Origin: Oscillospiraceae bacterium
Lineage (GTDB): Bacteria; Bacillota; Clostridia; UBA1212; SIG427
NCBI GenBank assembly: GCA_015069135.1
Contig: SVJE01000001.1
Location: forward strand, 124,001 to 188,000
Length of the DNA: 64,000 bases
Reading direction: 5' to 3'
Each line of letters begins with the position of its first letter. Within the stretch, counting starts at the first letter, position 1. The translations under genes were made by a program, and so were the position numbers. Below are positions 1-64,000 of the stretch, piece by piece. The notes below the pieces were generated by a model. That model was not told where the DNA came from, ran no database searches, and saw nothing but the letters and a program-made list of their open reading frames with translations.

Positions 1-2
1 TT

Positions 3-410
3 CTTTTTGATATTGACAACACTTTGGAACCTTATCATACAGAAAAACCGGGGCGGGCTACAAAAGAGCTTTTTGAGCGTTTTACTGCAGCAGGTCTGAA
101 GGTGGCTATTCTTTCAAATGCCAAAGAACCCAGAGCTATGGAGTTCTGCAGAGATTTTACTGATAACTGGGTAGCTAAAGCCGGTAAGCCTCTGAAAAAA
201 GGTTATATCAAATTAGCAGAAATTATGGAACTTAAACCTGATGAAATGGCTTCTGTAGGGGACCAGCTTTTTACCGATATACTTGGCGGAAATATTTTCG
301 GGTGTTATACTATATGTGTAAAACCTATTGATAAGATTGAACCACCATTTGTGGCTTTCAAGAGATTTTTTGAAAAACCTTTTATGAAAGGAAAGTTCCA
401 TGCAGAGTAA
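3..410 (+). CDS. yqeG: YqeG family HAD IIIA-type phosphatase (5' end outside window)
   Basis: The open frame enters from the left edge, so the true start is outside the window. The first visible residues LFDIDNTL carry the HAD motif I DxDxT nucleophile. They are followed by a motif II-like 'ILSNAK' and a motif III/IV-like 'KPLKKGY...VGDQLFTDILGG'. This matches the YqeG/PGP-type HAD phosphatases of Firmicutes, which are soluble enzymes of poorly defined substrate. The stop overlaps the start of the next gene (ATG at 400), which suggests translational coupling in one operon. The family call is secure; the physiological substrate is unknown. Confidence 0.85.
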   Translation, partial: LFDIDNTLEPYHTEKPGRATKELFERFTAAGLKVAILSNAKEPRAMEFCRDFTDNWVAKAGKPLKKGYIKLAEIMELKPDEMASVGDQLFTDILGGNIFGCYTICVKPIDKIEPPFVAFKRFFEKPFMKGKFHAE

Positions 411-1455
411 CAGAATTTTTGAATTAAGAAAAACATTAGAAATTATTAAAGCTGATGCTGTTGTAATCAATGATCCTGACAATGTGTTTTACCTGTCAGG
501 GTTTACCGGATATGGGGACGGCACATTGCTTATTACTTCAACTGAAGCTTTTTTGCTTACTGATTCAAGGTATGATATACAGGCTCACGAAGAGGCTCCT
601 TTATATAATGTGAAAATGATAAGAATGCCTGACAGTGATGAGTTTGTTTCTTTAGTTAAAGAGTGCAGAATAAAGAATCTGGCTTTTGAAAATTGTTATG
701 TTTCCTATACTTTCTGGAAGCTTCTGAATGATAAACTATCTTTTTGCAATCTCGTTAATCTTGACGATGCGGTTATCAATCAGCGTATGATTAAAGATGA
801 GAGTGAAGTTAAGATTATTAAGAAGGCCTGTGAGATTGCAGGTACCGCTTTTCTTGAAATGAAGCACCTTATTGTTCCAGGTGTTAGGGAAGTGGATGTG
901 GCTGCTGAACTTGAACTTCGCATGCGAAAAAAAGGTGCTATTAAACCTTCCTTTGATACAATTCTTGCTTCCGGCTACAGAGCTGCTATGCCTCACGGTG
1001 CTGCCAGTGAGAAAGTAATTATGGCCGGTGAACCTGTTACCTGTGATTTTGGTGCATTCTATAAAGGGTATTGTTCTGATATGACAAGAACTGTTTTCGC
1101 AGAGGGTGAGGCTGACGAAACTCTTCTTAAGATTTATGATATTGTTAAGGAAGCTCATGATCTTGCCATTGTTTCTTTCAAGCCCGGCATGACCGGTTAC
1201 GACCTTGATAAGATTGCCAGAGATTGTATTGAGTCTTACGGCTATGGTAAGGAGTTTGGTCATTCTTTAGGCCACGGTATAGGTACACAGGTACATGAAG
1301 CACCTTCCGTTTCCAAGAAGGGGGATATTGTTCTTGAAAAGGGTATGATTTTTAGTGTTGAGCCGGGTATTTATATTGAAGGTCTTGGCGGTGTACGTAT
1401 TGAAGACTTAGCATTGGTAACTGATACCGGTCTTGAAGTTATTACTATTGGCTGA
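400..1455 (+). CDS. pepP: M24 family Xaa-Pro aminopeptidase
   Basis: A cytosolic metallopeptidase predicted to remove N-terminal residues that precede proline. The N-terminal creatinase-like domain covers about residues 1-130 and the pita-bread M24 catalytic domain about 135-350. All five expected metal ligands are present: D216, D227, H292 (in GHGIG), E321 (in SVEPGIY) and E335 (in RIED). At 351 aa it has the usual length of the short YqhT-type enzymes of Firmicutes. It overlaps yqeG by 11 bp and lies directly upstream of a small membrane protein, so it is probably co-transcribed. It sits close to efp, as is common in Bacillus and Clostridia. Confidence 0.93.
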   Translation: MQSNRIFELRKTLEIIKADAVVINDPDNVFYLSGFTGYGDGTLLITSTEAFLLTDSRYDIQAHEEAPLYNVKMIRMPDSDEFVSLVKECRIKNLAFENCYVSYTFWKLLNDKLSFCNLVNLDDAVINQRMIKDESEVKIIKKACEIAGTAFLEMKHLIVPGVREVDVAAELELRMRKKGAIKPSFDTILASGYRAAMPHGAASEKVIMAGEPVTCDFGAFYKGYCSDMTRTVFAEGEADETLLKIYDIVKEAHDLAIVSFKPGMTGYDLDKIARDCIESYGYGKEFGHSLGHGIGTQVHEAPSVSKKGDIVLEKGMIFSVEPGIYIEGLGGVRIEDLALVTDTGLEVITIG

Positions 1456-1471
1456 TTTTAAGGAGATTTTC

Positions 1472-1894
1472 ATGGGGAAAAAGACTGTTCTGCAAGGTTT
1501 GATTGCTATAGCCGGAGTTGCACTTATAGGTGTTCTTCTTTATTTTATGTTAGGAAATCCCACTGTAGATACTTCTCAGGTAACTAAGGTTACCGCTTAT
1601 GGTATTAACATGGAAACGGGAAGGGTTTCTACTGAAGTGCTTTCTGATGTTGATGCCAATGTTGTTACTGAGATTTTCAACGGCAAAGAAAAGTCTTTTG
1701 ATGGCCCCGGAGATGTTTTTTCTGAAAACTGTGCCTTTGTACTTACTGATGGTGACAGCGAATATTATTTTTGTTTAGCTACGGATGAAAGTAATTTTGT
1801 TTGCAGTGCAAATGATGATATGTATTTTGAAATCACGGAAGACGAGAAGGATGAACTTCTTGATCTTTTGAGAGATTATTGTGGCTACAGATAA
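1472..1894 (+). CDS. small single-pass membrane protein, unknown function
   Basis: A 140-aa protein whose start is fixed by the ribosome-binding site AAGGAG 5-10 bases upstream of ATG 1472. Residues about 8-28 form one hydrophobic helix (GLIAIAGVALIGVLLYFML), followed by an acidic extracytoplasmic domain rich in Asp, Glu, Thr and Ser. This reads as an N-terminally anchored protein or an uncleaved signal. I recognise no conserved domain. It follows pepP by 16 bp and is likely its co-transcribed neighbour. It is the last plus-strand gene before the separately promoted RNA. Function is unassigned. Confidence 0.7.
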   Translation: MGKKTVLQGLIAIAGVALIGVLLYFMLGNPTVDTSQVTKVTAYGINMETGRVSTEVLSDVDANVVTEIFNGKEKSFDGPGDVFSENCAFVLTDGDSEYYFCLATDESNFVCSANDDMYFEITEDEKDELLDLLRDYCGYR

Positions 1895-1914
1895 TTGTTT
1901 TTTCCAATATTTTA

Positions 1915-1944
1915 TTGACAATATTTTGGATAAGTACATATAAT
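1915..1944 (+). promoter_or_regulatory. sigma-A promoter for orphan RNA
   Basis: A consensus -35 TTGACA (1915-1920) and consensus -10 TATAAT (1939-1944) are separated by 18 bases. It points into a gene-free region and not at a coding gene. The predicted transcription start is about 1951, exactly at the first base of a GACGCA/TGCGTC hairpin. Confidence 0.85.
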
Positions 1945-1950
1945 ATGATA

Positions 1951-2197
1951 GACGCACAAATTGATGCGTCCTGAAATAAATTTAAAGTTATTGATTTAAA
2001 TTTATTTTGTGTTATTACATCTATAGAGGATAGCGACGAGATCAGCTATCGTTGGCCTTGAAACAATTGCTTGTGTCGGTATGCAGACGGTTGTGGAGCC
2101 AGTTATTGGGTTATGCGATAACCTCAAACCGAATAGGTTCCCTGAGACTGAAAAAATGCTTCTATAGGGCCTTGTTTGTGCAAGGTCCTTTACTTTT
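1951..2197 (+). ncRNA. orphan structured RNA, family not recognised
   Basis: About 245 nt between a perfect promoter and a strong terminator, with no open reading frame and a reverse-strand gene next, so it is not a leader. Visible structure: hairpin GACGCA/TGCGTC (1951-1970); an 11-bp AT hairpin ATAAATTTAAA/TTTAAATTTAT (1976-2005); a long-range stem CTATAGA (2021-2027) with TCTATAG (2161-2167) enclosing about 130 nt; GATAGC/GCTATC (2029-2051); GGTTAT/ATAACC near 2107-2123; AACC/GGTT near 2126-2139. Length is too short for tmRNA or RNase P RNA, and I see no SRP S-domain signature. A 6S-like or raiA-type RNA remains possible, but I cannot confirm either by eye. Confidence 0.7.
2167..2197 (+). 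terminator. intrinsic terminator of orphan RNA
   Basis: GGGCCTTG (2167-2174) pairs with CAAGGTCC (2181-2188) around a 6-base loop. It is followed by TTTACTTTT. Confidence 0.85.
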
Positions 2198-2250
2198 CTC
2201 GAAGTTTTGCTTAATAAATTGAGTTCTGAATAATAGACTTTATATAATAA

Positions 2251-2278
2251 AAAAGAGATACCCTGAGGTACCTCTTTT
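2251..2278 (-). terminator. terminator of efp / CD1247-type operon
   Basis: The stem AAAAGAG-A-TACC / GGTA-C-CTCTTTT has a CTGA loop (2263-2266). Read on the minus strand it ends in a T run, and it lies just after the minus-strand gene ending at 2296. It could work in both directions. Confidence 0.75.
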
Positions 2279-2295
2279 AATGTAACAGATTTTAA

Positions 2296-2757
2296 TTATT
2301 CTTCGTCGCAATCGCAGCAACCGCATTCACAGTCGTCATCATCACAATCGCAATCACATGTCCAGTCAATGTCAATTTTCTCATTGCACTCAGGACAAAT
2401 GAAGTAAGAACAATCATCGCTGATGATGTCATCGTCCAATTCGATTTCAGCACCGCAAGCCGGACATGTTACATCTTCAAAATCGATTCCGTCGCAATCG
2501 CAATCGTCACAATCACAACAATCGCAATCACAATCGTCGTAAACATATTCTTCAAGTTCGCCAACGATTTCATCAAGATCGTCTAAATCTTCATTGATAA
2601 GATCCTGCTGTTCTTCTAATTCTTCAACAGCAAATGTCATATCATCGAGTAACTCGATAATAGCTGACAAAACTTTAGCTTCTTTAGACTCTTCTCCTAA
2701 ATCAAGACCGTCTGCCAAACCTTTAATGTAGCTGATTCTCTCTGATAAATAACCCAT
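2296..2757 (-). CDS. CD1247 N-terminal-domain protein with zinc ribbon and Cys/Asp-rich segments
   Basis: A 153-aa protein. The start is ATG at 2757, because GGGGGTG lies 8 bases upstream on the minus strand; an in-frame GTG at 2766 falls inside that site. Residues 1-80 form an acidic helical domain (MGYLSERISYIKGLADG..., a Glu/Asp/Leu coiled coil) known from C. difficile CD1247. A CPACG...CPECN pair makes a zinc ribbon, flanked by two runs of alternating Asp-Cys (for example DCDCDCCDCDDCDCDG). The nearly pure Asp/Cys composition suggests metal binding, but function is unknown. It follows efp by 35 bp and shares its promoter. Confidence 0.85.
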   Translation of the reverse strand: MGYLSERISYIKGLADGLDLGEESKEAKVLSAIIELLDDMTFAVEELEEQQDLINEDLDDLDEIVGELEEYVYDDCDCDCCDCDDCDCDGIDFEDVTCPACGAEIELDDDIISDDCSYFICPECNEKIDIDWTCDCDCDDDDCECGCCDCDEE

Positions 2758-2792
2758 TTTACACACCCCCGTGATAAAATATTAAAGTTTAA

Positions 2793-3350
2793 TTATACTC
2801 TTGACATGTACTCGCCTGTACGTGTGTCAATTCTGATTACATCACCGATGTTAACGAAGAGAGGAACCTTAACCAAAGCACCTGTTTCAACAGTAGCAGG
2901 CTTTGTAGCACCTGTAGCTGTATCTCCTTTGAAACCTGGCTCAGTTTCAGTTACTTCCAATTCAACAAAGATAGGTGGTTCAATACCGAATACATTTCCT
3001 TTGAAAGAAAGAATCTTACAGATATCGTTTTCTTTAACGAACTTCATTGCGTCACCTAAGGTGTCTGCATTGATAGGAGTCTGCTCGTATGTTTCATTAT
3101 CCATGAAGTAGTAAAGACCGTCGTCGCTGTAGAGATACTGCATCTCTCTGCGATCAATTCTTGCAGGCTCGAATTTATCTGTAGGGTTGAAGGATCTTTC
3201 AACAATTGCACCTGTAATAACGTTTTTGTATTTTGTTCTTACGAATGCTGCACCTTTACCGGGCTTTACATGCTGAAACTCAACAACCTGGAAAACTCCG
3301 CCATCCATTTCAAAAGTCATGCCGTTTCTAAAATCACCAGCTGATATCAT
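2793..3350 (-). CDS. efp: translation elongation factor P
   Basis: EF-P binds between the P and E sites of stalled ribosomes and promotes peptide bonds at polyproline stretches. The 185-aa product begins [10 protein letters not shown], with GGAGG 8 bases upstream of ATG 3350, so a longer start at 3365 is rejected. Three beta-barrel domains cover the usual length. The tip of domain I reads [10 protein letters not shown] with Lys32 at the modified position. A Lys, and not Arg, fits the beta-lysine or aminopentanol type of modification and not rhamnosylation; no modifying enzyme is visible in the window. It leads a two-gene operon with the CD1247-type protein. Confidence 0.97.
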
Positions 3351-3388
3351 ATAGTATACCTCCAATAGTTTCTTTTATACTCCAACCA

Positions 3389-3417
3389 ATTATACCTTAT
3401 ATTTCTTTTCTGTACAA
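3389..3417 (-). promoter_or_regulatory. sigma-A promoter of efp
   Basis: On the minus strand, -35 TTGTAC (plus 3412-3417) and -10 TATAAT (plus 3389-3394) are separated by 17 bases, about 40 bases upstream of the efp start. Confidence 0.75.
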
Positions 3418-3418
3418 G

Positions 3419-3447
3419 TCATTTTTTCCTATGATTATTAATATACT
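3419..3447 (+). promoter_or_regulatory. possible sigma-E promoter of spoIIIA operon
   Basis: TCATTTT (3419-3425) and AATATACT (3440-3447) are spaced 14 bases apart and resemble the sigma-E elements used for spoIIIA in Bacillus. The -10 match is imperfect. The site rests on position and known regulation more than on sequence. Confidence 0.3.
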
Positions 3448-3480
3448 TTCACAAAAACAAAATTTAAGGAGGGGAGATAT

Positions 3481-4353
3481 ATTAAGAAGGATAAAGTTAA
3501 AGCTGAAATTCTGGACAGGCTTTTGGGTGAAACCGGAAAGGTTATAAAAAATGAGTACTATAAAAATCCGGAAATCTTTAATAATCTTCTGGAAATCAGA
3601 ATAAGATGTGCAAATCCAATACAGTTAAAAACAAGTACAGAAAATATATTTCTTGCACATAAACCACAAAGTACAGAAATAGACAGGATAGTTACAAGTC
3701 TTTGTAGTAACTCAGTTTATGCCTATGAAAAAAGTATCAAAGATGGCTTTGTGACTATTAAAGGTGGTCACAGAGTGGGACTTGCCGGAAGGTATGTTAC
3801 AGACAAAGGCATTCTTACCATAGGAAGCATTAACATAAGAGTAGCAGGGGAAATAAAGGGGTCTTGTAAGTGTGTTTTACCGGAAATAATGAAACCTGAT
3901 GGAGATGTATATAACTCCTTGATTGTATCTCCTCCCGGGTGTGGAAAGACCACATTGTTAAGAGATATTGCAAGAGTGTTATCTTACCAAAACATCTCTG
4001 TAGGGATTGTGGATGAAAGGTCTGAAGTTGCAGCTTGCTTTATGGGAGTGCCCTGTAATGATTTAGGCCCATGTTGTGATGTTTATGATGCATGTCCTAA
4101 AGATATAGGCATATATATGATGTTAAGAGCAATGTCTCCTTATGTAATTGTTACAGATGAAGTCGGCAACGAAAAAGATGTAATTGCTCTTAAACAGGCA
4201 GTAACAGCAGGTGTAAGACTTATTGCAACCTGCCACGGTGCCAGCGAGAAAGATGTTTTGGAAAAAGGTCTTAAAGGAATATTCCAAAGGATAGTAATAT
4301 TAAGTTCCGGCAAAGGTCCCGGAACGGTAGAGAGGGTTATAAAATATGGTTAA
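3481..4353 (+). CDS. spoIIIAA: stage III sporulation protein AA (ATPase), probable ATT start
   Basis: The cytoplasmic secretion-type ATPase of the mother-cell side of the SpoIIIA-SpoIIQ channel. The Walker A motif PPGCGKTT, DERSE and ITDEVG Walker B-like motifs, and LIATCHG are all present. The frame is open from 3442 and has no ATG, GTG or TTG until TTG 3523, which lacks a good ribosome site. In contrast AAGGAGGGG lies 6 bases before an in-frame ATT at 3481. Starting there gives 290 aa and an N-terminus of normal length before LEIRIRC. I therefore annotate an AUU start, which could affect expression level. It overlaps spoIIIAB. Confidence 0.9.
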   Translation: MKKDKVKAEILDRLLGETGKVIKNEYYKNPEIFNNLLEIRIRCANPIQLKTSTENIFLAHKPQSTEIDRIVTSLCSNSVYAYEKSIKDGFVTIKGGHRVGLAGRYVTDKGILTIGSINIRVAGEIKGSCKCVLPEIMKPDGDVYNSLIVSPPGCGKTTLLRDIARVLSYQNISVGIVDERSEVAACFMGVPCNDLGPCCDVYDACPKDIGIYMMLRAMSPYVIVTDEVGNEKDVIALKQAVTAGVRLIATCHGASEKDVLEKGLKGIFQRIVILSSGKGPGTVERVIKYG

Positions 4354-4870
4354 ATTAGCTATTAAGATTCTGGCCGCAGTATTAATGATTGCCTCCGGAT
4401 ATTTTTTTGGAAAGAGTCTTGAAGAAAAACTTAAAGAAAGATATGAAACATTAAATAAGCTTTCATTAGCTGTGTACTTTTTGAAAAGTAAAATATATAC
4501 AGAAGGTTTTACGCTTCCGGAAGCCCTTAAAGTCACGGACGATAAGTATTTTAAAAGTGATAAATCATTATTTTCTTTGGCAGCTTCTGAGATGGAAAAA
4601 AACACAGATAGTGAAACAGCCTGGATAAGTGCATGTGAAAAAAACGAGGACAGGGTTTTTCTTAAAAATAGTGATATAGAAATACTTAAATCCGCCGGGA
4701 AACTTTTAGGTTCAGGTGACAGCAATATGCAAAAAGATAATCTTGAAAATTTGGCAGAACTTCTTAAAAATGCTACAGAAGAATCGGAAATTAAACATAA
4801 GAAAGATGGTGCTTTATACATAAAGTTAGGACTGGCTATAGGCAGTATTGTCTCTGTAATAATGTGGTAG
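4346..4870 (+). CDS. spoIIIAB: stage III sporulation protein AB
   Basis: A 174-aa membrane protein of the feeding-tube apparatus in the mother-cell membrane. An N-terminal hydrophobic helix (residues about 3-20), a long helical cytoplasmic domain and a C-terminal hydrophobic stretch (KLGLAIGSIVSVIMW) match SpoIIIAB, which resembles type II secretion GspF-like proteins. The start codon overlaps the end of spoIIIAA by 8 bp, and the next gene begins 10 bp after its stop. Identification rests on topology, size and fixed operon position as well as sequence. It is expressed with the operon in the mother cell. Confidence 0.93.
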   Translation: MVKLAIKILAAVLMIASGYFFGKSLEEKLKERYETLNKLSLAVYFLKSKIYTEGFTLPEALKVTDDKYFKSDKSLFSLAASEMEKNTDSETAWISACEKNEDRVFLKNSDIEILKSAGKLLGSGDSNMQKDNLENLAELLKNATEESEIKHKKDGALYIKLGLAIGSIVSVIMW

Positions 4871-4880
4871 AGGTGATTTC

Positions 4881-5075
4881 ATGAACATAGATCTGGTGTT
4901 TAAAATAGCTGCAGTGGGAATTATTGTTGCGATTCTCAATTCTTTGCTTTCTAAATCCGGAAGGGACGAGCAGGCTCTAATGGTTACCATTGCAGGCTTG
5001 GTGGTTGTTCTTCTGGTTATTGCAAAGGAGATTTTTAAGCTTTTTGAAACTCTGAAAGATTTATTTAGTATATAG
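4881..5075 (+). CDS. spoIIIAC: stage III sporulation protein AC
   Basis: A 64-aa protein with two hydrophobic helices (residues about 4-21 and 34-54) separated by SKSGRDEQA. This is the characteristic size and pattern of SpoIIIAC, a small integral membrane component of the SpoIIIA complex. A GGTG-type ribosome site precedes ATG 4881. It lies 10 bp after spoIIIAB and 8 bp before spoIIIAD. It is distinguished from SpoIIIAD by its shorter length and by operon position. The family assignment is secure. Confidence 0.93.
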   Translation: MNIDLVFKIAAVGIIVAILNSLLSKSGRDEQALMVTIAGLVVVLLVIAKEIFKLFETLKDLFSI

Positions 5076-5083
5076 GAGGGGAA

Positions 5084-5455
5084 ATGGATATTGTTATAAA
5101 AATTGCTGCTACAGCAATACTTGTTTCTTCTATAGGAATGTTAATACGAAGCATTCGTCCGGAACTTTCGGTGCCTGTTTCTGTGGCAACGGTAGTGGTT
5201 ATTGCTTTAGCCATGGTACCGGAATTGGTTAAAGCTACAGAACTTGCCAAGAGTTTTACAGATAACAAATACATGGAAACAGTGTTTAAAATAACAGGGA
5301 TTGCTTACATAACACATTTTACAGGAGATATATGTAGGAGCGCCGGTGAAGGAGCATTGGCACTAGGGGTAGAGCTTTCCGGTAAAATAGCAGTTATGCT
5401 GTTAACTCTTCCTTTGGCGGGAAATCTTGTAAATTTAGCAAAGTCATTTATATAG
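5084..5455 (+). CDS. spoIIIAD: stage III sporulation protein AD
   Basis: A 123-aa polytopic membrane protein, homologous in its first half to SpoIIIAC, with further helices at about residues 65-85 and 100-120. A GGAGGGGAA ribosome site lies directly before ATG 5084. It is a component of the mother-cell membrane platform of the SpoIIIA channel. Spacing of 8-9 bp on both sides shows tight co-translation within the operon. Nothing unusual in length or composition. Confidence 0.93.
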   Translation: MDIVIKIAATAILVSSIGMLIRSIRPELSVPVSVATVVVIALAMVPELVKATELAKSFTDNKYMETVFKITGIAYITHFTGDICRSAGEGALALGVELSGKIAVMLLTLPLAGNLVNLAKSFI

Positions 5456-5464
5456 GAGGGTAAA

Positions 5465-6484
5465 ATGCAGGAATATTTACAGGGGTTTTCTGAGACCATG
5501 AGTCAATATGAAAAAAATATTGAAATTTTACCTTCTGCCAAAGAAGCCATTGATGCAGTGTTACAGGGAGATGTTGAATTTTCAGTAAAGGGATTTGTTA
5601 TTGGTTTCATCAAAGTTCTTTTTACGGTTATGGAAGAAAACGCAGTTCCTTTTTTATCATTGCTGGCTATTGCTTTTGCCTGTAGTATTTGTATGACAGC
5701 CGCCGATTGTGATACACCTCCCTGGTCGGATTCATTGTTGATTGCTATGGGACTGGCCTTGGGAGTGCCGGTTACTACAGCTTTTAGTACTTGCATTCAT
5801 TCAGCGTATAGCTTTTTTTCTGATATGGAGGCCGTGAATATTGGTGTTATTCCGGCTCTTGCTACAGTGGCTGTACCTGTTAAAACAGGAATTTTTTTAA
5901 CTTTGGCACAGATTCTTATTCAGCTTATGAAGAAAGTTTTTCTTCCTGCTGCAATTATTTTTGGCGTGCTTAAACTTGTCAGTGTAACAGGAAGTCGATT
6001 TGGAACATGGAAGATGGCTGCTATGGTTAAGAGTCTATATAACTGGGGTTTGGGGATAGTTATGCTGGTGTTTTCTACAGTTACGGCAGGTGCCGGAGTG
6101 GCTAATGGCATGACTCTTTCTTTAGCTGTTAAAACTGTTCAGTATACTGCCGGTGCTGCTGTACCTGTGGTGGGAAGGTTCCTTTCTGAATCTGCGGAAG
6201 TTGTGGCAACGGGAGCCAAAATGGTTAAGAGTGCTGCCGGTATTGGTGCCACTGTTACTTTAGCTACAGTTTGTATTACTCCATTTTTAAGGATGTTTGC
6301 TCTTATGTTGCTTTTTAAGATTACTGCAATATTAATTCAGCCGATTCTTGATGAAAGACTTATTGGCATTGTGGATGGCGTGGGGGATTCGGTTTCAATG
6401 ATGATGGGTGCTGTAGCTTTAATGTCCGTATTTTCCTTTCTTAACGTGGCAGTTATTGCAGGTGCAGGGGTAGGTGGCTTATGA
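5465..6484 (+). CDS. spoIIIAE: stage III sporulation protein AE (short form)
   Basis: A 339-aa polytopic membrane protein with about six to eight hydrophobic segments from residue 45 onward. The C-terminal part carries the Gly/Ala/Val-rich helices typical of SpoIIIAE. It starts after GGAGGG. Bacillus SpoIIIAE is about 400 aa and starts with a signal peptide; here the N-terminus (MQEYLQGFSETMSQYEKN) is hydrophilic and no signal sequence is visible, so this form is shorter by roughly 60 residues. The stop overlaps the start of spoIIIAF. The role in the channel platform is inferred from the family. Confidence 0.92.
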   Translation: MQEYLQGFSETMSQYEKNIEILPSAKEAIDAVLQGDVEFSVKGFVIGFIKVLFTVMEENAVPFLSLLAIAFACSICMTAADCDTPPWSDSLLIAMGLALGVPVTTAFSTCIHSAYSFFSDMEAVNIGVIPALATVAVPVKTGIFLTLAQILIQLMKKVFLPAAIIFGVLKLVSVTGSRFGTWKMAAMVKSLYNWGLGIVMLVFSTVTAGAGVANGMTLSLAVKTVQYTAGAAVPVVGRFLSESAEVVATGAKMVKSAAGIGATVTLATVCITPFLRMFALMLLFKITAILIQPILDERLIGIVDGVGDSVSMMMGAVALMSVFSFLNVAVIAGAGVGGL

Positions 6485-7038
6485 AAATATGGCTTACATC
6501 TCTAATTACTGTTTCTTTGTTTCTTTCTGTTATATCTTCTTTATTGCCGGAAAACGGGGTTAAGAGAGCCTGTCTTACAGCCTTTGGTTTTATATTCTTA
6601 ACTGTAATTGTTACACCTTTTTTTTCAGGCACCAATGGCTTTTTTTCTAAGGATCTTTTGATTATGGAAAGTATTGCTGAAACAGATTCTTCTGATAGTG
6701 ACTATATTTCCAGGGTCTGTGATGAATACAAGAACAGGTTGGAAGATGAATGTGAGGCTATGCTCTCTCAAAAAGATTATATTTCGGATGTTACAGTGGG
6801 AATTTATGAAAATCCCGACAAGGAGAATTTTGGTGAGATTCTTTTTGTAAAATGTAAAGTTTTTAAAGAGGGACAAACTAAAGAAGATAACAAAACACAT
6901 ATCGATAAAATTGTTATCAGTTTTTCAGGAGTAAGTGTAGACCCAAAAGAAGAGAAAAATGATAACTATAAGGATGTAAAGAGATTTATTGCTGATTTTT
7001 TAGGTGTTGAAAAGGAGAAGGTTTATGTGGAATCTTAA
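6481..7038 (+). CDS. spoIIIAF: stage III sporulation protein AF
   Basis: A 185-aa protein with two N-terminal membrane helices (residues about 3-22 and 30-48). A soluble domain then faces the space between mother cell and forespore, and contains the ring-building-like fold predicted for SpoIIIAF. It overlaps spoIIIAE by 4 bp (ATGA) and spoIIIAG by 14 bp, so translation is coupled. The sequence is less conserved than the other SpoIIIA proteins, and the call leans on topology and fixed operon position. Confidence 0.9.
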   Translation: MKIWLTSLITVSLFLSVISSLLPENGVKRACLTAFGFIFLTVIVTPFFSGTNGFFSKDLLIMESIAETDSSDSDYISRVCDEYKNRLEDECEAMLSQKDYISDVTVGIYENPDKENFGEILFVKCKVFKEGQTKEDNKTHIDKIVISFSGVSVDPKEEKNDNYKDVKRFIADFLGVEKEKVYVES

Positions 7039-7582
7039 TGTTTATAAAAAGAATAAACTGCCTTTTATTCTGCTCTTTTGTGCTGTTGTTTTGTTTGTAG
7101 TTGTGACCATGTTTTCAGGACAAGAGAAAGACTCAGACGTAACAGCCTATAATGTTACGGAAAAAATAAATGATGTTTCTTATGACAAGTATGATGTATA
7201 TATTGAAAATAAACTTGAAGATATTCTTTCTTCAACAGAAGGTGTAGGGAAGGTTAAGGTGGCTGTAAGCTTAGTTGATTCCGGGGAGATATATCCTTTT
7301 ACCAAAGAGGAGTCTGAACTGGATGAAACTGTTGAGAAGGATTCTGAAGGCGGATCTAGAGATACGGGTTCTTCCAGTGAAAAAAGTGAACCCTCTGTTA
7401 TTAAGGACAGTCAGGGAAGTGAGTCGGTGGTTATAACAAAATCTGATATGCCGAAAATTTCCGGCGTTATTGTTTGTGCCAAAGGTGGAAGTTCTTATGT
7501 GGTTCAGGAACGGATAATTAAGGCTGTTAAGGCACTTTGTGATATTGATGTCTCTGAAATTGAGATTTTGCCAATGAATTAG
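7025..7582 (+). CDS. spoIIIAG: stage III sporulation protein AG
   Basis: A 185-aa protein forming the large ring in the mother-cell membrane of the channel. The start is ATG 7025, preceded by AAGGAGAAGG; an upstream in-frame ATG at 7004 has no ribosome site. One N-terminal helix (about residues 13-30) is followed by a ring-building motif domain, seen at the end as 'SGVIVCAKGGSSYVVQERI'. An acidic, Ser-rich insert near residues 95-135 may form the beta-triangle region described for SpoIIIAG. It overlaps spoIIIAF by 14 bp. Confidence 0.93.
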   Translation: MWNLNVYKKNKLPFILLFCAVVLFVVVTMFSGQEKDSDVTAYNVTEKINDVSYDKYDVYIENKLEDILSSTEGVGKVKVAVSLVDSGEIYPFTKEESELDETVEKDSEGGSRDTGSSSEKSEPSVIKDSQGSESVVITKSDMPKISGVIVCAKGGSSYVVQERIIKAVKALCDIDVSEIEILPMN

Positions 7583-7641
7583 AATAGACAAGATGTTTTC
7601 TGAATATATATCTATATCAATCTATTTAAAGGAGGAAATTT

Positions 7642-8154
7642 ATGTCTGTTAAGGTTAAAAGGATTATTGCCCTTGGTGTTTGTGTGTGTTTGTTGGGTGT
7701 AGCTGTGGTTCAGAATGTAAGGTCGAACAAGAAAAGTGAAAGTGAACCAAAACCTACCGCTGTTGCTAATGCCAAACCGCTTGATACAGAGAATAGTGCA
7801 GATGAGTTTTTTGCTCAGGCACGTCTTGAAAGGGAAAGCGTGAGAGCTGAGGCTGAAGCTTTATGTGCTGCGGTTATTGCTGATTCAGAATCAACGGCAG
7901 AAGAGATTTCTCAGGCTAATGCCAAGGTGGAAGCTTTAAGAGTTATTGCCGAGACGGAAAGTAATCTTGAGTCTTTGATTGCCGGGAGAGGTTATCAGCA
8001 GGTATTAGTGGAGCTTACTGATGATGGTCAGTTGGAAATTACTGTTTCTGAAGCTGAAATTGATGAAGCTGAGGCTACTGCTATTGCTACAGCTGCTTAT
8101 GAATCTACAGGTATCTCTATTGATAATTTATGTGTAAAATGCTTCAATGGTTGA
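7642..8154 (+). CDS. spoIIIAH: stage III sporulation protein AH
   Basis: A 170-aa protein, the last in the operon and partner of SpoIIQ across the intermembrane space. One N-terminal helix (about residues 8-24) is followed by a long Ala/Glu-rich helical stretch (RLERESVRAEAEALCAA...) and the YscJ/FliF-like domain ending in ISIDNLCVKCFNG. A strong AAAGGAGG site precedes ATG 7642. It is separated from spoIIIAG by 59 bp and followed by an intrinsic terminator. No SpoIIQ gene is in the window. Confidence 0.94.
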   Translation: MSVKVKRIIALGVCVCLLGVAVVQNVRSNKKSESEPKPTAVANAKPLDTENSADEFFAQARLERESVRAEAEALCAAVIADSESTAEEISQANAKVEALRVIAETESNLESLIAGRGYQQVLVELTDDGQLEITVSEAEIDEAEATAIATAAYESTGISIDNLCVKCFNG

Positions 8155-8178
8155 CCTTTTCTGAATTGTATTACATAA

Positions 8179-8223
8179 CCACAACTAAAAGCTTTTGATA
8201 AGGCTTGGGTTGTGGTTTTTTTC
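8179..8223 (+). terminator. terminator of spoIIIA operon
   Basis: CCACAAC (8179-8185) pairs with GTTGTGG (8209-8215), followed by a run of eight T. Confidence 0.88.
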
Positions 8224-8252
8224 TTGTAAATTCATTTTTTATAATGTATACT
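8224..8252 (+). promoter_or_regulatory. sigma-A promoter of unknown membrane protein
   Basis: -35 TTGTAA (8224-8229) and -10 TATACT (8247-8252) are spaced 17 bases apart, 34 bases before the next start codon. Confidence 0.6.
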
Positions 8253-8286
8253 TTTCCATAGATTTTTACTTATAAAGGAGATAATT

Positions 8287-9381
8287 ATGGAACTTATATT
8301 TCCCCGACCGGAAACCCCTGCATACACATGGACAGAATATGAAATGGAGAAGCAGCTTGGAACTTATCCGGGCTGTGATGGAAGCTTTTGTCGTACCTAT
8401 ATGGAAATATTAGAGAGTGTACTTGATGGCTGTGTAGGCAAACATCGTGCTTATGTGGGAACTACTGTAAGTGCAGCACTAAACAGCGGAATGGAAGCCA
8501 TTGATTTACTAACAGGACATGAAAGAGGAAAGAATGGTCCCCAGTACAATCACATGAAAGAGCGATGTGACAGAATAAATAGAGAATACAGAGACTGTCG
8601 AAAGGAAATAAACAGCAGAATGGTAGAGTTTCTTCTTAACAATGATGGAATAATTGACAGATGGCCGTCTTGTGAGAATGTAATAGGCATATATACCAAA
8701 GTTGAAGATAATGCAAGTCTTGATAAAATTGAATTTCCTTTTGCATACTTTGGAGACGAGTATAAACCGGCAGGATATAAAGTTTACAGAGAACATGAGT
8801 ATCCTATATACAATCACAACTTCTATAACCCTTATGAAACTGAAGAACTTAAAGAAGCCGGTAGAATTAAATCAGAGAAACACAATCAATACTTTAGCAA
8901 GAAAGCCTGCACAGGATGTAAGGGTAGTATAAGGAGATTTGTTGCCTTTCTTCCTGCACTGTTTGCTATGGTGTTTCTGGCTTTCAGCTTGTTCTGCTTT
9001 TTTCAGAATGTTGTTCCTGCCAAACAGGTAACAGCATGGGTTGAAGAGTTTTCAAATATACCTGGTATACTTTTATTTATTCCAAAAGTTATTTTGTATA
9101 TATTTGCATATATTTCCGAAATACTCAGATTAAATGATATATTGTTCTGGATAGGAACTTTAGGTATTTCACTTGTCGGAATTATTTTCGGAATCAAAAA
9201 AGTAATTTCACCAAAGCTAGCCCGTGTGAATAAAGCTACACTGGAGAAGTTGCGGGAAGAAAATACAAAGGCCCTTGATGATTATTGGGCAATTGAAAAA
9301 GAAATCAAAGCAGTAAGCGATGGTTGGAATAATGCATATTGTGATTATATACGTTTAAAATACAGAAATGATAGTCTTTAA
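8287..9381 (+). CDS. membrane protein of unknown function
   Basis: A 364-aa protein starting after AAAGGAG. The soluble N-terminal part (residues 1-215) contains several Cys and His residues, including CTGCKGS just before the membrane region. Three hydrophobic segments lie near residues 222-243, 257-278 and 283-305, followed by a charged helical tail. I recognise no family. It has its own promoter and is enclosed by terminators, so it is a single-gene unit set between spoIIIAH and the Asp23 operon, the place held by accB-accC in Bacillus. No catalytic motif is visible. Confidence 0.65.
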   Translation: MELIFPRPETPAYTWTEYEMEKQLGTYPGCDGSFCRTYMEILESVLDGCVGKHRAYVGTTVSAALNSGMEAIDLLTGHERGKNGPQYNHMKERCDRINREYRDCRKEINSRMVEFLLNNDGIIDRWPSCENVIGIYTKVEDNASLDKIEFPFAYFGDEYKPAGYKVYREHEYPIYNHNFYNPYETEELKEAGRIKSEKHNQYFSKKACTGCKGSIRRFVAFLPALFAMVFLAFSLFCFFQNVVPAKQVTAWVEEFSNIPGILLFIPKVILYIFAYISEILRLNDILFWIGTLGISLVGIIFGIKKVISPKLARVNKATLEKLREENTKALDDYWAIEKEIKAVSDGWNNAYCDYIRLKYRNDSL

Positions 9382-9410
9382 AGTGTAGATTTACCTCTAC
9401 ACTTTTTTTA
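9381..9410 (+). terminator. terminator after unknown membrane protein
   Basis: AAGTGTAGA (9381-9389) pairs with TCTACACTT (9396-9404), followed by seven T. The stem begins inside the stop codon of the preceding gene. Confidence 0.85.
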
Positions 9411-9454
9411 TGCATTATGATATAATTTTAAAGACTAATATTTGGAGGCGTGTT

Positions 9455-9823
9455 TTGGCTGAGGAATTTCATAATCAAAACGATATGCTTATCTCCGACG
9501 AGGTAGTGGCAATTACAGCAGGTGTTGCTGCTACAGAAGTTGAAGGAGTAGCCGGAATGAGTACAGGTCTTACCGGAGGAATTGTTGAAGCCTTTGGTAA
9601 AGTTAACCTTGCAAAAGGTGTAAAGGTTGTAACAGAAAACAACCGTACTCAGGTAGATTTATATGTAATTCTCAAGTACGGATTCCGTATACCTGATGTG
9701 GCATGGAACATACAGGATAAGGTTAAATCGGATGTGGAGAACCTTACAGGAATTACAGTAGATACAGTCAATATACACGTACAGGGTATAGATTTCAGTG
9801 ATGACCAAGGAGGAAACCAATGA
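9455..9823 (+). CDS. Asp23/Gls24 family envelope stress protein
   Basis: A 122-aa protein. The start is TTG 9455, with TTTGGAGG 6 bases upstream; an in-frame ATG at 9410 lies upstream of the TATAAT box (9421-9426) and is rejected. The central pattern ITAGVAATEVEGVAGMS and the C-terminal VDTVNIHVQGIDF are typical of Asp23/Gls24 (YqhY/YloU) proteins, which form membrane-associated filaments tied to cell-envelope homeostasis. The gene overlaps amaP by 4 bp, and AmaP is the membrane anchor for Asp23 in Staphylococcus, which supports the role. It heads a run of genes extending to tlyA. Confidence 0.92.
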   Translation: MAEEFHNQNDMLISDEVVAITAGVAATEVEGVAGMSTGLTGGIVEAFGKVNLAKGVKVVTENNRTQVDLYVILKYGFRIPDVAWNIQDKVKSDVENLTGITVDTVNIHVQGIDFSDDQGGNQ

Positions 9824-10362
9824 ATTACCTGTTCAGAATTCTGGTAGCTGTTTATTCATTCTTACTTGCCATATTTTTTGGCATTATAATGATTTCACCG
9901 TTTGGAGATAAAGTAATACTCTCCATGGGAATAGATTTTTTAAGCGGTACATTTTACCAGTCAGATAAATATGACGTGCTTTTGTTTATTGTAGGTCTGA
10001 TGTTCTTCGCCCTTAATATTGCGGTTCTTGTATCCGGAGTAAAGGGAAGGCGAAGTGCTAAATATATATGTACAGAAACAGACTCAGGTGTAATAAGAAT
10101 TTCATCTTATTCTATTGAGAGCATTGCTCTTGGACTTTCCAAGCGTTTTAACGGTGTTAAGGATGCGAAAGCAAAAGTTAGATTTAACGGGGATAAAGTA
10201 AACATTCTTATCCGTCTTACAGTACTTCCTGATGTGAATGTGCCTGATCTTTGTAAAGGAATACAGGTAAGAGTAAAGGAATCTGTGGAAGCAACAATGG
10301 AATTGTCCGTAAGCGATGTAAGTGTAAACGTGGACAGTGTATCATCTGCAAATCAGGAGTGA
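9820..10362 (+). CDS. amaP: alkaline shock response membrane anchor protein AmaP
   Basis: A 180-aa protein with two N-terminal membrane helices (residues about 7-27 and 48-68). A cytoplasmic domain follows, with the AmaP pattern 'GVIRISSYSIESIAL' and a VRVRVKESV-like region. In Staphylococcus the homologue recruits Asp23 to the membrane. Here the overlap with the Asp23 gene (ATGA) and the following DUF2273 gene reproduce the standard envelope-stress module. The stop is 6 bp before the next gene. The Asp23 partnership is inferred from this arrangement. Confidence 0.88.
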   Translation: MNYLFRILVAVYSFLLAIFFGIIMISPFGDKVILSMGIDFLSGTFYQSDKYDVLLFIVGLMFFALNIAVLVSGVKGRRSAKYICTETDSGVIRISSYSIESIALGLSKRFNGVKDAKAKVRFNGDKVNILIRLTVLPDVNVPDLCKGIQVRVKESVEATMELSVSDVSVNVDSVSSANQE

Positions 10363-10368
10363 TAAAAA

Positions 10369-10596
10369 ATGCTAAGAAAACTCTATAGATTTTACAGAAA
10401 TAATTATTGGGGAATAAATGGGGCATTGGTAGGCCTTGCTTTGGGTTTGTCCTTAGTGTTTTTGGGACTTCTAAAGACAATAATTCTTGCAGTTTGTATA
10501 CTTGCAGGATACTTTGTTGGTCGTATGCTTCAGAAAGATAAGAACTTTCTTAAGAACCTCCTGGATAAGATATTACCACCCGGTTCTTACAGATAA
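10369..10596 (+). CDS. DUF2273 small membrane protein
   Basis: A 75-aa protein with two closely spaced helices (residues about 15-33 and 36-53) and a basic C-terminal tail. It matches the DUF2273 family, found beside Asp23 and AmaP in Firmicutes. It probably helps anchor or organise Asp23 at the membrane, although its biochemical role is not established. It is 6 bp after amaP and 17 bp before nusB. Confidence 0.87.
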   Translation: MLRKLYRFYRNNYWGINGALVGLALGLSLVFLGLLKTIILAVCILAGYFVGRMLQKDKNFLKNLLDKILPPGSYR

Positions 10597-10613
10597 TAAA
10601 AAGGAGAATTTTC

Positions 10614-11039
10614 ATGGGACGACGTGAAACAAGAGATGCAACAGTTAAATTCATATTTTCAGACGACTTTTCTCAGGTTAGAAAAGACATGGAAACTCTT
10701 GAAGAAAGAATTGATAATTTTTTCAGAGACTATGATGGCTGCGAGAAAAAAGATATAGATATGGTCTATGTGAAAAAGGTAGTAGACGGTACCATAGAGC
10801 ATAGCGAAGAAATAGATAAGCTTATAAAAGAACATACAGAAAATTGGTCACCTGAGCGTATGGCTAAAATAGACATGGCTATTTTACGGGTAGCAGTATA
10901 TGAAATGCTGTATATGGAAGATGTTCCTGAAAGTGTAAGCATAAATGAAGCTATAGAGCTTGCAAAAAAATACAGTCACGAAGATGCCGGCACATTCGTA
11001 AACGGTATCTTAGGTGGTATTTACAGGTCTAATAAGTGA
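10614..11039 (+). CDS. nusB: transcription antitermination factor NusB
   Basis: A 141-aa all-helical protein that binds boxA RNA with NusE (S10) and supports rRNA antitermination. N-terminal 'MGRRETRDATVKFIFSDDF' and C-terminal 'YMEDVPESVSINEAIELAK', 'FVNGILGGI' are family signatures. A GGAG site precedes ATG 10614. The stop overlaps the GTG of xseA. The neighbour order nusB-xseA-xseB-ispA-dxs is conserved across Firmicutes. Confidence 0.96.
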   Translation: MGRRETRDATVKFIFSDDFSQVRKDMETLEERIDNFFRDYDGCEKKDIDMVYVKKVVDGTIEHSEEIDKLIKEHTENWSPERMAKIDMAILRVAVYEMLYMEDVPESVSINEAIELAKKYSHEDAGTFVNGILGGIYRSNK

Positions 11040-12220
11040 AAAAATTAACTGTAACTGCCGTAAACAGTTATATCAAGGCAATTCTGACATCTGATATTAA
11101 CCTTATGAGCCTTTGTGTGGAAGGGGAAATATCCAACTTTAAATTACATTCATCAGGACACTGTTATTTTACCCTTAAAGATGCCGGTGGAGTCCTAAAA
11201 TGTGTAATGTTCAGGACTGCTGCCGTGAAGCTTAAGTTCATGCCTGAAAACGGCATGCAGGTTGAGGCTACAGGAAATATATCTGTTTATGAAAGAGATG
11301 GTGTATACCAGCTTTATGTGGAAAATATGAAGCAGGCAGGTACAGGTAATCTCTATGAGAAGTTTGAAGAAACCAAGAAGAAACTTGAAGCAGAAGGTTT
11401 ATTCAGACAAGAACTGAAAAAAGAAATTCCCATACTCCCAAAGATAGTAGGAGTGGTAACGTCTCCTACAGGAGCAGTAATTCAGGATATAATGAATGTA
11501 AGCAGTCGCAGATTTCCTGATATGAGGATAAGAATTTTTCCTGTGGCAGTACAGGGGATAGAAGCCACACCTTCAATAGTAGGAGCCCTTAAATTTATAA
11601 ATAAGCATAATCTTTGTGATGTCATAATTGTTGCAAGAGGTGGTGGCTCTATTGAAGATTTATGGCCTTTTAATGAGGAAGAAACAGTAAGAGCAATAGC
11701 AGAATCTTCCATACCGGTAATTTCCGCTGTAGGTCATGAAACAGACTACACATTGTCAGATTTTGTGGCAGATTTAAGAGCACCTACACCTTCAGCTGCA
11801 GCAGAACTGGCAGTACCTGTATATGCTGAACTTAAAGAGCTCTTGTTTAGTGCCAAAATGCGCCTGGGTAAATTACCTCAGCAGAATATATTACTTAAGC
11901 GAAAAGATCTTGAAAGAATAAAGAACAGTGTTTTCTTCAAGAGACCTGGGGAAATTATAAATATAAAAAGACAAATTTGTGATAGCCTTTCAGAAGAACT
12001 TCATACTGCAGCTTCAAACCGTATGAAAGAATCTGAGCAACGACTTAAACTGGCTCTTGTTAAGCTGACTTCTTTGGATCCTCTCAAAGTACTTGAAAGA
12101 GGTTACAGTGTGGTTAAAAACCAGGATGGTAAAGTAATTACAGACGGCAAGATGCTTTTGGAGAACGAGAAATTTCAGGTGATTGTCAGTGGTGACAGTT
12201 TTGAAGGGAGAAAAATATGA
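11036..12220 (+). CDS. xseA: exodeoxyribonuclease VII large subunit
   Basis: A 394-aa large subunit of the single-strand exonuclease used in repair and mismatch correction. An N-terminal OB-fold (residues 1-100, with 'GEISNFKLHSSGHCYFTLKD') is followed by the catalytic domain with 'VVTSPTGAVIQDI', 'IIVARGGGSIEDLWPFNEE' and 'ISAVGHETDYTLSDFVAD'. A helical arm completes it. The start is GTG 11036, which overlaps the nusB stop by 4 bp. The length is normal for Clostridia. xseB follows with another 4-bp overlap, matching the fixed subunit pair. Confidence 0.97.
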   Translation: MKKLTVTAVNSYIKAILTSDINLMSLCVEGEISNFKLHSSGHCYFTLKDAGGVLKCVMFRTAAVKLKFMPENGMQVEATGNISVYERDGVYQLYVENMKQAGTGNLYEKFEETKKKLEAEGLFRQELKKEIPILPKIVGVVTSPTGAVIQDIMNVSSRRFPDMRIRIFPVAVQGIEATPSIVGALKFINKHNLCDVIIVARGGGSIEDLWPFNEEETVRAIAESSIPVISAVGHETDYTLSDFVADLRAPTPSAAAELAVPVYAELKELLFSAKMRLGKLPQQNILLKRKDLERIKNSVFFKRPGEIINIKRQICDSLSEELHTAASNRMKESEQRLKLALVKLTSLDPLKVLERGYSVVKNQDGKVITDGKMLLENEKFQVIVSGDSFEGRKI

Positions 12221-12438
12221 GTAATCAGAAATTGAGTTTTGAAGAAGCTGTAGCTGCTTTGGAAGATATTATCGGCAAAATGGAATCAGGCAATATGCCA
12301 TTGGAAGAATCCATTGAATATTTTAAAAAAGGTACAGAACTTATAAAACATTGTGATAAGATACTTGATAAATATGAGAAAATGATAACTATAGTTACTC
12401 CGGATGCAGATGGTGAAGTTAAAGAGGAGGAAGTATGA
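12217..12438 (+). CDS. xseB: exodeoxyribonuclease VII small subunit
   Basis: A 73-aa helical protein that wraps along the helical arm of XseA and is needed for active exonuclease VII. 'SFEEAVAALEDIIGKMESG' and 'PLEESIEYFKKG' are the standard family pattern. It overlaps xseA (ATGA) and ispA (ATGA), so all three are translationally coupled. Confidence 0.96.
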   Translation: MSNQKLSFEEAVAALEDIIGKMESGNMPLEESIEYFKKGTELIKHCDKILDKYEKMITIVTPDADGEVKEEEV

Positions 12439-13331
12439 ATTTTAAAGAGCAGTTAAGTGAAATGGCAGAACTTGTAAATCAGCAGCTTGATTTGTTGGTG
12501 CCTGTAAAGGATAACAAGCAAAAGGTTATATATGAAGCTATGAGATACAGCCTTCTTGCAGGCGGAAAGAGAATACGTCCTGTGCTTGCGTTGGCATATG
12601 CAGATATTTTAGGAGTAGATAGAGATTTTGTTATGCCATTTGCTTGTGCACTGGAAATGATTCATACATATTCACTTATTCATGATGATTTACCTGCTAT
12701 GGATAATGATGATTTGAGAAGAGGAAGACCTACCTGTCATATTAAGTTTGATGAGGCAACGGCTATTTTAGCAGGAGATGCGCTTCTTAATAAGGCCTTT
12801 GAAGTAATGAGTGAAGCTTGTAACAATATGCCGGAAAACATGAAGACAAGAGGAATTGCAATGATGGCACAGGTTGCTAAATGCTCCGGTTCTGAAGGAA
12901 TGATTGGTGGTCAGGTAATAGACCTTGATTCTGAAGGTAAAGATGTGGATATGGATACTGTACTCACATTACACAAGCATAAAACTGGTGCACTTCTCAC
13001 TGCACCTGCCTGTATTGCTGTAAGTGCTGCCGGCATGGAAGATACTATTGAAGCTGAACACATTTTTGAATATTCAGAGGCTACAGGACTGGCTTTCCAG
13101 GTTAAGGATGATATACTTGACGTAGAAGGGGATACTGAAAAAATGGGTAAGGCTGTAGGCAGGGATGCAAAACAGGATAAACGTTCCATGACTGTTCTTA
13201 TCGGTATTGATAGTTGTAAAAATATGTTGGATGAACTTACCGTAAAAGCTGTTAAATGTGCGGAGTTTTTTGGTGATAAGGGTAATTTTCTTAAAGATAT
13301 GGCAGACTATTTGTTGAAAAGAGATAACTGA
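12435..13331 (+). CDS. ispA: farnesyl/geranyl diphosphate synthase (polyprenyl synthetase)
   Basis: A 298-aa all-helical enzyme that condenses isopentenyl diphosphate with dimethylallyl or geranyl diphosphate to supply lipid carriers and prenyl groups. The first aspartate-rich motif is DDLPAMDNDD, with arginines in DLRRGRP; the second is DDILD. 'LAGGKRIRP' binds pyrophosphate. Product length is probably C15, as in IspA from the same context, but the sequence alone does not settle it. Followed 3 bp later by dxs, which supplies the same pathway. Confidence 0.95.
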   Translation: MNFKEQLSEMAELVNQQLDLLVPVKDNKQKVIYEAMRYSLLAGGKRIRPVLALAYADILGVDRDFVMPFACALEMIHTYSLIHDDLPAMDNDDLRRGRPTCHIKFDEATAILAGDALLNKAFEVMSEACNNMPENMKTRGIAMMAQVAKCSGSEGMIGGQVIDLDSEGKDVDMDTVLTLHKHKTGALLTAPACIAVSAAGMEDTIEAEHIFEYSEATGLAFQVKDDILDVEGDTEKMGKAVGRDAKQDKRSMTVLIGIDSCKNMLDELTVKAVKCAEFFGDKGNFLKDMADYLLKRDN

Positions 13332-13334
13332 TTA

Positions 13335-15257
13335 ATGAGCAATTTATTAGAAACCGGAAAATTTCCGGAGGATTTAAAAAGGTATAAAGAAAAAGATTAT
13401 GAAGAGCTTTCTAAGGAACTGAGAGAGAGACTTATTAATGTTGTGGCTAAAACCGGTGGACATTTAGCATCCAATTTAGGTGTTGTAGAACTTACAATAG
13501 CTCTCTACAGTGTTCTTGATCCATATAAAGACAGAATTGTATGGGATGTAGGTCATCAGACTTATGTGCACAAAATTCTGACAGGAAGAAATGACAGAAT
13601 GGAAACTATTAGATCCAAAGATGGACTAAGCGGTTTTCCTAAAATGTCTGAGAGCAGTGCAGATAGTTTTAATACAGGTCATAGCTCAACTTCTGTTTCT
13701 GCAGCCCTTGGAATGTGCCGTGCAAGAGATATTAAAGGTGAGGATTATCGTGTTTGTGCCGTTATAGGCGATGGTGCTCTTACCGGTGGTATGGCATACG
13801 AGGCTCTAAATGATGCAGGTCAGTCAAAGACGAATTTTACAGTTATACTTAATGACAATGGTATGTCCATTTCCAAAAACGTAGGCGGTATGTCTAAATA
13901 TTTGGGTAATATCAGAAGTAAGAAAACATATTTAAGAGCAAAGAGGGGCGTAAAGAAATTTTTGGTAAGTATCCCGGGAATAGGTAAACCCATGGAAAGA
14001 TTTTTCCATAAGATTAAAGAGGCTGTTAAGGCCTTGTTTGTGGATACAGAAATTTTTGAAAATCTTGGTTTTGAATATTTTGGCCCTGTTGACGGACATG
14101 ATGTTGAAGGTATGAAAACAATTTTCCAAAGAGCCTTCTCGTATAACGGACCGGTGCTGGTTCATGTTGTTACAAAAAAAGGAAGCGGATATAATCCGGC
14201 AGAGGAAAATCCTCAGAGTTTCCATGGTACCACACCATTTGACCCTGAAAGTGGTGAAAAAAACATAGATAATTCTATTTCGTTTTCAGAAGCTTTCGGA
14301 AAGAAACTAAGTAAAATGGCAGAGGAAGATAAAAATATTGTGGCTGTTACTGCAGCTATGCCAAGTGGTACCGGTTTGATTGGTTTTGAAAAGAAACATC
14401 CTGACCGATTCTTTGATGTAGGTATTGCAGAACAGCATGCCATGACTATGAGTGCAGGTATGTCAGCCTGCGGCTTAAAACCATTTTTTGCTGTTTATTC
14501 TACCTTCCTTCAGAGGGCCTATGACCAGATTCTTCATGACTGTTCTATTCAGAATCTGCCGGTGGTCCTGGCTGTAGATAGGGCTGGTGTTTGTGGCCCT
14601 GACGGCGAGACCCATCAGGGTATATATGATCTTTCATTTCTTAATAACTTGCCAGGTGTTACGGTGGCAGCACCATCATGTATTGAAGAGCTTGAAATGA
14701 TGATGGACATGTCTCTTAAGGTGTTTGATAAAGATAGTGGAATGCTTAATGGACCCTTTGCAATCAGATATCCTGCTAAGGACAAGTATTCCTTTGATAC
14801 ATCATATTTGAATAATGCCCCTGTTGAATACGGCAAAGGCGCTATGGTTAATTTTGCAAATTTTGTGTCCTATGATGTTGCAATTATAGCCATTGGCAGC
14901 ATGGTTGAAACTGCTATGCAGACTGCATCAGAACTTAAAAAAGAAGGAATACGCGCACTTGTATTTAACGCGCGATTCTTGGCTCCGTTGGACGAAGTGG
15001 GCATCCTGAATGTGTGCAAGCTTTGTAATGCTGCCATTTCCTTGGAAGATGGTGTCAAATGTGGCGGAATGGGTTCTTCTATTACTGAACTTCTGACAAG
15101 AGAGAATATCTGGATTCCATTTTCTGTATTAGGCTTGCCTGATGAAACAATCCCTCATGGTAAGATTGAGGAGATTCATAAAATGTACGGGCTTGATGTT
15201 CTATCTGTTTGCAATGAAGCTAAAAAGCTTATCAGAAGAAAGCAGGATTTTTCATGA
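13335..15257 (+). CDS. dxs: 1-deoxy-D-xylulose-5-phosphate synthase
   Basis: A 640-aa thiamine diphosphate enzyme joining pyruvate and glyceraldehyde 3-phosphate, the first step of the MEP isoprenoid pathway. GDGALTGGMAYEALNDAG is the ThDP/Mg-binding region. 'WDVGHQTYVHKILTGR' and 'DVGIAEQHAMTMSAG' (transketolase catalytic Glu region) are present. The length is standard. It follows ispA by 3 bp with an overlapping coding rhythm, and the stop overlaps tlyA by 4 bp. Genes for later MEP steps are not in this window. Confidence 0.97.
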   Translation: MSNLLETGKFPEDLKRYKEKDYEELSKELRERLINVVAKTGGHLASNLGVVELTIALYSVLDPYKDRIVWDVGHQTYVHKILTGRNDRMETIRSKDGLSGFPKMSESSADSFNTGHSSTSVSAALGMCRARDIKGEDYRVCAVIGDGALTGGMAYEALNDAGQSKTNFTVILNDNGMSISKNVGGMSKYLGNIRSKKTYLRAKRGVKKFLVSIPGIGKPMERFFHKIKEAVKALFVDTEIFENLGFEYFGPVDGHDVEGMKTIFQRAFSYNGPVLVHVVTKKGSGYNPAEENPQSFHGTTPFDPESGEKNIDNSISFSEAFGKKLSKMAEEDKNIVAVTAAMPSGTGLIGFEKKHPDRFFDVGIAEQHAMTMSAGMSACGLKPFFAVYSTFLQRAYDQILHDCSIQNLPVVLAVDRAGVCGPDGETHQGIYDLSFLNNLPGVTVAAPSCIEELEMMMDMSLKVFDKDSGMLNGPFAIRYPAKDKYSFDTSYLNNAPVEYGKGAMVNFANFVSYDVAIIAIGSMVETAMQTASELKKEGIRALVFNARFLAPLDEVGILNVCKLCNAAISLEDGVKCGGMGSSITELLTRENIWIPFSVLGLPDETIPHGKIEEIHKMYGLDVLSVCNEAKKLIRRKQDFS

Positions 15258-15982
15258 GCCGTTTGGATGTTTATCTAACTGAGAAAGGGGTATACTCCAG
15301 TAGAGCAAGGGCCCGAAGGGCTATTGATGATGGCCTTGTTTCTGTTAACGGCAAAGTCATCCTTAAATCTTCTTATGATGTTTCTGAGTCTGATACGGTT
15401 GAAGCAGGTGAAGATCCGGTACCCTTCGTCTCAAGGGGAGGTTTTAAACTTTCAGGTGCATTTGACGCATATCCGGTAGAAGTTGCAGGAAAGATTTGCC
15501 TTGATGTTGGAGCATCAACAGGTGGTTTTACCCAGGTTCTTCTTCAGAAGGGTGCAGAAACTGTGGTGGCTGTGGATGTTGGTCACAATCAGCTTCATCC
15601 GGACCTTATGGCAAATCCCAAAGTTGTTAATATGGAAGGGACGGATATAAGAAATCTGAATATTAGTGAGTATAGTGAATATTTTGATTTTGCCGGTATT
15701 GATGTTTCCTTCATATCACTTACTTACATACTTCCTTATGTAGCATCATACTTGAGGAAGGGAGCCCTTTGTGTGGCTTTAATAAAGCCTCAGTTTGAAC
15801 TGGGTAAGAGTGCTCTTAATAAGAAAGGAATAGTTAAGCAAGATAAACTATTGCCGCAGGCTGTTGACAAGGTAACTACCTGTGCTTCGGCTTGTGGATT
15901 TAAAGTTATTATGACAAAAGAGTCCCCAGTTAAAGGTGGGGATGGAAATAGAGAATTTCTGACTATTTTGGAGTGTTTGTAG
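15254..15982 (+). CDS. tlyA: TlyA family rRNA methyltransferase
   Basis: A 242-aa protein with an N-terminal S4 RNA-binding domain ('SRLDVYLTEKGVYSSRARAR', residues about 1-60). A FtsJ-like Rossmann methyltransferase follows, with the SAM motif LDVGASTGGFTQVLL. TlyA enzymes 2'-O-methylate 16S and in some species 23S rRNA; some members are called hemolysins for historical reasons. It overlaps dxs by 4 bp and ends the long operon. Hairpins follow within 150 bp. Confidence 0.94.
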   Translation: MSRLDVYLTEKGVYSSRARARRAIDDGLVSVNGKVILKSSYDVSESDTVEAGEDPVPFVSRGGFKLSGAFDAYPVEVAGKICLDVGASTGGFTQVLLQKGAETVVAVDVGHNQLHPDLMANPKVVNMEGTDIRNLNISEYSEYFDFAGIDVSFISLTYILPYVASYLRKGALCVALIKPQFELGKSALNKKGIVKQDKLLPQAVDKVTTCASACGFKVIMTKESPVKGGDGNREFLTILECL

Positions 15983-16025
15983 AGTATTAATACCACACCC
16001 AGAACGGGAAAAACAACAAAATTTG

Positions 16026-16055
16026 TGGGTTGGAAAGCAGAAAAACTCCAACCCA
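16026..16055. repeat. inverted repeat sharing sequence with downstream hairpin
   Basis: TGGGTTGGA (16026-16034) and TCCAACCCA (16047-16055) form a 9-bp stem. The same GGGTTGG / CCAACCC arms recur in the next hairpin about 60 bp downstream, so the two look like copies of one element. The first lacks a T run. Confidence 0.7.
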
Positions 16056-16087
16056 AAGTTTTAGCTTAATATATAAAAAATCTTTGA

Positions 16088-16130
16088 TTGGGTTGGGAAA
16101 AAAGCCGTTTTCCAACCCAAAAACTTTTTT
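16088..16130 (+). terminator. strong terminator after tlyA
   Basis: A 13-bp stem begins TTGGGTTGG at 16088 and closes with CCAACCCAA at 16112-16120. The loop is near 16101-16107, and the run AAAAACTTTTTT follows. It ends the housekeeping operon and isolates the next gene. Confidence 0.85.
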
Positions 16131-16210
16131 CAGGTAATTGTTTTCTTCGATGGGAAACGACGGACAGGAAACAAAAAAAGTGATATGGTATTTATAAAAA
16201 AGGAAATGCC

Positions 16211-16957
16211 ATGTTAAAGCTTAAGTTACAGCAATTAATTTTCTACGAAAAATTAATAAAATCAAAAAATGAATTAGAAAAAACTCTTGAAGAAATGCCA
16301 AAAGGTTGGCTTGTTGTTCACAAACGAAAAAATGGATATACAGAATTATATCATCATACATATGATGCCAGGGTCAGAAAACAAAAATATCTTTCATTAA
16401 CAAAAGATGCAGAGCTAATAAAAGAACTCAGTAAAAAAGAAGAAAATAGTGACGCAATAAAAACACAAATAAAAGATATAAAAAGCTTGATTAACAAGTT
16501 GAAATCGGTAATAGAATATATTGTAAGTACTACTACCCTTCCGGAAGATGACTATCCACCCCAAACAAGTCAGAATCCATACAGAAGAGAAGACTTAATA
16601 TGGACCACAAACAGAAAAGAAAAAGTAAGGTCAAAATCAGAAAAAATAATAGCAGATACATTATATAAATTAAAACTGGATTATGCGTATGAAAAAGCAT
16701 TACAGTTAAATGGTAGAACATATTATCCTGATTTCACAATATTTAATCCATTAAATGGACAAATATATTTTTGGGAACATTTAGGTCTTGGTACAGAAGA
16801 GTATCTGGAAAAATGGGAAAAAAGAAAACTCTTTTATGAAAAAAATAATATAGTTCAAGGTAAAAGTTTAATTACAACAGTTGAAGATGATATAAATCAC
16901 GTAGAAGAAATTGCTGACAATATATTTACTCTGATTAAATATATTAACCTTAAGTAA
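16211..16957 (+). CDS. orphan PD-(D/E)XK nuclease-like protein
   Basis: A 248-aa protein. Residues 1-105 are Lys/Glu-rich and mostly coiled coil. Residues 138-212 show a restriction-endonuclease-like pattern: SKSEKIIADTL with E144, YAYEKAL with E161, YYPDFTIF with D174 and YFWEHLG with E189. The usual final Lys of ExK is not obvious (E-H-L), so catalytic competence is uncertain. Codon use is markedly richer in AAA and ATA than the neighbours. The gene sits alone between tlyA and nadK, which are normally adjacent or near each other, with hairpins upstream. I infer a later insertion. The natural partner or target is unknown. Confidence 0.65.
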   Translation: MLKLKLQQLIFYEKLIKSKNELEKTLEEMPKGWLVVHKRKNGYTELYHHTYDARVRKQKYLSLTKDAELIKELSKKEENSDAIKTQIKDIKSLINKLKSVIEYIVSTTTLPEDDYPPQTSQNPYRREDLIWTTNRKEKVRSKSEKIIADTLYKLKLDYAYEKALQLNGRTYYPDFTIFNPLNGQIYFWEHLGLGTEEYLEKWEKRKLFYEKNNIVQGKSLITTVEDDINHVEEIADNIFTLIKYINLK

Positions 16958-16963
16958 TTAATC

Positions 16964-16992
16964 TTGCATTTTTATGCATTGAAATGTATAAT
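16964..16992 (+). promoter_or_regulatory. sigma-A promoter of nadK-argR-recN
   Basis: -35 TTGCAT (16964-16969) and -10 TATAAT (16987-16992) are spaced 17 bases apart and lie 24 bases before the nadK start. Confidence 0.75.
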
Positions 16993-17016
16993 TATACTTG
17001 ATTTGGAGAAGTGGAC

Positions 17017-17862
17017 ATGACAATCGGAATTTATGAAAACTTAAAAAAGGACACAGCGCCATATTATGTAGATCGTCTTACAAAAGCAATAGAGATGGGT
17101 GGTTCTGACTGGTTTCTTTTAAATGAAGAAGAAAAACAGGCAGATTTATACATAAGCGTTGGTGGGGACGGAACATTTCTTAAAGCCGCCAAATATGCAT
17201 TTAAGTATGACGTACCTGTTCTTGGCCTTAATTTGGGAACCTTTGGTCTTCTTACAGAAGTAGACAAAGACAATGCGGAATTATGCATAAAACGTATAGC
17301 AGAAGGCGAATATGATGTTGAGGAAAGAACCGTGTTGGAAGTTTTTGTGGAAGAAAACAAAAATGGAGAAATTAAAAAAAATTTTGTAGATTACGGAATC
17401 AATGATTGCGTACTGACACAATTGTCATTACTTAAAGCTTCATATGTAAGGCTTACCATAAACAACTCCTATGTGGAAACATATCCCTGTGACGGAATAA
17501 TAGTTTCAACCCAGACAGGTTCAACTGCTTATTCACTGTCAGCAGGAGGACCAATTGTAATGCCAGGTTGTGATGTAATTCTTGTAACTCCAAAATGTCC
17601 TCATTTTACAGACGGAAGATCTATAGTAGCAGATAAAAATGCAGAAGTTAGACTTAATGTTGTTAAAGAAAATCATGAAATGATAGTATCAGTAGACGGT
17701 GAGGAAAGTTATAAATTAAAAGGAAACGAAACAATAGTCTGCAAGAATGCGAATAAAAAGTTAAAAATTATAAGAATGAATCCACCTGATTTCTTTGCTG
17801 CACTTAACTCAAAAATAGAAGCAAGAGATCGTCTTATGGGAATCGGAAAAGGAGTAATTTAA
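17017..17862 (+). CDS. nadK: NAD kinase
   Basis: A 281-aa cytosolic enzyme that phosphorylates NAD to NADP using ATP or polyphosphate. The GGDGTFLKA motif, 'LGLNLGTFGLLTEV', 'DGIIVSTQTGSTAYSLSAGG' and the C-terminal 'VSVDGEES' are all intact. ATG 17017 is preferred because GGAGAA lies 7 bases upstream; GTG 17011 is too close to it. It stands first in an operon with argR (1 bp away) and recN. Confidence 0.96.
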   Translation: MTIGIYENLKKDTAPYYVDRLTKAIEMGGSDWFLLNEEEKQADLYISVGGDGTFLKAAKYAFKYDVPVLGLNLGTFGLLTEVDKDNAELCIKRIAEGEYDVEERTVLEVFVEENKNGEIKKNFVDYGINDCVLTQLSLLKASYVRLTINNSYVETYPCDGIIVSTQTGSTAYSLSAGGPIVMPGCDVILVTPKCPHFTDGRSIVADKNAEVRLNVVKENHEMIVSVDGEESYKLKGNETIVCKNANKKLKIIRMNPPDFFAALNSKIEARDRLMGIGKGVI

Positions 17863-17863
17863 T

Positions 17864-18313
17864 ATGAAATATACAAGACAGGCAATGATACTTGATTTAA
17901 TTGAAAAAAACTCTGTTGAAACACAGGAAGACCTGACCGCATTACTTAAAGAAAGTGGTTTTCAGGTGACACAAGCAACAGTATCAAGAGATATTAAAGA
18001 GCTTAAGTTAATAAAAATAACAGACGAAAATGGTGTAACAAAGTACAGTGCCATGAAAGAAGTTAATCTATCGCTTACCGGTAAAATGCTTTCCGTATAT
18101 TCCCATGCTTTTCTTACAGCAGACTATGCAAACAACATAGTAGTTGTAAAAACTCTTACAGGTATGGCACAGGCCGTAGCTGCAGCGATTGATTCCCTTA
18201 AACTTACTGAAGTATTAGGAAGTATTGCGGGAGACGACACAATTATACTTGTTTGTCGCACAGAAAAATATGCAGAAGATATAGTTAAAATTCTTGTAAA
18301 TCTTGTAAGGTAA
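17864..18313 (+). CDS. argR: arginine repressor ArgR/AhrC
   Basis: A 149-aa hexameric regulator. The N-terminal winged helix (residues 1-65, with 'QATVSRDIKELKLIKI') binds ARG boxes. The C-terminal oligomerisation domain binds arginine through 'GSIAGDDTIILVCR'. No arginine genes are in the window. Its position between nadK and recN is conserved in Firmicutes and reflects chromosomal synteny and not a shared pathway. It begins 1 bp after nadK and ends 5 bp before recN. Confidence 0.95.
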   Translation: MKYTRQAMILDLIEKNSVETQEDLTALLKESGFQVTQATVSRDIKELKLIKITDENGVTKYSAMKEVNLSLTGKMLSVYSHAFLTADYANNIVVVKTLTGMAQAVAAAIDSLKLTEVLGSIAGDDTIILVCRTEKYAEDIVKILVNLVR

Positions 18314-18318
18314 AATTT

Positions 18319-20016
18319 ATGCTTGAGAGCTTATTTATAAAAAATATAGCTTTAATAGAAGAACTTGAAATAAAGCCGGAAAAAGGTCTTAATTGTATTA
18401 CCGGTGAAACAGGTGCTGGAAAGTCTGTGGTAGTTGACTCTATAGGCTTTGTTTTAGGTGCCCGTTCTTATCGGGATTTAATAAGAACAGGTAGCGAAAG
18501 TTGTCTTGTTTCAGCAGTCTTTCAGCCGGACTCAGTAAATATCAATAGGAAATTGCAGGAGATAGGTATTACTCCTGAAGAAGATAACACAATACTCTTA
18601 TCAAGAGAATTGACTTTAGCGGGTAAGAATAATTGTCGTATAAATGGTCATAGTGTAACATTATCCATATTAAGAACCATAGGCGAGTTCCTTATAGATA
18701 TTCATGGTCAGCATGATAACAGAAGACTTATGGAGCCGGAGACCCACAGAGAAATGGTTGATCTATATGGAGAAAAAGAAATTTTACCAATATATGAAAA
18801 ATACAGGACTTTGCTTGAAGAATATAACGATTTAAAAGGCAAATTGTCAGAAGGAAATACCGATCCGTTAAAGAGACAGGAAAGAATTGACTTACTTACA
18901 TTCCAGATTTCCGAAATTGAAATGGCTGACATTAAAGAAAATGAGTGGGAAGAGCTCAAAAATCGAAAGGAAAAATTGTTGTCAGCAGAAAAAATAGTTA
19001 CATCTCTTGGAAAGAGTTCAGAAGCATTATCAGGAAGTTATGATTCAACAGGGGCTTGTGAGATGATAGCTGCTGTCGTTAAGTTAATGAATTCCATCGG
19101 CAATCTTGATGAAACATACAAGAGTATTGCAGAAAGAACAGAAAGCCTTTCCTATGAGCTTGAAGATATTTCCCGGGAAATAAGAAATCTTTCTGATGAT
19201 TTCTTTTTTACACCGGAAGAACTTTCTGAAACAGAAGACAGATTGGAAGTTATTGAAAAACTTAATAAAAAATACGGAAACATTCAGGAATATTATGATA
19301 AGGCCTGCAAAGAATTAGATGAACTTAATCAGGGTGAAGAATATGTTCAGAAACTTATTGAAAAAATAAGTTATGTATATGAAAAATTAACAGAAGCAGG
19401 TGTTGCTCTTAGAGACATCAGAAAAGAAATTGGTAAAAATTTGTCTGAGGAAGTTAAAATACAGTTAAATGAACTTGAAATGCCCGGAGTGTCTTTCTCT
19501 GTTGAAGTTAATATTGAAATTCCTGAGAAACCTGTTAACCTGACAGACAGATGGCCTGCTTTTGAAGAAAATGGCATTGATAGCGTAGAGTTTCTTATTT
19601 CTGCCAACAGGGGTGAACCTTTAAAGCCTGTGGCTAAAATTGCTTCCGGTGGTGAACTTTCCAGAATCATGTTGGCAATAAAAACAATTCTGGCAGATAC
19701 AGATAATACTCCTACTTTGATTTTTGATGAAATTGATGTTGGTATAAGTGGTAAAGCTGCCGGCTCTGTTGCTGAAAAACTGAAAAAAATTTCCGGTATT
19801 CACCAGGTGATGTGTGTAACTCATTCAACACAGATTGCTGTTAAAGCTGATTGTAATATTTTACTAAAAAAAGATATATGTGAAGGACGAACTTTAATTG
19901 GATGTGAAATTCTTGATAAAGAAGGTAAAATAAGAGAAATTGCTCGTCTCTTAGACGGAAATCCCGATTCACCTGTGGCACTTGGTCACGCAAAATCTTT
20001 ATTGGAAAAAGCTTAA
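18319..20016 (+). CDS. recN: DNA repair protein RecN
   Basis: A 565-aa SMC-like ATPase acting early in double-strand-break repair. Walker A is GETGAGKS near residue 36 and Walker B is LIFDEIDVGISG near residue 475, separated by a long coiled coil. 'KIASGGELSRIMLAIKTIL' is the ABC signature. The length is normal. It closes the nadK-argR-recN group. spoIVB follows after 88 bp. Confidence 0.96.
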   Translation: MLESLFIKNIALIEELEIKPEKGLNCITGETGAGKSVVVDSIGFVLGARSYRDLIRTGSESCLVSAVFQPDSVNINRKLQEIGITPEEDNTILLSRELTLAGKNNCRINGHSVTLSILRTIGEFLIDIHGQHDNRRLMEPETHREMVDLYGEKEILPIYEKYRTLLEEYNDLKGKLSEGNTDPLKRQERIDLLTFQISEIEMADIKENEWEELKNRKEKLLSAEKIVTSLGKSSEALSGSYDSTGACEMIAAVVKLMNSIGNLDETYKSIAERTESLSYELEDISREIRNLSDDFFFTPEELSETEDRLEVIEKLNKKYGNIQEYYDKACKELDELNQGEEYVQKLIEKISYVYEKLTEAGVALRDIRKEIGKNLSEEVKIQLNELEMPGVSFSVEVNIEIPEKPVNLTDRWPAFEENGIDSVEFLISANRGEPLKPVAKIASGGELSRIMLAIKTILADTDNTPTLIFDEIDVGISGKAAGSVAEKLKKISGIHQVMCVTHSTQIAVKADCNILLKKDICEGRTLIGCEILDKEGKIREIARLLDGNPDSPVALGHAKSLLEKA

Positions 20017-20104
20017 TAGCATACAAGATAATTTTTTCGGAAATCTTATTATCGGCACATTTTTTTGGTGGTGTGTTAGTATGATATGTAAGGGAGGTTA
20101 ATTA

Positions 20105-21325
20105 ATGAAGTTGCCTCATTTATCCAAAAAAATTATTAAATGGATTCCGGCATATGTTGTACCGCTTATAGTTGTACTTTTTGTCTGGAATTATTTTATG
20201 ATACCACAAAGTATGACTTTTATTGAGGGTCATCAATTTAAATGCGATACCATTTTACCAGTAAGCATGAGCGTGAGTGCTGATGGGGATTCGGCTACTG
20301 TTAAAGCTTTTGGTGTTGTGACTCAGAAAATAATTGATGTTAATCTGATTCCTGAAACCAAGGTTATTGTAAGTGGTAAACCCATAGGCGTTAAAATGGT
20401 TTCTGAAGGGCTTCTTGTTACCGGTTTTGTAGGTTTTCTGGCGGAGGATAATGTATTTGTGACTCCTGCCAGGGATTCTGATATCAGGCAAGGAGACAGA
20501 ATCCTTAAGGTTGATGGCAAGTCCATAAAAAATGCAAATGATTTTTCGGAAATTTTATGTCAGTGTAAGGGGTATCCGGTAAAACTGACTGTTAATCGTA
20601 ACGGAAAAGAAATTGAAATTATGGCAAAACCTTGTAAAGATCTGGAGGGTGGTATATACAAGTTAGGATTATGGGTTAAAGACAGTGTGGCAGGAATAGG
20701 AACATTGACGTTTTACTCATCGAAAACGGGATTTTATGGTGCCTTGGGACATGGAATTACAGATTCGGAAACGGGAACGGTGTTTAATCTTTCCAAAGGT
20801 ATTCTGATGAATGCTGATATTACTGGTGTGGTTAAAGGGACTTCTGGTGTTCCGGGAGAGCTTAAGGGAGTTTTTCTGACCGGGGATAAAAATGTAGCAT
20901 CCGGTAACGTGCTTCTTAATAATGATGAAGGTATATACGGATATTTAAGTAAAGATGCTATGGAGAAACTTTCTGGTAAAGAGATGCTTATAGGCACTGC
21001 GTCTATGGTAAAGGAAGGTCCTGCAACAATTATTTCTACTATTGATGGTGAAGGCCCTTGTGAGTACAGTGTGAATATTCAGAAGGTATCCTTATCGAAA
21101 GTAGGATCTACTAAAGGCCTTGTTGTGAAAATTACTGATAAGAAGCTTCTTGACAAGACCGGTGGCATTGTTCAGGGAATGAGTGGTTCTCCTATTATCC
21201 AGAATGGTCGCCTCATTGGTGCCATCACACATGTTATGATAAACGATCCTACTATGGGCTATGGTGTGTTTATTGAATCTATGCTGGAAAACAGAACTGA
21301 AACAAATTATCAGTCTGCAGCATGA
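20105..21325 (+). CDS. spoIVB: SpoIVB peptidase
   Basis: A 406-aa secreted serine peptidase (family S55) made in the forespore. It cleaves SpoIVFA and thereby triggers pro-sigma-K processing in the mother cell. An N-terminal membrane helix (about residues 14-32), a PDZ domain (about 100-180) and the S55 domain are visible. His216 lies in GALGHGITD and Ser360 in QGMSGSPII. A GGGAGG site precedes ATG 20105. Bacillus and many Clostridia have spo0A next; here a terminator and a pseudouridine synthase follow, so the synteny breaks. Confidence 0.95.
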   Translation: MKLPHLSKKIIKWIPAYVVPLIVVLFVWNYFMIPQSMTFIEGHQFKCDTILPVSMSVSADGDSATVKAFGVVTQKIIDVNLIPETKVIVSGKPIGVKMVSEGLLVTGFVGFLAEDNVFVTPARDSDIRQGDRILKVDGKSIKNANDFSEILCQCKGYPVKLTVNRNGKEIEIMAKPCKDLEGGIYKLGLWVKDSVAGIGTLTFYSSKTGFYGALGHGITDSETGTVFNLSKGILMNADITGVVKGTSGVPGELKGVFLTGDKNVASGNVLLNNDEGIYGYLSKDAMEKLSGKEMLIGTASMVKEGPATIISTIDGEGPCEYSVNIQKVSLSKVGSTKGLVVKITDKKLLDKTGGIVQGMSGSPIIQNGRLIGAITHVMINDPTMGYGVFIESMLENRTETNYQSAA

Positions 21326-21347
21326 TGATTTTATACAATTGACAAAG

Positions 21348-21398
21348 AGCACTGCTTTTGATTACTATTAGTAAAAGCAGTGCTTTTATTTTTTTATT
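21348..21398 (+). terminator. terminator of spoIVB
   Basis: AGCACTGCTTTT (21348-21359) pairs with AAAAGCAGTGCT (21373-21384) over 12 bp, followed by a long T run. Confidence 0.9.
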
Positions 21399-21409
21399 TG
21401 GGAGATTTT

Positions 21410-22009
21410 ATGGACAAGAATGTTTTTGAAATAATTTACTCTGATAATGATATTGTTGTACTTATTAAACCTGTTGGTCTTGATTCTGAAAAACAGCTTC
21501 CGGATAAGATTAAAGAAATGCTTAGTGGAGAAGTATATACTGTTCACCGTTTGGATAAAAATGTTGGTGGAGTAATGGTTTATGGAAGAACGAAAAAAGC
21601 TGCCGCAATGCTATCAAAAGCCATACAGAATGGTGAAATGATTAAAGAATACGTGGCTATGGTACATGGTGTTCCACCAATAGAAGGTGATTGGACGGAT
21701 TATTTGTTTAAAGATGCCTCAAAGAATAAAGTTTTCGTGGTAAAAAGGATTCGTAAAGGAGTAAAGGAAGCCAGATTGGAATATAAAAGGATTTCAGAAG
21801 ATCAGCTTTCTAAAGTGAGAATCAGGCTTCATACAGGGAGAAGTCATCAAATAAGAGTTCAGTTTGCTTCAAGGGGATATCCATTGGCAGGGGACCGCAA
21901 ATACGGTGGCAAAGATGATTTTGAAGTGCCCAGGCTTTTTTCTTGTAAAATATCATTTCCTTATAAGGGAGAAATGGTAGCCTTTGAAGCATTACCGGTA
22001 TGGTTTTGA
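21410..22009 (+). CDS. RluA family pseudouridine synthase (short form)
   Basis: A 199-aa enzyme that isomerises uridine in RNA. The start is ATG 21410, after GGGAG; an ATG-less longer frame begins inside the terminator and is rejected. The catalytic motif is VHRLDKNVGGVMV, with Asp in HRLD, and 'RLHTGRSHQIRVQFA' follows. There is no S4 domain, and it is shorter than RluD-type enzymes, as with many Firmicutes RluA paralogues. The RNA target is unknown. A second RluA-type protein is encoded at 29483-30391. Confidence 0.9.
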   Translation: MDKNVFEIIYSDNDIVVLIKPVGLDSEKQLPDKIKEMLSGEVYTVHRLDKNVGGVMVYGRTKKAAAMLSKAIQNGEMIKEYVAMVHGVPPIEGDWTDYLFKDASKNKVFVVKRIRKGVKEARLEYKRISEDQLSKVRIRLHTGRSHQIRVQFASRGYPLAGDRKYGGKDDFEVPRLFSCKISFPYKGEMVAFEALPVWF

Positions 22010-22031
22010 GTTGATATAAAGGAGTTTAATT

Positions 22032-22868
22032 TTGATTTATTTAATACTAGCTGTTCTTTGTAGTGTACTTATATCGGTTATAATGCGTTTAAGTACTGAT
22101 AAAGTTAAAAATAATATATCAATGCTGGCAATGAATTATGTAATGTGTATTTTTATTGCTTTGTTGTTTTCCGGAATCGGCAATGTACTTACATATTCCA
22201 ATGAGGTTTTCAAAACTATTTGGTTTGGAATAGTTAACGGGATTTTTTATCTGATGGGATTTGTTTTATTTCAGTATAACGTTAAGAAAAATGGTGTTGT
22301 TTTATCATCTGTCTTCATGCGTTTAGGCCTACTTGTTCCTTTAATAATATCATTACTTGTTTTTCAGGAAATTCCGGGAATAATACAAATTTTAGGCTCT
22401 TTATTAGCTGTTGTTTCTATAATCATCCTGAATTTGAATAAAAAACAGAAATTAAGTAAATCAAGTTACCTGCTTTTGTTTCTTTTATTAGCATCCGGTG
22501 CAGGTGATGCAATGTCTAAAATTTATGAAGAATATGGGACGGAAGAATTAGCATCCCAATTTTTACTATATACATTTTTTGTTGCCTTATTATTATGTAT
22601 TATTTTTGCTGTTATAAAAAAACAAAAGTTTGGCAAAAATGAAATAGTATTTGGTTTGTTAATAGGTATACCTAATTTCTTTTCCGCAAAATTTTTACTT
22701 ATGTCTTTAAAAACGGTACCGGGAATAGTGGCATATCCTACATACAGCATTGCTACACTTTTGATTGTAACCTTAGTTGGAGTGTTTTATTTCAAAGAAA
22801 AACTGTCACCAATACAATGGGTGGCGGTTGTCGGAATTTTTATAGCTATAGGACTTTTAAATATATAG
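22032..22868 (+). CDS. DMT-superfamily (EamA-like) transporter
   Basis: A 278-aa inner-membrane protein with about ten short hydrophobic helices in two repeated halves, the drug/metabolite transporter pattern. The start is TTG 22032, with AAGGAG upstream. The C-terminal half ends 'LSPIQWVAVVGIFIAIGLLNI', typical of EamA domains. The substrate is not predictable. It follows the pseudouridine synthase by 22 bp and precedes the manganese riboswitch, which has its own promoter, so it is not under that switch. Confidence 0.85.
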   Translation: MIYLILAVLCSVLISVIMRLSTDKVKNNISMLAMNYVMCIFIALLFSGIGNVLTYSNEVFKTIWFGIVNGIFYLMGFVLFQYNVKKNGVVLSSVFMRLGLLVPLIISLLVFQEIPGIIQILGSLLAVVSIIILNLNKKQKLSKSSYLLLFLLLASGAGDAMSKIYEEYGTEELASQFLLYTFFVALLLCIIFAVIKKQKFGKNEIVFGLLIGIPNFFSAKFLLMSLKTVPGIVAYPTYSIATLLIVTLVGVFYFKEKLSPIQWVAVVGIFIAIGLLNI

Positions 22869-22878
22869 TTTTAGTTGC

Positions 22879-22907
22879 TTGACATTTTTTTCTAAAATGG
22901 GTATATT
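22879..22907 (+). promoter_or_regulatory. sigma-A promoter of riboswitch-controlled ATPase
   Basis: -35 TTGACA (22879-22884) and -10 TATATT (22902-22907) are spaced 17 bases apart. It starts transcription a few bases before the riboswitch. Confidence 0.85.
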
Positions 22908-22919
22908 TAATTTTGTTAA

Positions 22920-23036
22920 AAGGGAGTAGTTTTAATGTGCTGTCAACAATCTCGGTTATTTAATAACTTGGTAGCACATGCCTTTCTTAAGGTTACCAGA
23001 CTTTTGATGTACTTTTGTGCACCAAAGGTCTTTTTT
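22920..23036 (+). promoter_or_regulatory. yybP-ykoY manganese riboswitch with terminator
   Basis: The aptamer shows the family's conserved parts in order: GGGAGTAG (22922-22929), the ATGTGCTGTCAACAATCTCGG region (22935-22955), ACTTGGTAGCACATGCC (22966-22982) and a downstream ACCAGACTTT. The arm GTGCTG pairs with the CACATG side as expected. It runs into a long hairpin in which AGACTTTTG (22998-23006) pairs with CAAAGGTCT (23023-23031), followed by six T. This is a transcription-termination platform that Mn2+ binding would relieve. It lies directly upstream of a cation ATPase, the usual partner. Confidence 0.92.
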
Positions 23037-23053
23037 GTTTATAGGGAGGATTT

Positions 23054-25654
23054 ATGAAAGAATATTACATGATTTCCAAAGAAGAAATTCTTAAAGAATT
23101 TGATGTGACCACACAAGGTTATTCAAAGGAAAAAGCAGAGAGCGTTTTACGGGAAAAAGGTCCAAATCTTCTACAGGAAGGGAAAAAGAAAAGTACACTT
23201 CAGGTGTTTTTATCACAATTTTTAGACCTTCTTGTAATTATCCTTATTGCTGCTGCAGTTATATCAATGCTTTCAGGTAACGTTGAAAGTACAATTGTAA
23301 TTTTTGCAGTTATTTTACTTAATGCAGTTTTAGGAACTGTTCAGCATAAAAAGGCAGAAAAATCATTAGATAGCCTTAAATCTTTATCATCTCCCAATGC
23401 AAAGGTTATAAGAGACGGACAGAAAATTGAAATTCCTTCAAAAAATGTTGTACCCGGTGATATTGTACTGTTGGAAGCTGGTGATATGGTAGTTGCTGAC
23501 GGCAGAATCCTTGAAAATTTTTCTTTGCAGGTTAACGAAAGTTCTCTTACAGGTGAGTCAACGAATGTTGATAAAAATGATACAGAAATTAATGGTGAAG
23601 TTCCGCTTGCAGATAGAGTCAACATGGTTTATTCAGGTAGCCTTGTAACATACGGTCGTGCTATGGTCGTTGTAACCGGTACGGGAATGAATACAGAAAT
23701 CGGTAAAATAGCTTCTCTTATGAATGCAACTAAAGAGAAGAAAACTCCTTTACAGGTAAGTCTTGATAAATTCAGCCAGGGTCTTGCCTTTGTAATTCTT
23801 GCTATTTCTGTTGTTGTTTTCGGTCTTAATCTTTACAGAACTAATGATTGGCTTGATTCTTTAATGTTTGCTGTTGCTTTGGCTGTTGCAGCTATTCCTG
23901 AAGCGTTAAGTTCAATTGTAACCATTGTTCAGGCTATGGGAACTCAAAAAATGGCTAAAGAAAATGCTATTATTAAAGAACTTAAGGCTGTTGAAAGTCT
24001 TGGTTGTGTTTCTGTTATCTGTTCTGATAAGACAGGCACTCTTACACAGAATAAAATGACTGTTCAGAACGTGTATATTGATGAGAAGATTATTACTCCA
24101 AAAGAATTGGATCTTAAAAATCAGTTGCACAGATATCTTTTATATAATGCTGTTCTTACTAATGACTCTTCTATAGTTGATGGTAAGGGAATTGGTGACC
24201 CTACAGAATATTGTCTTTTGGAAATGGTTCGTTCTATTGATTTGAGTGATGAATTTTTAAGAGAACTTATGCCAAGAATGGGGGAGGTTCCTTTTGATTC
24301 TGACAGAAAGCTTATGTCCACAAAGTATGTGCTTCACGGTGTTCATACAATTATGACAAAGGGTGCCTTAGATGTAATGCTTGATAGAACAACACACATC
24401 AGAACAAATGAAGGTGTAAGAACTATAACAGATAATGATAAGAAAAAAATTATGGATGCAAACCAGTATTTTTCTGAGAACGGACTTCGTGTATTGTCTT
24501 TTGGTTACAGAGAAACTACTGCTGATGATGAGTTGGATCCTACTGATGAAAGAGACTATATATTCCTTGGCCTTGTATCTATGATGGATCCACCAAGAGT
24601 TGAATCTAAAGATGCTGTTGCTGATGCAAAAAGAGCAGGAATTAAGCCTATTATGATTACAGGTGACCACAAGATAACTGCTACTGCTATTGCAAAACAA
24701 ATAGGGATTTTTGAAGATGGAGATATGTCAGTAACAGGTGTTGAATTAGATGCCATGACTGAAGAAGAGCTGGATGAAAATATTCATAAGATATCTGTTT
24801 ATGCAAGAGTATCTCCTGAAAATAAAATAAGAATTGTAAATGCATGGCAGAGAAGAGGAAACATTGTTGCAATGACCGGTGATGGTGTTAATGATGCTCC
24901 GGCTCTTAAAAAAGCGGATATTGGTGTTGCCATGGGTATTACAGGTACTGAGGTGTCAAAAGATGCAGCTTCAATGATTCTTACAGATGATAACTTTGCA
25001 ACTATTATTAAGGCAGTTGCTAATGGCAGAAATGTGTATAGGAATATAAAAAACTCGATTAAGTTTTTATTGTCCGGTAATATGGCAGGTATATTGTCTG
25101 TACTTTACACCTCAATCGTAGGTCTTTCTGCGCCGTTCTCACCGGTTCATCTATTGTTTATGAATCTTCTTACTGACTCTTTGCCGGCCATTGCTATTGG
25201 TATGGAACCACCGGAAGATGGTCTTTTGTCACAGAAACCAAGAAATCCGAAAGAGAGTATTCTTAATAAAAAATTTATAACAGAGCTTTTCTTACAAGGT
25301 GGCATTATTGCAATATGTACTATGCTTGCATATTATATTGGTCTTGGCACAGCTGCTAATACTGCACTTGCAAGTACTATGGCATTTGGAACACTTACTT
25401 TAGCAAGACTTTTCCATGGCTTTAATTGCAGAAGTGAAGCTTCTTTATTTAAAATTGGTTTTAGCAAAAACAAAGCAAGTCTTGGTGCCTTTTTCTTTGG
25501 TATAGTACTCTTGCTTCTTGTGTTGTTTGTACCACTGCTTCACGGACTATTTGATGTTGTAACTGTTACAATGCCTCAGTTTGGTGTAATGTTGGGCTTG
25601 TCTTTTGTTCCAACTGTTATCATTCAGGTAATTAGATTAATAAGAGGCAAATAA
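23054..25654 (+). CDS. P-type cation ATPase (calcium/manganese efflux type)
   Basis: An 866-aa P2A-type ATPase. The N-terminal cation ATPase domain is followed by TM1-2, then the actuator domain with LTGES. In TM4 'AIPEALSSIV' replaces the common PEGL. The phosphorylation site is D325 in CSDKTGTLT, with the hinge TGDGVNDAPALKKADIG. TM6 carries MNLLTDSLPAIAIG, keeping the Asn-Thr-Asp of SERCA calcium sites. By family it pumps Ca2+ outward, but the Mn riboswitch argues that Mn2+ is a physiological substrate. ATG 23054 has AGGGAGG upstream. A terminator follows. Confidence 0.94.
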   Translation: MKEYYMISKEEILKEFDVTTQGYSKEKAESVLREKGPNLLQEGKKKSTLQVFLSQFLDLLVIILIAAAVISMLSGNVESTIVIFAVILLNAVLGTVQHKKAEKSLDSLKSLSSPNAKVIRDGQKIEIPSKNVVPGDIVLLEAGDMVVADGRILENFSLQVNESSLTGESTNVDKNDTEINGEVPLADRVNMVYSGSLVTYGRAMVVVTGTGMNTEIGKIASLMNATKEKKTPLQVSLDKFSQGLAFVILAISVVVFGLNLYRTNDWLDSLMFAVALAVAAIPEALSSIVTIVQAMGTQKMAKENAIIKELKAVESLGCVSVICSDKTGTLTQNKMTVQNVYIDEKIITPKELDLKNQLHRYLLYNAVLTNDSSIVDGKGIGDPTEYCLLEMVRSIDLSDEFLRELMPRMGEVPFDSDRKLMSTKYVLHGVHTIMTKGALDVMLDRTTHIRTNEGVRTITDNDKKKIMDANQYFSENGLRVLSFGYRETTADDELDPTDERDYIFLGLVSMMDPPRVESKDAVADAKRAGIKPIMITGDHKITATAIAKQIGIFEDGDMSVTGVELDAMTEEELDENIHKISVYARVSPENKIRIVNAWQRRGNIVAMTGDGVNDAPALKKADIGVAMGITGTEVSKDAASMILTDDNFATIIKAVANGRNVYRNIKNSIKFLLSGNMAGILSVLYTSIVGLSAPFSPVHLLFMNLLTDSLPAIAIGMEPPEDGLLSQKPRNPKESILNKKFITELFLQGGIIAICTMLAYYIGLGTAANTALASTMAFGTLTLARLFHGFNCRSEASLFKIGFSKNKASLGAFFFGIVLLLLVLFVPLLHGLFDVVTVTMPQFGVMLGLSFVPTVIIQVIRLIRGK

Positions 25655-25667
25655 AAATAGATAAATG

Positions 25668-25711
25668 AAAGGCGTTGATTTAAAATGAAAATTTTGTCAG
25701 CGCCTTTTGTA
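25668..25711 (+). terminator. terminator after cation ATPase
   Basis: AAAGGCGTTGA (25668-25678) pairs with TCAGCGCCTTT (25697-25707) and is followed by TTTGT. Confidence 0.8.
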
Positions 25712-25719
25712 TCGTAGTA

Positions 25720-25748
25720 TTGACATTTTTATTTAAAGCTTGTATTAT
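25720..25748 (+). promoter_or_regulatory. sigma-A promoter of GntR-ABC operon
   Basis: -35 TTGACA (25720-25725) and -10 TATTAT (25743-25748) are spaced 17 bases apart. Confidence 0.85.
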
Positions 25749-25767
25749 TGTGATAGTACAATAATAC
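25742..25767. promoter_or_regulatory. palindromic operator for the adjacent GntR (YtrA-type) repressor
   Basis: Perfect inverted repeat GTATTATTGT (25742-25751), spacer gatagt, ACAATAATAC (25758-25767). It covers the -10 box and the transcription start, so a bound protein would block polymerase. It lies 18 bases before the GntR gene, which points to autoregulation. Confidence 0.82.
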
Positions 25768-25785
25768 GAGAAAAGAGGTGAATAT

Positions 25786-26145
25786 ATGTCCTGGAAATTT
25801 TTAGCTGATAGCCCGGTGTATATACAGATTGCAGACCGAATCAGGAGTTCTGTTTTATCCGGAGAATATGCTCCCGGTGGACAGATCCCAACGGTAAGAC
25901 AGCTTGCTACAATTGCTGCTGTAAATCCTAATACAGTTCAACATGCTTTTTCGGAGTTGGAAGATCAGGGGCTTATTGTATCAAAAGGAACTATGGGTCG
26001 TTTTGTTACCGACGATGAAGCTGTGATTCAAAGTTGTCGTAAGAAACATGCTGAGAAATTAGTTAAACAATTTCTTGTTAATGCAAATCGTATGTCAATT
26101 TCAAAAGAAGAACTTATATCTATGATTAAGGAGGCGGATATATGA
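25786..26145 (+). CDS. GntR family transcriptional regulator, YtrA subfamily
   Basis: A 119-aa protein with an N-terminal winged helix (residues 1-75: 'YIQIADRIRSSVLSGEY', 'GQIPTVRQLATIAAVNPNTV', 'LEDQGLIVSKGTMGRFV'). The short helical C-terminus is typical of YtrA regulators, which control ABC transporters for stress or antibiotic response. No large ligand domain is present. It overlaps the ATPase gene by 4 bp. The perfect palindrome upstream is its likely operator. The inducing signal is unknown. Confidence 0.93.
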   Translation: MSWKFLADSPVYIQIADRIRSSVLSGEYAPGGQIPTVRQLATIAAVNPNTVQHAFSELEDQGLIVSKGTMGRFVTDDEAVIQSCRKKHAEKLVKQFLVNANRMSISKEELISMIKEADI

Positions 26146-26846
26146 GCGTTCTTGAATGTAAGAATTTATGTAAAGCCTATAAAAAAGGTGAATACGTTAT
26201 AAATAATCTTAATATTGAAATTCCGAAAGGCAAGATAGTAGGTTTATTAGGACCTAATGGTTGCGGTAAATCAACCCTTATAAAAATGATAGCCGGAATA
26301 CTTCAACCTAACAGCGGTGAAATATATGTTTCCGGTAAGCAAATAGGGGAAGAAACAAGAGCTTTGGTTTCATATCTTCCTGAAAGAACATATTTCAGCG
26401 GTGGAATGAAAGTAAGCGAAGTTGTAAAATATTTTGCTTCATTTTACAGCGATTTCAGTACAGAAAGAGCATGTGAACTTTTGTCTGTGTTGGGAATTAA
26501 TTCAGATGCAAAATTAAAAACTCTGTCAAAGGGTACAAAAGAAAAAGTTCAGCTTATTCTGGTAATGTCCAGACAGGCAAAATTGTACCTTTTAGACGAA
26601 CCCATAGCAGGTGTTGATCCCGCAGCCAGAGAGTATATTCTCAGCACAATAGTTGGAAATTACAATCCTGAAGCAACTGTAATTATTACAACTCATCTTA
26701 TTACAGATGTTGAACAGGTATTGGATGATTTCTATTTCCTTACGTATGGAGGAAATATACTTAAAAGTGGTTCTGTGGAAGATGCCCGTATTGAATCCGG
26801 TAAATCTCTTGATGAATTGTTCAGGGAGGTGTTCAGATGTTCTTAA
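26142..26846 (+). CDS. ABC transporter ATP-binding protein
   Basis: A 234-aa nucleotide-binding subunit. Walker A is GPNGCGKSTL and the signature region LSKGTKEKVQLILVMS is the KGT-type seen in YtrB/BcrA-like exporters. Walker B is LYLLDEPIAGVDP and the switch His lies in TTHLITDVE. It works with the following permease, whose start overlaps it by 10 bp. It belongs to the YtrA-regulated exporter type, often linked to cell-wall-active antibiotics, but no resistance specificity can be read from sequence. Confidence 0.93.
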   Translation: MSVLECKNLCKAYKKGEYVINNLNIEIPKGKIVGLLGPNGCGKSTLIKMIAGILQPNSGEIYVSGKQIGEETRALVSYLPERTYFSGGMKVSEVVKYFASFYSDFSTERACELLSVLGINSDAKLKTLSKGTKEKVQLILVMSRQAKLYLLDEPIAGVDPAAREYILSTIVGNYNPEATVIITTHLITDVEQVLDDFYFLTYGGNILKSGSVEDARIESGKSLDELFREVFRCS

Positions 26847-27667
26847 AATTATTCCGAAATGATTTAAAAGCTATATTTAAATATTGGTGGCTGGGTGCTA
26901 TTATTTCAGCGGCTGTTTCTACCATAGGCATTTTTCCGCTGAGAGTTTTAAGTAATAATAATTATTATTATAGCGATGCGGTATATACAATTTGTGTATT
27001 ATTGCTTATGTTAGTTTTTGGCAGTATTTTTGCTTTTATGCTTCTTACTACAATACTGGTGTTTATAAGATACTTTAAGAATTTTTTCTCGGATGAAGGT
27101 TACCTAACATTTACTTTACCTGTAAGACGTAATCAACTTCTTATGTCAAAACTTCTTTCAGCAATTGTCGCATATGCAGCTACTGCTGCAGTTGTTGTTG
27201 CCGAGGTTACAACAATGATATTGGCTGCTTTTGGTAATGAACCTGATTTTTGGTGGGAAATAGGAGATTTGGTAGAAAAGACTCCGGATTTTATTTGTGA
27301 TAATTGGATTTACATAATAGAAGGTATTACACTTGCGCTTGTTACCGGCTTGTTTTCAATTCTTTTATTAATTGTATGTGTAACTTTTGCCAGTGTAATA
27401 GCAAAGAAGGCTAAAGTTTTTGCAGCCATTGGTATTTATTACGGTGCAACAACTATTGTTACAACTATTTTCCAGGTATTATATTTATTTGGCGGTTTCT
27501 GGTTTATTAATTGGGTAGTAGGGCTTGCTGATAATATTTCAAGAAACTATGCAGGAAATCTCATTGCACTTCTGTTATTTGTTCTGATTTTATTTGTGTC
27601 CATGTTTTGTGTAATTCTTTATACATTATCATTGTGGATGATAGACAAGAAACTTAATTTAAGCTGA
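26837..27667 (+). CDS. ABC-2 type transporter permease
   Basis: A 276-aa integral membrane protein with about six helices (near residues 18-38, 55-82, 108-132, 160-190, 198-222 and 236-262). 'SDEGYLTFTLPVRRNQLLMSKLLSAIV' in the first cytoplasmic loop is the usual coupling region of small ABC-2 permeases in Lachnospiraceae. It overlaps the ATPase gene and is followed 14 bp later by a secreted membrane protein, so the three genes likely form one operon with gntR. The cargo is unknown. Confidence 0.88.
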   Translation: MFLKLFRNDLKAIFKYWWLGAIISAAVSTIGIFPLRVLSNNNYYYSDAVYTICVLLLMLVFGSIFAFMLLTTILVFIRYFKNFFSDEGYLTFTLPVRRNQLLMSKLLSAIVAYAATAAVVVAEVTTMILAAFGNEPDFWWEIGDLVEKTPDFICDNWIYIIEGITLALVTGLFSILLLIVCVTFASVIAKKAKVFAAIGIYYGATTIVTTIFQVLYLFGGFWFINWVVGLADNISRNYAGNLIALLLFVLILFVSMFCVILYTLSLWMIDKKLNLS

Positions 27668-27681
27668 GGAGGGTTAATACT

Positions 27682-28590
27682 ATGAAAAAAATATTATCTT
27701 TTATTCTTGTTATTATAGTAATATCTTCAGCATTTGTACTTCCTATAGCTGCAGAAGATGATTATCAGACTATTTCAGAAGATTTAAAAAGGATTTATTT
27801 TAATGGCAAAACATATCATTATGTTGAAGATGACACAGCTATATCTTATGGCTCCAGAGAAACACGTACTGTTACAAACTATGTTTTAAGTGAAAAACAA
27901 CAAAAGATTTTTAAAGAAGTATATCTGGAACATGAAACAATGTATGACAGTCACATGATTTTATCTGTGTATTATAAAAGTGGTGATAATTTTTATGGTA
28001 CATTTATTGAGGAGTCTTATCTTGATTTATATTATGGTGTTCTTGCCGGCAATGGTCAGGAAGTATATGTCAGGATTAACTCTTATGAAGGAATAGATCT
28101 GGATAAACCATATTTATTAAAAGAAGGTCCTATGGTTGAATTAACAGATTATATGGACTATGAAAGCTTTGATGTTCTGAGAGCAGATTATGACAGGGTT
28201 TTTTCTGATATTGATGGAACTATATATGTCGATCCGGCTACAATGAATTTCTATTATTCTGAAGAAGAGCCTTCTATGCTTTGGCCACCACCATCAATTA
28301 CTGCCTATGAAATTATTGATGAAGATATGTTATCTCTGTTGAGAGACGGATATGAAAACTACTATTTTGGTTTCAGGAATACAGAAGAAGATATAACGGA
28401 CGTGATTTTCTTTATTGTTCTTATTCTGTTTTTCGGTTTAACTCCATTGGTTGTACTGGTGTTCGGAATTATTCTGCTTGTTAAATCAAAGAAACCATAT
28501 AAGTCATATATGATTGCTATTGTTTCGTTTGCAGCGACGGAACTGGTTGCGTTCATTTTTTTGATGGTACAGATATTAAGACTAAGTTAA
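27682..28590 (+). CDS. secreted C-terminally anchored membrane protein, unknown function
   Basis: A 302-aa protein with a cleavable-looking signal peptide (residues 1-24, KKILSFILVIIVISSAFVLPIAAE). An extracytoplasmic Tyr/Asp/Glu-rich domain follows to about residue 235, then two C-terminal helices (about 242-268 and 275-298). No family recognised. A GAGGAGG site lies before ATG 27682, only 14 bp after the permease, so it is likely part of the GntR-controlled ABC operon and may be an accessory or sensor subunit. It converges with the HD gene; the stop codons overlap. Confidence 0.75.
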   Translation: MKKILSFILVIIVISSAFVLPIAAEDDYQTISEDLKRIYFNGKTYHYVEDDTAISYGSRETRTVTNYVLSEKQQKIFKEVYLEHETMYDSHMILSVYYKSGDNFYGTFIEESYLDLYYGVLAGNGQEVYVRINSYEGIDLDKPYLLKEGPMVELTDYMDYESFDVLRADYDRVFSDIDGTIYVDPATMNFYYSEEEPSMLWPPPSITAYEIIDEDMLSLLRDGYENYYFGFRNTEEDITDVIFFIVLILFFGLTPLVVLVFGIILLVKSKKPYKSYMIAIVSFAATELVAFIFLMVQILRLS

Positions 28591-29174
28591 TACTTAATAT
28601 TTCCTTTATCAATATTTTCTTTAATAAGGCGGTCAGTTAGCTCGAAAAGCTTAACTGAACCGTCTTTTGTTTTTGTCTGTCTTTTGTAAATCTGTGTGGC
28701 TGTAACTTCGTGTTCTTTCCAGTCACTTCCGTTGTTGCTGTTATTAAGAAGCAAAGGCTGTAAGTTGTCCATAGCATGGGCGAATTTTGCTTCTTTGGTC
28801 TGATTTTCTTCAAATTCGTCAAATATTTCAATAAGTTTTTGTTTTTGATCTTCAGGCAAGAGAGAGTATATCCTTTCCTTGGCAGCATCTTCACGAGCTT
28901 TCTGAGTCTTAAGACCTTCTGTATCATAGGCATAAGTATCCCCTGCATCTATTTCCACAACATCGTGGATAAGACACATTAATATTACCCTTAAAATATC
29001 TACTGGTTCATTGGAATATTCCTGTAGTAAGAATGCTGCTATTGCCATGTGCCAGGCGTGCTCAGCATCATTTTCTTTACGTCCGTGTCCGGAAAGACTT
29101 GTCTGCCTGAAAATGTTTTTTTCTTTATCAATTTCTAAAATAAAATCAATCTGTTTTTTTAGTCTTTCATCCAT
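28587..29174 (-). CDS. HD domain phosphohydrolase (HDDC2 / 5'-deoxynucleotidase-like)
   Basis: A 195-aa protein with an HD-type metal site. The first His lies in NDAEHAWHMA, the HD pair is 'CLIHDVVEIDAGDTYAYD', and a later Asp sits in HAMDNLQPLLLN. This is the HDDC2/YfbR pattern, whose members remove phosphate from deoxynucleoside monophosphates. The start is ATG 29174, after GGAG 9 bases upstream. It is a single-gene unit running against the ABC operon. The exact substrate is inferred from the family. Confidence 0.88.
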   Translation of the reverse strand: MDERLKKQIDFILEIDKEKNIFRQTSLSGHGRKENDAEHAWHMAIAAFLLQEYSNEPVDILRVILMCLIHDVVEIDAGDTYAYDTEGLKTQKAREDAAKERIYSLLPEDQKQKLIEIFDEFEENQTKEAKFAHAMDNLQPLLLNNSNNGSDWKEHEVTATQIYKRQTKTKDGSVKLFELTDRLIKENIDKGNIKY

Positions 29175-29252
29175 TTAGCTGTCTCCTCGTGAATATTGCT
29201 ATGAGTTTACATTAAGTGCACGGATTTATCAAGGTTATTCTGTAAAATACAT

Positions 29253-29470
29253 ATTTCCCCCCTAACTTTCATACCTGTTTCACTGCAAATATCTAGGGAA
29301 ATACCCTAACTAATTTATTTGTAGAGGTGAATAGGTTAGGGGAATTTTGTTATTTTTGCTACTTTTTCTTTATTTTCCCATGAAAATGTATTAAATATTT
29401 AAGGTATATCAAGGGTATTTCCCCAGATAATCTATCTAATTCAAAGAATACAGTTAGGGGTAAAAAACTA
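29253..29470. repeat. intergenic region with nested inverted repeats
   Basis: This 308-bp gene-free gap (29175-29482) carries CCCTAAC or its complement four times: CCCCCCTAAC (29257-29266), CCCTAAC (29304-29310), GGTTAGGGG (29334-29342) and AGTTAGGGG (29452-29460). GGGAAATACCC (29296-29306) is repeated as its exact complement GGGTATTTCCC (29413-29423). The outer pair are CCCCTAACT and AGTTAGGGG, about 200 bp apart. There is no open frame. The arms could form two competing folds. I cannot see target-site duplications. Confidence 0.65.
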
Positions 29471-29482
29471 GTAGCAGATATC

Positions 29483-30391
29483 TTAAGGTTCTAAACTTTC
29501 ATCCGGCCACCAGGCAGGTGTTCTGTCAACTATTGAAATAGGTTTCTTAGTTACCGGATGGATAAATTCCATTTTACCGGCCCAAAGTGCCTGCCCTTGT
29601 AAATCCAGTTCAGGTAAAGCCATGCTTCCGCCATAGAGTTCGTCACCAATCAAAGGGAAACCGCTGTGTGATGTGTGTACACGAATCTGATGGGTTCTTC
29701 CCGTATGAAGATGGAATTTAACTAATGCTTTATCATGAAAGCGTTCTACCACATGATACTCAGTTAAGGCTTCGATTCCGTCATCGGCTATAGTTCGTTC
29801 CATAATGCTTCCTTCTTTTCTTTTGATAGGAAGGTTAATAAAGCCTGAATTCTCATTGGGGGAAGGAGCGCAAAGCCCGTAATAGGTTTTTATGAATTCG
29901 CCACGAAAACCTTGTTTTTTTAGTTGTTCCTGCACAAATCCGTTTCTGGCAAAAAGAACAATACCTGAAGTATCCCTGTCAAGACGACTTACTATATGAA
30001 TTCTTCCGTGATAGTCATTTTTGATCATGTAAAAAGCCATAGCATTTGAGAGTGTTCCATATTGATGAAGGCAGGTGGGGTGTACCGGCATATTCTGTGG
30101 CTTATGTACAGCAATTATTGCATTGTCCTCATAGAGAATATCCAAAGGAATATTTTCTGGATATGCAGTAGGTTCCTGGTCAGTAACATTAAGCATGACT
30201 GTTACAGTATCACCGGTTTTAACAATATCAACAGTTCTGCCTTTTTCACCATTAATGAACATACCGTTACATCTTTTAAGATCTCTTATAAAAGCAGAAG
30301 ATATATCTAAAGAACCCTGCAATACTTTCTGCAGGGTTCTGCCGTTATCATTATCGTTAACTATATAAACAAGTCTGTCATCGTACATCAT
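29483..30391 (-). CDS. RluA family pseudouridine synthase
   Basis: A 302-aa enzyme with an N-terminal S4-like domain (residues about 10-75) and the catalytic domain with VSRLDRDTSGIVLF, where Asp is the nucleophile, and 'HTGRTHQIRVH'. The C-terminal 'WAGKMEFIHPVTKKPISI' is typical of RluD-type enzymes. The length is normal. The start overlaps the end of the polytopic protein gene by 14 bp, suggesting coupling, although the ribosome site is weak (GGTG). The target site in rRNA cannot be decided by eye. Confidence 0.93.
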   Translation of the reverse strand: MMYDDRLVYIVNDNDNGRTLQKVLQGSLDISSAFIRDLKRCNGMFINGEKGRTVDIVKTGDTVTVMLNVTDQEPTAYPENIPLDILYEDNAIIAVHKPQNMPVHPTCLHQYGTLSNAMAFYMIKNDYHGRIHIVSRLDRDTSGIVLFARNGFVQEQLKKQGFRGEFIKTYYGLCAPSPNENSGFINLPIKRKEGSIMERTIADDGIEALTEYHVVERFHDKALVKFHLHTGRTHQIRVHTSHSGFPLIGDELYGGSMALPELDLQGQALWAGKMEFIHPVTKKPISIVDRTPAWWPDESLEP

Positions 30392-32357
30392 ATATACTTA
30401 CACCATTTTTAGAGTAAACACATGGATAATTCTTTTCGAAATATTCCTGATCCAGAGCAGGATATGATCCTTTTTCGTTAGAGGAAATGTATACATAATC
30501 AATTCCGCAACTTTCTTTATTTTCTTCAAATACATTGCTTCTTATAAACATCTCCTGAATTAAGGCAGAACGTCCCTGATAGTCAACACCGTGGGAATTT
30601 AAGAATGTGCCTGAACCACAATAAATGTTTCTTCCTGTAAGAGAAGAAATTGCATTGTTGTGATTTGTTGCACAAAGGAAAGTAGAGTCAGCTTCTGTGT
30701 TTTCTAAAATAAAGTTACAGGCTTCTACCTGATCAGAACCATAAATTCCTATACAGCAGTAAAATTCTCCTTCAACAGGAGTACCTGAAACAACTTCTCT
30801 GGCTACAGTAAGAAGAGCGGAGAAAGAAGCTGTAAAAATTACAATTGTAAGAATAAAAATTTTTAAAGATTTCTGGGATTTTTTCATTCTGTCCAGCATA
30901 TCAATAATCCAGCCGGAAACAAGAATACAGCTAAATAAATACCACATAAAATAAAGTTTATTGTTATCATATGCAAGAGTCTGGAAGGCTACCAACTCTG
31001 TAACTGCAAATACAAGAATTGCACCTGAGTACATAATTTTCATTTTTTTGGAAGCCATAATAAAGGCTGGAATTAAAAGAATAAATACAATTCCCACATT
31101 TTTGATCCAGAACCATGGCCAAAAATCACCGGCTTCGTTATAGGCATTGAAGTGAAAATTAAGGAAACTTTCGCCACCTACTGCACCGAAAATCCAGATT
31201 ATAAACTGTGGTACTGCCAAAATTACAGCAGGAATACCGAACTTAAACCAGTTAACAAAAAATTGCTTTGAAGTAAGTGGAATAGTTTTGCTTTTTTTAC
31301 TTATTTTATTAATTCTTGTGGCAGTGTAAATAAGCCAGCAAAGGGCAATCAAACCGGTTGCGAAAAATGATTGAGTCTGTATCATTGGCAGGAGACCAGC
31401 TAATATACCTGCCGGAAGATAGAAGTTGTTTTTCTTGTCAAAAACTGCAGTGTAAAGAAGATAGAAAATTGCAAAAACAACCATCCAACCGAATAATGTG
31501 GCCCTTTGTGGGAGCATCATGTCAACAATTGCGTTGGTCCAGACAATGGTGGTTTCACCATCCCCTTTAAATCTGTAATTTGTCGGAGTACAGTACCAAC
31601 CTGTAAAAATATCCTTGAATTTTTCTTTATTCATAAAGAATAGAAAACCAAGTCCACCATTTAAGAAGTAGAATATAAAGGCAAGGGAGGTTTTTCTCTT
31701 GTCCTGAAGAATCTTATCTGCAAGAAGCCAGAAACCTGCAAAGGTTGCAAGGAAACCAACCAGCATTGGTAAAATGTATGATGCTTTAAGACTTGTCCCG
31801 AATATGTACAATGAAGAAGAAACTGAGTCACAAAGGAAATAATAATCCAACGGTGCTCCCGGGAAAATATTATAATCCGGTGGGAAAGTCTGTTGTTCTG
31901 CAATACTTGTAATTATTCCCAGGTGGAAATTCATGTCGCCATAGGTTGCCTGACCGGTATAATATCCGCCGTCAATTTCAACCAGCGTGTGATTAAATAT
32001 AAGAATTGCACCAAGAATCATAAAAACAAAAAGGAAGGGCATCAGAAGCTTGTCTGAAGCTGTCAGTTTGTTAGTTTTACTTTTTTTGTTTCTGAAAGGA
32101 TTAAGTCCACTTTCGGATTTCTTTCTGTAAAGTCCTACACAAAGAATGATTAGTCCGAAAAAAATAAATCCGCACAGGTGGGAAAAAATTGTAAATTCAA
32201 ATATAAATGAAAAGGGTACGTGGCTCCACATAAGACCGGTTAATCCAAATACAGCTCCCAACCAAAGTCTTATTACAATTCTCTTCTCTGTAAAAATAAA
32301 ATGAGAGAGCAAAAATCCCCCAAAAAGATATATAAGTAACAGTATTAAACCACCCAT
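30378..32357 (-). CDS. large polytopic membrane protein, GT-C / DUF2298-like
   Basis: A 659-aa protein. The start is ATG 32357, with GGGAGAAA upstream on the minus strand; an in-frame upstream start at 32411 lacks support. About twelve hydrophobic helices are interrupted by a large first loop with 'TYGDMNFHLGIITSIAEQ' and FPGAPLDYYF. Acidic residues in such loops mark GT-C fold lipid-linked sugar transferases and the DUF2298 family. The C-terminal region (about 540-659) is soluble and outside. The function is probably sugar transfer to a surface polymer, inferred only from fold features. Confidence 0.7.
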   Translation of the reverse strand: MGGLILLLIYLFGGFLLSHFIFTEKRIVIRLWLGAVFGLTGLMWSHVPFSFIFEFTIFSHLCGFIFFGLIILCVGLYRKKSESGLNPFRNKKSKTNKLTASDKLLMPFLFVFMILGAILIFNHTLVEIDGGYYTGQATYGDMNFHLGIITSIAEQQTFPPDYNIFPGAPLDYYFLCDSVSSSLYIFGTSLKASYILPMLVGFLATFAGFWLLADKILQDKRKTSLAFIFYFLNGGLGFLFFMNKEKFKDIFTGWYCTPTNYRFKGDGETTIVWTNAIVDMMLPQRATLFGWMVVFAIFYLLYTAVFDKKNNFYLPAGILAGLLPMIQTQSFFATGLIALCWLIYTATRINKISKKSKTIPLTSKQFFVNWFKFGIPAVILAVPQFIIWIFGAVGGESFLNFHFNAYNEAGDFWPWFWIKNVGIVFILLIPAFIMASKKMKIMYSGAILVFAVTELVAFQTLAYDNNKLYFMWYLFSCILVSGWIIDMLDRMKKSQKSLKIFILTIVIFTASFSALLTVAREVVSGTPVEGEFYCCIGIYGSDQVEACNFILENTEADSTFLCATNHNNAISSLTGRNIYCGSGTFLNSHGVDYQGRSALIQEMFIRSNVFEENKESCGIDYVYISSNEKGSYPALDQEYFEKNYPCVYSKNGVSIYDVR

Positions 32358-32485
32358 AAAATTTCTCCCTATATAAAATATAGTATAAATTAATTGGTAA
32401 AATAGTAGCACGAAAGCCGTTGCCAGTCAACAGAACATGTGGTATCATTCATAAAGAAAACAATATTTTACCGGGAGAATTAATC

Positions 32486-33757
32486 GTGAATTTTGAGAAC
32501 ATTTTACACGAAACATACAACATTGATAAAGATATCTGCAGATTAGGCACTCTTGTGGAAGAAGAACTTCAGCCGGTATTTGCTAAAATTGACAAGATAA
32601 GAGACTACAATCAGATTAAAGTTTTAAATGCCATGCAGGAAGCAGGTTTGGCAGAAAGACATATGCAGGGTACAACCGGATATGGCTATGACGATATAGG
32701 AAGAGAACTCCTTGACAGAGTTTATGCAAATGTATTTGATACAGAAGATGCTTTGGTGCGTACTCAGATTGTTTGTGGTACTCAGAGTCTTGCTCTTTGT
32801 TATTATGCCGTGCTTCGTCCTGGAGATGAGTTGGTAGCTGTAACCGGAAGACCTTATGACACAATGGATGAAATTATCGGTATACGTGATAACCCATCTT
32901 CTCTAAAATCGTTCGGTGTTACATATAAAGAAGTCGGACTTTTAGAAGATGGAAGTCCCGATTATGAAGGCATAGCAAAAACTATTGGTTCTAACACAAA
33001 AATGGCTGTTATTCAGCGTTCCAGAGGATATAATTACAGGGATTCTTTTGATATTGAGACTATCGGTAAAATAATTTCTACTATCAAAAGTGTAAATAAA
33101 AACATAGTTGTAATGGTTGATAACTGCTATGGCGAATTTGTGGATACCGCAGAGCCTACTAATGTAGGTGCAGATCTTATTGCAGGTTCTTTGATTAAGA
33201 ACCCGGGCGGAGGACTTGCTTTAACCGGTGGATACATTGCAGGTAAAGAACATTTGGTTGAACTTTGCGCAGACAGATTGACAGCGCCTGGACTTGGTAA
33301 ACATGTAGGTGCATCATTAGGTCATAACAGACAAATGATTCAGGGATTCTATATGGCGCCTCATACAGTTGCGGAAAGTCTTAAAGGTGCAGTTTTTACA
33401 GCAGGTTTATTTGAAAAGTTGGGATTTGAAACTTCTCCTGCTTCAACTGCAAGAAGAAGTGATATTATACAGGCTATTAAATTTAATGACCCTGAAAAAC
33501 TTAAATGCTTCTGTCAAAGTGTACAGGCTGCAGCTCCTGTGGATTCTTTTGTATGTCCTGAACCATGGGATATGCCTGGCTATGAAGATCCTGTTATTAT
33601 GGCAGCAGGTGCTTTTGTTCAGGGGGCATCTGTTGAATTAAGTGCAGACGGTCCTATGAGAGAACCTTTTGTTGCATATATGCAGGGTGGGCTTGTATAT
33701 GCTAATGTTAAACTGGCAGCGTTGATGGGTGCAGACAGAATTCTTAAAAAGGAATAG
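32486..33757 (+). CDS. methionine gamma-lyase / aluminium-resistance family PLP enzyme
   Basis: A 423-aa fold-type I PLP protein. The start is GTG 32486, with GGGAGA 7 bases before it; the longer frame upstream has no ribosome site. The PLP lysine lies in GSLIKNPGGGLALTGGY, and VMVDNCYGEF provides the Asp that binds the pyridine nitrogen. This is the YnbB-type family (Met_gamma_lyase), common near miaA-hfq in Firmicutes and annotated either as methionine gamma-lyase or aluminium resistance protein; its real substrate is unsettled. It stands at the head of the HlyD-yggS-sepF group, 4 bp before the next gene. Confidence 0.9.
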   Translation: MNFENILHETYNIDKDICRLGTLVEEELQPVFAKIDKIRDYNQIKVLNAMQEAGLAERHMQGTTGYGYDDIGRELLDRVYANVFDTEDALVRTQIVCGTQSLALCYYAVLRPGDELVAVTGRPYDTMDEIIGIRDNPSSLKSFGVTYKEVGLLEDGSPDYEGIAKTIGSNTKMAVIQRSRGYNYRDSFDIETIGKIISTIKSVNKNIVVMVDNCYGEFVDTAEPTNVGADLIAGSLIKNPGGGLALTGGYIAGKEHLVELCADRLTAPGLGKHVGASLGHNRQMIQGFYMAPHTVAESLKGAVFTAGLFEKLGFETSPASTARRSDIIQAIKFNDPEKLKCFCQSVQAAAPVDSFVCPEPWDMPGYEDPVIMAAGAFVQGASVELSADGPMREPFVAYMQGGLVYANVKLAALMGADRILKKE

Positions 33758-33761
33758 TAAA

Positions 33762-35288
33762 ATGGCAGATTTCAGAGATGAACGTTCATCAAATTTAAAA
33801 AAATTAAAATCTCCCGGTGATAATAAAGGAAGTTTTTTTACTTCTTCTAATAAAACATTGTTTACTGAAAATGCAGATTCCTCTAAAAAACATGAGACTA
33901 AAATATTCCGTCCTGTTTTTAGCAGAAAGAAATCTTCAGGTGAAAAAAGAAGTAAAAAGAATCTTAAAATTGTTACAGGTTCTAAAGAAAAACGAAACAC
34001 TAAACCGCCGGTTAAGAAAAAAACTGATGAAAGTAAAAACAGTAAGAGCGGATTTATAGCGATTGCAACTTTTTTTGGTATTATTTGTGCACTTATTATA
34101 TTTACTGTGGTAGTTCCCCGCGTTTCTTCCGGGATTAAAACCGGTTATGTGCAGAACGGTATTATTGAAAAAAGTGTTGACGGAAGTGCTGTGTTTTTAA
34201 GAGATGAACTAACTGTTAAATCAGAATTTTCAGGAAAGGTTATCCCTGCCATCAATGAAGGAGAACGAGTTGCAAAAAATGATGTTGTAGCTTATGTTGT
34301 CGATGGAGAACATGAGCAGATTGTTGAAGAACTTAAACAGATTGAAGATCGTATTTTATCAGCCCAGACATACAACGACAATGTTTCGGGCTCAGTGCTT
34401 AATGGTATTAACCAGGTAAGCTTGGCTGTTTCTGCTGAAATTCAGAGCTTCACACCTGAACTTTCGAAAGGATCTCTCAGAAATTTTTCTGATGTAAAGT
34501 CAAATATAAACAGTTATTTTAATATGCAGAACGACATGAGTCTTAGCATTGAAAGTAAGAATGAATATATTAAACTCTTACAGGACAAAAGACAGGATGT
34601 TCTTAACAAATTAAGTGGACATATGTACTCATTAACAGCTCCTGATGCTGGTGTTGTGTCATATTGTTTAGACGGAAATGAAAGTAAGGTATCAGAACTG
34701 GATTATTTAAATATTGATTTTGAATCCCTGGAGGGACTTGATAAGAATTACGAACGTACAACAGGTCGTGATATATCTGCCGGTGAAAATGTTTTCAGAA
34801 TTACTACAGGTAATGATTATTATATTGCAGTTACGGTTCCTTTTGAGGATGGATCAAAAATAAAGAAAGATGCTACAGTTACTTTACAGGCGTTGGATCA
34901 TTCTTTCAAAGCTCTTGCTAAAGTTATATCTGTCACAGGAGATGGGGAAAATTCCCTTGTAGTGTTAAAAAGCTCTTCAAATATGGCTACAACTATTTCT
35001 TACAGAGTACAGGATGTAAATATTATTTATGAGTCTGTTTCCGGAATGAAAATACCTATGAGAGCATTAACTGATTGGGATAGTGCCATGCTTACTGCAA
35101 AAGTTACTGTTATAAGATCAAACACTGTTTACGGAATTTATGTTCATGTACAGTCCTATAACGATGAATATGCAATTGTAACAAACAAAACATCATTTGA
35201 AGATTTACAGGAAACAGCAGGACTTAAAGCAAATGATATGTATGTACATAATCCTGACAGTGTAACAGAAGGTGAAATAATAGAATGA
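33762..35288 (+). CDS. HlyD-like membrane adaptor protein in cell-division cluster
   Basis: A 508-aa protein. The start is ATG 33762; ribosome pairing is poor (GGAATAG) and it may depend on coupling to the preceding gene. Residues 1-95 are a very basic Lys/Ser-rich cytoplasmic tail, residues 97-118 a single membrane helix. The rest is extracytoplasmic with lipoyl-like halves (KSEFSGKVIPAINEGERV) around a helical hairpin. This resembles HlyD adaptors, but no ABC partner is encoded nearby. The constant linkage to yggS and sepF in related genomes suggests an envelope or division role. Confidence 0.82.
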   Translation: MADFRDERSSNLKKLKSPGDNKGSFFTSSNKTLFTENADSSKKHETKIFRPVFSRKKSSGEKRSKKNLKIVTGSKEKRNTKPPVKKKTDESKNSKSGFIAIATFFGIICALIIFTVVVPRVSSGIKTGYVQNGIIEKSVDGSAVFLRDELTVKSEFSGKVIPAINEGERVAKNDVVAYVVDGEHEQIVEELKQIEDRILSAQTYNDNVSGSVLNGINQVSLAVSAEIQSFTPELSKGSLRNFSDVKSNINSYFNMQNDMSLSIESKNEYIKLLQDKRQDVLNKLSGHMYSLTAPDAGVVSYCLDGNESKVSELDYLNIDFESLEGLDKNYERTTGRDISAGENVFRITTGNDYYIAVTVPFEDGSKIKKDATVTLQALDHSFKALAKVISVTGDGENSLVVLKSSSNMATTISYRVQDVNIIYESVSGMKIPMRALTDWDSAMLTAKVTVIRSNTVYGIYVHVQSYNDEYAIVTNKTSFEDLQETAGLKANDMYVHNPDSVTEGEIIE

Positions 35289-35977
35289 CAATTTATGATA
35301 ATGTTTTAAGAGTAAAGGATAAAATTTCTGAAGCTGCTGTACGTTCCGGCAGAAATCCTGATGATATTACCTTAGTGGCAGTGTCAAAAACCGTAGGTCA
35401 TCAGGAAGTTAAAGAAGCAATCAGAGCAGGGGTAACACACTTTGCCGAAAATAGAGTTCAGATGTTATTAGATAAGCAGAAGGATCCGGACCTTATATAT
35501 CCTAAGGTTGATTGGCACCTTATAGGACATCTTCAGACAAATAAGGTAAAATACCTTAAAGATAGAGTTTCGCTTATTCATTCAGTAGATAGTATAAAAC
35601 TTGTTGAAGAGATAAACAAACAGGCGGAGAAAAACGGTAAAAAAACTGATATTTTACTTGAGCTTAACATATCAGGCGAAGAAAGTAAATTTGGACTTTC
35701 ACCTGAAGAAATACCTGTATTCATGGAGAAATTCAGCGAGTTCAACCATGTTAATTTAAAGGGTCTGATGACCATGGCGCCCAAGATTGCTGAAGAAAAA
35801 GAAAAAAGGAAAATTTTCTGCAAATTAAATGAAATTTTTGTTGACATGAATAGTAATAAAATATATAATATACATATGTCAATTATGTCTATGGGAATGA
35901 GCAATGATTTCGAGGTTGCAGTGGAAGAAGGTTCGAACTTAGTCAGGATTGGCACCAGTATTTTTTACACAGGATAA
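35285..35977 (+). CDS. yggS: YggS family PLP homeostasis protein
   Basis: A 230-aa fold-type III PLP-binding protein without known catalytic activity. It controls free pyridoxal phosphate and amino-acid balance. The PLP lysine lies in LVAVSKTVG, and 'FAENRVQMLLDK', WHLIGHLQTNKVKYL and 'LKGLMTMAP' are family signatures. SMGMSNDFEVAVEEGSNLVRIGT closes the site. It overlaps the HlyD gene by 4 bp. The link to sepF is standard in Firmicutes. Confidence 0.96.
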   Translation: MTIYDNVLRVKDKISEAAVRSGRNPDDITLVAVSKTVGHQEVKEAIRAGVTHFAENRVQMLLDKQKDPDLIYPKVDWHLIGHLQTNKVKYLKDRVSLIHSVDSIKLVEEINKQAEKNGKKTDILLELNISGEESKFGLSPEEIPVFMEKFSEFNHVNLKGLMTMAPKIAEEKEKRKIFCKLNEIFVDMNSNKIYNIHMSIMSMGMSNDFEVAVEEGSNLVRIGTSIFYTG

Positions 35978-36013
35978 AATTTTTAATTTTCAAAAGACAA
36001 GGGGGCAATAATT

Positions 36014-36613
36014 ATGGCAGCCTTATTTGACAAGGTTAAAGGCTTTTTGGGCATGGACGAAAGTGAGATTGTTGATTACGATAACGAGGGTCTTTATGAT
36101 TTCGACGATGAAGTAGAGGATACAGCTCAGACAAATCGTTTCATTCGTTCAACTTCTAAGAAATCCGATTTTGAGGTTTCATCTACATCAGCTAAGGGCG
36201 GAAGACTTTTTGGCAACCGATTCTCATCAGGTATTGATTTTAAGCAGACAGAAGCTAAAAAGGAATCCAAGGAGAATACTAAAGAGGAGGCCAGAAAGAT
36301 GGTTAATGTTGGTTCTTCCGGTATGCGTCTTGTTCTTTGCAAGCCAACCGAGTTTGACAACTGTCAGGGAATCTGTTCTCATTTGAGAGCTCAGATGACA
36401 ATAGTATTAAATTTGCAATATGTTGCCAATGCAGCTGATCGCAAAAGAATTTTTGATTTTGTTTCAGGATGCTGCTATGCTCTTGACGGAAACATTCAAA
36501 AGGTAGCAGACTTAATATATGTTGTTGCGCCTTGCAGTGTTGATGTATTTGCCGAAGTTGCTGAAGGGGAAAAAGTTTCTTCTGAAGCTTATGATTACGA
36601 CAATATATTTTAA
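36014..36613 (+). CDS. sepF: cell division protein SepF
   Basis: A 199-aa protein that anchors FtsZ to the membrane and aligns septal wall synthesis. The N-terminal amphipathic helix (MAALFDKVKGFLGM) is the membrane anchor. A disordered Ser/Lys linker (about 40-98) follows, then the SepF core with 'VLCKPTEFDNCQGICSHL' and 'DFVSGCCYALDGNIQKV'. It carries more Cys residues in the core than typical SepF. A GGGGG site precedes ATG 36014. A terminator follows. Confidence 0.95.
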   Translation: MAALFDKVKGFLGMDESEIVDYDNEGLYDFDDEVEDTAQTNRFIRSTSKKSDFEVSSTSAKGGRLFGNRFSSGIDFKQTEAKKESKENTKEEARKMVNVGSSGMRLVLCKPTEFDNCQGICSHLRAQMTIVLNLQYVANAADRKRIFDFVSGCCYALDGNIQKVADLIYVVAPCSVDVFAEVAEGEKVSSEAYDYDNIF

Positions 36614-36633
36614 TTAAGTTTTAGTTAATTAAG

Positions 36634-36670
36634 GGCATTCATTACATTTGTTTTGAATGCCTATTTTTTA
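36634..36670 (+). terminator. terminator after sepF
   Basis: GGCATTCA (36634-36641) pairs with TGAATGCC (36654-36661), followed by TATTTTTTAT. Confidence 0.85.
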
Positions 36671-36694
36671 TGTAAATAATGTTGGAGGTAATTT

Positions 36695-38665
36695 ATGTCT
36701 ATTTGTAAAATTGTTGAATTGTCACATAAGTATGGTGCCAACCCGGATTTTGTTTTAGCCGGCGGCGGAAATACTTCATATAAGGATGATGAATTCCTGT
36801 ATATCAAAGGTTCCGGTACTACACTTGCTACTATTACTGAAGAAGGTTTTGTGAAAATGAACAGAGCAAAACTTTCTGCTATGTTTGACAGAGAATATTC
36901 CAAGGATTCTGCTGCAAGAGAAGCTGAGGTTTTGGCTGATATGATGGCTGCAAGAGAGCCCTCTGAACTTGCAAAGCGTCCTAGTGTTGAAACATTGCTT
37001 CACAATATTATTAACTACACATACATCGTCCATACTCATCCAGCTCAGGCTAATGGTCTTACATGTGGTAAAGATGGTAAAGCTATTGCTGAAAAGCTTT
37101 GGGGCGATAAGGTTGTATGGATTGACCTTATGGAACCAGGATTTGTTCTTGCTGTGGCTGTTAAGGAAGCGTTGGACAACTATAAAGCAAAAACAGGTAA
37201 AGATGCTAATGCAATCATTTTACAGAACCACGGTATTTTCATTGCAGGTAACACACCTGAAGATATTGAAGCAAATACAAATATGATTTTTGATGCTCTT
37301 AAAGATCAGTGTAAAATAACTCCTGATTTTTCTGAAGTTGAATTTGATAAAGAAAGAGCAGCTTTGATTGCTCCTGCTATCAGAATGCTGTTAAGAGACA
37401 ACGGTACATCTGTTGTTAAGTTCTATACAAACAAGCAGGTTATGGAATTTGTTAAGGATAAAGAAGCATTTTACCCTATATCCTCTGCATTTTCACCTGA
37501 CCATATTGTTTATTGTAAGCCTGAAGCTGTTTTTGTTGAGGCAGCTGAAGATATGGATACCCAGTACGACTTATTGGTAAAGGCAATTGAAGATTATAAA
37601 TCTTCCAAAGGCTTTGCTCCGAAGGTTGTAGCTGTTCAGGGTCTTGGTTACTACGCTTGGGGTACAAATGTTAAGAATGCAAACATCTGTGGCGAAGTAT
37701 TTATGGATGCTGTTAAGATTGGTGCTTATTCACAGAACTTTGGTGGAGCACTGTTTATGACAGATTATATGATTGATTTTATCTGTAACTGGGAAGTTGA
37801 ATCTTACAGATCAAAAGTAAGTCTTGGTGCAGGTGCTTCCAAGAGACTGGAAAGCAAGATTGCAATTGTTACAGGTAGTGCACAGGGCTTCGGTCAGGGT
37901 ATTGCTGAAGAAATGCTTAAGGAAGGTTGTAATGTTGTTATTGCTGACCTTAACCTTGAACTTGCTCAGACCAACAGTGACAACATGAATGCAAAATACG
38001 GCGCTAAACATTCTTTCGCCTTAGGTGGAAATGTTGGTGACGAAGATTCTGTTAAAGATATGGTTTATTCAACTGTTCTTGAATATGGCGGACTTGATAT
38101 TTTTGTAAATAACGCAGGTATTGCTATTGCCGGAACATTGGAAGAAATGGTTGTTGGTAAGTTTGAACTTGTTACTAAGGTTAACTACACAGCATATTTC
38201 CTCTGTACAAAATATGCTTCCAGAATTATGAAGATTCAAAACAGATTTGATAAGTCATACATGATGGATATTATCCAGATTAACTCTAAGTCTGGCTTAG
38301 AAGGAAGTAAGAACAACTTTGCTTACGCAGGAAGTAAGTTTGGCGGTATCGGTCTTACACAGAGTTTTGCTTTAGAGTTGGTTGGCTATAATATCAAAGT
38401 AAACTGTATTTGCCCGGGTAACCTTCTTAATGGTCCATTGTGGTCTGACCCTGTTAAGGGATTGTTTGTACAGTACCTTAACGCAGGTAAAGTTCCGGGA
38501 GCTAAAACTGTTGCTGATGTAAGAGAATATTACGAGAGCAAAGTACCTATGCATAGAGGTTGTGAAATTATCGACGTTGCAAGAGCAATCTTCTATATTG
38601 TTGAGCAGGAGTATGAGACAGGTCAAGCAATTCCTGTAACCGGTGGACAGATAATGCTTAACTAA
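36695..38665 (+). CDS. bifunctional class II aldolase / short-chain dehydrogenase
   Basis: A 656-aa fusion. Residues about 1-390 are a class II (zinc) aldolase/adducin domain, with the metal-binding HTHPAQANGLT and a later LQNHGIF. Residues about 405-656 are an SDR with the NAD-binding TGSAQGFGQGIAEEM, VNNAGIA and catalytic YAGSKFG. This domain order matches rhamnulose-1-phosphate aldolase / lactaldehyde dehydrogenase fusions (RhaD-type). A rhamnulokinase gene lies 20 kb away, supporting a deoxysugar role, although other sugars are possible. It is a single-gene unit with GGAGG before ATG 36695. Confidence 0.88.
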   Translation: MSICKIVELSHKYGANPDFVLAGGGNTSYKDDEFLYIKGSGTTLATITEEGFVKMNRAKLSAMFDREYSKDSAAREAEVLADMMAAREPSELAKRPSVETLLHNIINYTYIVHTHPAQANGLTCGKDGKAIAEKLWGDKVVWIDLMEPGFVLAVAVKEALDNYKAKTGKDANAIILQNHGIFIAGNTPEDIEANTNMIFDALKDQCKITPDFSEVEFDKERAALIAPAIRMLLRDNGTSVVKFYTNKQVMEFVKDKEAFYPISSAFSPDHIVYCKPEAVFVEAAEDMDTQYDLLVKAIEDYKSSKGFAPKVVAVQGLGYYAWGTNVKNANICGEVFMDAVKIGAYSQNFGGALFMTDYMIDFICNWEVESYRSKVSLGAGASKRLESKIAIVTGSAQGFGQGIAEEMLKEGCNVVIADLNLELAQTNSDNMNAKYGAKHSFALGGNVGDEDSVKDMVYSTVLEYGGLDIFVNNAGIAIAGTLEEMVVGKFELVTKVNYTAYFLCTKYASRIMKIQNRFDKSYMMDIIQINSKSGLEGSKNNFAYAGSKFGGIGLTQSFALELVGYNIKVNCICPGNLLNGPLWSDPVKGLFVQYLNAGKVPGAKTVADVREYYESKVPMHRGCEIIDVARAIFYIVEQEYETGQAIPVTGGQIMLN

Positions 38666-38682
38666 TAACAGGATAAATAAAA

Positions 38683-38707
38683 GGGCTGCCTATTTTGTAG
38701 ACAGCCC
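38683..38707 (+). terminator. probable terminator after aldolase-dehydrogenase
   Basis: GGGCTG (38683-38688) pairs with CAGCCC (38702-38707), with an inner CTA/TAG. The tail is only moderately T-rich. Confidence 0.6.
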
Positions 38708-38737
38708 CTTTGAACTATTTTTGAGGTGTGTAATTTA

Positions 38738-40723
38738 ATGGCAGAGAGAAGAAATAAGGATTACGGTAACGATAGTATTTCCCAACTTAAAGGCGCCGAC
38801 AGAGTCCGTTTAAGACCTGCGGCTATTTTAGGTTCTGACGGTTTAGAGGGTTGTCAGCATACTTTTATTGAAATTTTGGCAAACTCAATTGACGAAGCAA
38901 GAGAAGGTTACGGTAAAGTTATTGAAGTTACCAGATTTAAGGATAAATCTATTCAGATAAGAGACTACGGACGGGGATGTCCTGTAGACTATAACGAAAA
39001 AGAGAAGAAATATAACTGGGAATTGGTTTATTGTGAACTTTATGCCGGCGGTAAGTATGAAAATAATACAACTGATGGTAACTATGAGTACAGCTTGGGT
39101 CTTAACGGTCTTGGTAGTACAGCTACTCAGTATAGTTCAGAATATATGGATGTTACTGTTTTTAAAGATGGTTTTAAGTATGAACTTCATTTTGAAAAGG
39201 GTAACAATGTTGGCGGACTTAAAAAAGAACCATATAACTACAAGCATTCAGGAACAATTCAGAAATGGAAACCTGACCTTGAAGTTTTTACAGATATAAA
39301 TATACCACTGGAATTTTTCCAGAATATGCTTAAAAAACAGGCTGTTGTAAATGCAGGTCTTAAATTTGTACTTACTGACGAGCCCAGCGGTGAAAAGTTT
39401 GAATATGTATACCCCAACGGTATTGTTGACTATATTAACGAAATTGCCGGGGATAAATCTTTTACCGGCGTACAGCATAATGAAACACAGACAAAAGGTC
39501 GTGACAGAGCTGATCTTCCGGAGTATAAACTAAAAATGGAGTTTGCTTTCTGTTTTAATAACTACGAGAATATGTTGGAATATTATCATAACTCCAGTTT
39601 TCTTGAAAACGGCGGTGCTCCTGAAAAGGCTGTAAGAAGTGCGTTTACTTCTGAAATTGATAAATATATTAAAGCTCAGGGTAAATACACTAAAGATGAG
39701 TCTAAGGTAACTTTCACTGATATTCAGGATAGTATTATTGTTGTTACAAATTCGTTTTCAACAATGACCAGCTATGAAAATCAGACTAAAAAGGCCATTA
39801 CAAACAAGTTTATTCAGGAGGCTATGACTGACTTTATCCGTAAGCGTCTTGAAATTTATTTTATTGAAAATAAGGCTGAGGCTGACAAGATCGCAGAACA
39901 GGTGCTTATTAATAAAAGAAGCCGTGAACATGCAGAGAAACAGCGTGTAAACATTAAGAAGCAGCTCACCGGTAAAATAGATATGGTCAACAGAATCAAG
40001 AAGTTCGTTGACTGTCGTTCTAAAGATGTTGACCGTAGAGAGCTTTATATAGTGGAGGGTGACTCTGCGTTAGGTTCTGTTAAGCAGGGTAGAGACGCTG
40101 AATATCAGGCTGTAATGCCGGTTCGTGGTAAAATTCTTAACTGTCTTAAAGCCAGCTATGATCAGATTTTTAAGAGCGAAATTATCACTGATTTAATTAA
40201 GGTTTTAGGTTGTGGAGTTGAAATTAAAACAAAGCACAGTAAAGATATGACAGCTTTTGATTTGGCTTCATTACGTTGGAATAAGATTATTATATGTACC
40301 GATGCCGACGTAGACGGTTATCAGATCAGAACTTTAATTTTAGCAATGATTTACGGTCTTATGCCTACATTGATTGACGAAGGTAAGGTATTTATAGCAG
40401 AATCTCCTTTGTATGAAATTACTGATGTCAAAAAGGATAAGACATATTTTGCTTTTGACGAAAAAGAAAAGGCAGATATTATTGCAGGAATTGAAGGAAA
40501 ATATGCAATTCAGCGTTCAAAAGGTCTTGGTGAAAACGAGCCTGAAATGATGTGGGAAACTACTATGAATCCTGAAACAAGAAGATTAATAAGAGTTATG
40601 CCTGAAGAAGCTGAAAAGACAGCATATTATTTTGAAATGCTTTTAGGTGACGATCTTTCTGCAAGAAAAACTCATATTGAAACAACCGGAGACAGGTATT
40701 TAGATGACCTGGATCTTATGTAA
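38738..40723 (+). CDS. parE: type IIA topoisomerase subunit B (divergent ParE/GyrB-like)
   Basis: A 661-aa ATPase subunit. The GHKL ATP site shows EILANSIDEA, IRDYGRGCPVD and GLNGLGSTATQYSS; the last replaces the common GLHGVGASVVNALS. The lysine loop is ENQTKKAITN. The Toprim domain has EGDSALGSVKQGRDAE and DADVDGYQIRTLI. Where GyrB has RPGMYIG this protein has RPAAILGSDG. All ATP and metal residues are kept, so it should be active, but it is diverged from housekeeping GyrB. The start is ATG 38738, after GAGGTG. It pairs with the A subunit 15 bp downstream. Confidence 0.9.
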   Translation: MAERRNKDYGNDSISQLKGADRVRLRPAAILGSDGLEGCQHTFIEILANSIDEAREGYGKVIEVTRFKDKSIQIRDYGRGCPVDYNEKEKKYNWELVYCELYAGGKYENNTTDGNYEYSLGLNGLGSTATQYSSEYMDVTVFKDGFKYELHFEKGNNVGGLKKEPYNYKHSGTIQKWKPDLEVFTDINIPLEFFQNMLKKQAVVNAGLKFVLTDEPSGEKFEYVYPNGIVDYINEIAGDKSFTGVQHNETQTKGRDRADLPEYKLKMEFAFCFNNYENMLEYYHNSSFLENGGAPEKAVRSAFTSEIDKYIKAQGKYTKDESKVTFTDIQDSIIVVTNSFSTMTSYENQTKKAITNKFIQEAMTDFIRKRLEIYFIENKAEADKIAEQVLINKRSREHAEKQRVNIKKQLTGKIDMVNRIKKFVDCRSKDVDRRELYIVEGDSALGSVKQGRDAEYQAVMPVRGKILNCLKASYDQIFKSEIITDLIKVLGCGVEIKTKHSKDMTAFDLASLRWNKIIICTDADVDGYQIRTLILAMIYGLMPTLIDEGKVFIAESPLYEITDVKKDKTYFAFDEKEKADIIAGIEGKYAIQRSKGLGENEPEMMWETTMNPETRRLIRVMPEEAEKTAYYFEMLLGDDLSARKTHIETTGDRYLDDLDLM

Positions 40724-40738
40724 GAGAGGTGATATTCC

Positions 40739-42964
40739 ATGGCAAAGAAAACTAAGAAAAATGATAACAGTGCTGATTTTACAAAGGAATATCCCGTAAT
40801 AAATCAGGATATTACAGATACTCTTGAAACTAACTATATGCCTTATGCCATGTCAGTTATATATTCAAGAGCTTTACCTGAAATTGACGGTTTCAAGCCT
40901 TCTCACAGAAAACTTCTTTATACAATGTATAAAAAAGGATTATTAAATGGTGCAAGAACCAAGTCTGCAAACGTAGTTGGTGAAACAATGAAGTTAAATC
41001 CTCATGGTGACCAGGCTATTTACGATACAATGGTTCGTATGGCAAGGGGTAACGAAACATTGTTGCATCCTTATGTGGATTCAAAGGGTAACTTTGGTAA
41101 AAGATATTCCCGTGATATGGCCAGTGCTGCACCAAGATATACAGAGGTTAAACTGGCAAAAATCTGTCATGAACTTTTCTGTGATATAGACAAGGACACA
41201 GTTGATTTTGTAGATAATTATGACGGTACTATGAAAGAACCAACATTGTTACCTGTAACTTTCCCTACAATTCTTGTTAACTCAAACCAGGGTGTGGCTG
41301 TAGGTATGGCTACTAATATCTGTAGCTTTAACCTGGCTGAAATTTGTCAGGCAACCTGCGCATATATTGATGATAAAAATGCAAACTTGTTGGAATATAT
41401 TAAAGCTCCCGATTTCTCAACAGGTGGTGTAGCTATTTACAAAGAGAAAGATATGGAGAATATTATCGAAAACGGCCGTGGCAGTATTAAAGTCCGTTCC
41501 AAATACAGATTTGATAAAGCCAACAGCTGCATTGAGATATATGAAATTCCATATACAACTACACTAGAAGTAATTATTGATAAGATTATTGACCTTGTTA
41601 AGGCCGGTAAAATTAAAGAAATTACCGAAGTAAGAGACGAATCTGATAAAGATGGTCTTAAGATAACTCTTGATATTAAGAAAAATACAGACCCGGATGA
41701 TCTTATGAATAAGCTTTACGGTTTACAAGTACCTATTCAGGATAGTTTCTCATGTAACTTTAATGTGCTTGTTAAGGGTAAGCCAATGGTTCTTGGTGTA
41801 AGAAATCTTATTAAAGAATGGCTGGATTTCCGTCTTGGTTGTGTAAAACGTCAGCTTAACCATGAAATAGGTGAAAAGAAGGCAAGGTTACACTTATTAC
41901 AAGGTCTTGAAAAGATCCTTTTAGATATTGACAAGGCTATTAAGATTATCAGAGAAACTGAAAAAGATGAGTTGGTAGTTCCAAACTTAATGTGGGGCTT
42001 TGGAATTGATGAAATTCAGGCCAATTTCATAGCTGAAATCAAGTTGCGTAACTTAAATAAGGAATATATCCTTAAGAAAACCAGCGAGATAGAAGGCCTT
42101 AAAAACTCTATTGCAGAGCTTTCTGATATACTTGGCAGCGACAGAAAAGTTCTTAAGCTTATTAAAAAACAGCTTAATGAAATTGAAAAGAAATACGGTC
42201 AGCCAAGAAAGACTGATATTATGCAGGTTGAGGATGTTGTTGTTATTACTAAGGACGACATGATTGAAGACTATAATCTTAAACTTATCCTTACAAAAGA
42301 AGGTTACTTTAAGAAGATTCCTTTGACAGCACTTCGTACATCACCTGAGCAGAAACTTAAGGATGACGACGCAATTTTACAGGAAGCGGAATGGCATAAT
42401 AAATCTGAAATTGTATTTATTTCAGATAAATGTAATGCCTACAAAATGCGTATACATGAAATTCCTGAGTCAAAGGCCTCTGTAATGGGTGACTATTTAC
42501 CAAACCTTTTGGACATGGAGCCTGAAGAAAAGATTATTTGCTTTATTCAGACAGATAATTATGCCGGTATGATGATTTATGCATTTAAGAATGGTAAGGT
42601 TGCAAAGGTACCTTTTGAGGCTTATGCTACTAAGACTAACAGAAAGAAACTTATTAAAGCTTACTCTGATAAGTCACCAATAATCAGTGCTGTATACATT
42701 CCTGATGAATGTGATATTTGTCTTACTTCTGAAAATGATAAGATTATGTGTGTAAACACAGCCCTTATTCCTCTTAAGACAACTAAGAACTCACAGGGTG
42801 TTCAGGTAATGAAGTTTAAGAAAAACACATGGCTTAAGTCTGCAGGAAGAGCAGAAAATATGAATCTTGCAAACTATAACGCATACAGAGTAAGAGTTAT
42901 TCCTTCTTCAGGAAGTTTTGCTAAAAAAGAAGATGCTGCAGTACAGCAGTTGTCGTTATTCTGA
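40739..42964 (+). CDS. parC: type IIA topoisomerase subunit A (ParC/GyrA-like) with C-terminal QLSLF
   Basis: A 741-aa DNA-breaking subunit. The winged-helix region 'IYSRALPEIDGFKPSHRKLL' and the catalytic Tyr134 in SAAPRYTEVKLAK are intact; a GyrA-type tower and coiled coil follow. The C-terminal third is shorter than in GyrA, and I see no GyrA-box (QRRGGKG), which favours decatenation over supercoiling. The last residues are AAVQQLSLF, an exact match to the bacterial beta-clamp-binding pentapeptide QL(S/D)LF. GAGGTG precedes the start. It forms a heterotetramer with the preceding B subunit. Confidence 0.9.
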   Translation: MAKKTKKNDNSADFTKEYPVINQDITDTLETNYMPYAMSVIYSRALPEIDGFKPSHRKLLYTMYKKGLLNGARTKSANVVGETMKLNPHGDQAIYDTMVRMARGNETLLHPYVDSKGNFGKRYSRDMASAAPRYTEVKLAKICHELFCDIDKDTVDFVDNYDGTMKEPTLLPVTFPTILVNSNQGVAVGMATNICSFNLAEICQATCAYIDDKNANLLEYIKAPDFSTGGVAIYKEKDMENIIENGRGSIKVRSKYRFDKANSCIEIYEIPYTTTLEVIIDKIIDLVKAGKIKEITEVRDESDKDGLKITLDIKKNTDPDDLMNKLYGLQVPIQDSFSCNFNVLVKGKPMVLGVRNLIKEWLDFRLGCVKRQLNHEIGEKKARLHLLQGLEKILLDIDKAIKIIRETEKDELVVPNLMWGFGIDEIQANFIAEIKLRNLNKEYILKKTSEIEGLKNSIAELSDILGSDRKVLKLIKKQLNEIEKKYGQPRKTDIMQVEDVVVITKDDMIEDYNLKLILTKEGYFKKIPLTALRTSPEQKLKDDDAILQEAEWHNKSEIVFISDKCNAYKMRIHEIPESKASVMGDYLPNLLDMEPEEKIICFIQTDNYAGMMIYAFKNGKVAKVPFEAYATKTNRKKLIKAYSDKSPIISAVYIPDECDICLTSENDKIMCVNTALIPLKTTKNSQGVQVMKFKKNTWLKSAGRAENMNLANYNAYRVRVIPSSGSFAKKEDAAVQQLSLF

Positions 42965-42990
42965 TTAATATTTTACAGGAGGACTAAAAA

Positions 42991-44259
42991 ATGGAAAAGT
43001 TAATTATTCAGTTAAATGATCAGGATGTAAACAAGAGATTAGACGCTTTAAGACAACTTAAGGCAATGATTGATAAAGGTGAAATTGAGAAACCTGTTAT
43101 CGGTAATGATGTTAATAACCACATTCATACCACATATTCATTTTCACCATATTCACCTACAAAAGCTGTTTGGATGGCTTATAACGCAGGCTTAAAGACA
43201 GCAGGTATTATGGACCATGACTCATTGTCCGGTGCAAGAGAATTTATTGAAGCAGGTAAAATAATCGGCATGATGACAACAATAGGTGTTGAGTGCAGAG
43301 CATCTGTTAAAAATACACCTCTTAATGGCAGAAGAATTAATAATCCTGACCAGAAGAGTGTTGCATATATGGCAATTCACGGTATTCCACATCAGAATAT
43401 TGATAAGGTAGTTGAATTCTTTAAGCCTTATGTTGCTGCAAGAAACAGAAGAAACAGAGCAATGATAGATAATATTAACAAGCTTACTGAACATGTTGGT
43501 ATTCATACAGATTTTGATAAGGATGTAGTACCTCTTTCAAATTTTGAGTGTGGCGGTAGCATTACAGAGCGTCATCTTTTGTTTGCAGTTTCCAAGAACA
43601 TTGTTAAGACATTGGGTAAGGGTCAGAAAGTTGTAGATTTCCTTAAGAATGACCTTAAGATGAATGTAAGCGCCAAAATTGAAGCTTTCTTAGCTGATGA
43701 AAATAACGAAGTTTATGAATATGACCTTTTAGGTGCTCTTAAGAGTGACATGGTAGAGAAGTTCTATATTGATGCAACTGAAGAATGTCCTGATGTTAAG
43801 GATGTTTTGGCTCTGGCTAAAGAAATCGGCGGCATCAGTGCTTATGCTTACTTAGGTGACGTTGGAAACAGTGTAACAGGCGACAAAAAGACTCAGAAAT
43901 TTGAGGATGATTATCTTGATGAGCTCTTTGAAGTAATCAGCGGTCTTGGCTACAACGCAGTTACATATATGCCTTCCAGAAATACTTACGAACAGCTTAC
44001 AAGAATCAGAAAGCTTTGTAATGAATACAAATTGTTCCAGATTAGTGGTGAAGATATTAACTCACCAAGACAGAAGTTTATTTGTGAAGCACAGAGAAAT
44101 CCTGAATTCTCAAATCTTTATGATGCAACATTGGCTCTTATTGGTCACGAACAGGCAGCTACCGAAAACATTGGAAATGCAATGTTCTCCGAATCTACAG
44201 TAGCTAAATTACCTGATTTAGAAGAAAGAATTCAGTATTATAAAGGATTGGCTAAGTAA
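42991..44259 (+). CDS. PHP domain-containing phosphoesterase
   Basis: A 422-aa protein with a helical N-terminus (residues 1-40) and a PHP metal-binding domain. 'NNHIHTTYSFSPYSPTKAV' gives the HxH, 'GIMDHDSLSGA' the HD, and IGVECRASV an acidic ligand. 'MAIHGIPH' and later His/Asp residues complete the trinuclear site. PHP proteins include histidinol phosphatases, RNA exonucleases and polymerase proofreading units; this one matches none clearly. It lies 26 bp after parC and 2 bp before an esterase gene, so it may share their transcript. AGGAGG precedes the start. Confidence 0.85.
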   Translation: MEKLIIQLNDQDVNKRLDALRQLKAMIDKGEIEKPVIGNDVNNHIHTTYSFSPYSPTKAVWMAYNAGLKTAGIMDHDSLSGAREFIEAGKIIGMMTTIGVECRASVKNTPLNGRRINNPDQKSVAYMAIHGIPHQNIDKVVEFFKPYVAARNRRNRAMIDNINKLTEHVGIHTDFDKDVVPLSNFECGGSITERHLLFAVSKNIVKTLGKGQKVVDFLKNDLKMNVSAKIEAFLADENNEVYEYDLLGALKSDMVEKFYIDATEECPDVKDVLALAKEIGGISAYAYLGDVGNSVTGDKKTQKFEDDYLDELFEVISGLGYNAVTYMPSRNTYEQLTRIRKLCNEYKLFQISGEDINSPRQKFICEAQRNPEFSNLYDATLALIGHEQAATENIGNAMFSESTVAKLPDLEERIQYYKGLAK

Positions 44260-44261
44260 AA

Positions 44262-45002
44262 ATGAAGTGTGAATTAAGTTTTTACTCTCACGTTTTAGGT
44301 AAGAGTGTAAATGTTAATGTGATTTATCCCAACGGAGGTACAGAAGCTCCTTTTAAGGTTCTGTACCTTCTCCATGGACTTGGTGACAACTATTCATTTT
44401 GGTCAAACAGAACAACAGTTGAGACTTTAGTTGAAAATACAGGTCTTGTGGTAGTTATGCCTGACGGTGATGTGTCCTGGTACTGTGACATGAACAATGG
44501 TCGTAAGTATTTTACCTACATAACACAGGAACTTCCGGGTTTAATTCGATCAACATTTAGTAACATTTCCGGTAAAAGGGAAGACACATTCATTGGTGGT
44601 GCGTCTATGGGTGGTTATGGTGCTTTCAAGGCAGCGATGACATATCCTGAAAACTATGGTAAGGTATTTGGTTTTTCTTCTGCTGTTGATATGGAAGATT
44701 TGCTTCCATGGATAGACAGAACAATTATGGAAAATGCCTGGGGACCTATGGAAGAAGCTATGAAGAGTGAACATAGTTCATATATTCTCGCTGACAAACT
44801 TAAGAAATCCGGGAAAAATCCACCTTCAATGTATATGTGGTGTGGTTTTGATGATTTTCTTTACAACTCAAGTGTAAAGTTCAGCAATCACCTTAAGGAG
44901 CTTGGTATGCCCATAGAATACAGGGAAAGTGACGGTAATCACGACTGGCCTTGTTGGGATAGAGAGCTTAAAACAGTACTTAAAGAGTTTTTGTTGAAAT
45001 GA
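44262..45002 (+). CDS. alpha/beta hydrolase, tributyrin-esterase type
   Basis: A 246-aa serine hydrolase of the esterase D / EstA group. The nucleophile elbow is GGASMGGYGAFKAA, 'YLLHGLGDNYSFW' forms the oxyanion region, and the final His lies in SDGNHDWPCW. 'VVMPDGDVSWYCDM' is typical of these acyl-ester or feruloyl esterases. There is no signal peptide, so it acts inside the cell. The natural ester is unknown. It starts 2 bp after the PHP gene and ends at a terminator. Confidence 0.9.
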   Translation: MKCELSFYSHVLGKSVNVNVIYPNGGTEAPFKVLYLLHGLGDNYSFWSNRTTVETLVENTGLVVVMPDGDVSWYCDMNNGRKYFTYITQELPGLIRSTFSNISGKREDTFIGGASMGGYGAFKAAMTYPENYGKVFGFSSAVDMEDLLPWIDRTIMENAWGPMEEAMKSEHSSYILADKLKKSGKNPPSMYMWCGFDDFLYNSSVKFSNHLKELGMPIEYRESDGNHDWPCWDRELKTVLKEFLLK

Positions 45003-45020
45003 GATGTAGACTTATACTTA

Positions 45021-45053
45021 AAAACGGTGCCTCTTAATGAGACACCGTTTTTT
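45021..45053 (+). terminator. terminator after esterase (possibly bidirectional)
   Basis: AAAACGGTG (45021-45029) pairs with CACCGTTTT (45043-45051), with an inner CTC/GAG, followed by T. It also lies just beyond the end of the convergent FAD oxidoreductase gene. Confidence 0.88.
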
Positions 45054-45088
45054 GATGTTTTAAATTTGGAACATGTCCATAATATGTT

Positions 45089-46477
45089 TTATAGTCTTTC
45101 TGAAATACTTCTTGCAACCAACACACCGGAAGCTGCAGCCTGTGAAAGACCTCTTGTAACACCTGCACCGTCACCACATGCAAACATATTCTTATATGGT
45201 GTTTCAAGCTGATTTGTAAGATCAATTCTGGAGCTGTAGAACTTAACTTCAACACCATAAAGGAGTGTATCGTGGTTTGCTGTTCCGGGGGCAATCTTAT
45301 CAAGAGCATAAATCATTTCAATTATGTTGTCCAAATGTCTCTTTGGAAGAACAAGGCTTAAGTCACCGGGAGTTGCATTAAGTGTAGGTTTTACAAAGCT
45401 CTTACTTAATCTGTGTTCGTTTGTTCTTACACCTTTAACAAGGTCGCCGAAACGCTGAACCAATACACCGCCACCTAACATGTTTGAAAGGGAAGCTATG
45501 TGTTTACCATATTTATATGGCTGATTAAATGGTTTTGTAAAGCGGTTACTTACCAGTAATGCAAAGTTTGTATTCTGACTTCTTAAGCTCTTGTCACTAT
45601 AACTATGACCATTTACAGTAATACAACCTTCAACATTTTCAGTAACCACATGACCATAAGGATTCATGCAGAATGTACGAACTACATCTCCGTATTGTTT
45701 AGTAACATACATAAGTTTAGATTCATATACAACATCAGTAATATGCTCAAAAACCTTAGCAGGAAGCTCTACTCGAACACCGATGTCAACTTGGTTGTTT
45801 ATAAGATTGATGCCCATATCCTTGCACTGTTTTGCAAACCATTCAGCACCGGAACGTCCGGGTGCTGCAACTAAGTATTTGCATTCAATTATTTCATCAG
45901 AATCCTCAATAGAAAGCTTGTAGCTGTTATCTTCCAAGTGTTTAATTTCAGTAATTGTTGTATTATGTCTTAAGTCGATTCTTTCACCTAAATAGTCAGA
46001 CATATTTGTCAGCAACTTAAGATTTCTTTCCGTACCAAGATGTTTAACAGCTGCACTTAATAAATGCAAATCGTGCTCTAATGCTTTTTTTTCAATAGCC
46101 TGAGCCTCAGGTGTATATGTGCTGAAACGTTTATCTGTAGCACCAAAACTCATGTTTACACTATCAACGTATTCAATTAAATCCATTACTTCATCAGGGG
46201 AAGCATATTCCTGTAACCATCCACCGAATTCAGTAGTGAAATTGAATTTACCGTCAGAAAAAGCACCTGCACCACCAAAACCGTTCATAATACTACAATT
46301 TTTGCAGTTAATGCAGGATGTTGTTTTTTTTTGAATAATAGGGCAACTTCTTCTGGTTATGGAATTTCCCTGTTCAATTATTGTGATTTTAAGTTCAGGA
46401 TGAAGTTTATTAAGTTCGTATGCCGTAAAAATTCCGGCTGTACCTGCACCTATAATAGCAACATCATATTTGGACAT
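45089..46477 (-). CDS. NAD(P)/FAD-dependent oxidoreductase
   Basis: A 462-aa flavoprotein. The N-terminal dinucleotide motif is VAIIGAGTAGIFTAYEL. A Cys-rich segment (SCPII...SCINCKNCSIMNGFGG, about residues 44-70) could bind an iron-sulfur cluster. The C-terminal 'NMFACGDGAGVTRGLSQAAA' closes the FAD site and is a hallmark of this family, found widely in Clostridia. Substrate and partner are unknown. It is a single-gene unit on the minus strand, with GGAGG before ATG 46477, diverging from xpt. Confidence 0.88.
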   Translation of the reverse strand: MSKYDVAIIGAGTAGIFTAYELNKLHPELKITIIEQGNSITRRSCPIIQKKTTSCINCKNCSIMNGFGGAGAFSDGKFNFTTEFGGWLQEYASPDEVMDLIEYVDSVNMSFGATDKRFSTYTPEAQAIEKKALEHDLHLLSAAVKHLGTERNLKLLTNMSDYLGERIDLRHNTTITEIKHLEDNSYKLSIEDSDEIIECKYLVAAPGRSGAEWFAKQCKDMGINLINNQVDIGVRVELPAKVFEHITDVVYESKLMYVTKQYGDVVRTFCMNPYGHVVTENVEGCITVNGHSYSDKSLRSQNTNFALLVSNRFTKPFNQPYKYGKHIASLSNMLGGGVLVQRFGDLVKGVRTNEHRLSKSFVKPTLNATPGDLSLVLPKRHLDNIIEMIYALDKIAPGTANHDTLLYGVEVKFYSSRIDLTNQLETPYKNMFACGDGAGVTRGLSQAAASGVLVARSISERL

Positions 46478-46543
46478 GAGACCTACCTCCGTATGTTATC
46501 AATATCAGTTATTATACATAATCGAAATAAAATTAACAAGATG

Positions 46544-46572
46544 TTGATTTTTTACACTACAGATTGTATAAT
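46544..46572 (+). promoter_or_regulatory. sigma-A promoter of xpt
   Basis: -35 TTGATT (46544-46549) and -10 TATAAT (46567-46572) are spaced 17 bases apart, 61 bases before the xpt start. I see no purine riboswitch in the leader. Confidence 0.7.
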
Positions 46573-46632
46573 TAGAACATAATTTTTACTAAAGTAAAGT
46601 AATTAATATTTTATTTAGGGAAGTTCGATTTT

Positions 46633-47208
46633 ATGCAGTTATTAAAGGATAAGATAAGAAATGAAGGTAAAGTTAAGGACGGCAACGTTCTTAAGGTAGA
46701 TAGTTTTCTTAATCATCAGATGGACATTAAATTCTTCAATGAAATCGGTAAGGAATTCAAGCGTCGTTTTGAAGGTGAGGAAATTACAAAAATTCTCACA
46801 ATTGAGTCATCAGGAATAGGTATTGCATGTATTGTCGCCCAGTATTTTGATGTTCCTGTTGTCTTTGCTAAGAAGTCCAAAACAAGCAATATTGCAGGTG
46901 ATGTTTATACACATAAAGTTCAATCTTTTACTCACAATAGAATATTTGATATAATTGTTGCTAAAGATTTTTTAAATCCGGAAGATAAAATACTTGTTAT
47001 TGATGACTTTTTGGCAAAAGGAAGTGCCCTGCAAGGATTAATCGGACTTATTCAGGATGCAGGTGCTACATTGGTCGGTGCAGGTATAGTAATTGAAAAA
47101 GGCTTCCAGGGTGGAGGCGAGCTTATCAGAAACATGGGCGTGAGAGTTGAGTCATTAGCTATTGTTGATGGTATGACAGAAAAAGAGGGATGTATATTCC
47201 GTAATTAA
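46633..47208 (+). CDS. xpt: xanthine phosphoribosyltransferase
   Basis: A 191-aa enzyme that makes XMP from xanthine and PRPP for purine salvage. '[19 protein letters not shown]' holds the base-side region, and the PRPP motif is [15 protein letters not shown]. The length is standard for the Bacillus type. ATG 46633 follows a weak GGGAAG site. Next door lies a nucleoside-type BMP transporter, so the cluster links uptake and salvage of purines. Confidence 0.94.
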
Positions 47209-47268
47209 TTTGATTTGAAAAGGGTCGTTTACCTTTCAAATATATTGAAATTTTAGGAGGAAAAATTT

Positions 47269-48453
47269 ATGAAAAAAGTATTAGCATTACTTTTGGTATT
47301 GGTTATGGCTTTGACTTTCGTTGCTTGTGATGGAAACAAAGATACTGAGCCTACAGATGCACCTTCAGGTGGCACAGATTATTCTGACGTTAAAGTTGGT
47401 GTTGTTCATATTGGTGATCCTGCAGATGGATCCGGTTATTCTTTTGCTCATGATCAGGGTATCGTAGCTATGCAGAAGAACCTTGGCCTTAAGGATGATC
47501 AGATTGTTCGTCAGCTTAACATTGCTGATAACGACAAGGCAGCTACAAAAACTGCTATTGAAGACTGTATCGCAAAGGGTTGTACAATTATCTTTACTAC
47601 AAGCTACGGTTATATGGATACTACAGAAGAATTGGCTAAGGAATATCCTGATGTGATTTTCTCTCACGGTACAGGTTACAAGAGCAATGATAAGAACTTT
47701 AACAACTACTTTGGTAGAATTTATCAGGCAAGATACTTAGCTGGTATTGCAGCAGGTTTAAAGAGTGTATCCGGCAAGATTGGTTATGTTGCAGCTTACG
47801 GTACAGAACTTGCTGAAACATGTAGTGGTATCAATGCATTTGCTTTGGGTGTACAGTCTGTAAATCCTGATGCAAAAGTTTATGTTAAGACATTGAACTC
47901 ATGGTTTGATCCTGCTAATGAAACAGCTTTTGCTGAAGCTTTGATCGAAATGGGTTGTGACGTAATTGCTCAGCATTGTGATACAGCTAACCCACAGAAG
48001 GCTGCAGAGTCTAAGGGCGTATTCGGTTGTGGATACAATTCTGATATGACTGCCGAAGCTCCAAAAGCTCATTTGACAGCTCCTATCTGGAACTGGGGTG
48101 TTTACTATACAGCTGCTGTTAAAGCTGCTGCTGAAGGTAAGTGGGCTGAATTCGGCAACTACTTCGCAGGTGTTAAAGAAGGTTTTGTAGACGTATCTCC
48201 ATTGTCTGAAAACTGTGCTGAAAACACACAGAAATACATTGATGCAGTTAAGGCTCTTTACAATGAAGGTTCATGGGATGTATTCTCCGGTGTTAAACTT
48301 TCTTTCGACGATAATGGTGCAGTGGTTAAAACTGATGCTGATTTAGTTGATAACACAGGTAAAGTTCAGGTTGCTGCAGGCGGTGCTTCAATTGAAGACG
48401 GTGTGATTCAGGGAACAATGAATTACTTCGTTGCAGGCGTTGAATTAAAATAA
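47269..48453 (+). CDS. BMP family ABC transporter substrate-binding lipoprotein
   Basis: A 394-aa surface lipoprotein. The signal peptide ends at VACDGN, a lipobox with Cys22. The mature part has the BMP/PnrA fold with 'KVGVVHIGDPADGSGYSF', 'YKSNDKNFNNYFGRIYQAR', 'IGYVAAYGTELAETCSG' and IAQHCDTANP. BMP proteins bind nucleosides, which fits xpt beside it. Codon use is that of a highly expressed gene. AGGAGG precedes ATG 47269. A hairpin after the gene likely lowers readthrough to the ATPase, as is common for binding proteins. Confidence 0.94.
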   Translation: MKKVLALLLVLVMALTFVACDGNKDTEPTDAPSGGTDYSDVKVGVVHIGDPADGSGYSFAHDQGIVAMQKNLGLKDDQIVRQLNIADNDKAATKTAIEDCIAKGCTIIFTTSYGYMDTTEELAKEYPDVIFSHGTGYKSNDKNFNNYFGRIYQARYLAGIAAGLKSVSGKIGYVAAYGTELAETCSGINAFALGVQSVNPDAKVYVKTLNSWFDPANETAFAEALIEMGCDVIAQHCDTANPQKAAESKGVFGCGYNSDMTAEAPKAHLTAPIWNWGVYYTAAVKAAAEGKWAEFGNYFAGVKEGFVDVSPLSENCAENTQKYIDAVKALYNEGSWDVFSGVKLSFDDNGAVVKTDADLVDNTGKVQVAAGGASIEDGVIQGTMNYFVAGVELK

Positions 48454-48464
48454 TTTAGTTTTTC

Positions 48465-48505
48465 AAGGAGTGCTCACTTTATAGGTGGGCTCTCCTTTAT
48501 TTTTA
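48465..48505 (+). terminator. hairpin/terminator between BMP lipoprotein and ABC transporter
   Basis: AAGGAG (48465-48470) pairs with CTCCTT (48492-48497), with inner pairing of GCTCAC and GGTGGGC, followed by TATTTTTATT. Probably partial, to give more binding protein than transporter. Confidence 0.75.
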
Positions 48506-48531
48506 TTTATATAAAAACATAGGTGAATAAA

Positions 48532-51273
48532 GTGTCGTCAGATAATTATGTAATTGAATTAAAAGGTATCAGTAAATATTTTGGTGATGTTGTTGCCAAC
48601 GATAATATTGATCTTGCTGTTAAAAAGGGTGAGATTCTTGCTTTGCTGGGTGAAAACGGATCCGGTAAAACAACCCTTATGAATATGTTGTCAGGTATCT
48701 ATAAACCTGATAACGGTAAAATATTTATTGAAGGACAGGAAGTAACCATTCAGTCTCCTGAAGATGCCAAACACTTTGGTATTGGTATGGTTCATCAGCA
48801 TTTTAAATTGGTGGACAAGTTTTCTGCTGCTGATAATATCTGGATTGGTACAGAGGGAGGTTCTCCATGGCTGACTAAACAGAGAAATGAAAAGATAGGT
48901 AAAATCAGTAAGCAGTTTGGATTTGAAGTAAATCCTGAAAAAATGATTTATGATATGTCTGTAAGTGAAAAGCAGACAGTAGAAATATTGAAAGTATTGT
49001 ACTATGGTGCTGATATTCTTATTCTTGATGAACCTACAGCAGTACTTACTTTACAAGAAACAAGAAAATTATTCGCAGTTCTGCGTCAAATGAAAAAGCA
49101 GGGTTGTGCTATTATAATTATTACCCACAAACTTAATGAAGTTCTTGAAATTAGTGACAGAGTTACTATTTTACGAAAAGGTCAGAGTGTTGCCACTGTT
49201 AACACAAAAGAGACAAACGCCCAGGAACTTACAGACCTTATGGTTGGTAAATCCGTGTCACTTGAAATTGAAAGACCTGTTGTTGAAAAACAGGAACTCT
49301 TACTTGATGTTAAAAATCTTTCTGTTATAAGAGATGACACATCTGTTGCTCTTGATAATGTATCATTTGAGCTTTATGGTGGAGAAATTCTCGGTGTGGC
49401 CGGCGTATCCGGATGTGGCCAGAAAGAGCTTTGTGAATCTATTGCAGGTCTGGTGCCTGTTTCCCAAGGGTCTTCTATTCTTTATAAAGGTGAAGAAATT
49501 GCAGGTACATCTCCACGATCTATAATTAAAAAAGGTATCAGTATGAGTTTTATTCCGGAGGACAGATTGGGAATGGGACTTGCGGCATCTTTAGGTATTA
49601 CTGATAATATGATGCTTAAAAGCTATGTGGACAACAAAGGACCTTTTGTTAACAGGAGAGCTGCTAAAAAACTTGCTGATAAGGTTGTAGAAGAGTTGGA
49701 AGTAGTTACTCCGGGCACAGAAACTCCTGTCAGAAGACTTTCCGGTGGTAATGTTCAGAAAGTTCTTTTGGGACGTGAAATATCTGCAAAGCCTAATGTA
49801 ATTATTACAGCCTATCCTGTGCGTGGTCTTGATATTAACTCTTCTTATATGATATATGACATTCTTAATCAGCAGAAAAAAGACGGAGTTGGTGTGTTGT
49901 TTGTTGGTGAAGATCTGGATGTAATGCTGGAGCTTTGTGACAGAATTGTTGTTCTTTGTCATGGTAAGGTTACAGGTATTGTTGATGCTAAGGAAACTTC
50001 CAAGGAAGAATTAGGTCTCCTTATGACAGATGCAGGTTCTGTACGTGAAAAGGAAGAAAGTCCTGAAGCTATGGGTGCAGATGAGAATTCATTCAGATAT
50101 ATTCCTGAGGCTACTGAAGAAAATAAAAAAGAGTTTAAACTCCCTAAAGCCAAGACTCCTTTTGTGCGAATTGCTAAAAAGGCTGACATTTCTTTATGGA
50201 AAGCTGTTGGCTTGTATGCAATTTCAATTCTTGTTGCTTTAGTTTTGGGTGGATTGTTTATCTGGGCAATTGGTCAGAATCCATTTGAATATTATAGAGA
50301 AGTTCTTAAAGGCTGTTTTGATTTTCAGAATGCAAAACCAATTTATTTCAGAGGTTTTTTACGTGTTTTGATTCCGTTGCTGACTACATCTTTAGGTATT
50401 GCGGTTGCGTTTAAAATGAAATTCTGGAATATAGGTGCGAATGGTCAGTTTATGATGGGTGCTATCTCTGCTACAACTGTTGCATTCCTGTTGGGAGATG
50501 TTCTTCCTCAGTGGGCAATGTTACTTGTTATGTTGGCAGCCGGTATTTTCGGTGGTGGTCTCCTAGGCTTACTAGTTGCATTTTTCAAAGTGAAGTTCAA
50601 TGCAAGTGAAACTTTGCTTACACTTATGTTTAACTATATTCTCTTGTATTTTACAGCATTTTTGAAAAATCTTATGTTCTATAGAACAGTTTCCGAAACC
50701 GGTCAGGTTTTCAGACCTGAATTTAAAACCTTACCTGAAAATGCATGGCTTTATACTGTTGATTTAGGAAATGTTACTGTAGACATTTCACTATTTGTAT
50801 CAATTGGACTTGCTGTATTTTTGTTTTTCTATCTTAAAAATACAAAACAAGGTTATGAAATAGCAGTTGTAGGTGATAGCCCTAATACTGCAAAATATGC
50901 CGGAATGAATGTTAAGAAGATTATTCTCCGTACAGCTTTCATAAGTGCCGCTATTGCAGGTGCTGCCGGAATGATGGAAGTTGCGGGTTCTGCTACCAGC
51001 CATACATTAAGTGAAAACATTACATCTGATGTTGGTTTTACCGGAATCACAGTAGCATATATTGCTAAACTTAATCCATTGGGAATTGTAATTGCTTCTG
51101 TTGGTATGGCAATTTTACAGAAAGGTGCTGCAATTGCTGAAAGTACATTTAATATATCATCTTCAGCTTCATCCATTTTACAGGGTATAATCCTGTTTAC
51201 GGTACTTGCGGCAGACTTCTTCTCAAGATATAAATTTGTGTTTAATTTCGGTAAAAAGGAGGTTTCCAAATGA
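48532..51273 (+). CDS. fused ABC transporter ATPase-permease (BMP/nucleoside type)
   Basis: A 913-aa single polypeptide. GTG 48532 has AGGTG 6 bases upstream and is preferred to GTG 48523. Residues about 5-510 hold two ABC cassettes in the YufO manner: the first with GENGSGKTTL, the second with a degenerate P-loop (AGVSGCGQKELC) and signature RRLSGGNVQK. An acidic linker (about 510-560) joins them to a permease (about 565-913) with ten-odd helices, 'FWNIGANGQFMMGA', homologous to YufP. ATPase and permease are normally separate proteins. The stop overlaps the second permease gene. Confidence 0.92.
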   Translation: MSSDNYVIELKGISKYFGDVVANDNIDLAVKKGEILALLGENGSGKTTLMNMLSGIYKPDNGKIFIEGQEVTIQSPEDAKHFGIGMVHQHFKLVDKFSAADNIWIGTEGGSPWLTKQRNEKIGKISKQFGFEVNPEKMIYDMSVSEKQTVEILKVLYYGADILILDEPTAVLTLQETRKLFAVLRQMKKQGCAIIIITHKLNEVLEISDRVTILRKGQSVATVNTKETNAQELTDLMVGKSVSLEIERPVVEKQELLLDVKNLSVIRDDTSVALDNVSFELYGGEILGVAGVSGCGQKELCESIAGLVPVSQGSSILYKGEEIAGTSPRSIIKKGISMSFIPEDRLGMGLAASLGITDNMMLKSYVDNKGPFVNRRAAKKLADKVVEELEVVTPGTETPVRRLSGGNVQKVLLGREISAKPNVIITAYPVRGLDINSSYMIYDILNQQKKDGVGVLFVGEDLDVMLELCDRIVVLCHGKVTGIVDAKETSKEELGLLMTDAGSVREKEESPEAMGADENSFRYIPEATEENKKEFKLPKAKTPFVRIAKKADISLWKAVGLYAISILVALVLGGLFIWAIGQNPFEYYREVLKGCFDFQNAKPIYFRGFLRVLIPLLTTSLGIAVAFKMKFWNIGANGQFMMGAISATTVAFLLGDVLPQWAMLLVMLAAGIFGGGLLGLLVAFFKVKFNASETLLTLMFNYILLYFTAFLKNLMFYRTVSETGQVFRPEFKTLPENAWLYTVDLGNVTVDISLFVSIGLAVFLFFYLKNTKQGYEIAVVGDSPNTAKYAGMNVKKIILRTAFISAAIAGAAGMMEVAGSATSHTLSENITSDVGFTGITVAYIAKLNPLGIVIASVGMAILQKGAAIAESTFNISSSASSILQGIILFTVLAADFFSRYKFVFNFGKKEVSK

Positions 51274-52256
51274 ATGCTATAGTTAACTTTTTATTCTATT
51301 CTGTAAGAGCCGGAACTCCTTTGTTGCTTGGTACAACCGGTGAAATTATTTCAGAAAAATCAGGAAGTATGAACCTTGGTGTTGAAGGTATGATGGCTGT
51401 AGGCGCTATTACCGGATATTATCTTGGATGTAAGACAAACAGTGTTTTAGTTGCTTTGTTAGTTGCTTTTTTATCTGCAGCTTTATGTGGTCTTGTATTT
51501 GCTTTCTTAACAACCACATTACAGGCAAATCAGAATGTTACCGGTCTTGCTATGACAACTTTTGGTGTTGGTGTTTATACACTTATCGGAAGAAGTCTTA
51601 CTCAGTCAGGTGAATTTCCTGCGATGGATAGTGCAAATAAATTAGTTGCTTTTTCGAAAGATACCGGTATTCCGCTTTTGAGAGATATTCCAATACTTGG
51701 CAAATTGCTGTTTTCTTATAACTATTTTGTTTATCTAGCAATTATTATTGCTGTACTATTATGGGTATATATTGCTAAAACAAAACAAGGTTTAAGACTT
51801 CGTGCTGTTGGTGAAAATCCTGGTGCTGCTGATGCTTGTGGCGTTAACATTACTTTGTATAAATATCTTCATGCTATAGGTGGTGCAGGTATTTGTGGAA
51901 TAGGCGGTTTGTATATGGCCTTAGTTACAAATGGTGGTGCTTGGAATGAATCCTGGATTAATGGTTTCGGTTGGATTTCTGTTGCTTTGGTTATTTTTGC
52001 CAGCTGGAGTCCTATGGTTGCTATTTTCGGATCATGCTTCTTTGGAATATTTAACGCATTACAGGCATGGAAAGGTAATCTTACAGATGCTTTCCCTAAT
52101 GCTTTAGGTTGGTTAAGTGTTTTACCTAATGAATTCTATCAGATGTTGCCTTTCCTTATTACAGCTCTTGTTTTGATTATATCTTCCGTAAGACAGAAGA
52201 AACATTCAAAAGCACCGGCTTATGTTGGCGTTAACTATTTTAGGGAAGACAGATAA
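51270..52256 (+). CDS. ABC transporter permease (YufQ-like)
   Basis: A 328-aa inner-membrane subunit with about eight to nine helices. 'GTTGEIISEKSGSMNLGVEGMMAVGAI' at the N-terminus and 'GLRLRAVGENPGAADACGVN' in the middle loop are typical of YufQ-type nucleoside permeases. It pairs with the permease half of the fused protein. It overlaps that gene by 4 bp, so expression is coupled. Substrate is inferred as nucleosides from family and the xpt neighbour. Confidence 0.93.
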   Translation: MNAIVNFLFYSVRAGTPLLLGTTGEIISEKSGSMNLGVEGMMAVGAITGYYLGCKTNSVLVALLVAFLSAALCGLVFAFLTTTLQANQNVTGLAMTTFGVGVYTLIGRSLTQSGEFPAMDSANKLVAFSKDTGIPLLRDIPILGKLLFSYNYFVYLAIIIAVLLWVYIAKTKQGLRLRAVGENPGAADACGVNITLYKYLHAIGGAGICGIGGLYMALVTNGGAWNESWINGFGWISVALVIFASWSPMVAIFGSCFFGIFNALQAWKGNLTDAFPNALGWLSVLPNEFYQMLPFLITALVLIISSVRQKKHSKAPAYVGVNYFREDR

Positions 52257-52314
52257 GACCTTTTAATCATATTATGTACTAATAGGGAATTTACTTTAAA
52301 ATGGGGCAATTTAA

Positions 52315-52542
52315 GTGGAACTTTATGGTGCATATTTGTATTATGAAAAATATCTTTGTCGCTGTTATTTGTATAATTTTGGTGACTATTTTGAATTTGA
52401 AATAAAAAGATATTTATATAATGGCAGAAATAATATTTTCAGGAAAAGATTTTCAGGTGTCTACGTTGATTTATTTCTGAATAACAGAAAGTTAAGATTG
52501 AAACCTGTAATTAAGCTTAAGAAATATTATAACGAAGAATAA
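52315..52542 (+). CDS. possible small basic protein, unknown
   Basis: A 75-aa frame starting at GTG 52315, with GGGG 8 bases upstream, and ending just before a terminator. It is rich in Tyr, Lys and Arg, with no membrane helix and no recognised motif. It may be real because it fills the space between the permease and the terminator and has a ribosome site. It may equally be a chance frame in AT-rich DNA. It is kept as tentative. Confidence 0.4.
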   Translation: MELYGAYLYYEKYLCRCYLYNFGDYFEFEIKRYLYNGRNNIFRKRFSGVYVDLFLNNRKLRLKPVIKLKKYYNEE

Positions 52543-52578
52543 AAAAACAGGAGCTGATTTTTACAGGCTCCTGTTTTT
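52543..52578. terminator. bidirectional terminator
   Basis: AAAAACAGGAGC (52543-52554) pairs with GCTCCTGTTTTT (52567-52578) over 12 bp. It serves the plus-strand transporter operon and the minus-strand csoR-copA operon, which ends at 52591. Confidence 0.9.
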
Positions 52579-52590
52579 TGCTATTTATTC

Positions 52591-52800
52591 TTATTTAAAC
52601 GATACTGGTTCGAAACCTGCTTCTTTGATAACCTCCATTAAGAGATTATCGTCAACTTCTTTTGTTAATCCGACGGTAGCTGTTTTTTTACCAAGATCTA
52701 CTTCACAGGAAGAAACACCATCAATCTGTGATAAAACTTTTTCTACAGTTGCTTTACAGTGATTACACATCATACCGTTAATTGTAAGAACTTTTTTCAT
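52591..52800 (-). CDS. copZ: internal CopZ-like copper chaperone start within copA
   Basis: In the copA frame an ATG at 52800 is preceded by AAGGAAGTGAT, which matches the ideal AAGGAGGTGAT at 10 of 11 bases with correct spacing (7 bases). Initiation here gives a 69-aa protein MKKVLTINGMMCNHC..., the exact size and form of a free CopZ. I infer that the operon makes both a fused pump and free chaperone, or that copA and copZ fused by loss of a stop codon while the old start stayed active. Confidence 0.65.
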   Translation of the reverse strand: MKKVLTINGMMCNHCKATVEKVLSQIDGVSSCEVDLGKKTATVGLTKEVDDNLLMEVIKEAGFEPVSFK

Positions 52801-55077
52801 ATTATCACTTCCTTTCTTTTTATTTTTTTCAAAATATCTTAATCGTAATGCATTTGAAACCACAAAAAGTGAACTTAAACTCATAGCTAAAGAGCCTATC
52901 ATTGGACTTAATAATAAACCAAAAGCAGGGTAGAACACACCTGCTGCCAGGGGGATTCCAATAATATTATAGAAAAATGCCCAGAACAAGTTTGTTTTTA
53001 TGTTTCTGATTACTTTTTTACTTAATTTAACTGCAGTAAGAATATCTTCTAATGAATCTTTTATAAGAACAATATCTGCTGATTCAATAGCGATATCTGT
53101 ACCTTTACCGATGGCAATACCTATATGTGCTCTTGTAAGGGCAGGTGCGTCGTTAATACCGTCGCCAACCATAGCAACTATTTTACCTGAATTCTGAAGC
53201 TCTCTTACGTGAGCTTCCTTATCACCAGGAAGAACATCAGAGATTATGTCGGTTATGCCAAGATGTTCTCCTATTTTCTTAGCAGTTAATTTGTTGTCAC
53301 CTGTTAACATTATTGTTTTGATTCCAAGCTTGTTAAAATCTTTAATAACAGAAGGTGCTTCCGGTCTTATGGTGTCTGCAACTGCGATTAGTCCGGCTAT
53401 TTTACCGTCTTTTGTAAACAACAAAGGTGTCTTACCCTCATTAGAGAGTGCAAAGACTTTATCTGTAATATTGTCCTCGATGGGAGCTATTGTTTTTGCA
53501 AAATCAAGATTTCCACCGGTCCAATGTATTCCATTTATGTCAGCTTCAATACCTCCACCGGGAATCATTTTGAAATTATCTGCTTCAATGTCAGGTAAGT
53601 TTCCGGCTTTTTCTGTAATTGCCTTTGCAAATGGATGATTACTTCCTTTTTCGGCAATGGCTGCGTATTTTAATAAATCTTTTTCATTTAGATTGCTGTC
53701 GATAATAATCACATCTGTCACAGAAGGTTTGCCTTGAGTCAAGGTTCCTGTTTTGTCAAAAATAATTGTATCAATTGATTTGAGTTGTTCAAGGGACTCA
53801 GCTGATTTAATTAATATTCCGTGTTCTGCTGCTTTACCTGTTCCAACCATAATAGCTACCGGTGTAGCTAATCCCAAAGCACATGGACAGGAAATAACCA
53901 GTACAGAAATAGATAGATTCAAAACGAATTCGAAATCATATCCAAGAAGCAACCAGATTATCATTGTAATTAATGAAATTCCTATGACTACCGGAACGAA
54001 AATACCGCTTACTTTATCAGCCAGCCTTGCAATAGGAGCTTTTGAACTACCTGCTTCTTCAACTAATTTTATGATTTGTGATAGGGTAGTATTTTTACCA
54101 ACACGTGTTGCTATCATTTTAAATGAACCGTTTTTGTTTACAGTTGCAGAAATTACAGAGTCACCTGTATTTTTTTCTACAGGAACACTTTCACCGGTTA
54201 TTGCTGACTGATCCACATTTCCGTAACCTTCAGTAATATTTCCGTCAACAGGAATTATATCTCCCGGCTTAACGATGATAACATCACCTTCGATAATATT
54301 ATCAACGGATATAACTTTTGTTTCGCTGTTTCTGATTACGGTAGCTGTTTTTGGGGCAAGATTAATTAGTTTTGAAATTGCATCTGATGTTTTTGATTTT
54401 GAACGAGCCTCCAAATATTTACCTAATGATACAAGTGTCAGAATCATTGCGCTTGATTCAAAATATAGATTATGAGCATAATGGTGAAGTGTATTTGTAT
54501 CACCGCTTCCTTGTGCATTCATCATAATGTAGAGTGAAACTATACCATAAACCAAAGCAGCTCCTGAACCAATGGAAACAAGAGTGTCCATGTTAGGTGA
54601 TTTTTTAACTAAAGCTTTGAATCCTGAAATATAGAAATGTTTATTTAACAAAACAACTACCATTGTAATCAAAAATTGTGTGAATGGTGAAATTAAAATA
54701 TTTTCTTCTGCTGTAAAAAGCTTTGGCATAGGTAAACCAATCATGTGTCCCATAGCAAGATACATAAGGGGGAACAGTAGTATGATTGATATAACCAGTT
54801 TGATTTTTCTGGTTTTATCTTTTTCATTTATTTTATTATAAACAGGATTAACATTATCTGATGCTGATTCTAATGAAGCACCATAACCTATAGATATCAC
54901 AGTATTAATTATTTTTTCCTCAGAGACTTTATCTTCATCAAATTCAACACTCATTTTATTTGTAATAAGATTTACTTGTGTATTTTTAATACCGTCTAAT
55001 TTTTCAATGTTTTTAGTAATGTTAGCCTGGCAAGCTGCACAGCTCATGCCTGTTATATTAAATACTTGCTTTCTCAT
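52591..55077 (-). CDS. copA: copper-exporting P1B-type ATPase fused to C-terminal CopZ-like domain
   Basis: An 828-aa pump for Cu(I). An N-terminal heavy-metal domain with GMSCAACQ is followed by eight helices, the LTGESVPVEK-type actuator, the membrane CPC site in ISCPCALGLATPV, DKTGTLTQG, the SNHPFAKAI His-Pro motif and GDGINDAPALTRA. After the last helices a linker KKKGSDN joins a second heavy-metal domain, GMMCNHCKATVEK, at residues about 760-828. That tail looks exactly like a CopZ chaperone. The start is ATG 55077, after GAGG; GTG 55083 overlaps that site. It lies 7 bp after csoR. Confidence 0.95.
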   Translation of the reverse strand: MRKQVFNITGMSCAACQANITKNIEKLDGIKNTQVNLITNKMSVEFDEDKVSEEKIINTVISIGYGASLESASDNVNPVYNKINEKDKTRKIKLVISIILLFPLMYLAMGHMIGLPMPKLFTAEENILISPFTQFLITMVVVLLNKHFYISGFKALVKKSPNMDTLVSIGSGAALVYGIVSLYIMMNAQGSGDTNTLHHYAHNLYFESSAMILTLVSLGKYLEARSKSKTSDAISKLINLAPKTATVIRNSETKVISVDNIIEGDVIIVKPGDIIPVDGNITEGYGNVDQSAITGESVPVEKNTGDSVISATVNKNGSFKMIATRVGKNTTLSQIIKLVEEAGSSKAPIARLADKVSGIFVPVVIGISLITMIIWLLLGYDFEFVLNLSISVLVISCPCALGLATPVAIMVGTGKAAEHGILIKSAESLEQLKSIDTIIFDKTGTLTQGKPSVTDVIIIDSNLNEKDLLKYAAIAEKGSNHPFAKAITEKAGNLPDIEADNFKMIPGGGIEADINGIHWTGGNLDFAKTIAPIEDNITDKVFALSNEGKTPLLFTKDGKIAGLIAVADTIRPEAPSVIKDFNKLGIKTIMLTGDNKLTAKKIGEHLGITDIISDVLPGDKEAHVRELQNSGKIVAMVGDGINDAPALTRAHIGIAIGKGTDIAIESADIVLIKDSLEDILTAVKLSKKVIRNIKTNLFWAFFYNIIGIPLAAGVFYPAFGLLLSPMIGSLAMSLSSLFVVSNALRLRYFEKNKKKGSDNMKKVLTINGMMCNHCKATVEKVLSQIDGVSSCEVDLGKKTATVGLTKEVDDNLLMEVIKEAGFEPVSFK

Positions 55078-55084
55078 AGCCACC

Positions 55085-55381
55085 TCATTTTAAGTATTTT
55101 ATAAGCTCAATAGCTTCTTTTGTTATTTCTTTGTTTCCGTTTTTTATTTCTTCGGTCATACATGTGTTCATGTGGTCCTGAAGTATAATATATCCAAAAT
55201 TTTCTAATCCTTTTTCTATTGCTGACAATTGAATTAAAATATCTCCGCAATAGCGATTTTCTTCAAGCATTTTTTTAATACCATTGACTTGTCCCTCTAT
55301 GCGATTAAGCCTTGTAATAAGATTCTTCTGCATTTCAGGAGTACGTGGTGTATTTTTAAGTTTACAGCAATTATTTTTCAT
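55085..55381 (-). CDS. csoR: copper-sensing repressor CsoR
   Basis: A 98-aa helical-bundle regulator. The start is ATG 55381, with AAAGGAG 6 bases upstream. The Cu(I) ligands are in place: Cys in NRYCGDIL, and His and Cys in QDHMNTCM. This separates it from the nickel or formaldehyde sensors of the same family. CsoR leaves DNA when it binds Cu(I), releasing transcription of itself and copA. The operator lies inside its own promoter. A CC pair at residues 5-6 is extra and of unknown use. Confidence 0.94.
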   Translation of the reverse strand: MKNNCCKLKNTPRTPEMQKNLITRLNRIEGQVNGIKKMLEENRYCGDILIQLSAIEKGLENFGYIILQDHMNTCMTEEIKNGNKEITKEAIELIKYLK

Positions 55382-55408
55382 TTTTTTCTCCTTTTTATTT
55401 GTAAATAT

Positions 55409-55437
55409 ATTATATACCCCCATGGGGTATATTACAA
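55409..55437 (-). promoter_or_regulatory. csoR-copA promoter with CsoR operator in the spacer
   Basis: On the minus strand, -35 TTGTAA (plus 55432-55437) and -10 TATAAT (plus 55409-55414) are 17 bases apart. The spacer holds the palindrome TATACCCC-CAT-GGGGTATA (55413-55431), the typical G/C-tract CsoR site. Binding there would exclude RNA polymerase, giving copper-induced expression. Confidence 0.92.
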
Positions 55438-55512
55438 CCTTTTTTCGACCAGTTTGTAAATATGTTTTTTATATGATAAACTTCAAATAGGCAGCAACCG
55501 GAAAGGAAAAAT

Positions 55513-56940
55513 ATGTTTAATAGAGTTAAGGTTTCTGTTTTTGTGTTTATTATCTTTTCTTTTGTTTTTATAAATTTCTCTGTTGCTGAATCTGTAGAAT
55601 TTTATTTCAAAGTAGAAACTGATGAGTATAAAGATTATGAAAGTGAATATTACTGTAATAATGTGCTGAAAAATAAAAGACAAAAAGATTTTTACAGAAC
55701 ACTTGTTAAGGCATTATCTTCTTTTAACGAAAATAATATTAGGAATAAGTTTTCTTTGAAATTTGAATTTGATAAGACATGGGGAAGTTTATTTAAACAA
55801 GAAGAGATATCAAATGTACTAAATTGTGTATTTAAAGATCATCCTGAGTTTTTCTGGTTCTATAATATAACATATTCTCAGAAATATAATTTGATTAAAA
55901 ACAAATCGGTCATAACATTAAATGTCAACTCAAATTCTGTTTTTGATGAAGATATAGATTTAAAAAATGAAATATATAATCTTAAAAAGAATGTTGATGG
56001 TGTATTAGCCGGCATGCCAGAAGGTGATGTATACAATAAACTTAAATATATTAATTCCTGGTTGTGTAAGAATAATATTTATAATACAAATTATGTTGAG
56101 TCGCCACATACCAGACCTGATATGCTTGTTTCTGCATTGGTAAAGGATAATACAGAAGATAATGGCCCCAGGTGCCTTGGGTATGCCTCCGCTTTTAAAT
56201 TTTTATGTGATAAATCCGATATTCCTTGTGTTATGATTTTTGGTAGAACATATAAAAACAAAGGAGAATCTGAAAACCATGCCTGGAATGCAGTTCGTAT
56301 AGATAATAAATGGTATGGGATTGATGTTACCTGGAATGATGTTCCCGTTGGAAACAAGTTCTTCTTGGTTGGAAGCGAAACTGTTACAATTAAGCATTTC
56401 GGTAAAATATATGATGAATTTGGTGAAAATCATGTGCCTGGGTTAATTGGAGATAATTTTGTAGAATACTATCCGGAGTTAAGTAAAGATGAATTTTCTT
56501 CCGATAGTCATCCATTAATCAGGTTAGAATTAATAAATTCATTGGTTAATGTTGATATTAATGATGGAATTATAAATATTCCTTCAGAAATGAAAGCAAA
56601 GGATGTTATACAATTATTTAAACATTCCGAAAAAATAGGAATATTATGGGATGGTTATGAACTTTCTTCGCAGGAATATGTTGGGACGGGAAGCGTCGTT
56701 TACATAAATGACGAAAATGGAAAAATGAAACAGGATGCTGAAATTGTTATAAAAGGAGATCTTAATGGTGACTCAAAAATAACAGTAGAAGATTATATGT
56801 TAATTAAAAAATACGTATCCGATAAGTATGATTTTGAAAGAGTGTCCTTTATGGCGGGTGATCTTAATTATGATAATATGATTACATCAACCGATTATCT
56901 GAAACTAAAGAATTTAATTATAAAAAGTAAGGTGATTTAA
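55513..56940 (+). CDS. secreted transglutaminase-like protein with dockerin-like tail (copy 1)
   Basis: A 475-aa protein with signal peptide residues 1-26. A transglutaminase-like core holds the triad C221 (GPRCLGYASAFKFLCD), H256 (ENHAWNAVRI) and D271 (WYGIDVTWNDV). A beta domain near 330-420 (KSEKIGILWDG-like) is followed by two dockerin-like calcium repeats, GDLNGDSKITVEDY and GDLNYDNMITSTDY. The core may be a peptidase or crosslinker. The tail normally binds a cohesin or packs on the surface, but no cohesin or cellulosome gene is visible. It is paralogous to the next gene. ATG 55513 has AAAGGA upstream. Confidence 0.87.
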   Translation: MFNRVKVSVFVFIIFSFVFINFSVAESVEFYFKVETDEYKDYESEYYCNNVLKNKRQKDFYRTLVKALSSFNENNIRNKFSLKFEFDKTWGSLFKQEEISNVLNCVFKDHPEFFWFYNITYSQKYNLIKNKSVITLNVNSNSVFDEDIDLKNEIYNLKKNVDGVLAGMPEGDVYNKLKYINSWLCKNNIYNTNYVESPHTRPDMLVSALVKDNTEDNGPRCLGYASAFKFLCDKSDIPCVMIFGRTYKNKGESENHAWNAVRIDNKWYGIDVTWNDVPVGNKFFLVGSETVTIKHFGKIYDEFGENHVPGLIGDNFVEYYPELSKDEFSSDSHPLIRLELINSLVNVDINDGIINIPSEMKAKDVIQLFKHSEKIGILWDGYELSSQEYVGTGSVVYINDENGKMKQDAEIVIKGDLNGDSKITVEDYMLIKKYVSDKYDFERVSFMAGDLNYDNMITSTDYLKLKNLIIKSKVI

Positions 56941-57054
56941 AAATGTTTTCATAATTAAAAAACTTAATAATATTAAAATAGTATTAACAAAACTCAGTGT
57001 TTATGATATACTAATAAAAGTTTATATTCGATATTATTTTTAGGGAGATGTATT

Positions 57055-58656
57055 TTGTTGAATTATTTGAAAAGATTTATATGTTGTTTTATTTTATTGA
57101 CTGTTTTACTTTCTATACCACTTGCAACATTAGCAACAGATGTACAAAGTGCAAAACCTGTCGTCTTCTCACAAGCTGCTGATGCCAGGATTAAACCTGT
57201 TCCAAAGAGTGGTGAAGCTATTGCAAATCAGGCAAACTCCGATGTGCTTTATTATGTACCTGCTAAAAGTTATGAACCAACATATATGGATTATAACTGT
57301 CAGTATTATTTAGAAACAAAATATCAAAAAGATTTATATGGTATGATGGTTTCTTCCCTGGCGAATCATCCTGTTGATCAATTAAAACCCGAATTTAACA
57401 TTACATATGTTTTTGAAAATGCCGGAGGAGAACTTTTAAGCTATGACGATATTGTTAAAGTTCTGTACAGTATTTGGAGTGATCATGCTGAGAATTTCTG
57501 GTTTTTCAGTGCAGGCTATGGTTCTTATTATGATTCTGCTGATAATATTTTTGTAATTACAATTTATGTTTATGCTGATTCAATCTGGACTGATGCTGCT
57601 GCATTACAGCAGGATGAAATTAATTTCGAAAAAGAAGTAAATAAGATTGTTGCTGCAGCTCCGAAGACAACAGCTTATGATGCAATCCTTTATTTTGATC
57701 AGTGGTTGTGTGATAATAATGTTTATAGTAATTTAGGAGCTTCCCAGGGATATAATGTTTCCAATACTGCTGTATCAGCAATTTTAAGTAAAAATAATCC
57801 ATTAACCGGTCCGGTCTGTCAGGGTTATTCCACAGCATTTAAATATTTGTGTGATAAAGCAGGTATTGTGTGTGTAATGATTCTTGGAAATGCTTACGAC
57901 AATAGTGGACTTATGGGTGCCCATGCATGGAACTATGTAAAGCTTGATGGTAAGTGGTATGCTTTGGATATAACCTGGAATGATTCCTTAGGTAATAAAT
58001 CCCATTTGTTGGTTGGTAGTCAGACTGTATGTGAGCCTTCTGATGGTCCCGGATATGATCAATTTGGTGAAAGTCATAAAAATGATATGTCGACAGATAA
58101 TCTCCGATTTACATATCCTTCGTTGAGTACTACAGCATATGTTCACAAAGGTAATTCTAATTTTGTTGGTGATTCTACAACTCCTACACCAACAGCAACA
58201 CCTGCACCTACTCAGGCTCCTATCGACTACAAATTAGAGCTTTTGGATACTTCAGGTGTTACTAAGATTAGTTCAGGTTACCTTGAAGGTGTAGCACAAT
58301 CATTAACAAAAGATACTTTAACATCTATGTTTAAATATTCTGACCATATTAAAGTTTTGAAAAATGGTAACGAATTGTCTGGTACTGGCATTGTTGGTTC
58401 AGGTTGTGTAATTCAGATTGTTAATGATAGTAATGTCGTTGTTGAAGAAATCACTGTTGTTATTAAAGGTGATGTAAATGGTGATGGTCGAGTTGCAGCT
58501 GTTGACTATATGTTAGTTAAAAAGCAACTTAAAGACGGTATCACAATTACTGGTGCAATATTTAAAGCTGCCGATATTGATGATGGTGGAGTTTTATCTA
58601 CAACCGATTACATGAAGATAAAAAGACATATTAAAGGTAACTATGATTTTTATTAA
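57055..58656 (+). CDS. secreted transglutaminase-like protein with dockerin-like tail (copy 2)
   Basis: A 533-aa paralogue of the previous protein with a longer N-terminus and a Thr/Pro linker. The signal peptide is residues 1-28. The triad is C255 (GPVCQGYSTAFKYLCD), H290 (GAHAWNYVKL) and D305 (YALDITWNDS). A linker TPTPTATPAPTQAP (about 380-393) joins a beta domain and two dockerin-like repeats (GDVNGDGRVAAVDY, AADIDDGGVLSTTDY). TTG 57055 is the start, with GGGAG upstream; TTG 57058 is an alternative. Two tandem copies point to gene duplication. Confidence 0.87.
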   Translation: MLNYLKRFICCFILLTVLLSIPLATLATDVQSAKPVVFSQAADARIKPVPKSGEAIANQANSDVLYYVPAKSYEPTYMDYNCQYYLETKYQKDLYGMMVSSLANHPVDQLKPEFNITYVFENAGGELLSYDDIVKVLYSIWSDHAENFWFFSAGYGSYYDSADNIFVITIYVYADSIWTDAAALQQDEINFEKEVNKIVAAAPKTTAYDAILYFDQWLCDNNVYSNLGASQGYNVSNTAVSAILSKNNPLTGPVCQGYSTAFKYLCDKAGIVCVMILGNAYDNSGLMGAHAWNYVKLDGKWYALDITWNDSLGNKSHLLVGSQTVCEPSDGPGYDQFGESHKNDMSTDNLRFTYPSLSTTAYVHKGNSNFVGDSTTPTPTATPAPTQAPIDYKLELLDTSGVTKISSGYLEGVAQSLTKDTLTSMFKYSDHIKVLKNGNELSGTGIVGSGCVIQIVNDSNVVVEEITVVIKGDVNGDGRVAAVDYMLVKKQLKDGITITGAIFKAADIDDGGVLSTTDYMKIKRHIKGNYDFY

Positions 58657-58689
58657 ATAAAAATAATTTATGATTCAGGGAGATTAGGT

Positions 58690-60159
58690 ATGAAAAAGTA
58701 TTTAGCTTTTGACTATGGTGCAAGTAGCGGAAGGTCCATCCTTGGACTTTTTGATGGTGAAAAATTGATGTTAGAGGAAACACATCGTTTCGGCAGTGAT
58801 CCTGTTATGGTTAACGGAACATTCACCTGGGATTTCTTGCGTTTAGTTTTTGAAATGAAAAAAGGGTTGCAGAAAACATATACTTTGCATAAAGACATTG
58901 CAGGTGTAGGTGTTGATACATGGGGAGTTGATTTTGGTCTTTTAGACAAGAAAGGCGTTTTGCTTGGTAATCCTGTTCATTACAGAGATACAAGAACTGA
59001 CGGTATGATTGAGAAAGCTTGCAGTATTCTTTCGTCAAAAGAAATTTTTGATACTACAGGTATTGCATTCCAGAAATTCAATACACTGTATCAGTTGATG
59101 GCCATGACTGAACAGAAATCATCTATTCTTGAAATCGCAGATACAATGTTATTTATGCCGGATCTATTTAACTATGTTCTTACAGGCGAAAAATATTGTG
59201 AATTCACTATAACAAGCACTTCCCAGATGTATGATCCAATTAAGAAGGACTGGGCATTTGATATGCTTAATAAACTAGGTGTTAAAACAGATATTTTACC
59301 TAAAGTAATTCCGGCAGGAACAAAGCTTTCCGGAATTAAAGCTGATGTATGTGATGAACTTGGAATTCACTCAATTCCTGTTATTGCTGTTGCTGAGCAT
59401 GATACAGGTAGTGCTGCTTTATCAGTTCCTTATGCTGAAAAGGGTAGTGCTTTCTTAAGTAGTGGTACATGGTCACTTCTCGGAATTGAACTTGACAAAC
59501 CAATTATTAATGATAAGACAAGAGAACTTAATTATACTAATGAAGGCTGTATTAATAACGGATTCAGACTTCTAAAAAATATAATGGGTCTTTGGATTCA
59601 GAATGAATGTATCCGTAACTGGGAAGCTAAAGGTGAGAAGATTTCCTTTAAAGAACTTGACCAGAGTGTTATTGATGCAAAACCATTCTTGGCTATTATT
59701 GATGTTGATGATCCTTCGTTCTTTGAACCATATAAAATGCCTGAAAAGATTCAGGAGTTTTGTAGAAAAACAGGTCAGGCGGTTCCTCAGACGCATGGCG
59801 AAATTATGCGTGTTGTTATGGAAGGTCTTGCTCTTAAGTACAGACAAGCAATTGAAGGCCTTGAAGAAATTGTTGGCTTTAAGATTCCGTCTCTTAATAT
59901 TGTTGGTGGCGGAACAAAAAATAAAGTTCTCAGTGAATTTACGGCAAATGCTATTAACAGACCTGTTATTGCAGGTCCTATTGAGGCAACTGCCATAGGT
60001 AACTTGTCTGCTCAGATGATTTCATTAGGTGATGTTAAGAATGTAGATGAAGCCAAGAATGTTATCAGAAATTCTTTCCCATTGGAATATTATACACCTT
60101 CTGATACAGAAGCTTGGGATGCTGCATATGAAAAACTTATGAGATTACAGGGTAAATAA
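58690..60159 (+). CDS. rhaB: rhamnulokinase
   Basis: A 489-aa FGGY-family sugar kinase that phosphorylates L-rhamnulose. 'LAFDYGASSGRSILGLFDG' and 'TWDFLRLVFEMKKGL' match RhaB. The first ATP motif and 'SSGTWSLLGIELDKP' and 'NIVGGGTKNKVLSEFTANA' form the nucleotide site. The isomerase RhaA is not in the window, but the aldolase/dehydrogenase fusion at 36695 would act two steps later. GGGAG precedes ATG 58690. It is 1 bp from ruvX, although the two products are unrelated. Confidence 0.9.
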   Translation: MKKYLAFDYGASSGRSILGLFDGEKLMLEETHRFGSDPVMVNGTFTWDFLRLVFEMKKGLQKTYTLHKDIAGVGVDTWGVDFGLLDKKGVLLGNPVHYRDTRTDGMIEKACSILSSKEIFDTTGIAFQKFNTLYQLMAMTEQKSSILEIADTMLFMPDLFNYVLTGEKYCEFTITSTSQMYDPIKKDWAFDMLNKLGVKTDILPKVIPAGTKLSGIKADVCDELGIHSIPVIAVAEHDTGSAALSVPYAEKGSAFLSSGTWSLLGIELDKPIINDKTRELNYTNEGCINNGFRLLKNIMGLWIQNECIRNWEAKGEKISFKELDQSVIDAKPFLAIIDVDDPSFFEPYKMPEKIQEFCRKTGQAVPQTHGEIMRVVMEGLALKYRQAIEGLEEIVGFKIPSLNIVGGGTKNKVLSEFTANAINRPVIAGPIEATAIGNLSAQMISLGDVKNVDEAKNVIRNSFPLEYYTPSDTEAWDAAYEKLMRLQGK

Positions 60160-60160
60160 T

Positions 60161-60574
60161 ATGCGGGTTATAGGACTTGATTATGGTGATAGCCGTATAG
60201 GTGTTGCACTAAGTGACGATTTGGGCTGGACAGCCGGACCTTATGGAATAATAGAATCCAAAAGAGGTAGGAAGAAGGCCCTTAATGAAATTAAAGCTCT
60301 TATAGAGCAGTATAGTGTAGAAACTGTTGTTGTTGGATATCCTCTTAATATGAATGGAACTGAAGGTCCAAGAACACAGGTGACATTGGAATTTATTAAT
60401 GATTTACAAAGCAGAAATCCCAATGTTAAAATTGTAAAGTGGGATGAACGCCTTACAACTGCTGCTGCTGACAGAGCAATGCTTGAAATGGGAATCAAAC
60501 AATCTGTTAAAGGCATGAATGATAAATTGGCTGCGGTGTTTATACTTCAAGGATATCTTGACAGTCAGAGATAG
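60161..60574 (+). CDS. ruvX: RuvX/YqgF Holliday junction resolvase-like protein
   Basis: A 137-aa RNase H-fold protein. 'RVIGLDYGDSRIGVA' provides the first catalytic Asp, 'VVVGYPLNMNGTEGPR' and 'KWDERLTTAAADRAM' the others. It is implicated in pre-16S rRNA processing and possibly DNA junctions. Length and motifs are standard. It sits 1 bp after rhaB and 14 bp before a DUF1292 protein, the conserved Firmicutes pair. Confidence 0.94.
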   Translation: MRVIGLDYGDSRIGVALSDDLGWTAGPYGIIESKRGRKKALNEIKALIEQYSVETVVVGYPLNMNGTEGPRTQVTLEFINDLQSRNPNVKIVKWDERLTTAAADRAMLEMGIKQSVKGMNDKLAAVFILQGYLDSQR

Positions 60575-60588
60575 GAAAGGATTTTTTT

Positions 60589-60897
60589 ATGGATGAAGAG
60601 AGAAAAATTGTAACCATTGAAGATGATAATGGCGAAAAACATGATATGGAGTTAATTGACTTTGTGGATTATCAGGAAAAAACATATGCAATTTTTACAC
60701 CTTATGTTGAAGATGAAGAATTAACAGAAGAAAATGACGATGAAGATATGGACGTTGTTGTAATGTCTGTTATTGAAGAGGGCGAAAATGTTGCTCTTCA
60801 GGCTGTTACTGATGCAGATCTTGCAATGGAGATTCTTGAGGCATTTACAGAGCAGGTTGCTATGTATGAGCTTGAGGAAGCTGAAGACGGGGAATAA
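60589..60897 (+). CDS. DUF1292 family protein
   Basis: A 102-aa very acidic protein. 'ERKIVTIEDDNGEKHDMELI', 'YQEKTYAIFTPY' and a stretch of Glu/Asp are typical of DUF1292 (YrzB-type), whose role is unknown but whose place after ruvX is conserved. GGAAAGG precedes ATG 60589. A terminator follows at once. Confidence 0.92.
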   Translation: MDEERKIVTIEDDNGEKHDMELIDFVDYQEKTYAIFTPYVEDEELTEENDDEDMDVVVMSVIEEGENVALQAVTDADLAMEILEAFTEQVAMYELEEAEDGE

Positions 60898-60910
60898 AAT
60901 TGATTGTTAG

Positions 60911-60941
60911 ATGCTGTTTCGTTTTGAAGCAGCATTTTTTC
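60911..60941 (+). terminator. terminator after DUF1292 gene
   Basis: ATGCTGTTTC (60911-60920) pairs with GAAGCAGCAT (60926-60935), followed by six T. Confidence 0.88.
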
Positions 60942-60970
60942 TTGACTAATCTTTATCCAAATGATAATAT
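60942..60970 (+). promoter_or_regulatory. sigma-A promoter of tRNA-Pro
   Basis: -35 TTGACT (60942-60947) and -10 TAATAT (60965-60970) are 17 bases apart, 14 bases before the tRNA. Confidence 0.75.
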
Positions 60971-60983
60971 ATCAAAGGTTTTA

Positions 60984-61060
60984 CGAGATGTGGCTCAGTT
61001 TGGTAGAGCGCTGCGTTCGGGACGCAGAAGCCGCAGGTTCAAATCCTGTCATCTCGACCA
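60984..61060 (+). tRNA. tRNA-Pro(CGG)
   Basis: A 77-nt cloverleaf with encoded CCA. The acceptor CGAGATG pairs with CATCTCG and the D arm is GCTC/GAGC. The anticodon arm CTGCG-TTCGGGA-CGCAG carries CGG, and the T arm GCAGG-TTCAAAT-CCTGT closes the fold. The C1-G72 pair is usual for bacterial tRNA-Pro. It has its own promoter and a terminator. Confidence 0.95.
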
Positions 61061-61064
61061 TTAT

Positions 61065-61115
61065 AAAAGGGGTTGTCTCAATTTATTTTGATACAGCTCC
61101 TTTTATTTTTATTTG
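61065..61115 (+). terminator. terminator of tRNA-Pro
   Basis: AAAAGGGGTTGT (61065-61076) pairs with ACAGCTCCTTTT (61093-61104), with wobbles, followed by ATTTTTATTTG. Confidence 0.8.
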
Positions 61116-61212
61116 AAAAAAGGATTTGAACATTATTCTCCTTTCGAATCATATTTAAGGGTAGCAAAAGTGGAAAATAAAGCAAACCAGTATTGATGTT
61201 TATTTTTCTAAT

Positions 61213-61241
61213 TTGACTTTAACCTTGTACATGATTATAAT
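61213..61241 (+). promoter_or_regulatory. sigma-A promoter of sugar-nucleotide genes
   Basis: -35 TTGACT (61213-61218) and -10 TATAAT (61236-61241) are 17 bases apart, 53 bases before the next start. The rest of the 61116-61294 gap shows no gene. Confidence 0.8.
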
Positions 61242-61294
61242 TAATTGTGTATGGAGTTTTAGTGAAAAAAGTTTAAAAAACAGGAGTATATTTT

Positions 61295-62608
61295 ATGAAT
61301 AATCTCTATAATGATTTACTTGAAAAAAGGGCAAAGTTATCCCTGATTGGTCTAGGTTATGTAGGTATGCCTATTGCAGTTGCTTTTGCAAAGAAAGTTG
61401 ATGTAATCGGTTTTGATCTTAACTCAGAAAAAATCAAATTGTATAAATCCGGTATTGATCCAACTAAAGAAGTTGGAGACGAAGTGATTAAAAATACTTC
61501 TGTATATTTTACCGACAATGCTGAGAAACTTAAAGAAGCTAAATTTCATATTGTTGCTGTTCCGACACCTGTTAACAGCGACCACACTCCTGATTTAACA
61601 CCGGTTGAAGGAGCTTCAAGAATATTGGGTCAGAATCTGACTCCGGGAAGTGTAGTTGTGTTTGAATCAACTGTTTATCCCGGTGTAACTGAGGATGTTT
61701 GTGTACCTATTCTTGAAAAAGAATCCGGTCTGAAATGTGGTGTTGATTTTAAGATTGGTTATTCACCTGAACGTATTAATCCCGGTGATAAGATCCATAG
61801 ATTGGAAACAATAACAAAGATTGTTTCCGGTATGGATGAAGAAACTCTGGATGTTGTTGCAAAAGTGTATGAAATAGTTGTGGATGCAGGCGTACATAGA
61901 GCAGAATCTATTAAAGTTGCTGAAGCGGCAAAAGTAATTGAAAATAGTCAGAGAGATATTAACATTGCTTTCATGAACGAACTTTCAATTATTTTCAATA
62001 AAATGGGTATTGATACTAAAGCTGTTTTAGAAGCTGCAGGAACAAAGTGGAATTTCCTTAAGTTCTATCCCGGTCTTGTTGGAGGACATTGTATAGGTGT
62101 TGACCCTTATTATCTTACATATAAAGCAGAAGAATTGGGATATCATTCGCAGATTATTCTTTCAGGAAGAAGAATAAATGATGATATGGGTAAATATGTA
62201 GCAGAAAGTCTTGTGAAACTGCTGATTAAATCAGGTTCTTATGTGAAAGGTGCAAAAGTTGCAATTTTAGGTTTCACATTTAAAGAGAATTGTCCTGACA
62301 CAAGAAATACCAAAATTATTGATATTGTAAACGAACTTAAAGAATATGGAATTAATCCTGTTATAGCCGATCCTACTGCTGATTCTGATGAAGCAAAGCG
62401 CTTGTATGGAGTTGAGTTTACAGATATTTCTTTAATTAAGAATATGGATGCTGTTGTTCTGGCAGTTGCTCATAATGAATTTACAAATTTCAAAGTTGAA
62501 GACATTGATAAAATGTTTGGTGAAAACAAAAAGGTGTTGGTTGATATTAAGGGAATTCTTGACAGAAAGCTATATGAATCTTCCGGCTATAATTATTGGA
62601 GGCTTTAA
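61295..62608 (+). CDS. nucleotide sugar dehydrogenase (UDP-GlcNAc 6-dehydrogenase, TviB/WbpO type)
   Basis: A 437-aa NAD-dependent enzyme oxidising the C6 of a UDP-N-acetylhexosamine to the uronic acid. 'LSLIGLGYVGMPIAVAFAK' is the NAD fold. The catalytic Cys lies in LVGGHCIGVDPYYL, and 'VAEAAKVIENSQRDINIA' belongs to the central dimer domain. 'NDDMGKYVAESL' and 'GFTFKENCPDTRNTK' mark the Vi-antigen TviB/WbpA group, distinct from UDP-glucose dehydrogenases. GGAG precedes ATG 61295. The epimerase 3 bp downstream is the usual partner. Confidence 0.92.
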   Translation: MNNLYNDLLEKRAKLSLIGLGYVGMPIAVAFAKKVDVIGFDLNSEKIKLYKSGIDPTKEVGDEVIKNTSVYFTDNAEKLKEAKFHIVAVPTPVNSDHTPDLTPVEGASRILGQNLTPGSVVVFESTVYPGVTEDVCVPILEKESGLKCGVDFKIGYSPERINPGDKIHRLETITKIVSGMDEETLDVVAKVYEIVVDAGVHRAESIKVAEAAKVIENSQRDINIAFMNELSIIFNKMGIDTKAVLEAAGTKWNFLKFYPGLVGGHCIGVDPYYLTYKAEELGYHSQIILSGRRINDDMGKYVAESLVKLLIKSGSYVKGAKVAILGFTFKENCPDTRNTKIIDIVNELKEYGINPVIADPTADSDEAKRLYGVEFTDISLIKNMDAVVLAVAHNEFTNFKVEDIDKMFGENKKVLVDIKGILDRKLYESSGYNYWRL

Positions 62609-62611
62609 TTA

Positions 62612-63589
62612 ATGTCATATAAAGATTTGAAATTTCCTGAAGGATCTGTGTTTTTAGTAACCGGTGGAGCCGGTTTCATAGGTTCAAACCTTTGTGAAGC
62701 AATTCTGAACATGGGATATAGTGTAAGATGTCTCGATGATTTATCTACCGGTAAGATTGAAAATGTAGAGATGTTTTCAGGAAGACCCGGCTACGAATTT
62801 ATAGAGGGCGACATTAAGAATTTTGACACATGTCTTAGGGCTACTTTAGGAGTGGACTATGTTCTCAATCAGGCTGCTTGGGGAAGTGTTCCAAGATCAA
62901 TTGAAATGCCCCTTTTTTACTGTGCTAACAATATAATGGGTACCCTAAATATGATGGAGGCATCCAGGAAGAATGGAGTTAAGAAGTTTGTGTATGCCTC
63001 CAGTTCATCTGTATATGGTGACGAGCCTAATTTGCCTAAATGTGAAGGTCGAGAAGGAAATTTGCTTTCTCCTTATGCTCTGACTAAAATGTGTGATGAG
63101 GAGTGGGGAAGACAATATACATTGCATTATGGTCTGGATACTTATGGATTGAGATATTTTAATGTGTTCGGAAGAAGACAGGATCCTAACGGTGCATATG
63201 CTGCGGTAATTCCAAAGTTCATTAAACAACTTTTGAATAATGAACAGCCTACCATTAATGGTGATGGCAAACAGAGCAGAGATTTTACTTACATTGAAAA
63301 TGTTATTGAAGCAAATCTTAAAGCATGCCTTGCGTCCCATGAAGCAGCCGGGGAGGCATATAATATAGCTTATGGCGGAAGAGAATTTCTTATTGATATT
63401 TATTATGCGCTTACAGATGCTTTAGGTAAAAAGATTGAGCCAATATATGGTCCTGACAGAAAAGGTGATATTAAACATTCAAATGCTGATATTTCAAAGG
63501 CAAAGAAGTTTTTGGGTTATGATCCTCAATATGACTTTAAAACGGGACTTTTGGAAGCTATAGATTGGTATAAGGAGTATTTAAAATGA
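62612..63589 (+). CDS. UDP-N-acetylglucosamine(uronate) 4-epimerase, TviC/WbpP type
   Basis: A 325-aa extended short-chain dehydrogenase. 'VTGGAGFIGSNLCEAIL' binds NAD, the catalytic Tyr/Lys are in LLSPYALTKMCDE, and 'YASSSSVYGDEPNLP' holds the Ser. NQAAWGSVPRSIEMP is close to the ALGSVPRS signature of the WbpP/TviC group. Together with the dehydrogenase it would make UDP-GalNAcA for capsule or surface polysaccharide. It follows 3 bp after that gene and overlaps the NfeD-like gene by 4 bp. A larger glycan locus may lie outside the window. Confidence 0.92.
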   Translation: MSYKDLKFPEGSVFLVTGGAGFIGSNLCEAILNMGYSVRCLDDLSTGKIENVEMFSGRPGYEFIEGDIKNFDTCLRATLGVDYVLNQAAWGSVPRSIEMPLFYCANNIMGTLNMMEASRKNGVKKFVYASSSSVYGDEPNLPKCEGREGNLLSPYALTKMCDEEWGRQYTLHYGLDTYGLRYFNVFGRRQDPNGAYAAVIPKFIKQLLNNEQPTINGDGKQSRDFTYIENVIEANLKACLASHEAAGEAYNIAYGGREFLIDIYYALTDALGKKIEPIYGPDRKGDIKHSNADISKAKKFLGYDPQYDFKTGLLEAIDWYKEYLK

Positions 63590-64000
63590 TTTGGTGGTAT
63601 AACCTTACAACAAATGAGCAACTTTTATATATTATTGCTTCCATAGCATCTGCTTTACTTGCTTTGGAATTGTTTTTCTATTTAACAGGTTTAAGGTCAG
63701 AAAGAAATAAAAAAAAGAATAATATTTTTCAACTTATTTTTACACTAAGGTCGGCACTTATTTTAGTTTCGGTGGCAAGTTGGTCAACAATTATTGGATA
63801 TAAGGCGATAGGTCGTTTCATTCCTGCCGCAATTATAGGATGCTTAACTGCACTTGTTATATTAATTATTTTTGTATTATACCTGAGAAAGGTGCTTAAA
63901 CTTTCTGAAAACTCTAAAATCTCTTTAGAAAACCTGATTGGATATGCAGGTATTACCTATAGTTCTATTCCGCCAAAAGGCGAAGGACGTGGTAAAATAA
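63586..64000 (+). CDS. NfeD-like membrane protein (3' end outside window)
   Basis: A frame open to the window end, starting ATG 63586 and overlapping the epimerase stop (ATGA). It reads MIWWYNLTTNEQLLYII..., with hydrophobic helices near residues 12-34, 50-73 and 75-98. It then begins an OB-fold-like tail, NLIGYAGITYSSIPPKGEGR, the pattern of NfeD proteins that work with flotillins in membrane quality control. The remaining part is not visible. The overlap suggests shared translation with the sugar genes, though the function differs. Confidence 0.7.
   Translation, partial: MIWWYNLTTNEQLLYIIASIASALLALELFFYLTGLRSERNKKKNNIFQLIFTLRSALILVSVASWSTIIGYKAIGRFIPAAIIGCLTALVILIIFVLYLRKVLKLSENSKISLENLIGYAGITYSSIPPKGEGRGKI

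Follow-up and report, generated by a model that had tools for sequence, protein, structure and literature searches.

Gram-positive csoR-copA-copZ operons carry three functions under a CsoR-type site, and their copZ is a separate gene. In Escherichia coli, Meydan 2017 and Drees 2017 reportedly traced CopA(Z) to programmed -1 frameshifting in copA. This product comes from the N-terminal domain of the pump (PMC5009743; references in PMC7558416). The domain is ended early there, by the frameshift or by a shortened transcript, and one copper-pump gene thus yields both a pump and a soluble chaperone of ~70 amino acids. Internal translation starts that free a C-terminal part are known from unrelated proteins. 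In Cas8/Cas11, an internal start lets the C-terminal portion of a large protein be made by itself (PMC11899642), although that small product is a subunit of a complex and the one predicted here is a metal carrier. The CTP1L endolysin of a Clostridium phage likewise has an internal start that gives a free C-terminal domain (PMC4777826); it shares the internal start with the gene described below, whereas protein and role are unrelated. Finally, CopA of Archaeoglobus fulgidus has a C-terminal metal-binding domain (reference in PMC7558416). This pump therefore resembles the present one in having HMA domains at both ends. We know of no internal start reported for Archaeoglobus fulgidus CopA.

The window (the whole stretch of 64,000 nucleotides that was analysed) contains a csoR gene immediately upstream of a copA gene fused to copZ (Table 1). 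Positions 52591-55083 of the minus strand form a single uninterrupted ORF of 830 amino acids when counted from GTG 55083; ATG 55077, which lies behind GAGGTGG, is the likelier start of copA. Pfam models place in it an HMA domain (residues 7-67), an E1-E2 ATPase domain, a HAD hydrolase domain and a second, C-terminal HMA domain. The CopA part scores 607 bits with TIGR01511 (cut-off 397) and carries the DKTGT, GDGIND and CPCALG motifs, as is characteristic of P1B-1 copper ATPases. An in-frame fusion of copA and copZ, proposed in the first-pass annotation, is thus borne out: one open ORF joins CopA to a CopZ-type HMA domain. Compared with the Gram-positive operons, the three functions are again combined under a CsoR-type site, but copZ is fused and its start is kept.

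Table 1. Positions of the features of the copper locus within the window
Feature	Position	Strand	Remarks
Promoter-like site TTGTAA-17-TATAAT	55409..55437	-	joint best sigma-70-type match in the region, 10/12
Palindrome ATATACCCCATGGGGGTATAT, candidate CsoR-type operator	55412..55432	.	fills the promoter spacer
csoR, 98 aa, copper-type repressor	55085..55381	-	Shine-Dalgarno AAAAGGAG; PF02583 3.5e-28
copA-copZ fused gene	52591..55077	-	828 aa from ATG 55077; Shine-Dalgarno overlaps the csoR stop
Internal Shine-Dalgarno AGAAAGGAAGTGAT + AAT spacer	52801..52817	-	linker translation K-G-S-D-N; -17.0 kcal/mol
Internal ATG start	52798..52800	-	start codon at this place in 154/159 fused relatives with one C-terminal HMA
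HMA domain of CopZ type (GMMCNHC), predicted to be a free chaperone of 69 aa	52591..52800	-	HMA and CopZ models; CxHC signature

The predicted CsoR has the PF02583 fold and putative Cys-His-Cys copper ligands, read from its sequence as the Cys of RYCGD and the His and Cys of DHMNTC. A CsoR site had been proposed inside the promoter spacer, and the palindrome in Table 1 is found there as a candidate operator. A similar palindrome precedes copA in 65 of the 205 loci with enough upstream sequence.

The 69-amino-acid piece that starts at ATG 52800 matches CopZ family models with E-values from 7e-16 (NF047957, the best) to 6e-15. The curated NCBIfam cut-offs are higher than its scores (58.4 bits where NF047957 requires 85, and 55.2 where the remaining models require 95 and 91), and we therefore call it a CopZ-type HMA domain and not a certified equivalog. 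Its size, its predicted fold and its GMMCNHC motif, which is of the CxHC type, are those expected of CopZ. This CxHC motif occurs in 151 of 164 C-terminal domains from fused relatives and in none of 206 N-terminal domains, most of which have CAAC or CSAC. Since most separate CopZ proteins also have CxHC, the C-terminal domain is most likely, judging by this signature, a captured chaperone and not a duplicated pump domain; origin as a copy of the N-terminal domain is ruled out. The whole genome has two HMA domains, both in this ORF, at an assembly completeness of ~93%, which leaves room for a separate copZ in the missing part.

Immediately 5' of ATG 52800, which is in frame and precedes GMMCNHC by 8 residues, the DNA reads AGAAAGGAAGTGATAATATG (also given as AGAAAGGAAGTGATAAT). 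A run of 14 bases in it matches the complement of the usual 16S tail at 13 positions. We used the standard bacterial 16S tail because a search of the window's own genome assembly found no 16S gene. The duplex energies with this tail are -17.0 kcal/mol for ATG 52800, -10.6 for the copA start and -9.3 for csoR. The strong ribosome-binding site inside the coding sequence, also part of the first-pass annotation, is therefore real by this measure, and is stronger than copA's own.

Relatives were sampled at the level of order and class because genus and family searches covered only one and two genomes. The sample consists of 209 copA ORFs from the same order, the same class and a GTDB-wide scan; several loci come from metagenome assemblies, and contig ends truncate L139 and L101. 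A CopZ-type domain lies within the copA ORF in 164 of the 209, always with exactly one N-terminal HMA domain, a proportion that is not a population frequency since the sample is enriched for close matches to the query. L188 and L212 were called unfused by the motif search, yet are fused and have the start, and a 'downstream copZ' flag at L026 was left out of the count, since the motif had matched falsely within a different ORF. An order-wide search limited by E-value alone, with no selection for closeness, returned 23 matches, most of them fused. Fused copA genes also occur in isolates outside Clostridia, for example Olsenella and Catenisphaera.

The first-pass annotation had suggested that a stop codon intact between the two parts in relatives would point to a sequencing error. 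Such a stop is indeed intact in L090 and L092, which belong to the same order (55-56% identity) and have a separate copZ, but all 9 rows of the clade closest to the window on the tree are fused, as are about 160 other sequences. A sequencing or assembly error is ruled out as the source of the fusion, given 164 fused genes among 209. The unfused genes suggest how the junction arose. In L090 the pump ends in ...FFNRE, followed by three stops and then KGFLGMKK..., where the window has ...KKKGSDNMKK; the linker of the window therefore resembles a ribosome-binding site that has come to be translated. The tree, a quick FastTree calculation in which gain and loss of the fusion are indistinguishable, implies a minimum of 17 switches between the fused and the unfused state, 14 of them forced by well-supported branches. 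Fused copAs range down to ~45% identity with the query, which indicates that the fused state is old. The fusion with an internal start is therefore both common and old, a point absent from the first-pass annotation.

Among the 159 fusions with a single C-terminal HMA domain, the junction carries a start codon in 154 (148 ATG, 5 GTG and 1 TTG), mostly exactly 8 residues ahead of GMxCxxC; the five with GTG in place of ATG keep the Shine-Dalgarno sequence. The mean Shine-Dalgarno energy at internal starts is -9.2 kcal/mol, compared with -8.4 at the copA starts, -9.5 at separate copZ genes and -2.7 at the remaining in-frame ATGs (n = 4613) of these copA genes. Energies of -5 kcal/mol or below are reached by 99% of the junction start codons and by 21% of those other ATGs. 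As a control, second N-terminal HMA domains, which also follow a linker, have such a start in 1 case of 16. Predicted RNA structure reaches its minimum strength right at the start (-2.0 compared with ~-10 kcal/mol per 50 nucleotides), to which an A-rich composition contributes. An in-frame start codon with a ribosome-binding site is thus found inside the larger ORF and is conserved in relatives.

Linkers rich in K and E might give Shine-Dalgarno-like sequences by chance. However, when the 7 upstream codons were recoded synonymously with each gene's own codon use, the mean energy was -6.02 kcal/mol (standard deviation of the mean 0.19), as opposed to -9.26 observed, and the same recoding at other ATGs made no difference (-2.71 versus -2.79). 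Moreover, relative to the ATG, the Shine-Dalgarno sequence occurs in each of the three reading frames (56, 95 and 8 loci) and the encoded peptides differ, so it is the DNA that is conserved and not the peptide. These two results rule out a chance origin from linker composition.

The start is missing in six fusions, which represent six separate changes on the tree, and another CopZ is present in five of these six genomes. It is encoded directly downstream of copA, with its own Shine-Dalgarno sequence, in three of them (L059, L175 and L205), and in two more (L061 and L126) a strong separate CopZ is encoded at a different place in the genome; the sixth (L060) has only a weak separate HMA protein. 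The start is absent from 3 of 3 fusions with a directly downstream copZ and from 3 of 156 others (Fisher 3e-5, ignoring relatedness). The genome-wide version of this comparison gives p 0.002, with thresholds set after seeing the data and relatedness again ignored. Another CopZ-like protein (E < 1e-13) was also found in 3 of 24 fused genomes that do have the internal start, so that the start does more than replace an absent gene. The CopZ-like proteins downstream of copA in L059, L175 and L205 share the motif DGMMCGMCExHVNDAI and form a distinct CopZ subgroup.

The internal Shine-Dalgarno sequence and ATG might be nothing but fossils of the old copZ, with the full-length fusion as the sole product and the C-terminal HMA serving as an ordinary extra metal-binding domain, much as in Archaeoglobus CopA. 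Other CopAs do have C-terminal metal-binding domains (reference in PMC7558416), and an old site would persist for a while after a recent fusion. The fusions are not recent, however, given their divergence to ~45% identity. When distant pairs are compared, the linker has an identity of 0.30, the Shine-Dalgarno sequence 0.58 and the start codon 0.97, so that the site is kept in linkers that have almost wholly diverged; in addition, codon choice favours the Shine-Dalgarno sequence, and loss of the site goes with the presence of another CopZ. This explanation accordingly has little left in its favour. Because the internal start has been kept by selection across ~160 genomes, a purely fossil start is very unlikely.

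A Shine-Dalgarno-like stretch might instead slow elongating ribosomes just past the last membrane helix and so aid insertion into the membrane ahead of HMA domain synthesis. Between 9 and 128 codons separate the start from the last conserved helix motif, which always puts the Shine-Dalgarno sequence just after the membrane domain. Pausing would need no start codon, yet one is present in nearly all fusions; the distance to the helix varies widely, while that to the start codon is nearly fixed, and loss of the site beside a separate copZ is not predicted. We regard this role as highly improbable. Release of CopZ by proteolysis is equally hard to credit, since the linkers (median 31 residues) may be long and flexible enough to be cut, but their sequence is unconserved and the Shine-Dalgarno sequence, the start codon and the synonymous conservation would be left unexplained.

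The fusion, the internal Shine-Dalgarno sequence and start, the selection that conserves them and their disappearance from genomes with another CopZ are, very probably, best explained by a single gene with two protein products. The first-pass annotation proposed such a gene, as an alternative route to a product like that of E. coli copA, and the comparison of relatives strongly supports it. The stop between copA and a copZ that once followed it would have been lost, and the old copZ ribosome-binding site would now be translated as a linker (KGSDN in the window). Initiation at the copA start would give a pump with a tethered C-terminal CopZ domain, and other ribosomes would bind the retained internal site and start at ATG 52800 to give free CopZ, both from one CsoR-controlled mRNA. 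We infer that the free 69-amino-acid CopZ is made, and its amount and role likewise. Delivery of Cu(I) by CopZ to the pump and to CsoR is established in copper operons of other bacteria, and the free CopZ would then act in the same way. The two Shine-Dalgarno sequences would set the product ratio; in the window the internal one is the stronger by energy, which would be consistent with more chaperone than pump being made. Ribosomes already on copA might hinder initiation at the internal site. Some fusions have two C-terminal HMA domains (L025, L145, L146, L158 and L011). The start precedes only the last of these in L145, L146 and L158 and the first in L025, and in L011 each of the two is preceded by a candidate start; the predicted free products therefore comprise one or two domains.

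The window gene is like E. coli copA in that one copper-pump gene would provide both pump and small chaperone. In contrast to the E. coli case, the domain involved is C-terminal, is probably a captured copZ, and is read in the zero frame from its own Shine-Dalgarno sequence and ATG, with no frameshift. It is likely, in our judgement, that a copA-copZ fusion is the standard gene for copper efflux across much of Clostridia and in certain other lineages, with an internal ribosome site kept by selection in all three frames and with tethered and free chaperone as products, and that it represents a second, independently evolved one-gene, two-protein solution beside the E. coli frameshift. Internal initiation in fused genes is already known from Cas8/Cas11. 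The copA case is without report in the literature searched: a search made mostly outside subscription journals found neither a fused CopA-CopZ nor a copA with an internal start.

Gene fusion and separate expression would thus be compatible, with selection keeping a translation start working for long periods inside a coding sequence. A second, mechanistically different source of copper pump and chaperone in one gene also suggests that a linked ratio is useful. For many bacteria of gut and rumen, the annotation would lack a free copper chaperone. The natural variants, including the losses, could be used to ask why the free form is needed.

Another in-frame fusion lies close to the copper locus. 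A 916-amino-acid ORF at 48523-51273 (plus strand) joins a nucleoside-type ABC ATPase with two ABC_tran domains to its permease (BPD_transp_2). A second permease comes next at 51270-52256, and the join of the fused ORF showed no strong internal start in a comparable position. On the other side, two secreted-looking neighbours (55513-56940 and 57055-58656, plus strand) each have a transglutaminase-like core and a C-terminal type I dockerin. They are evidently paralogues, and their dockerins suggest cellulosome-like attachment.
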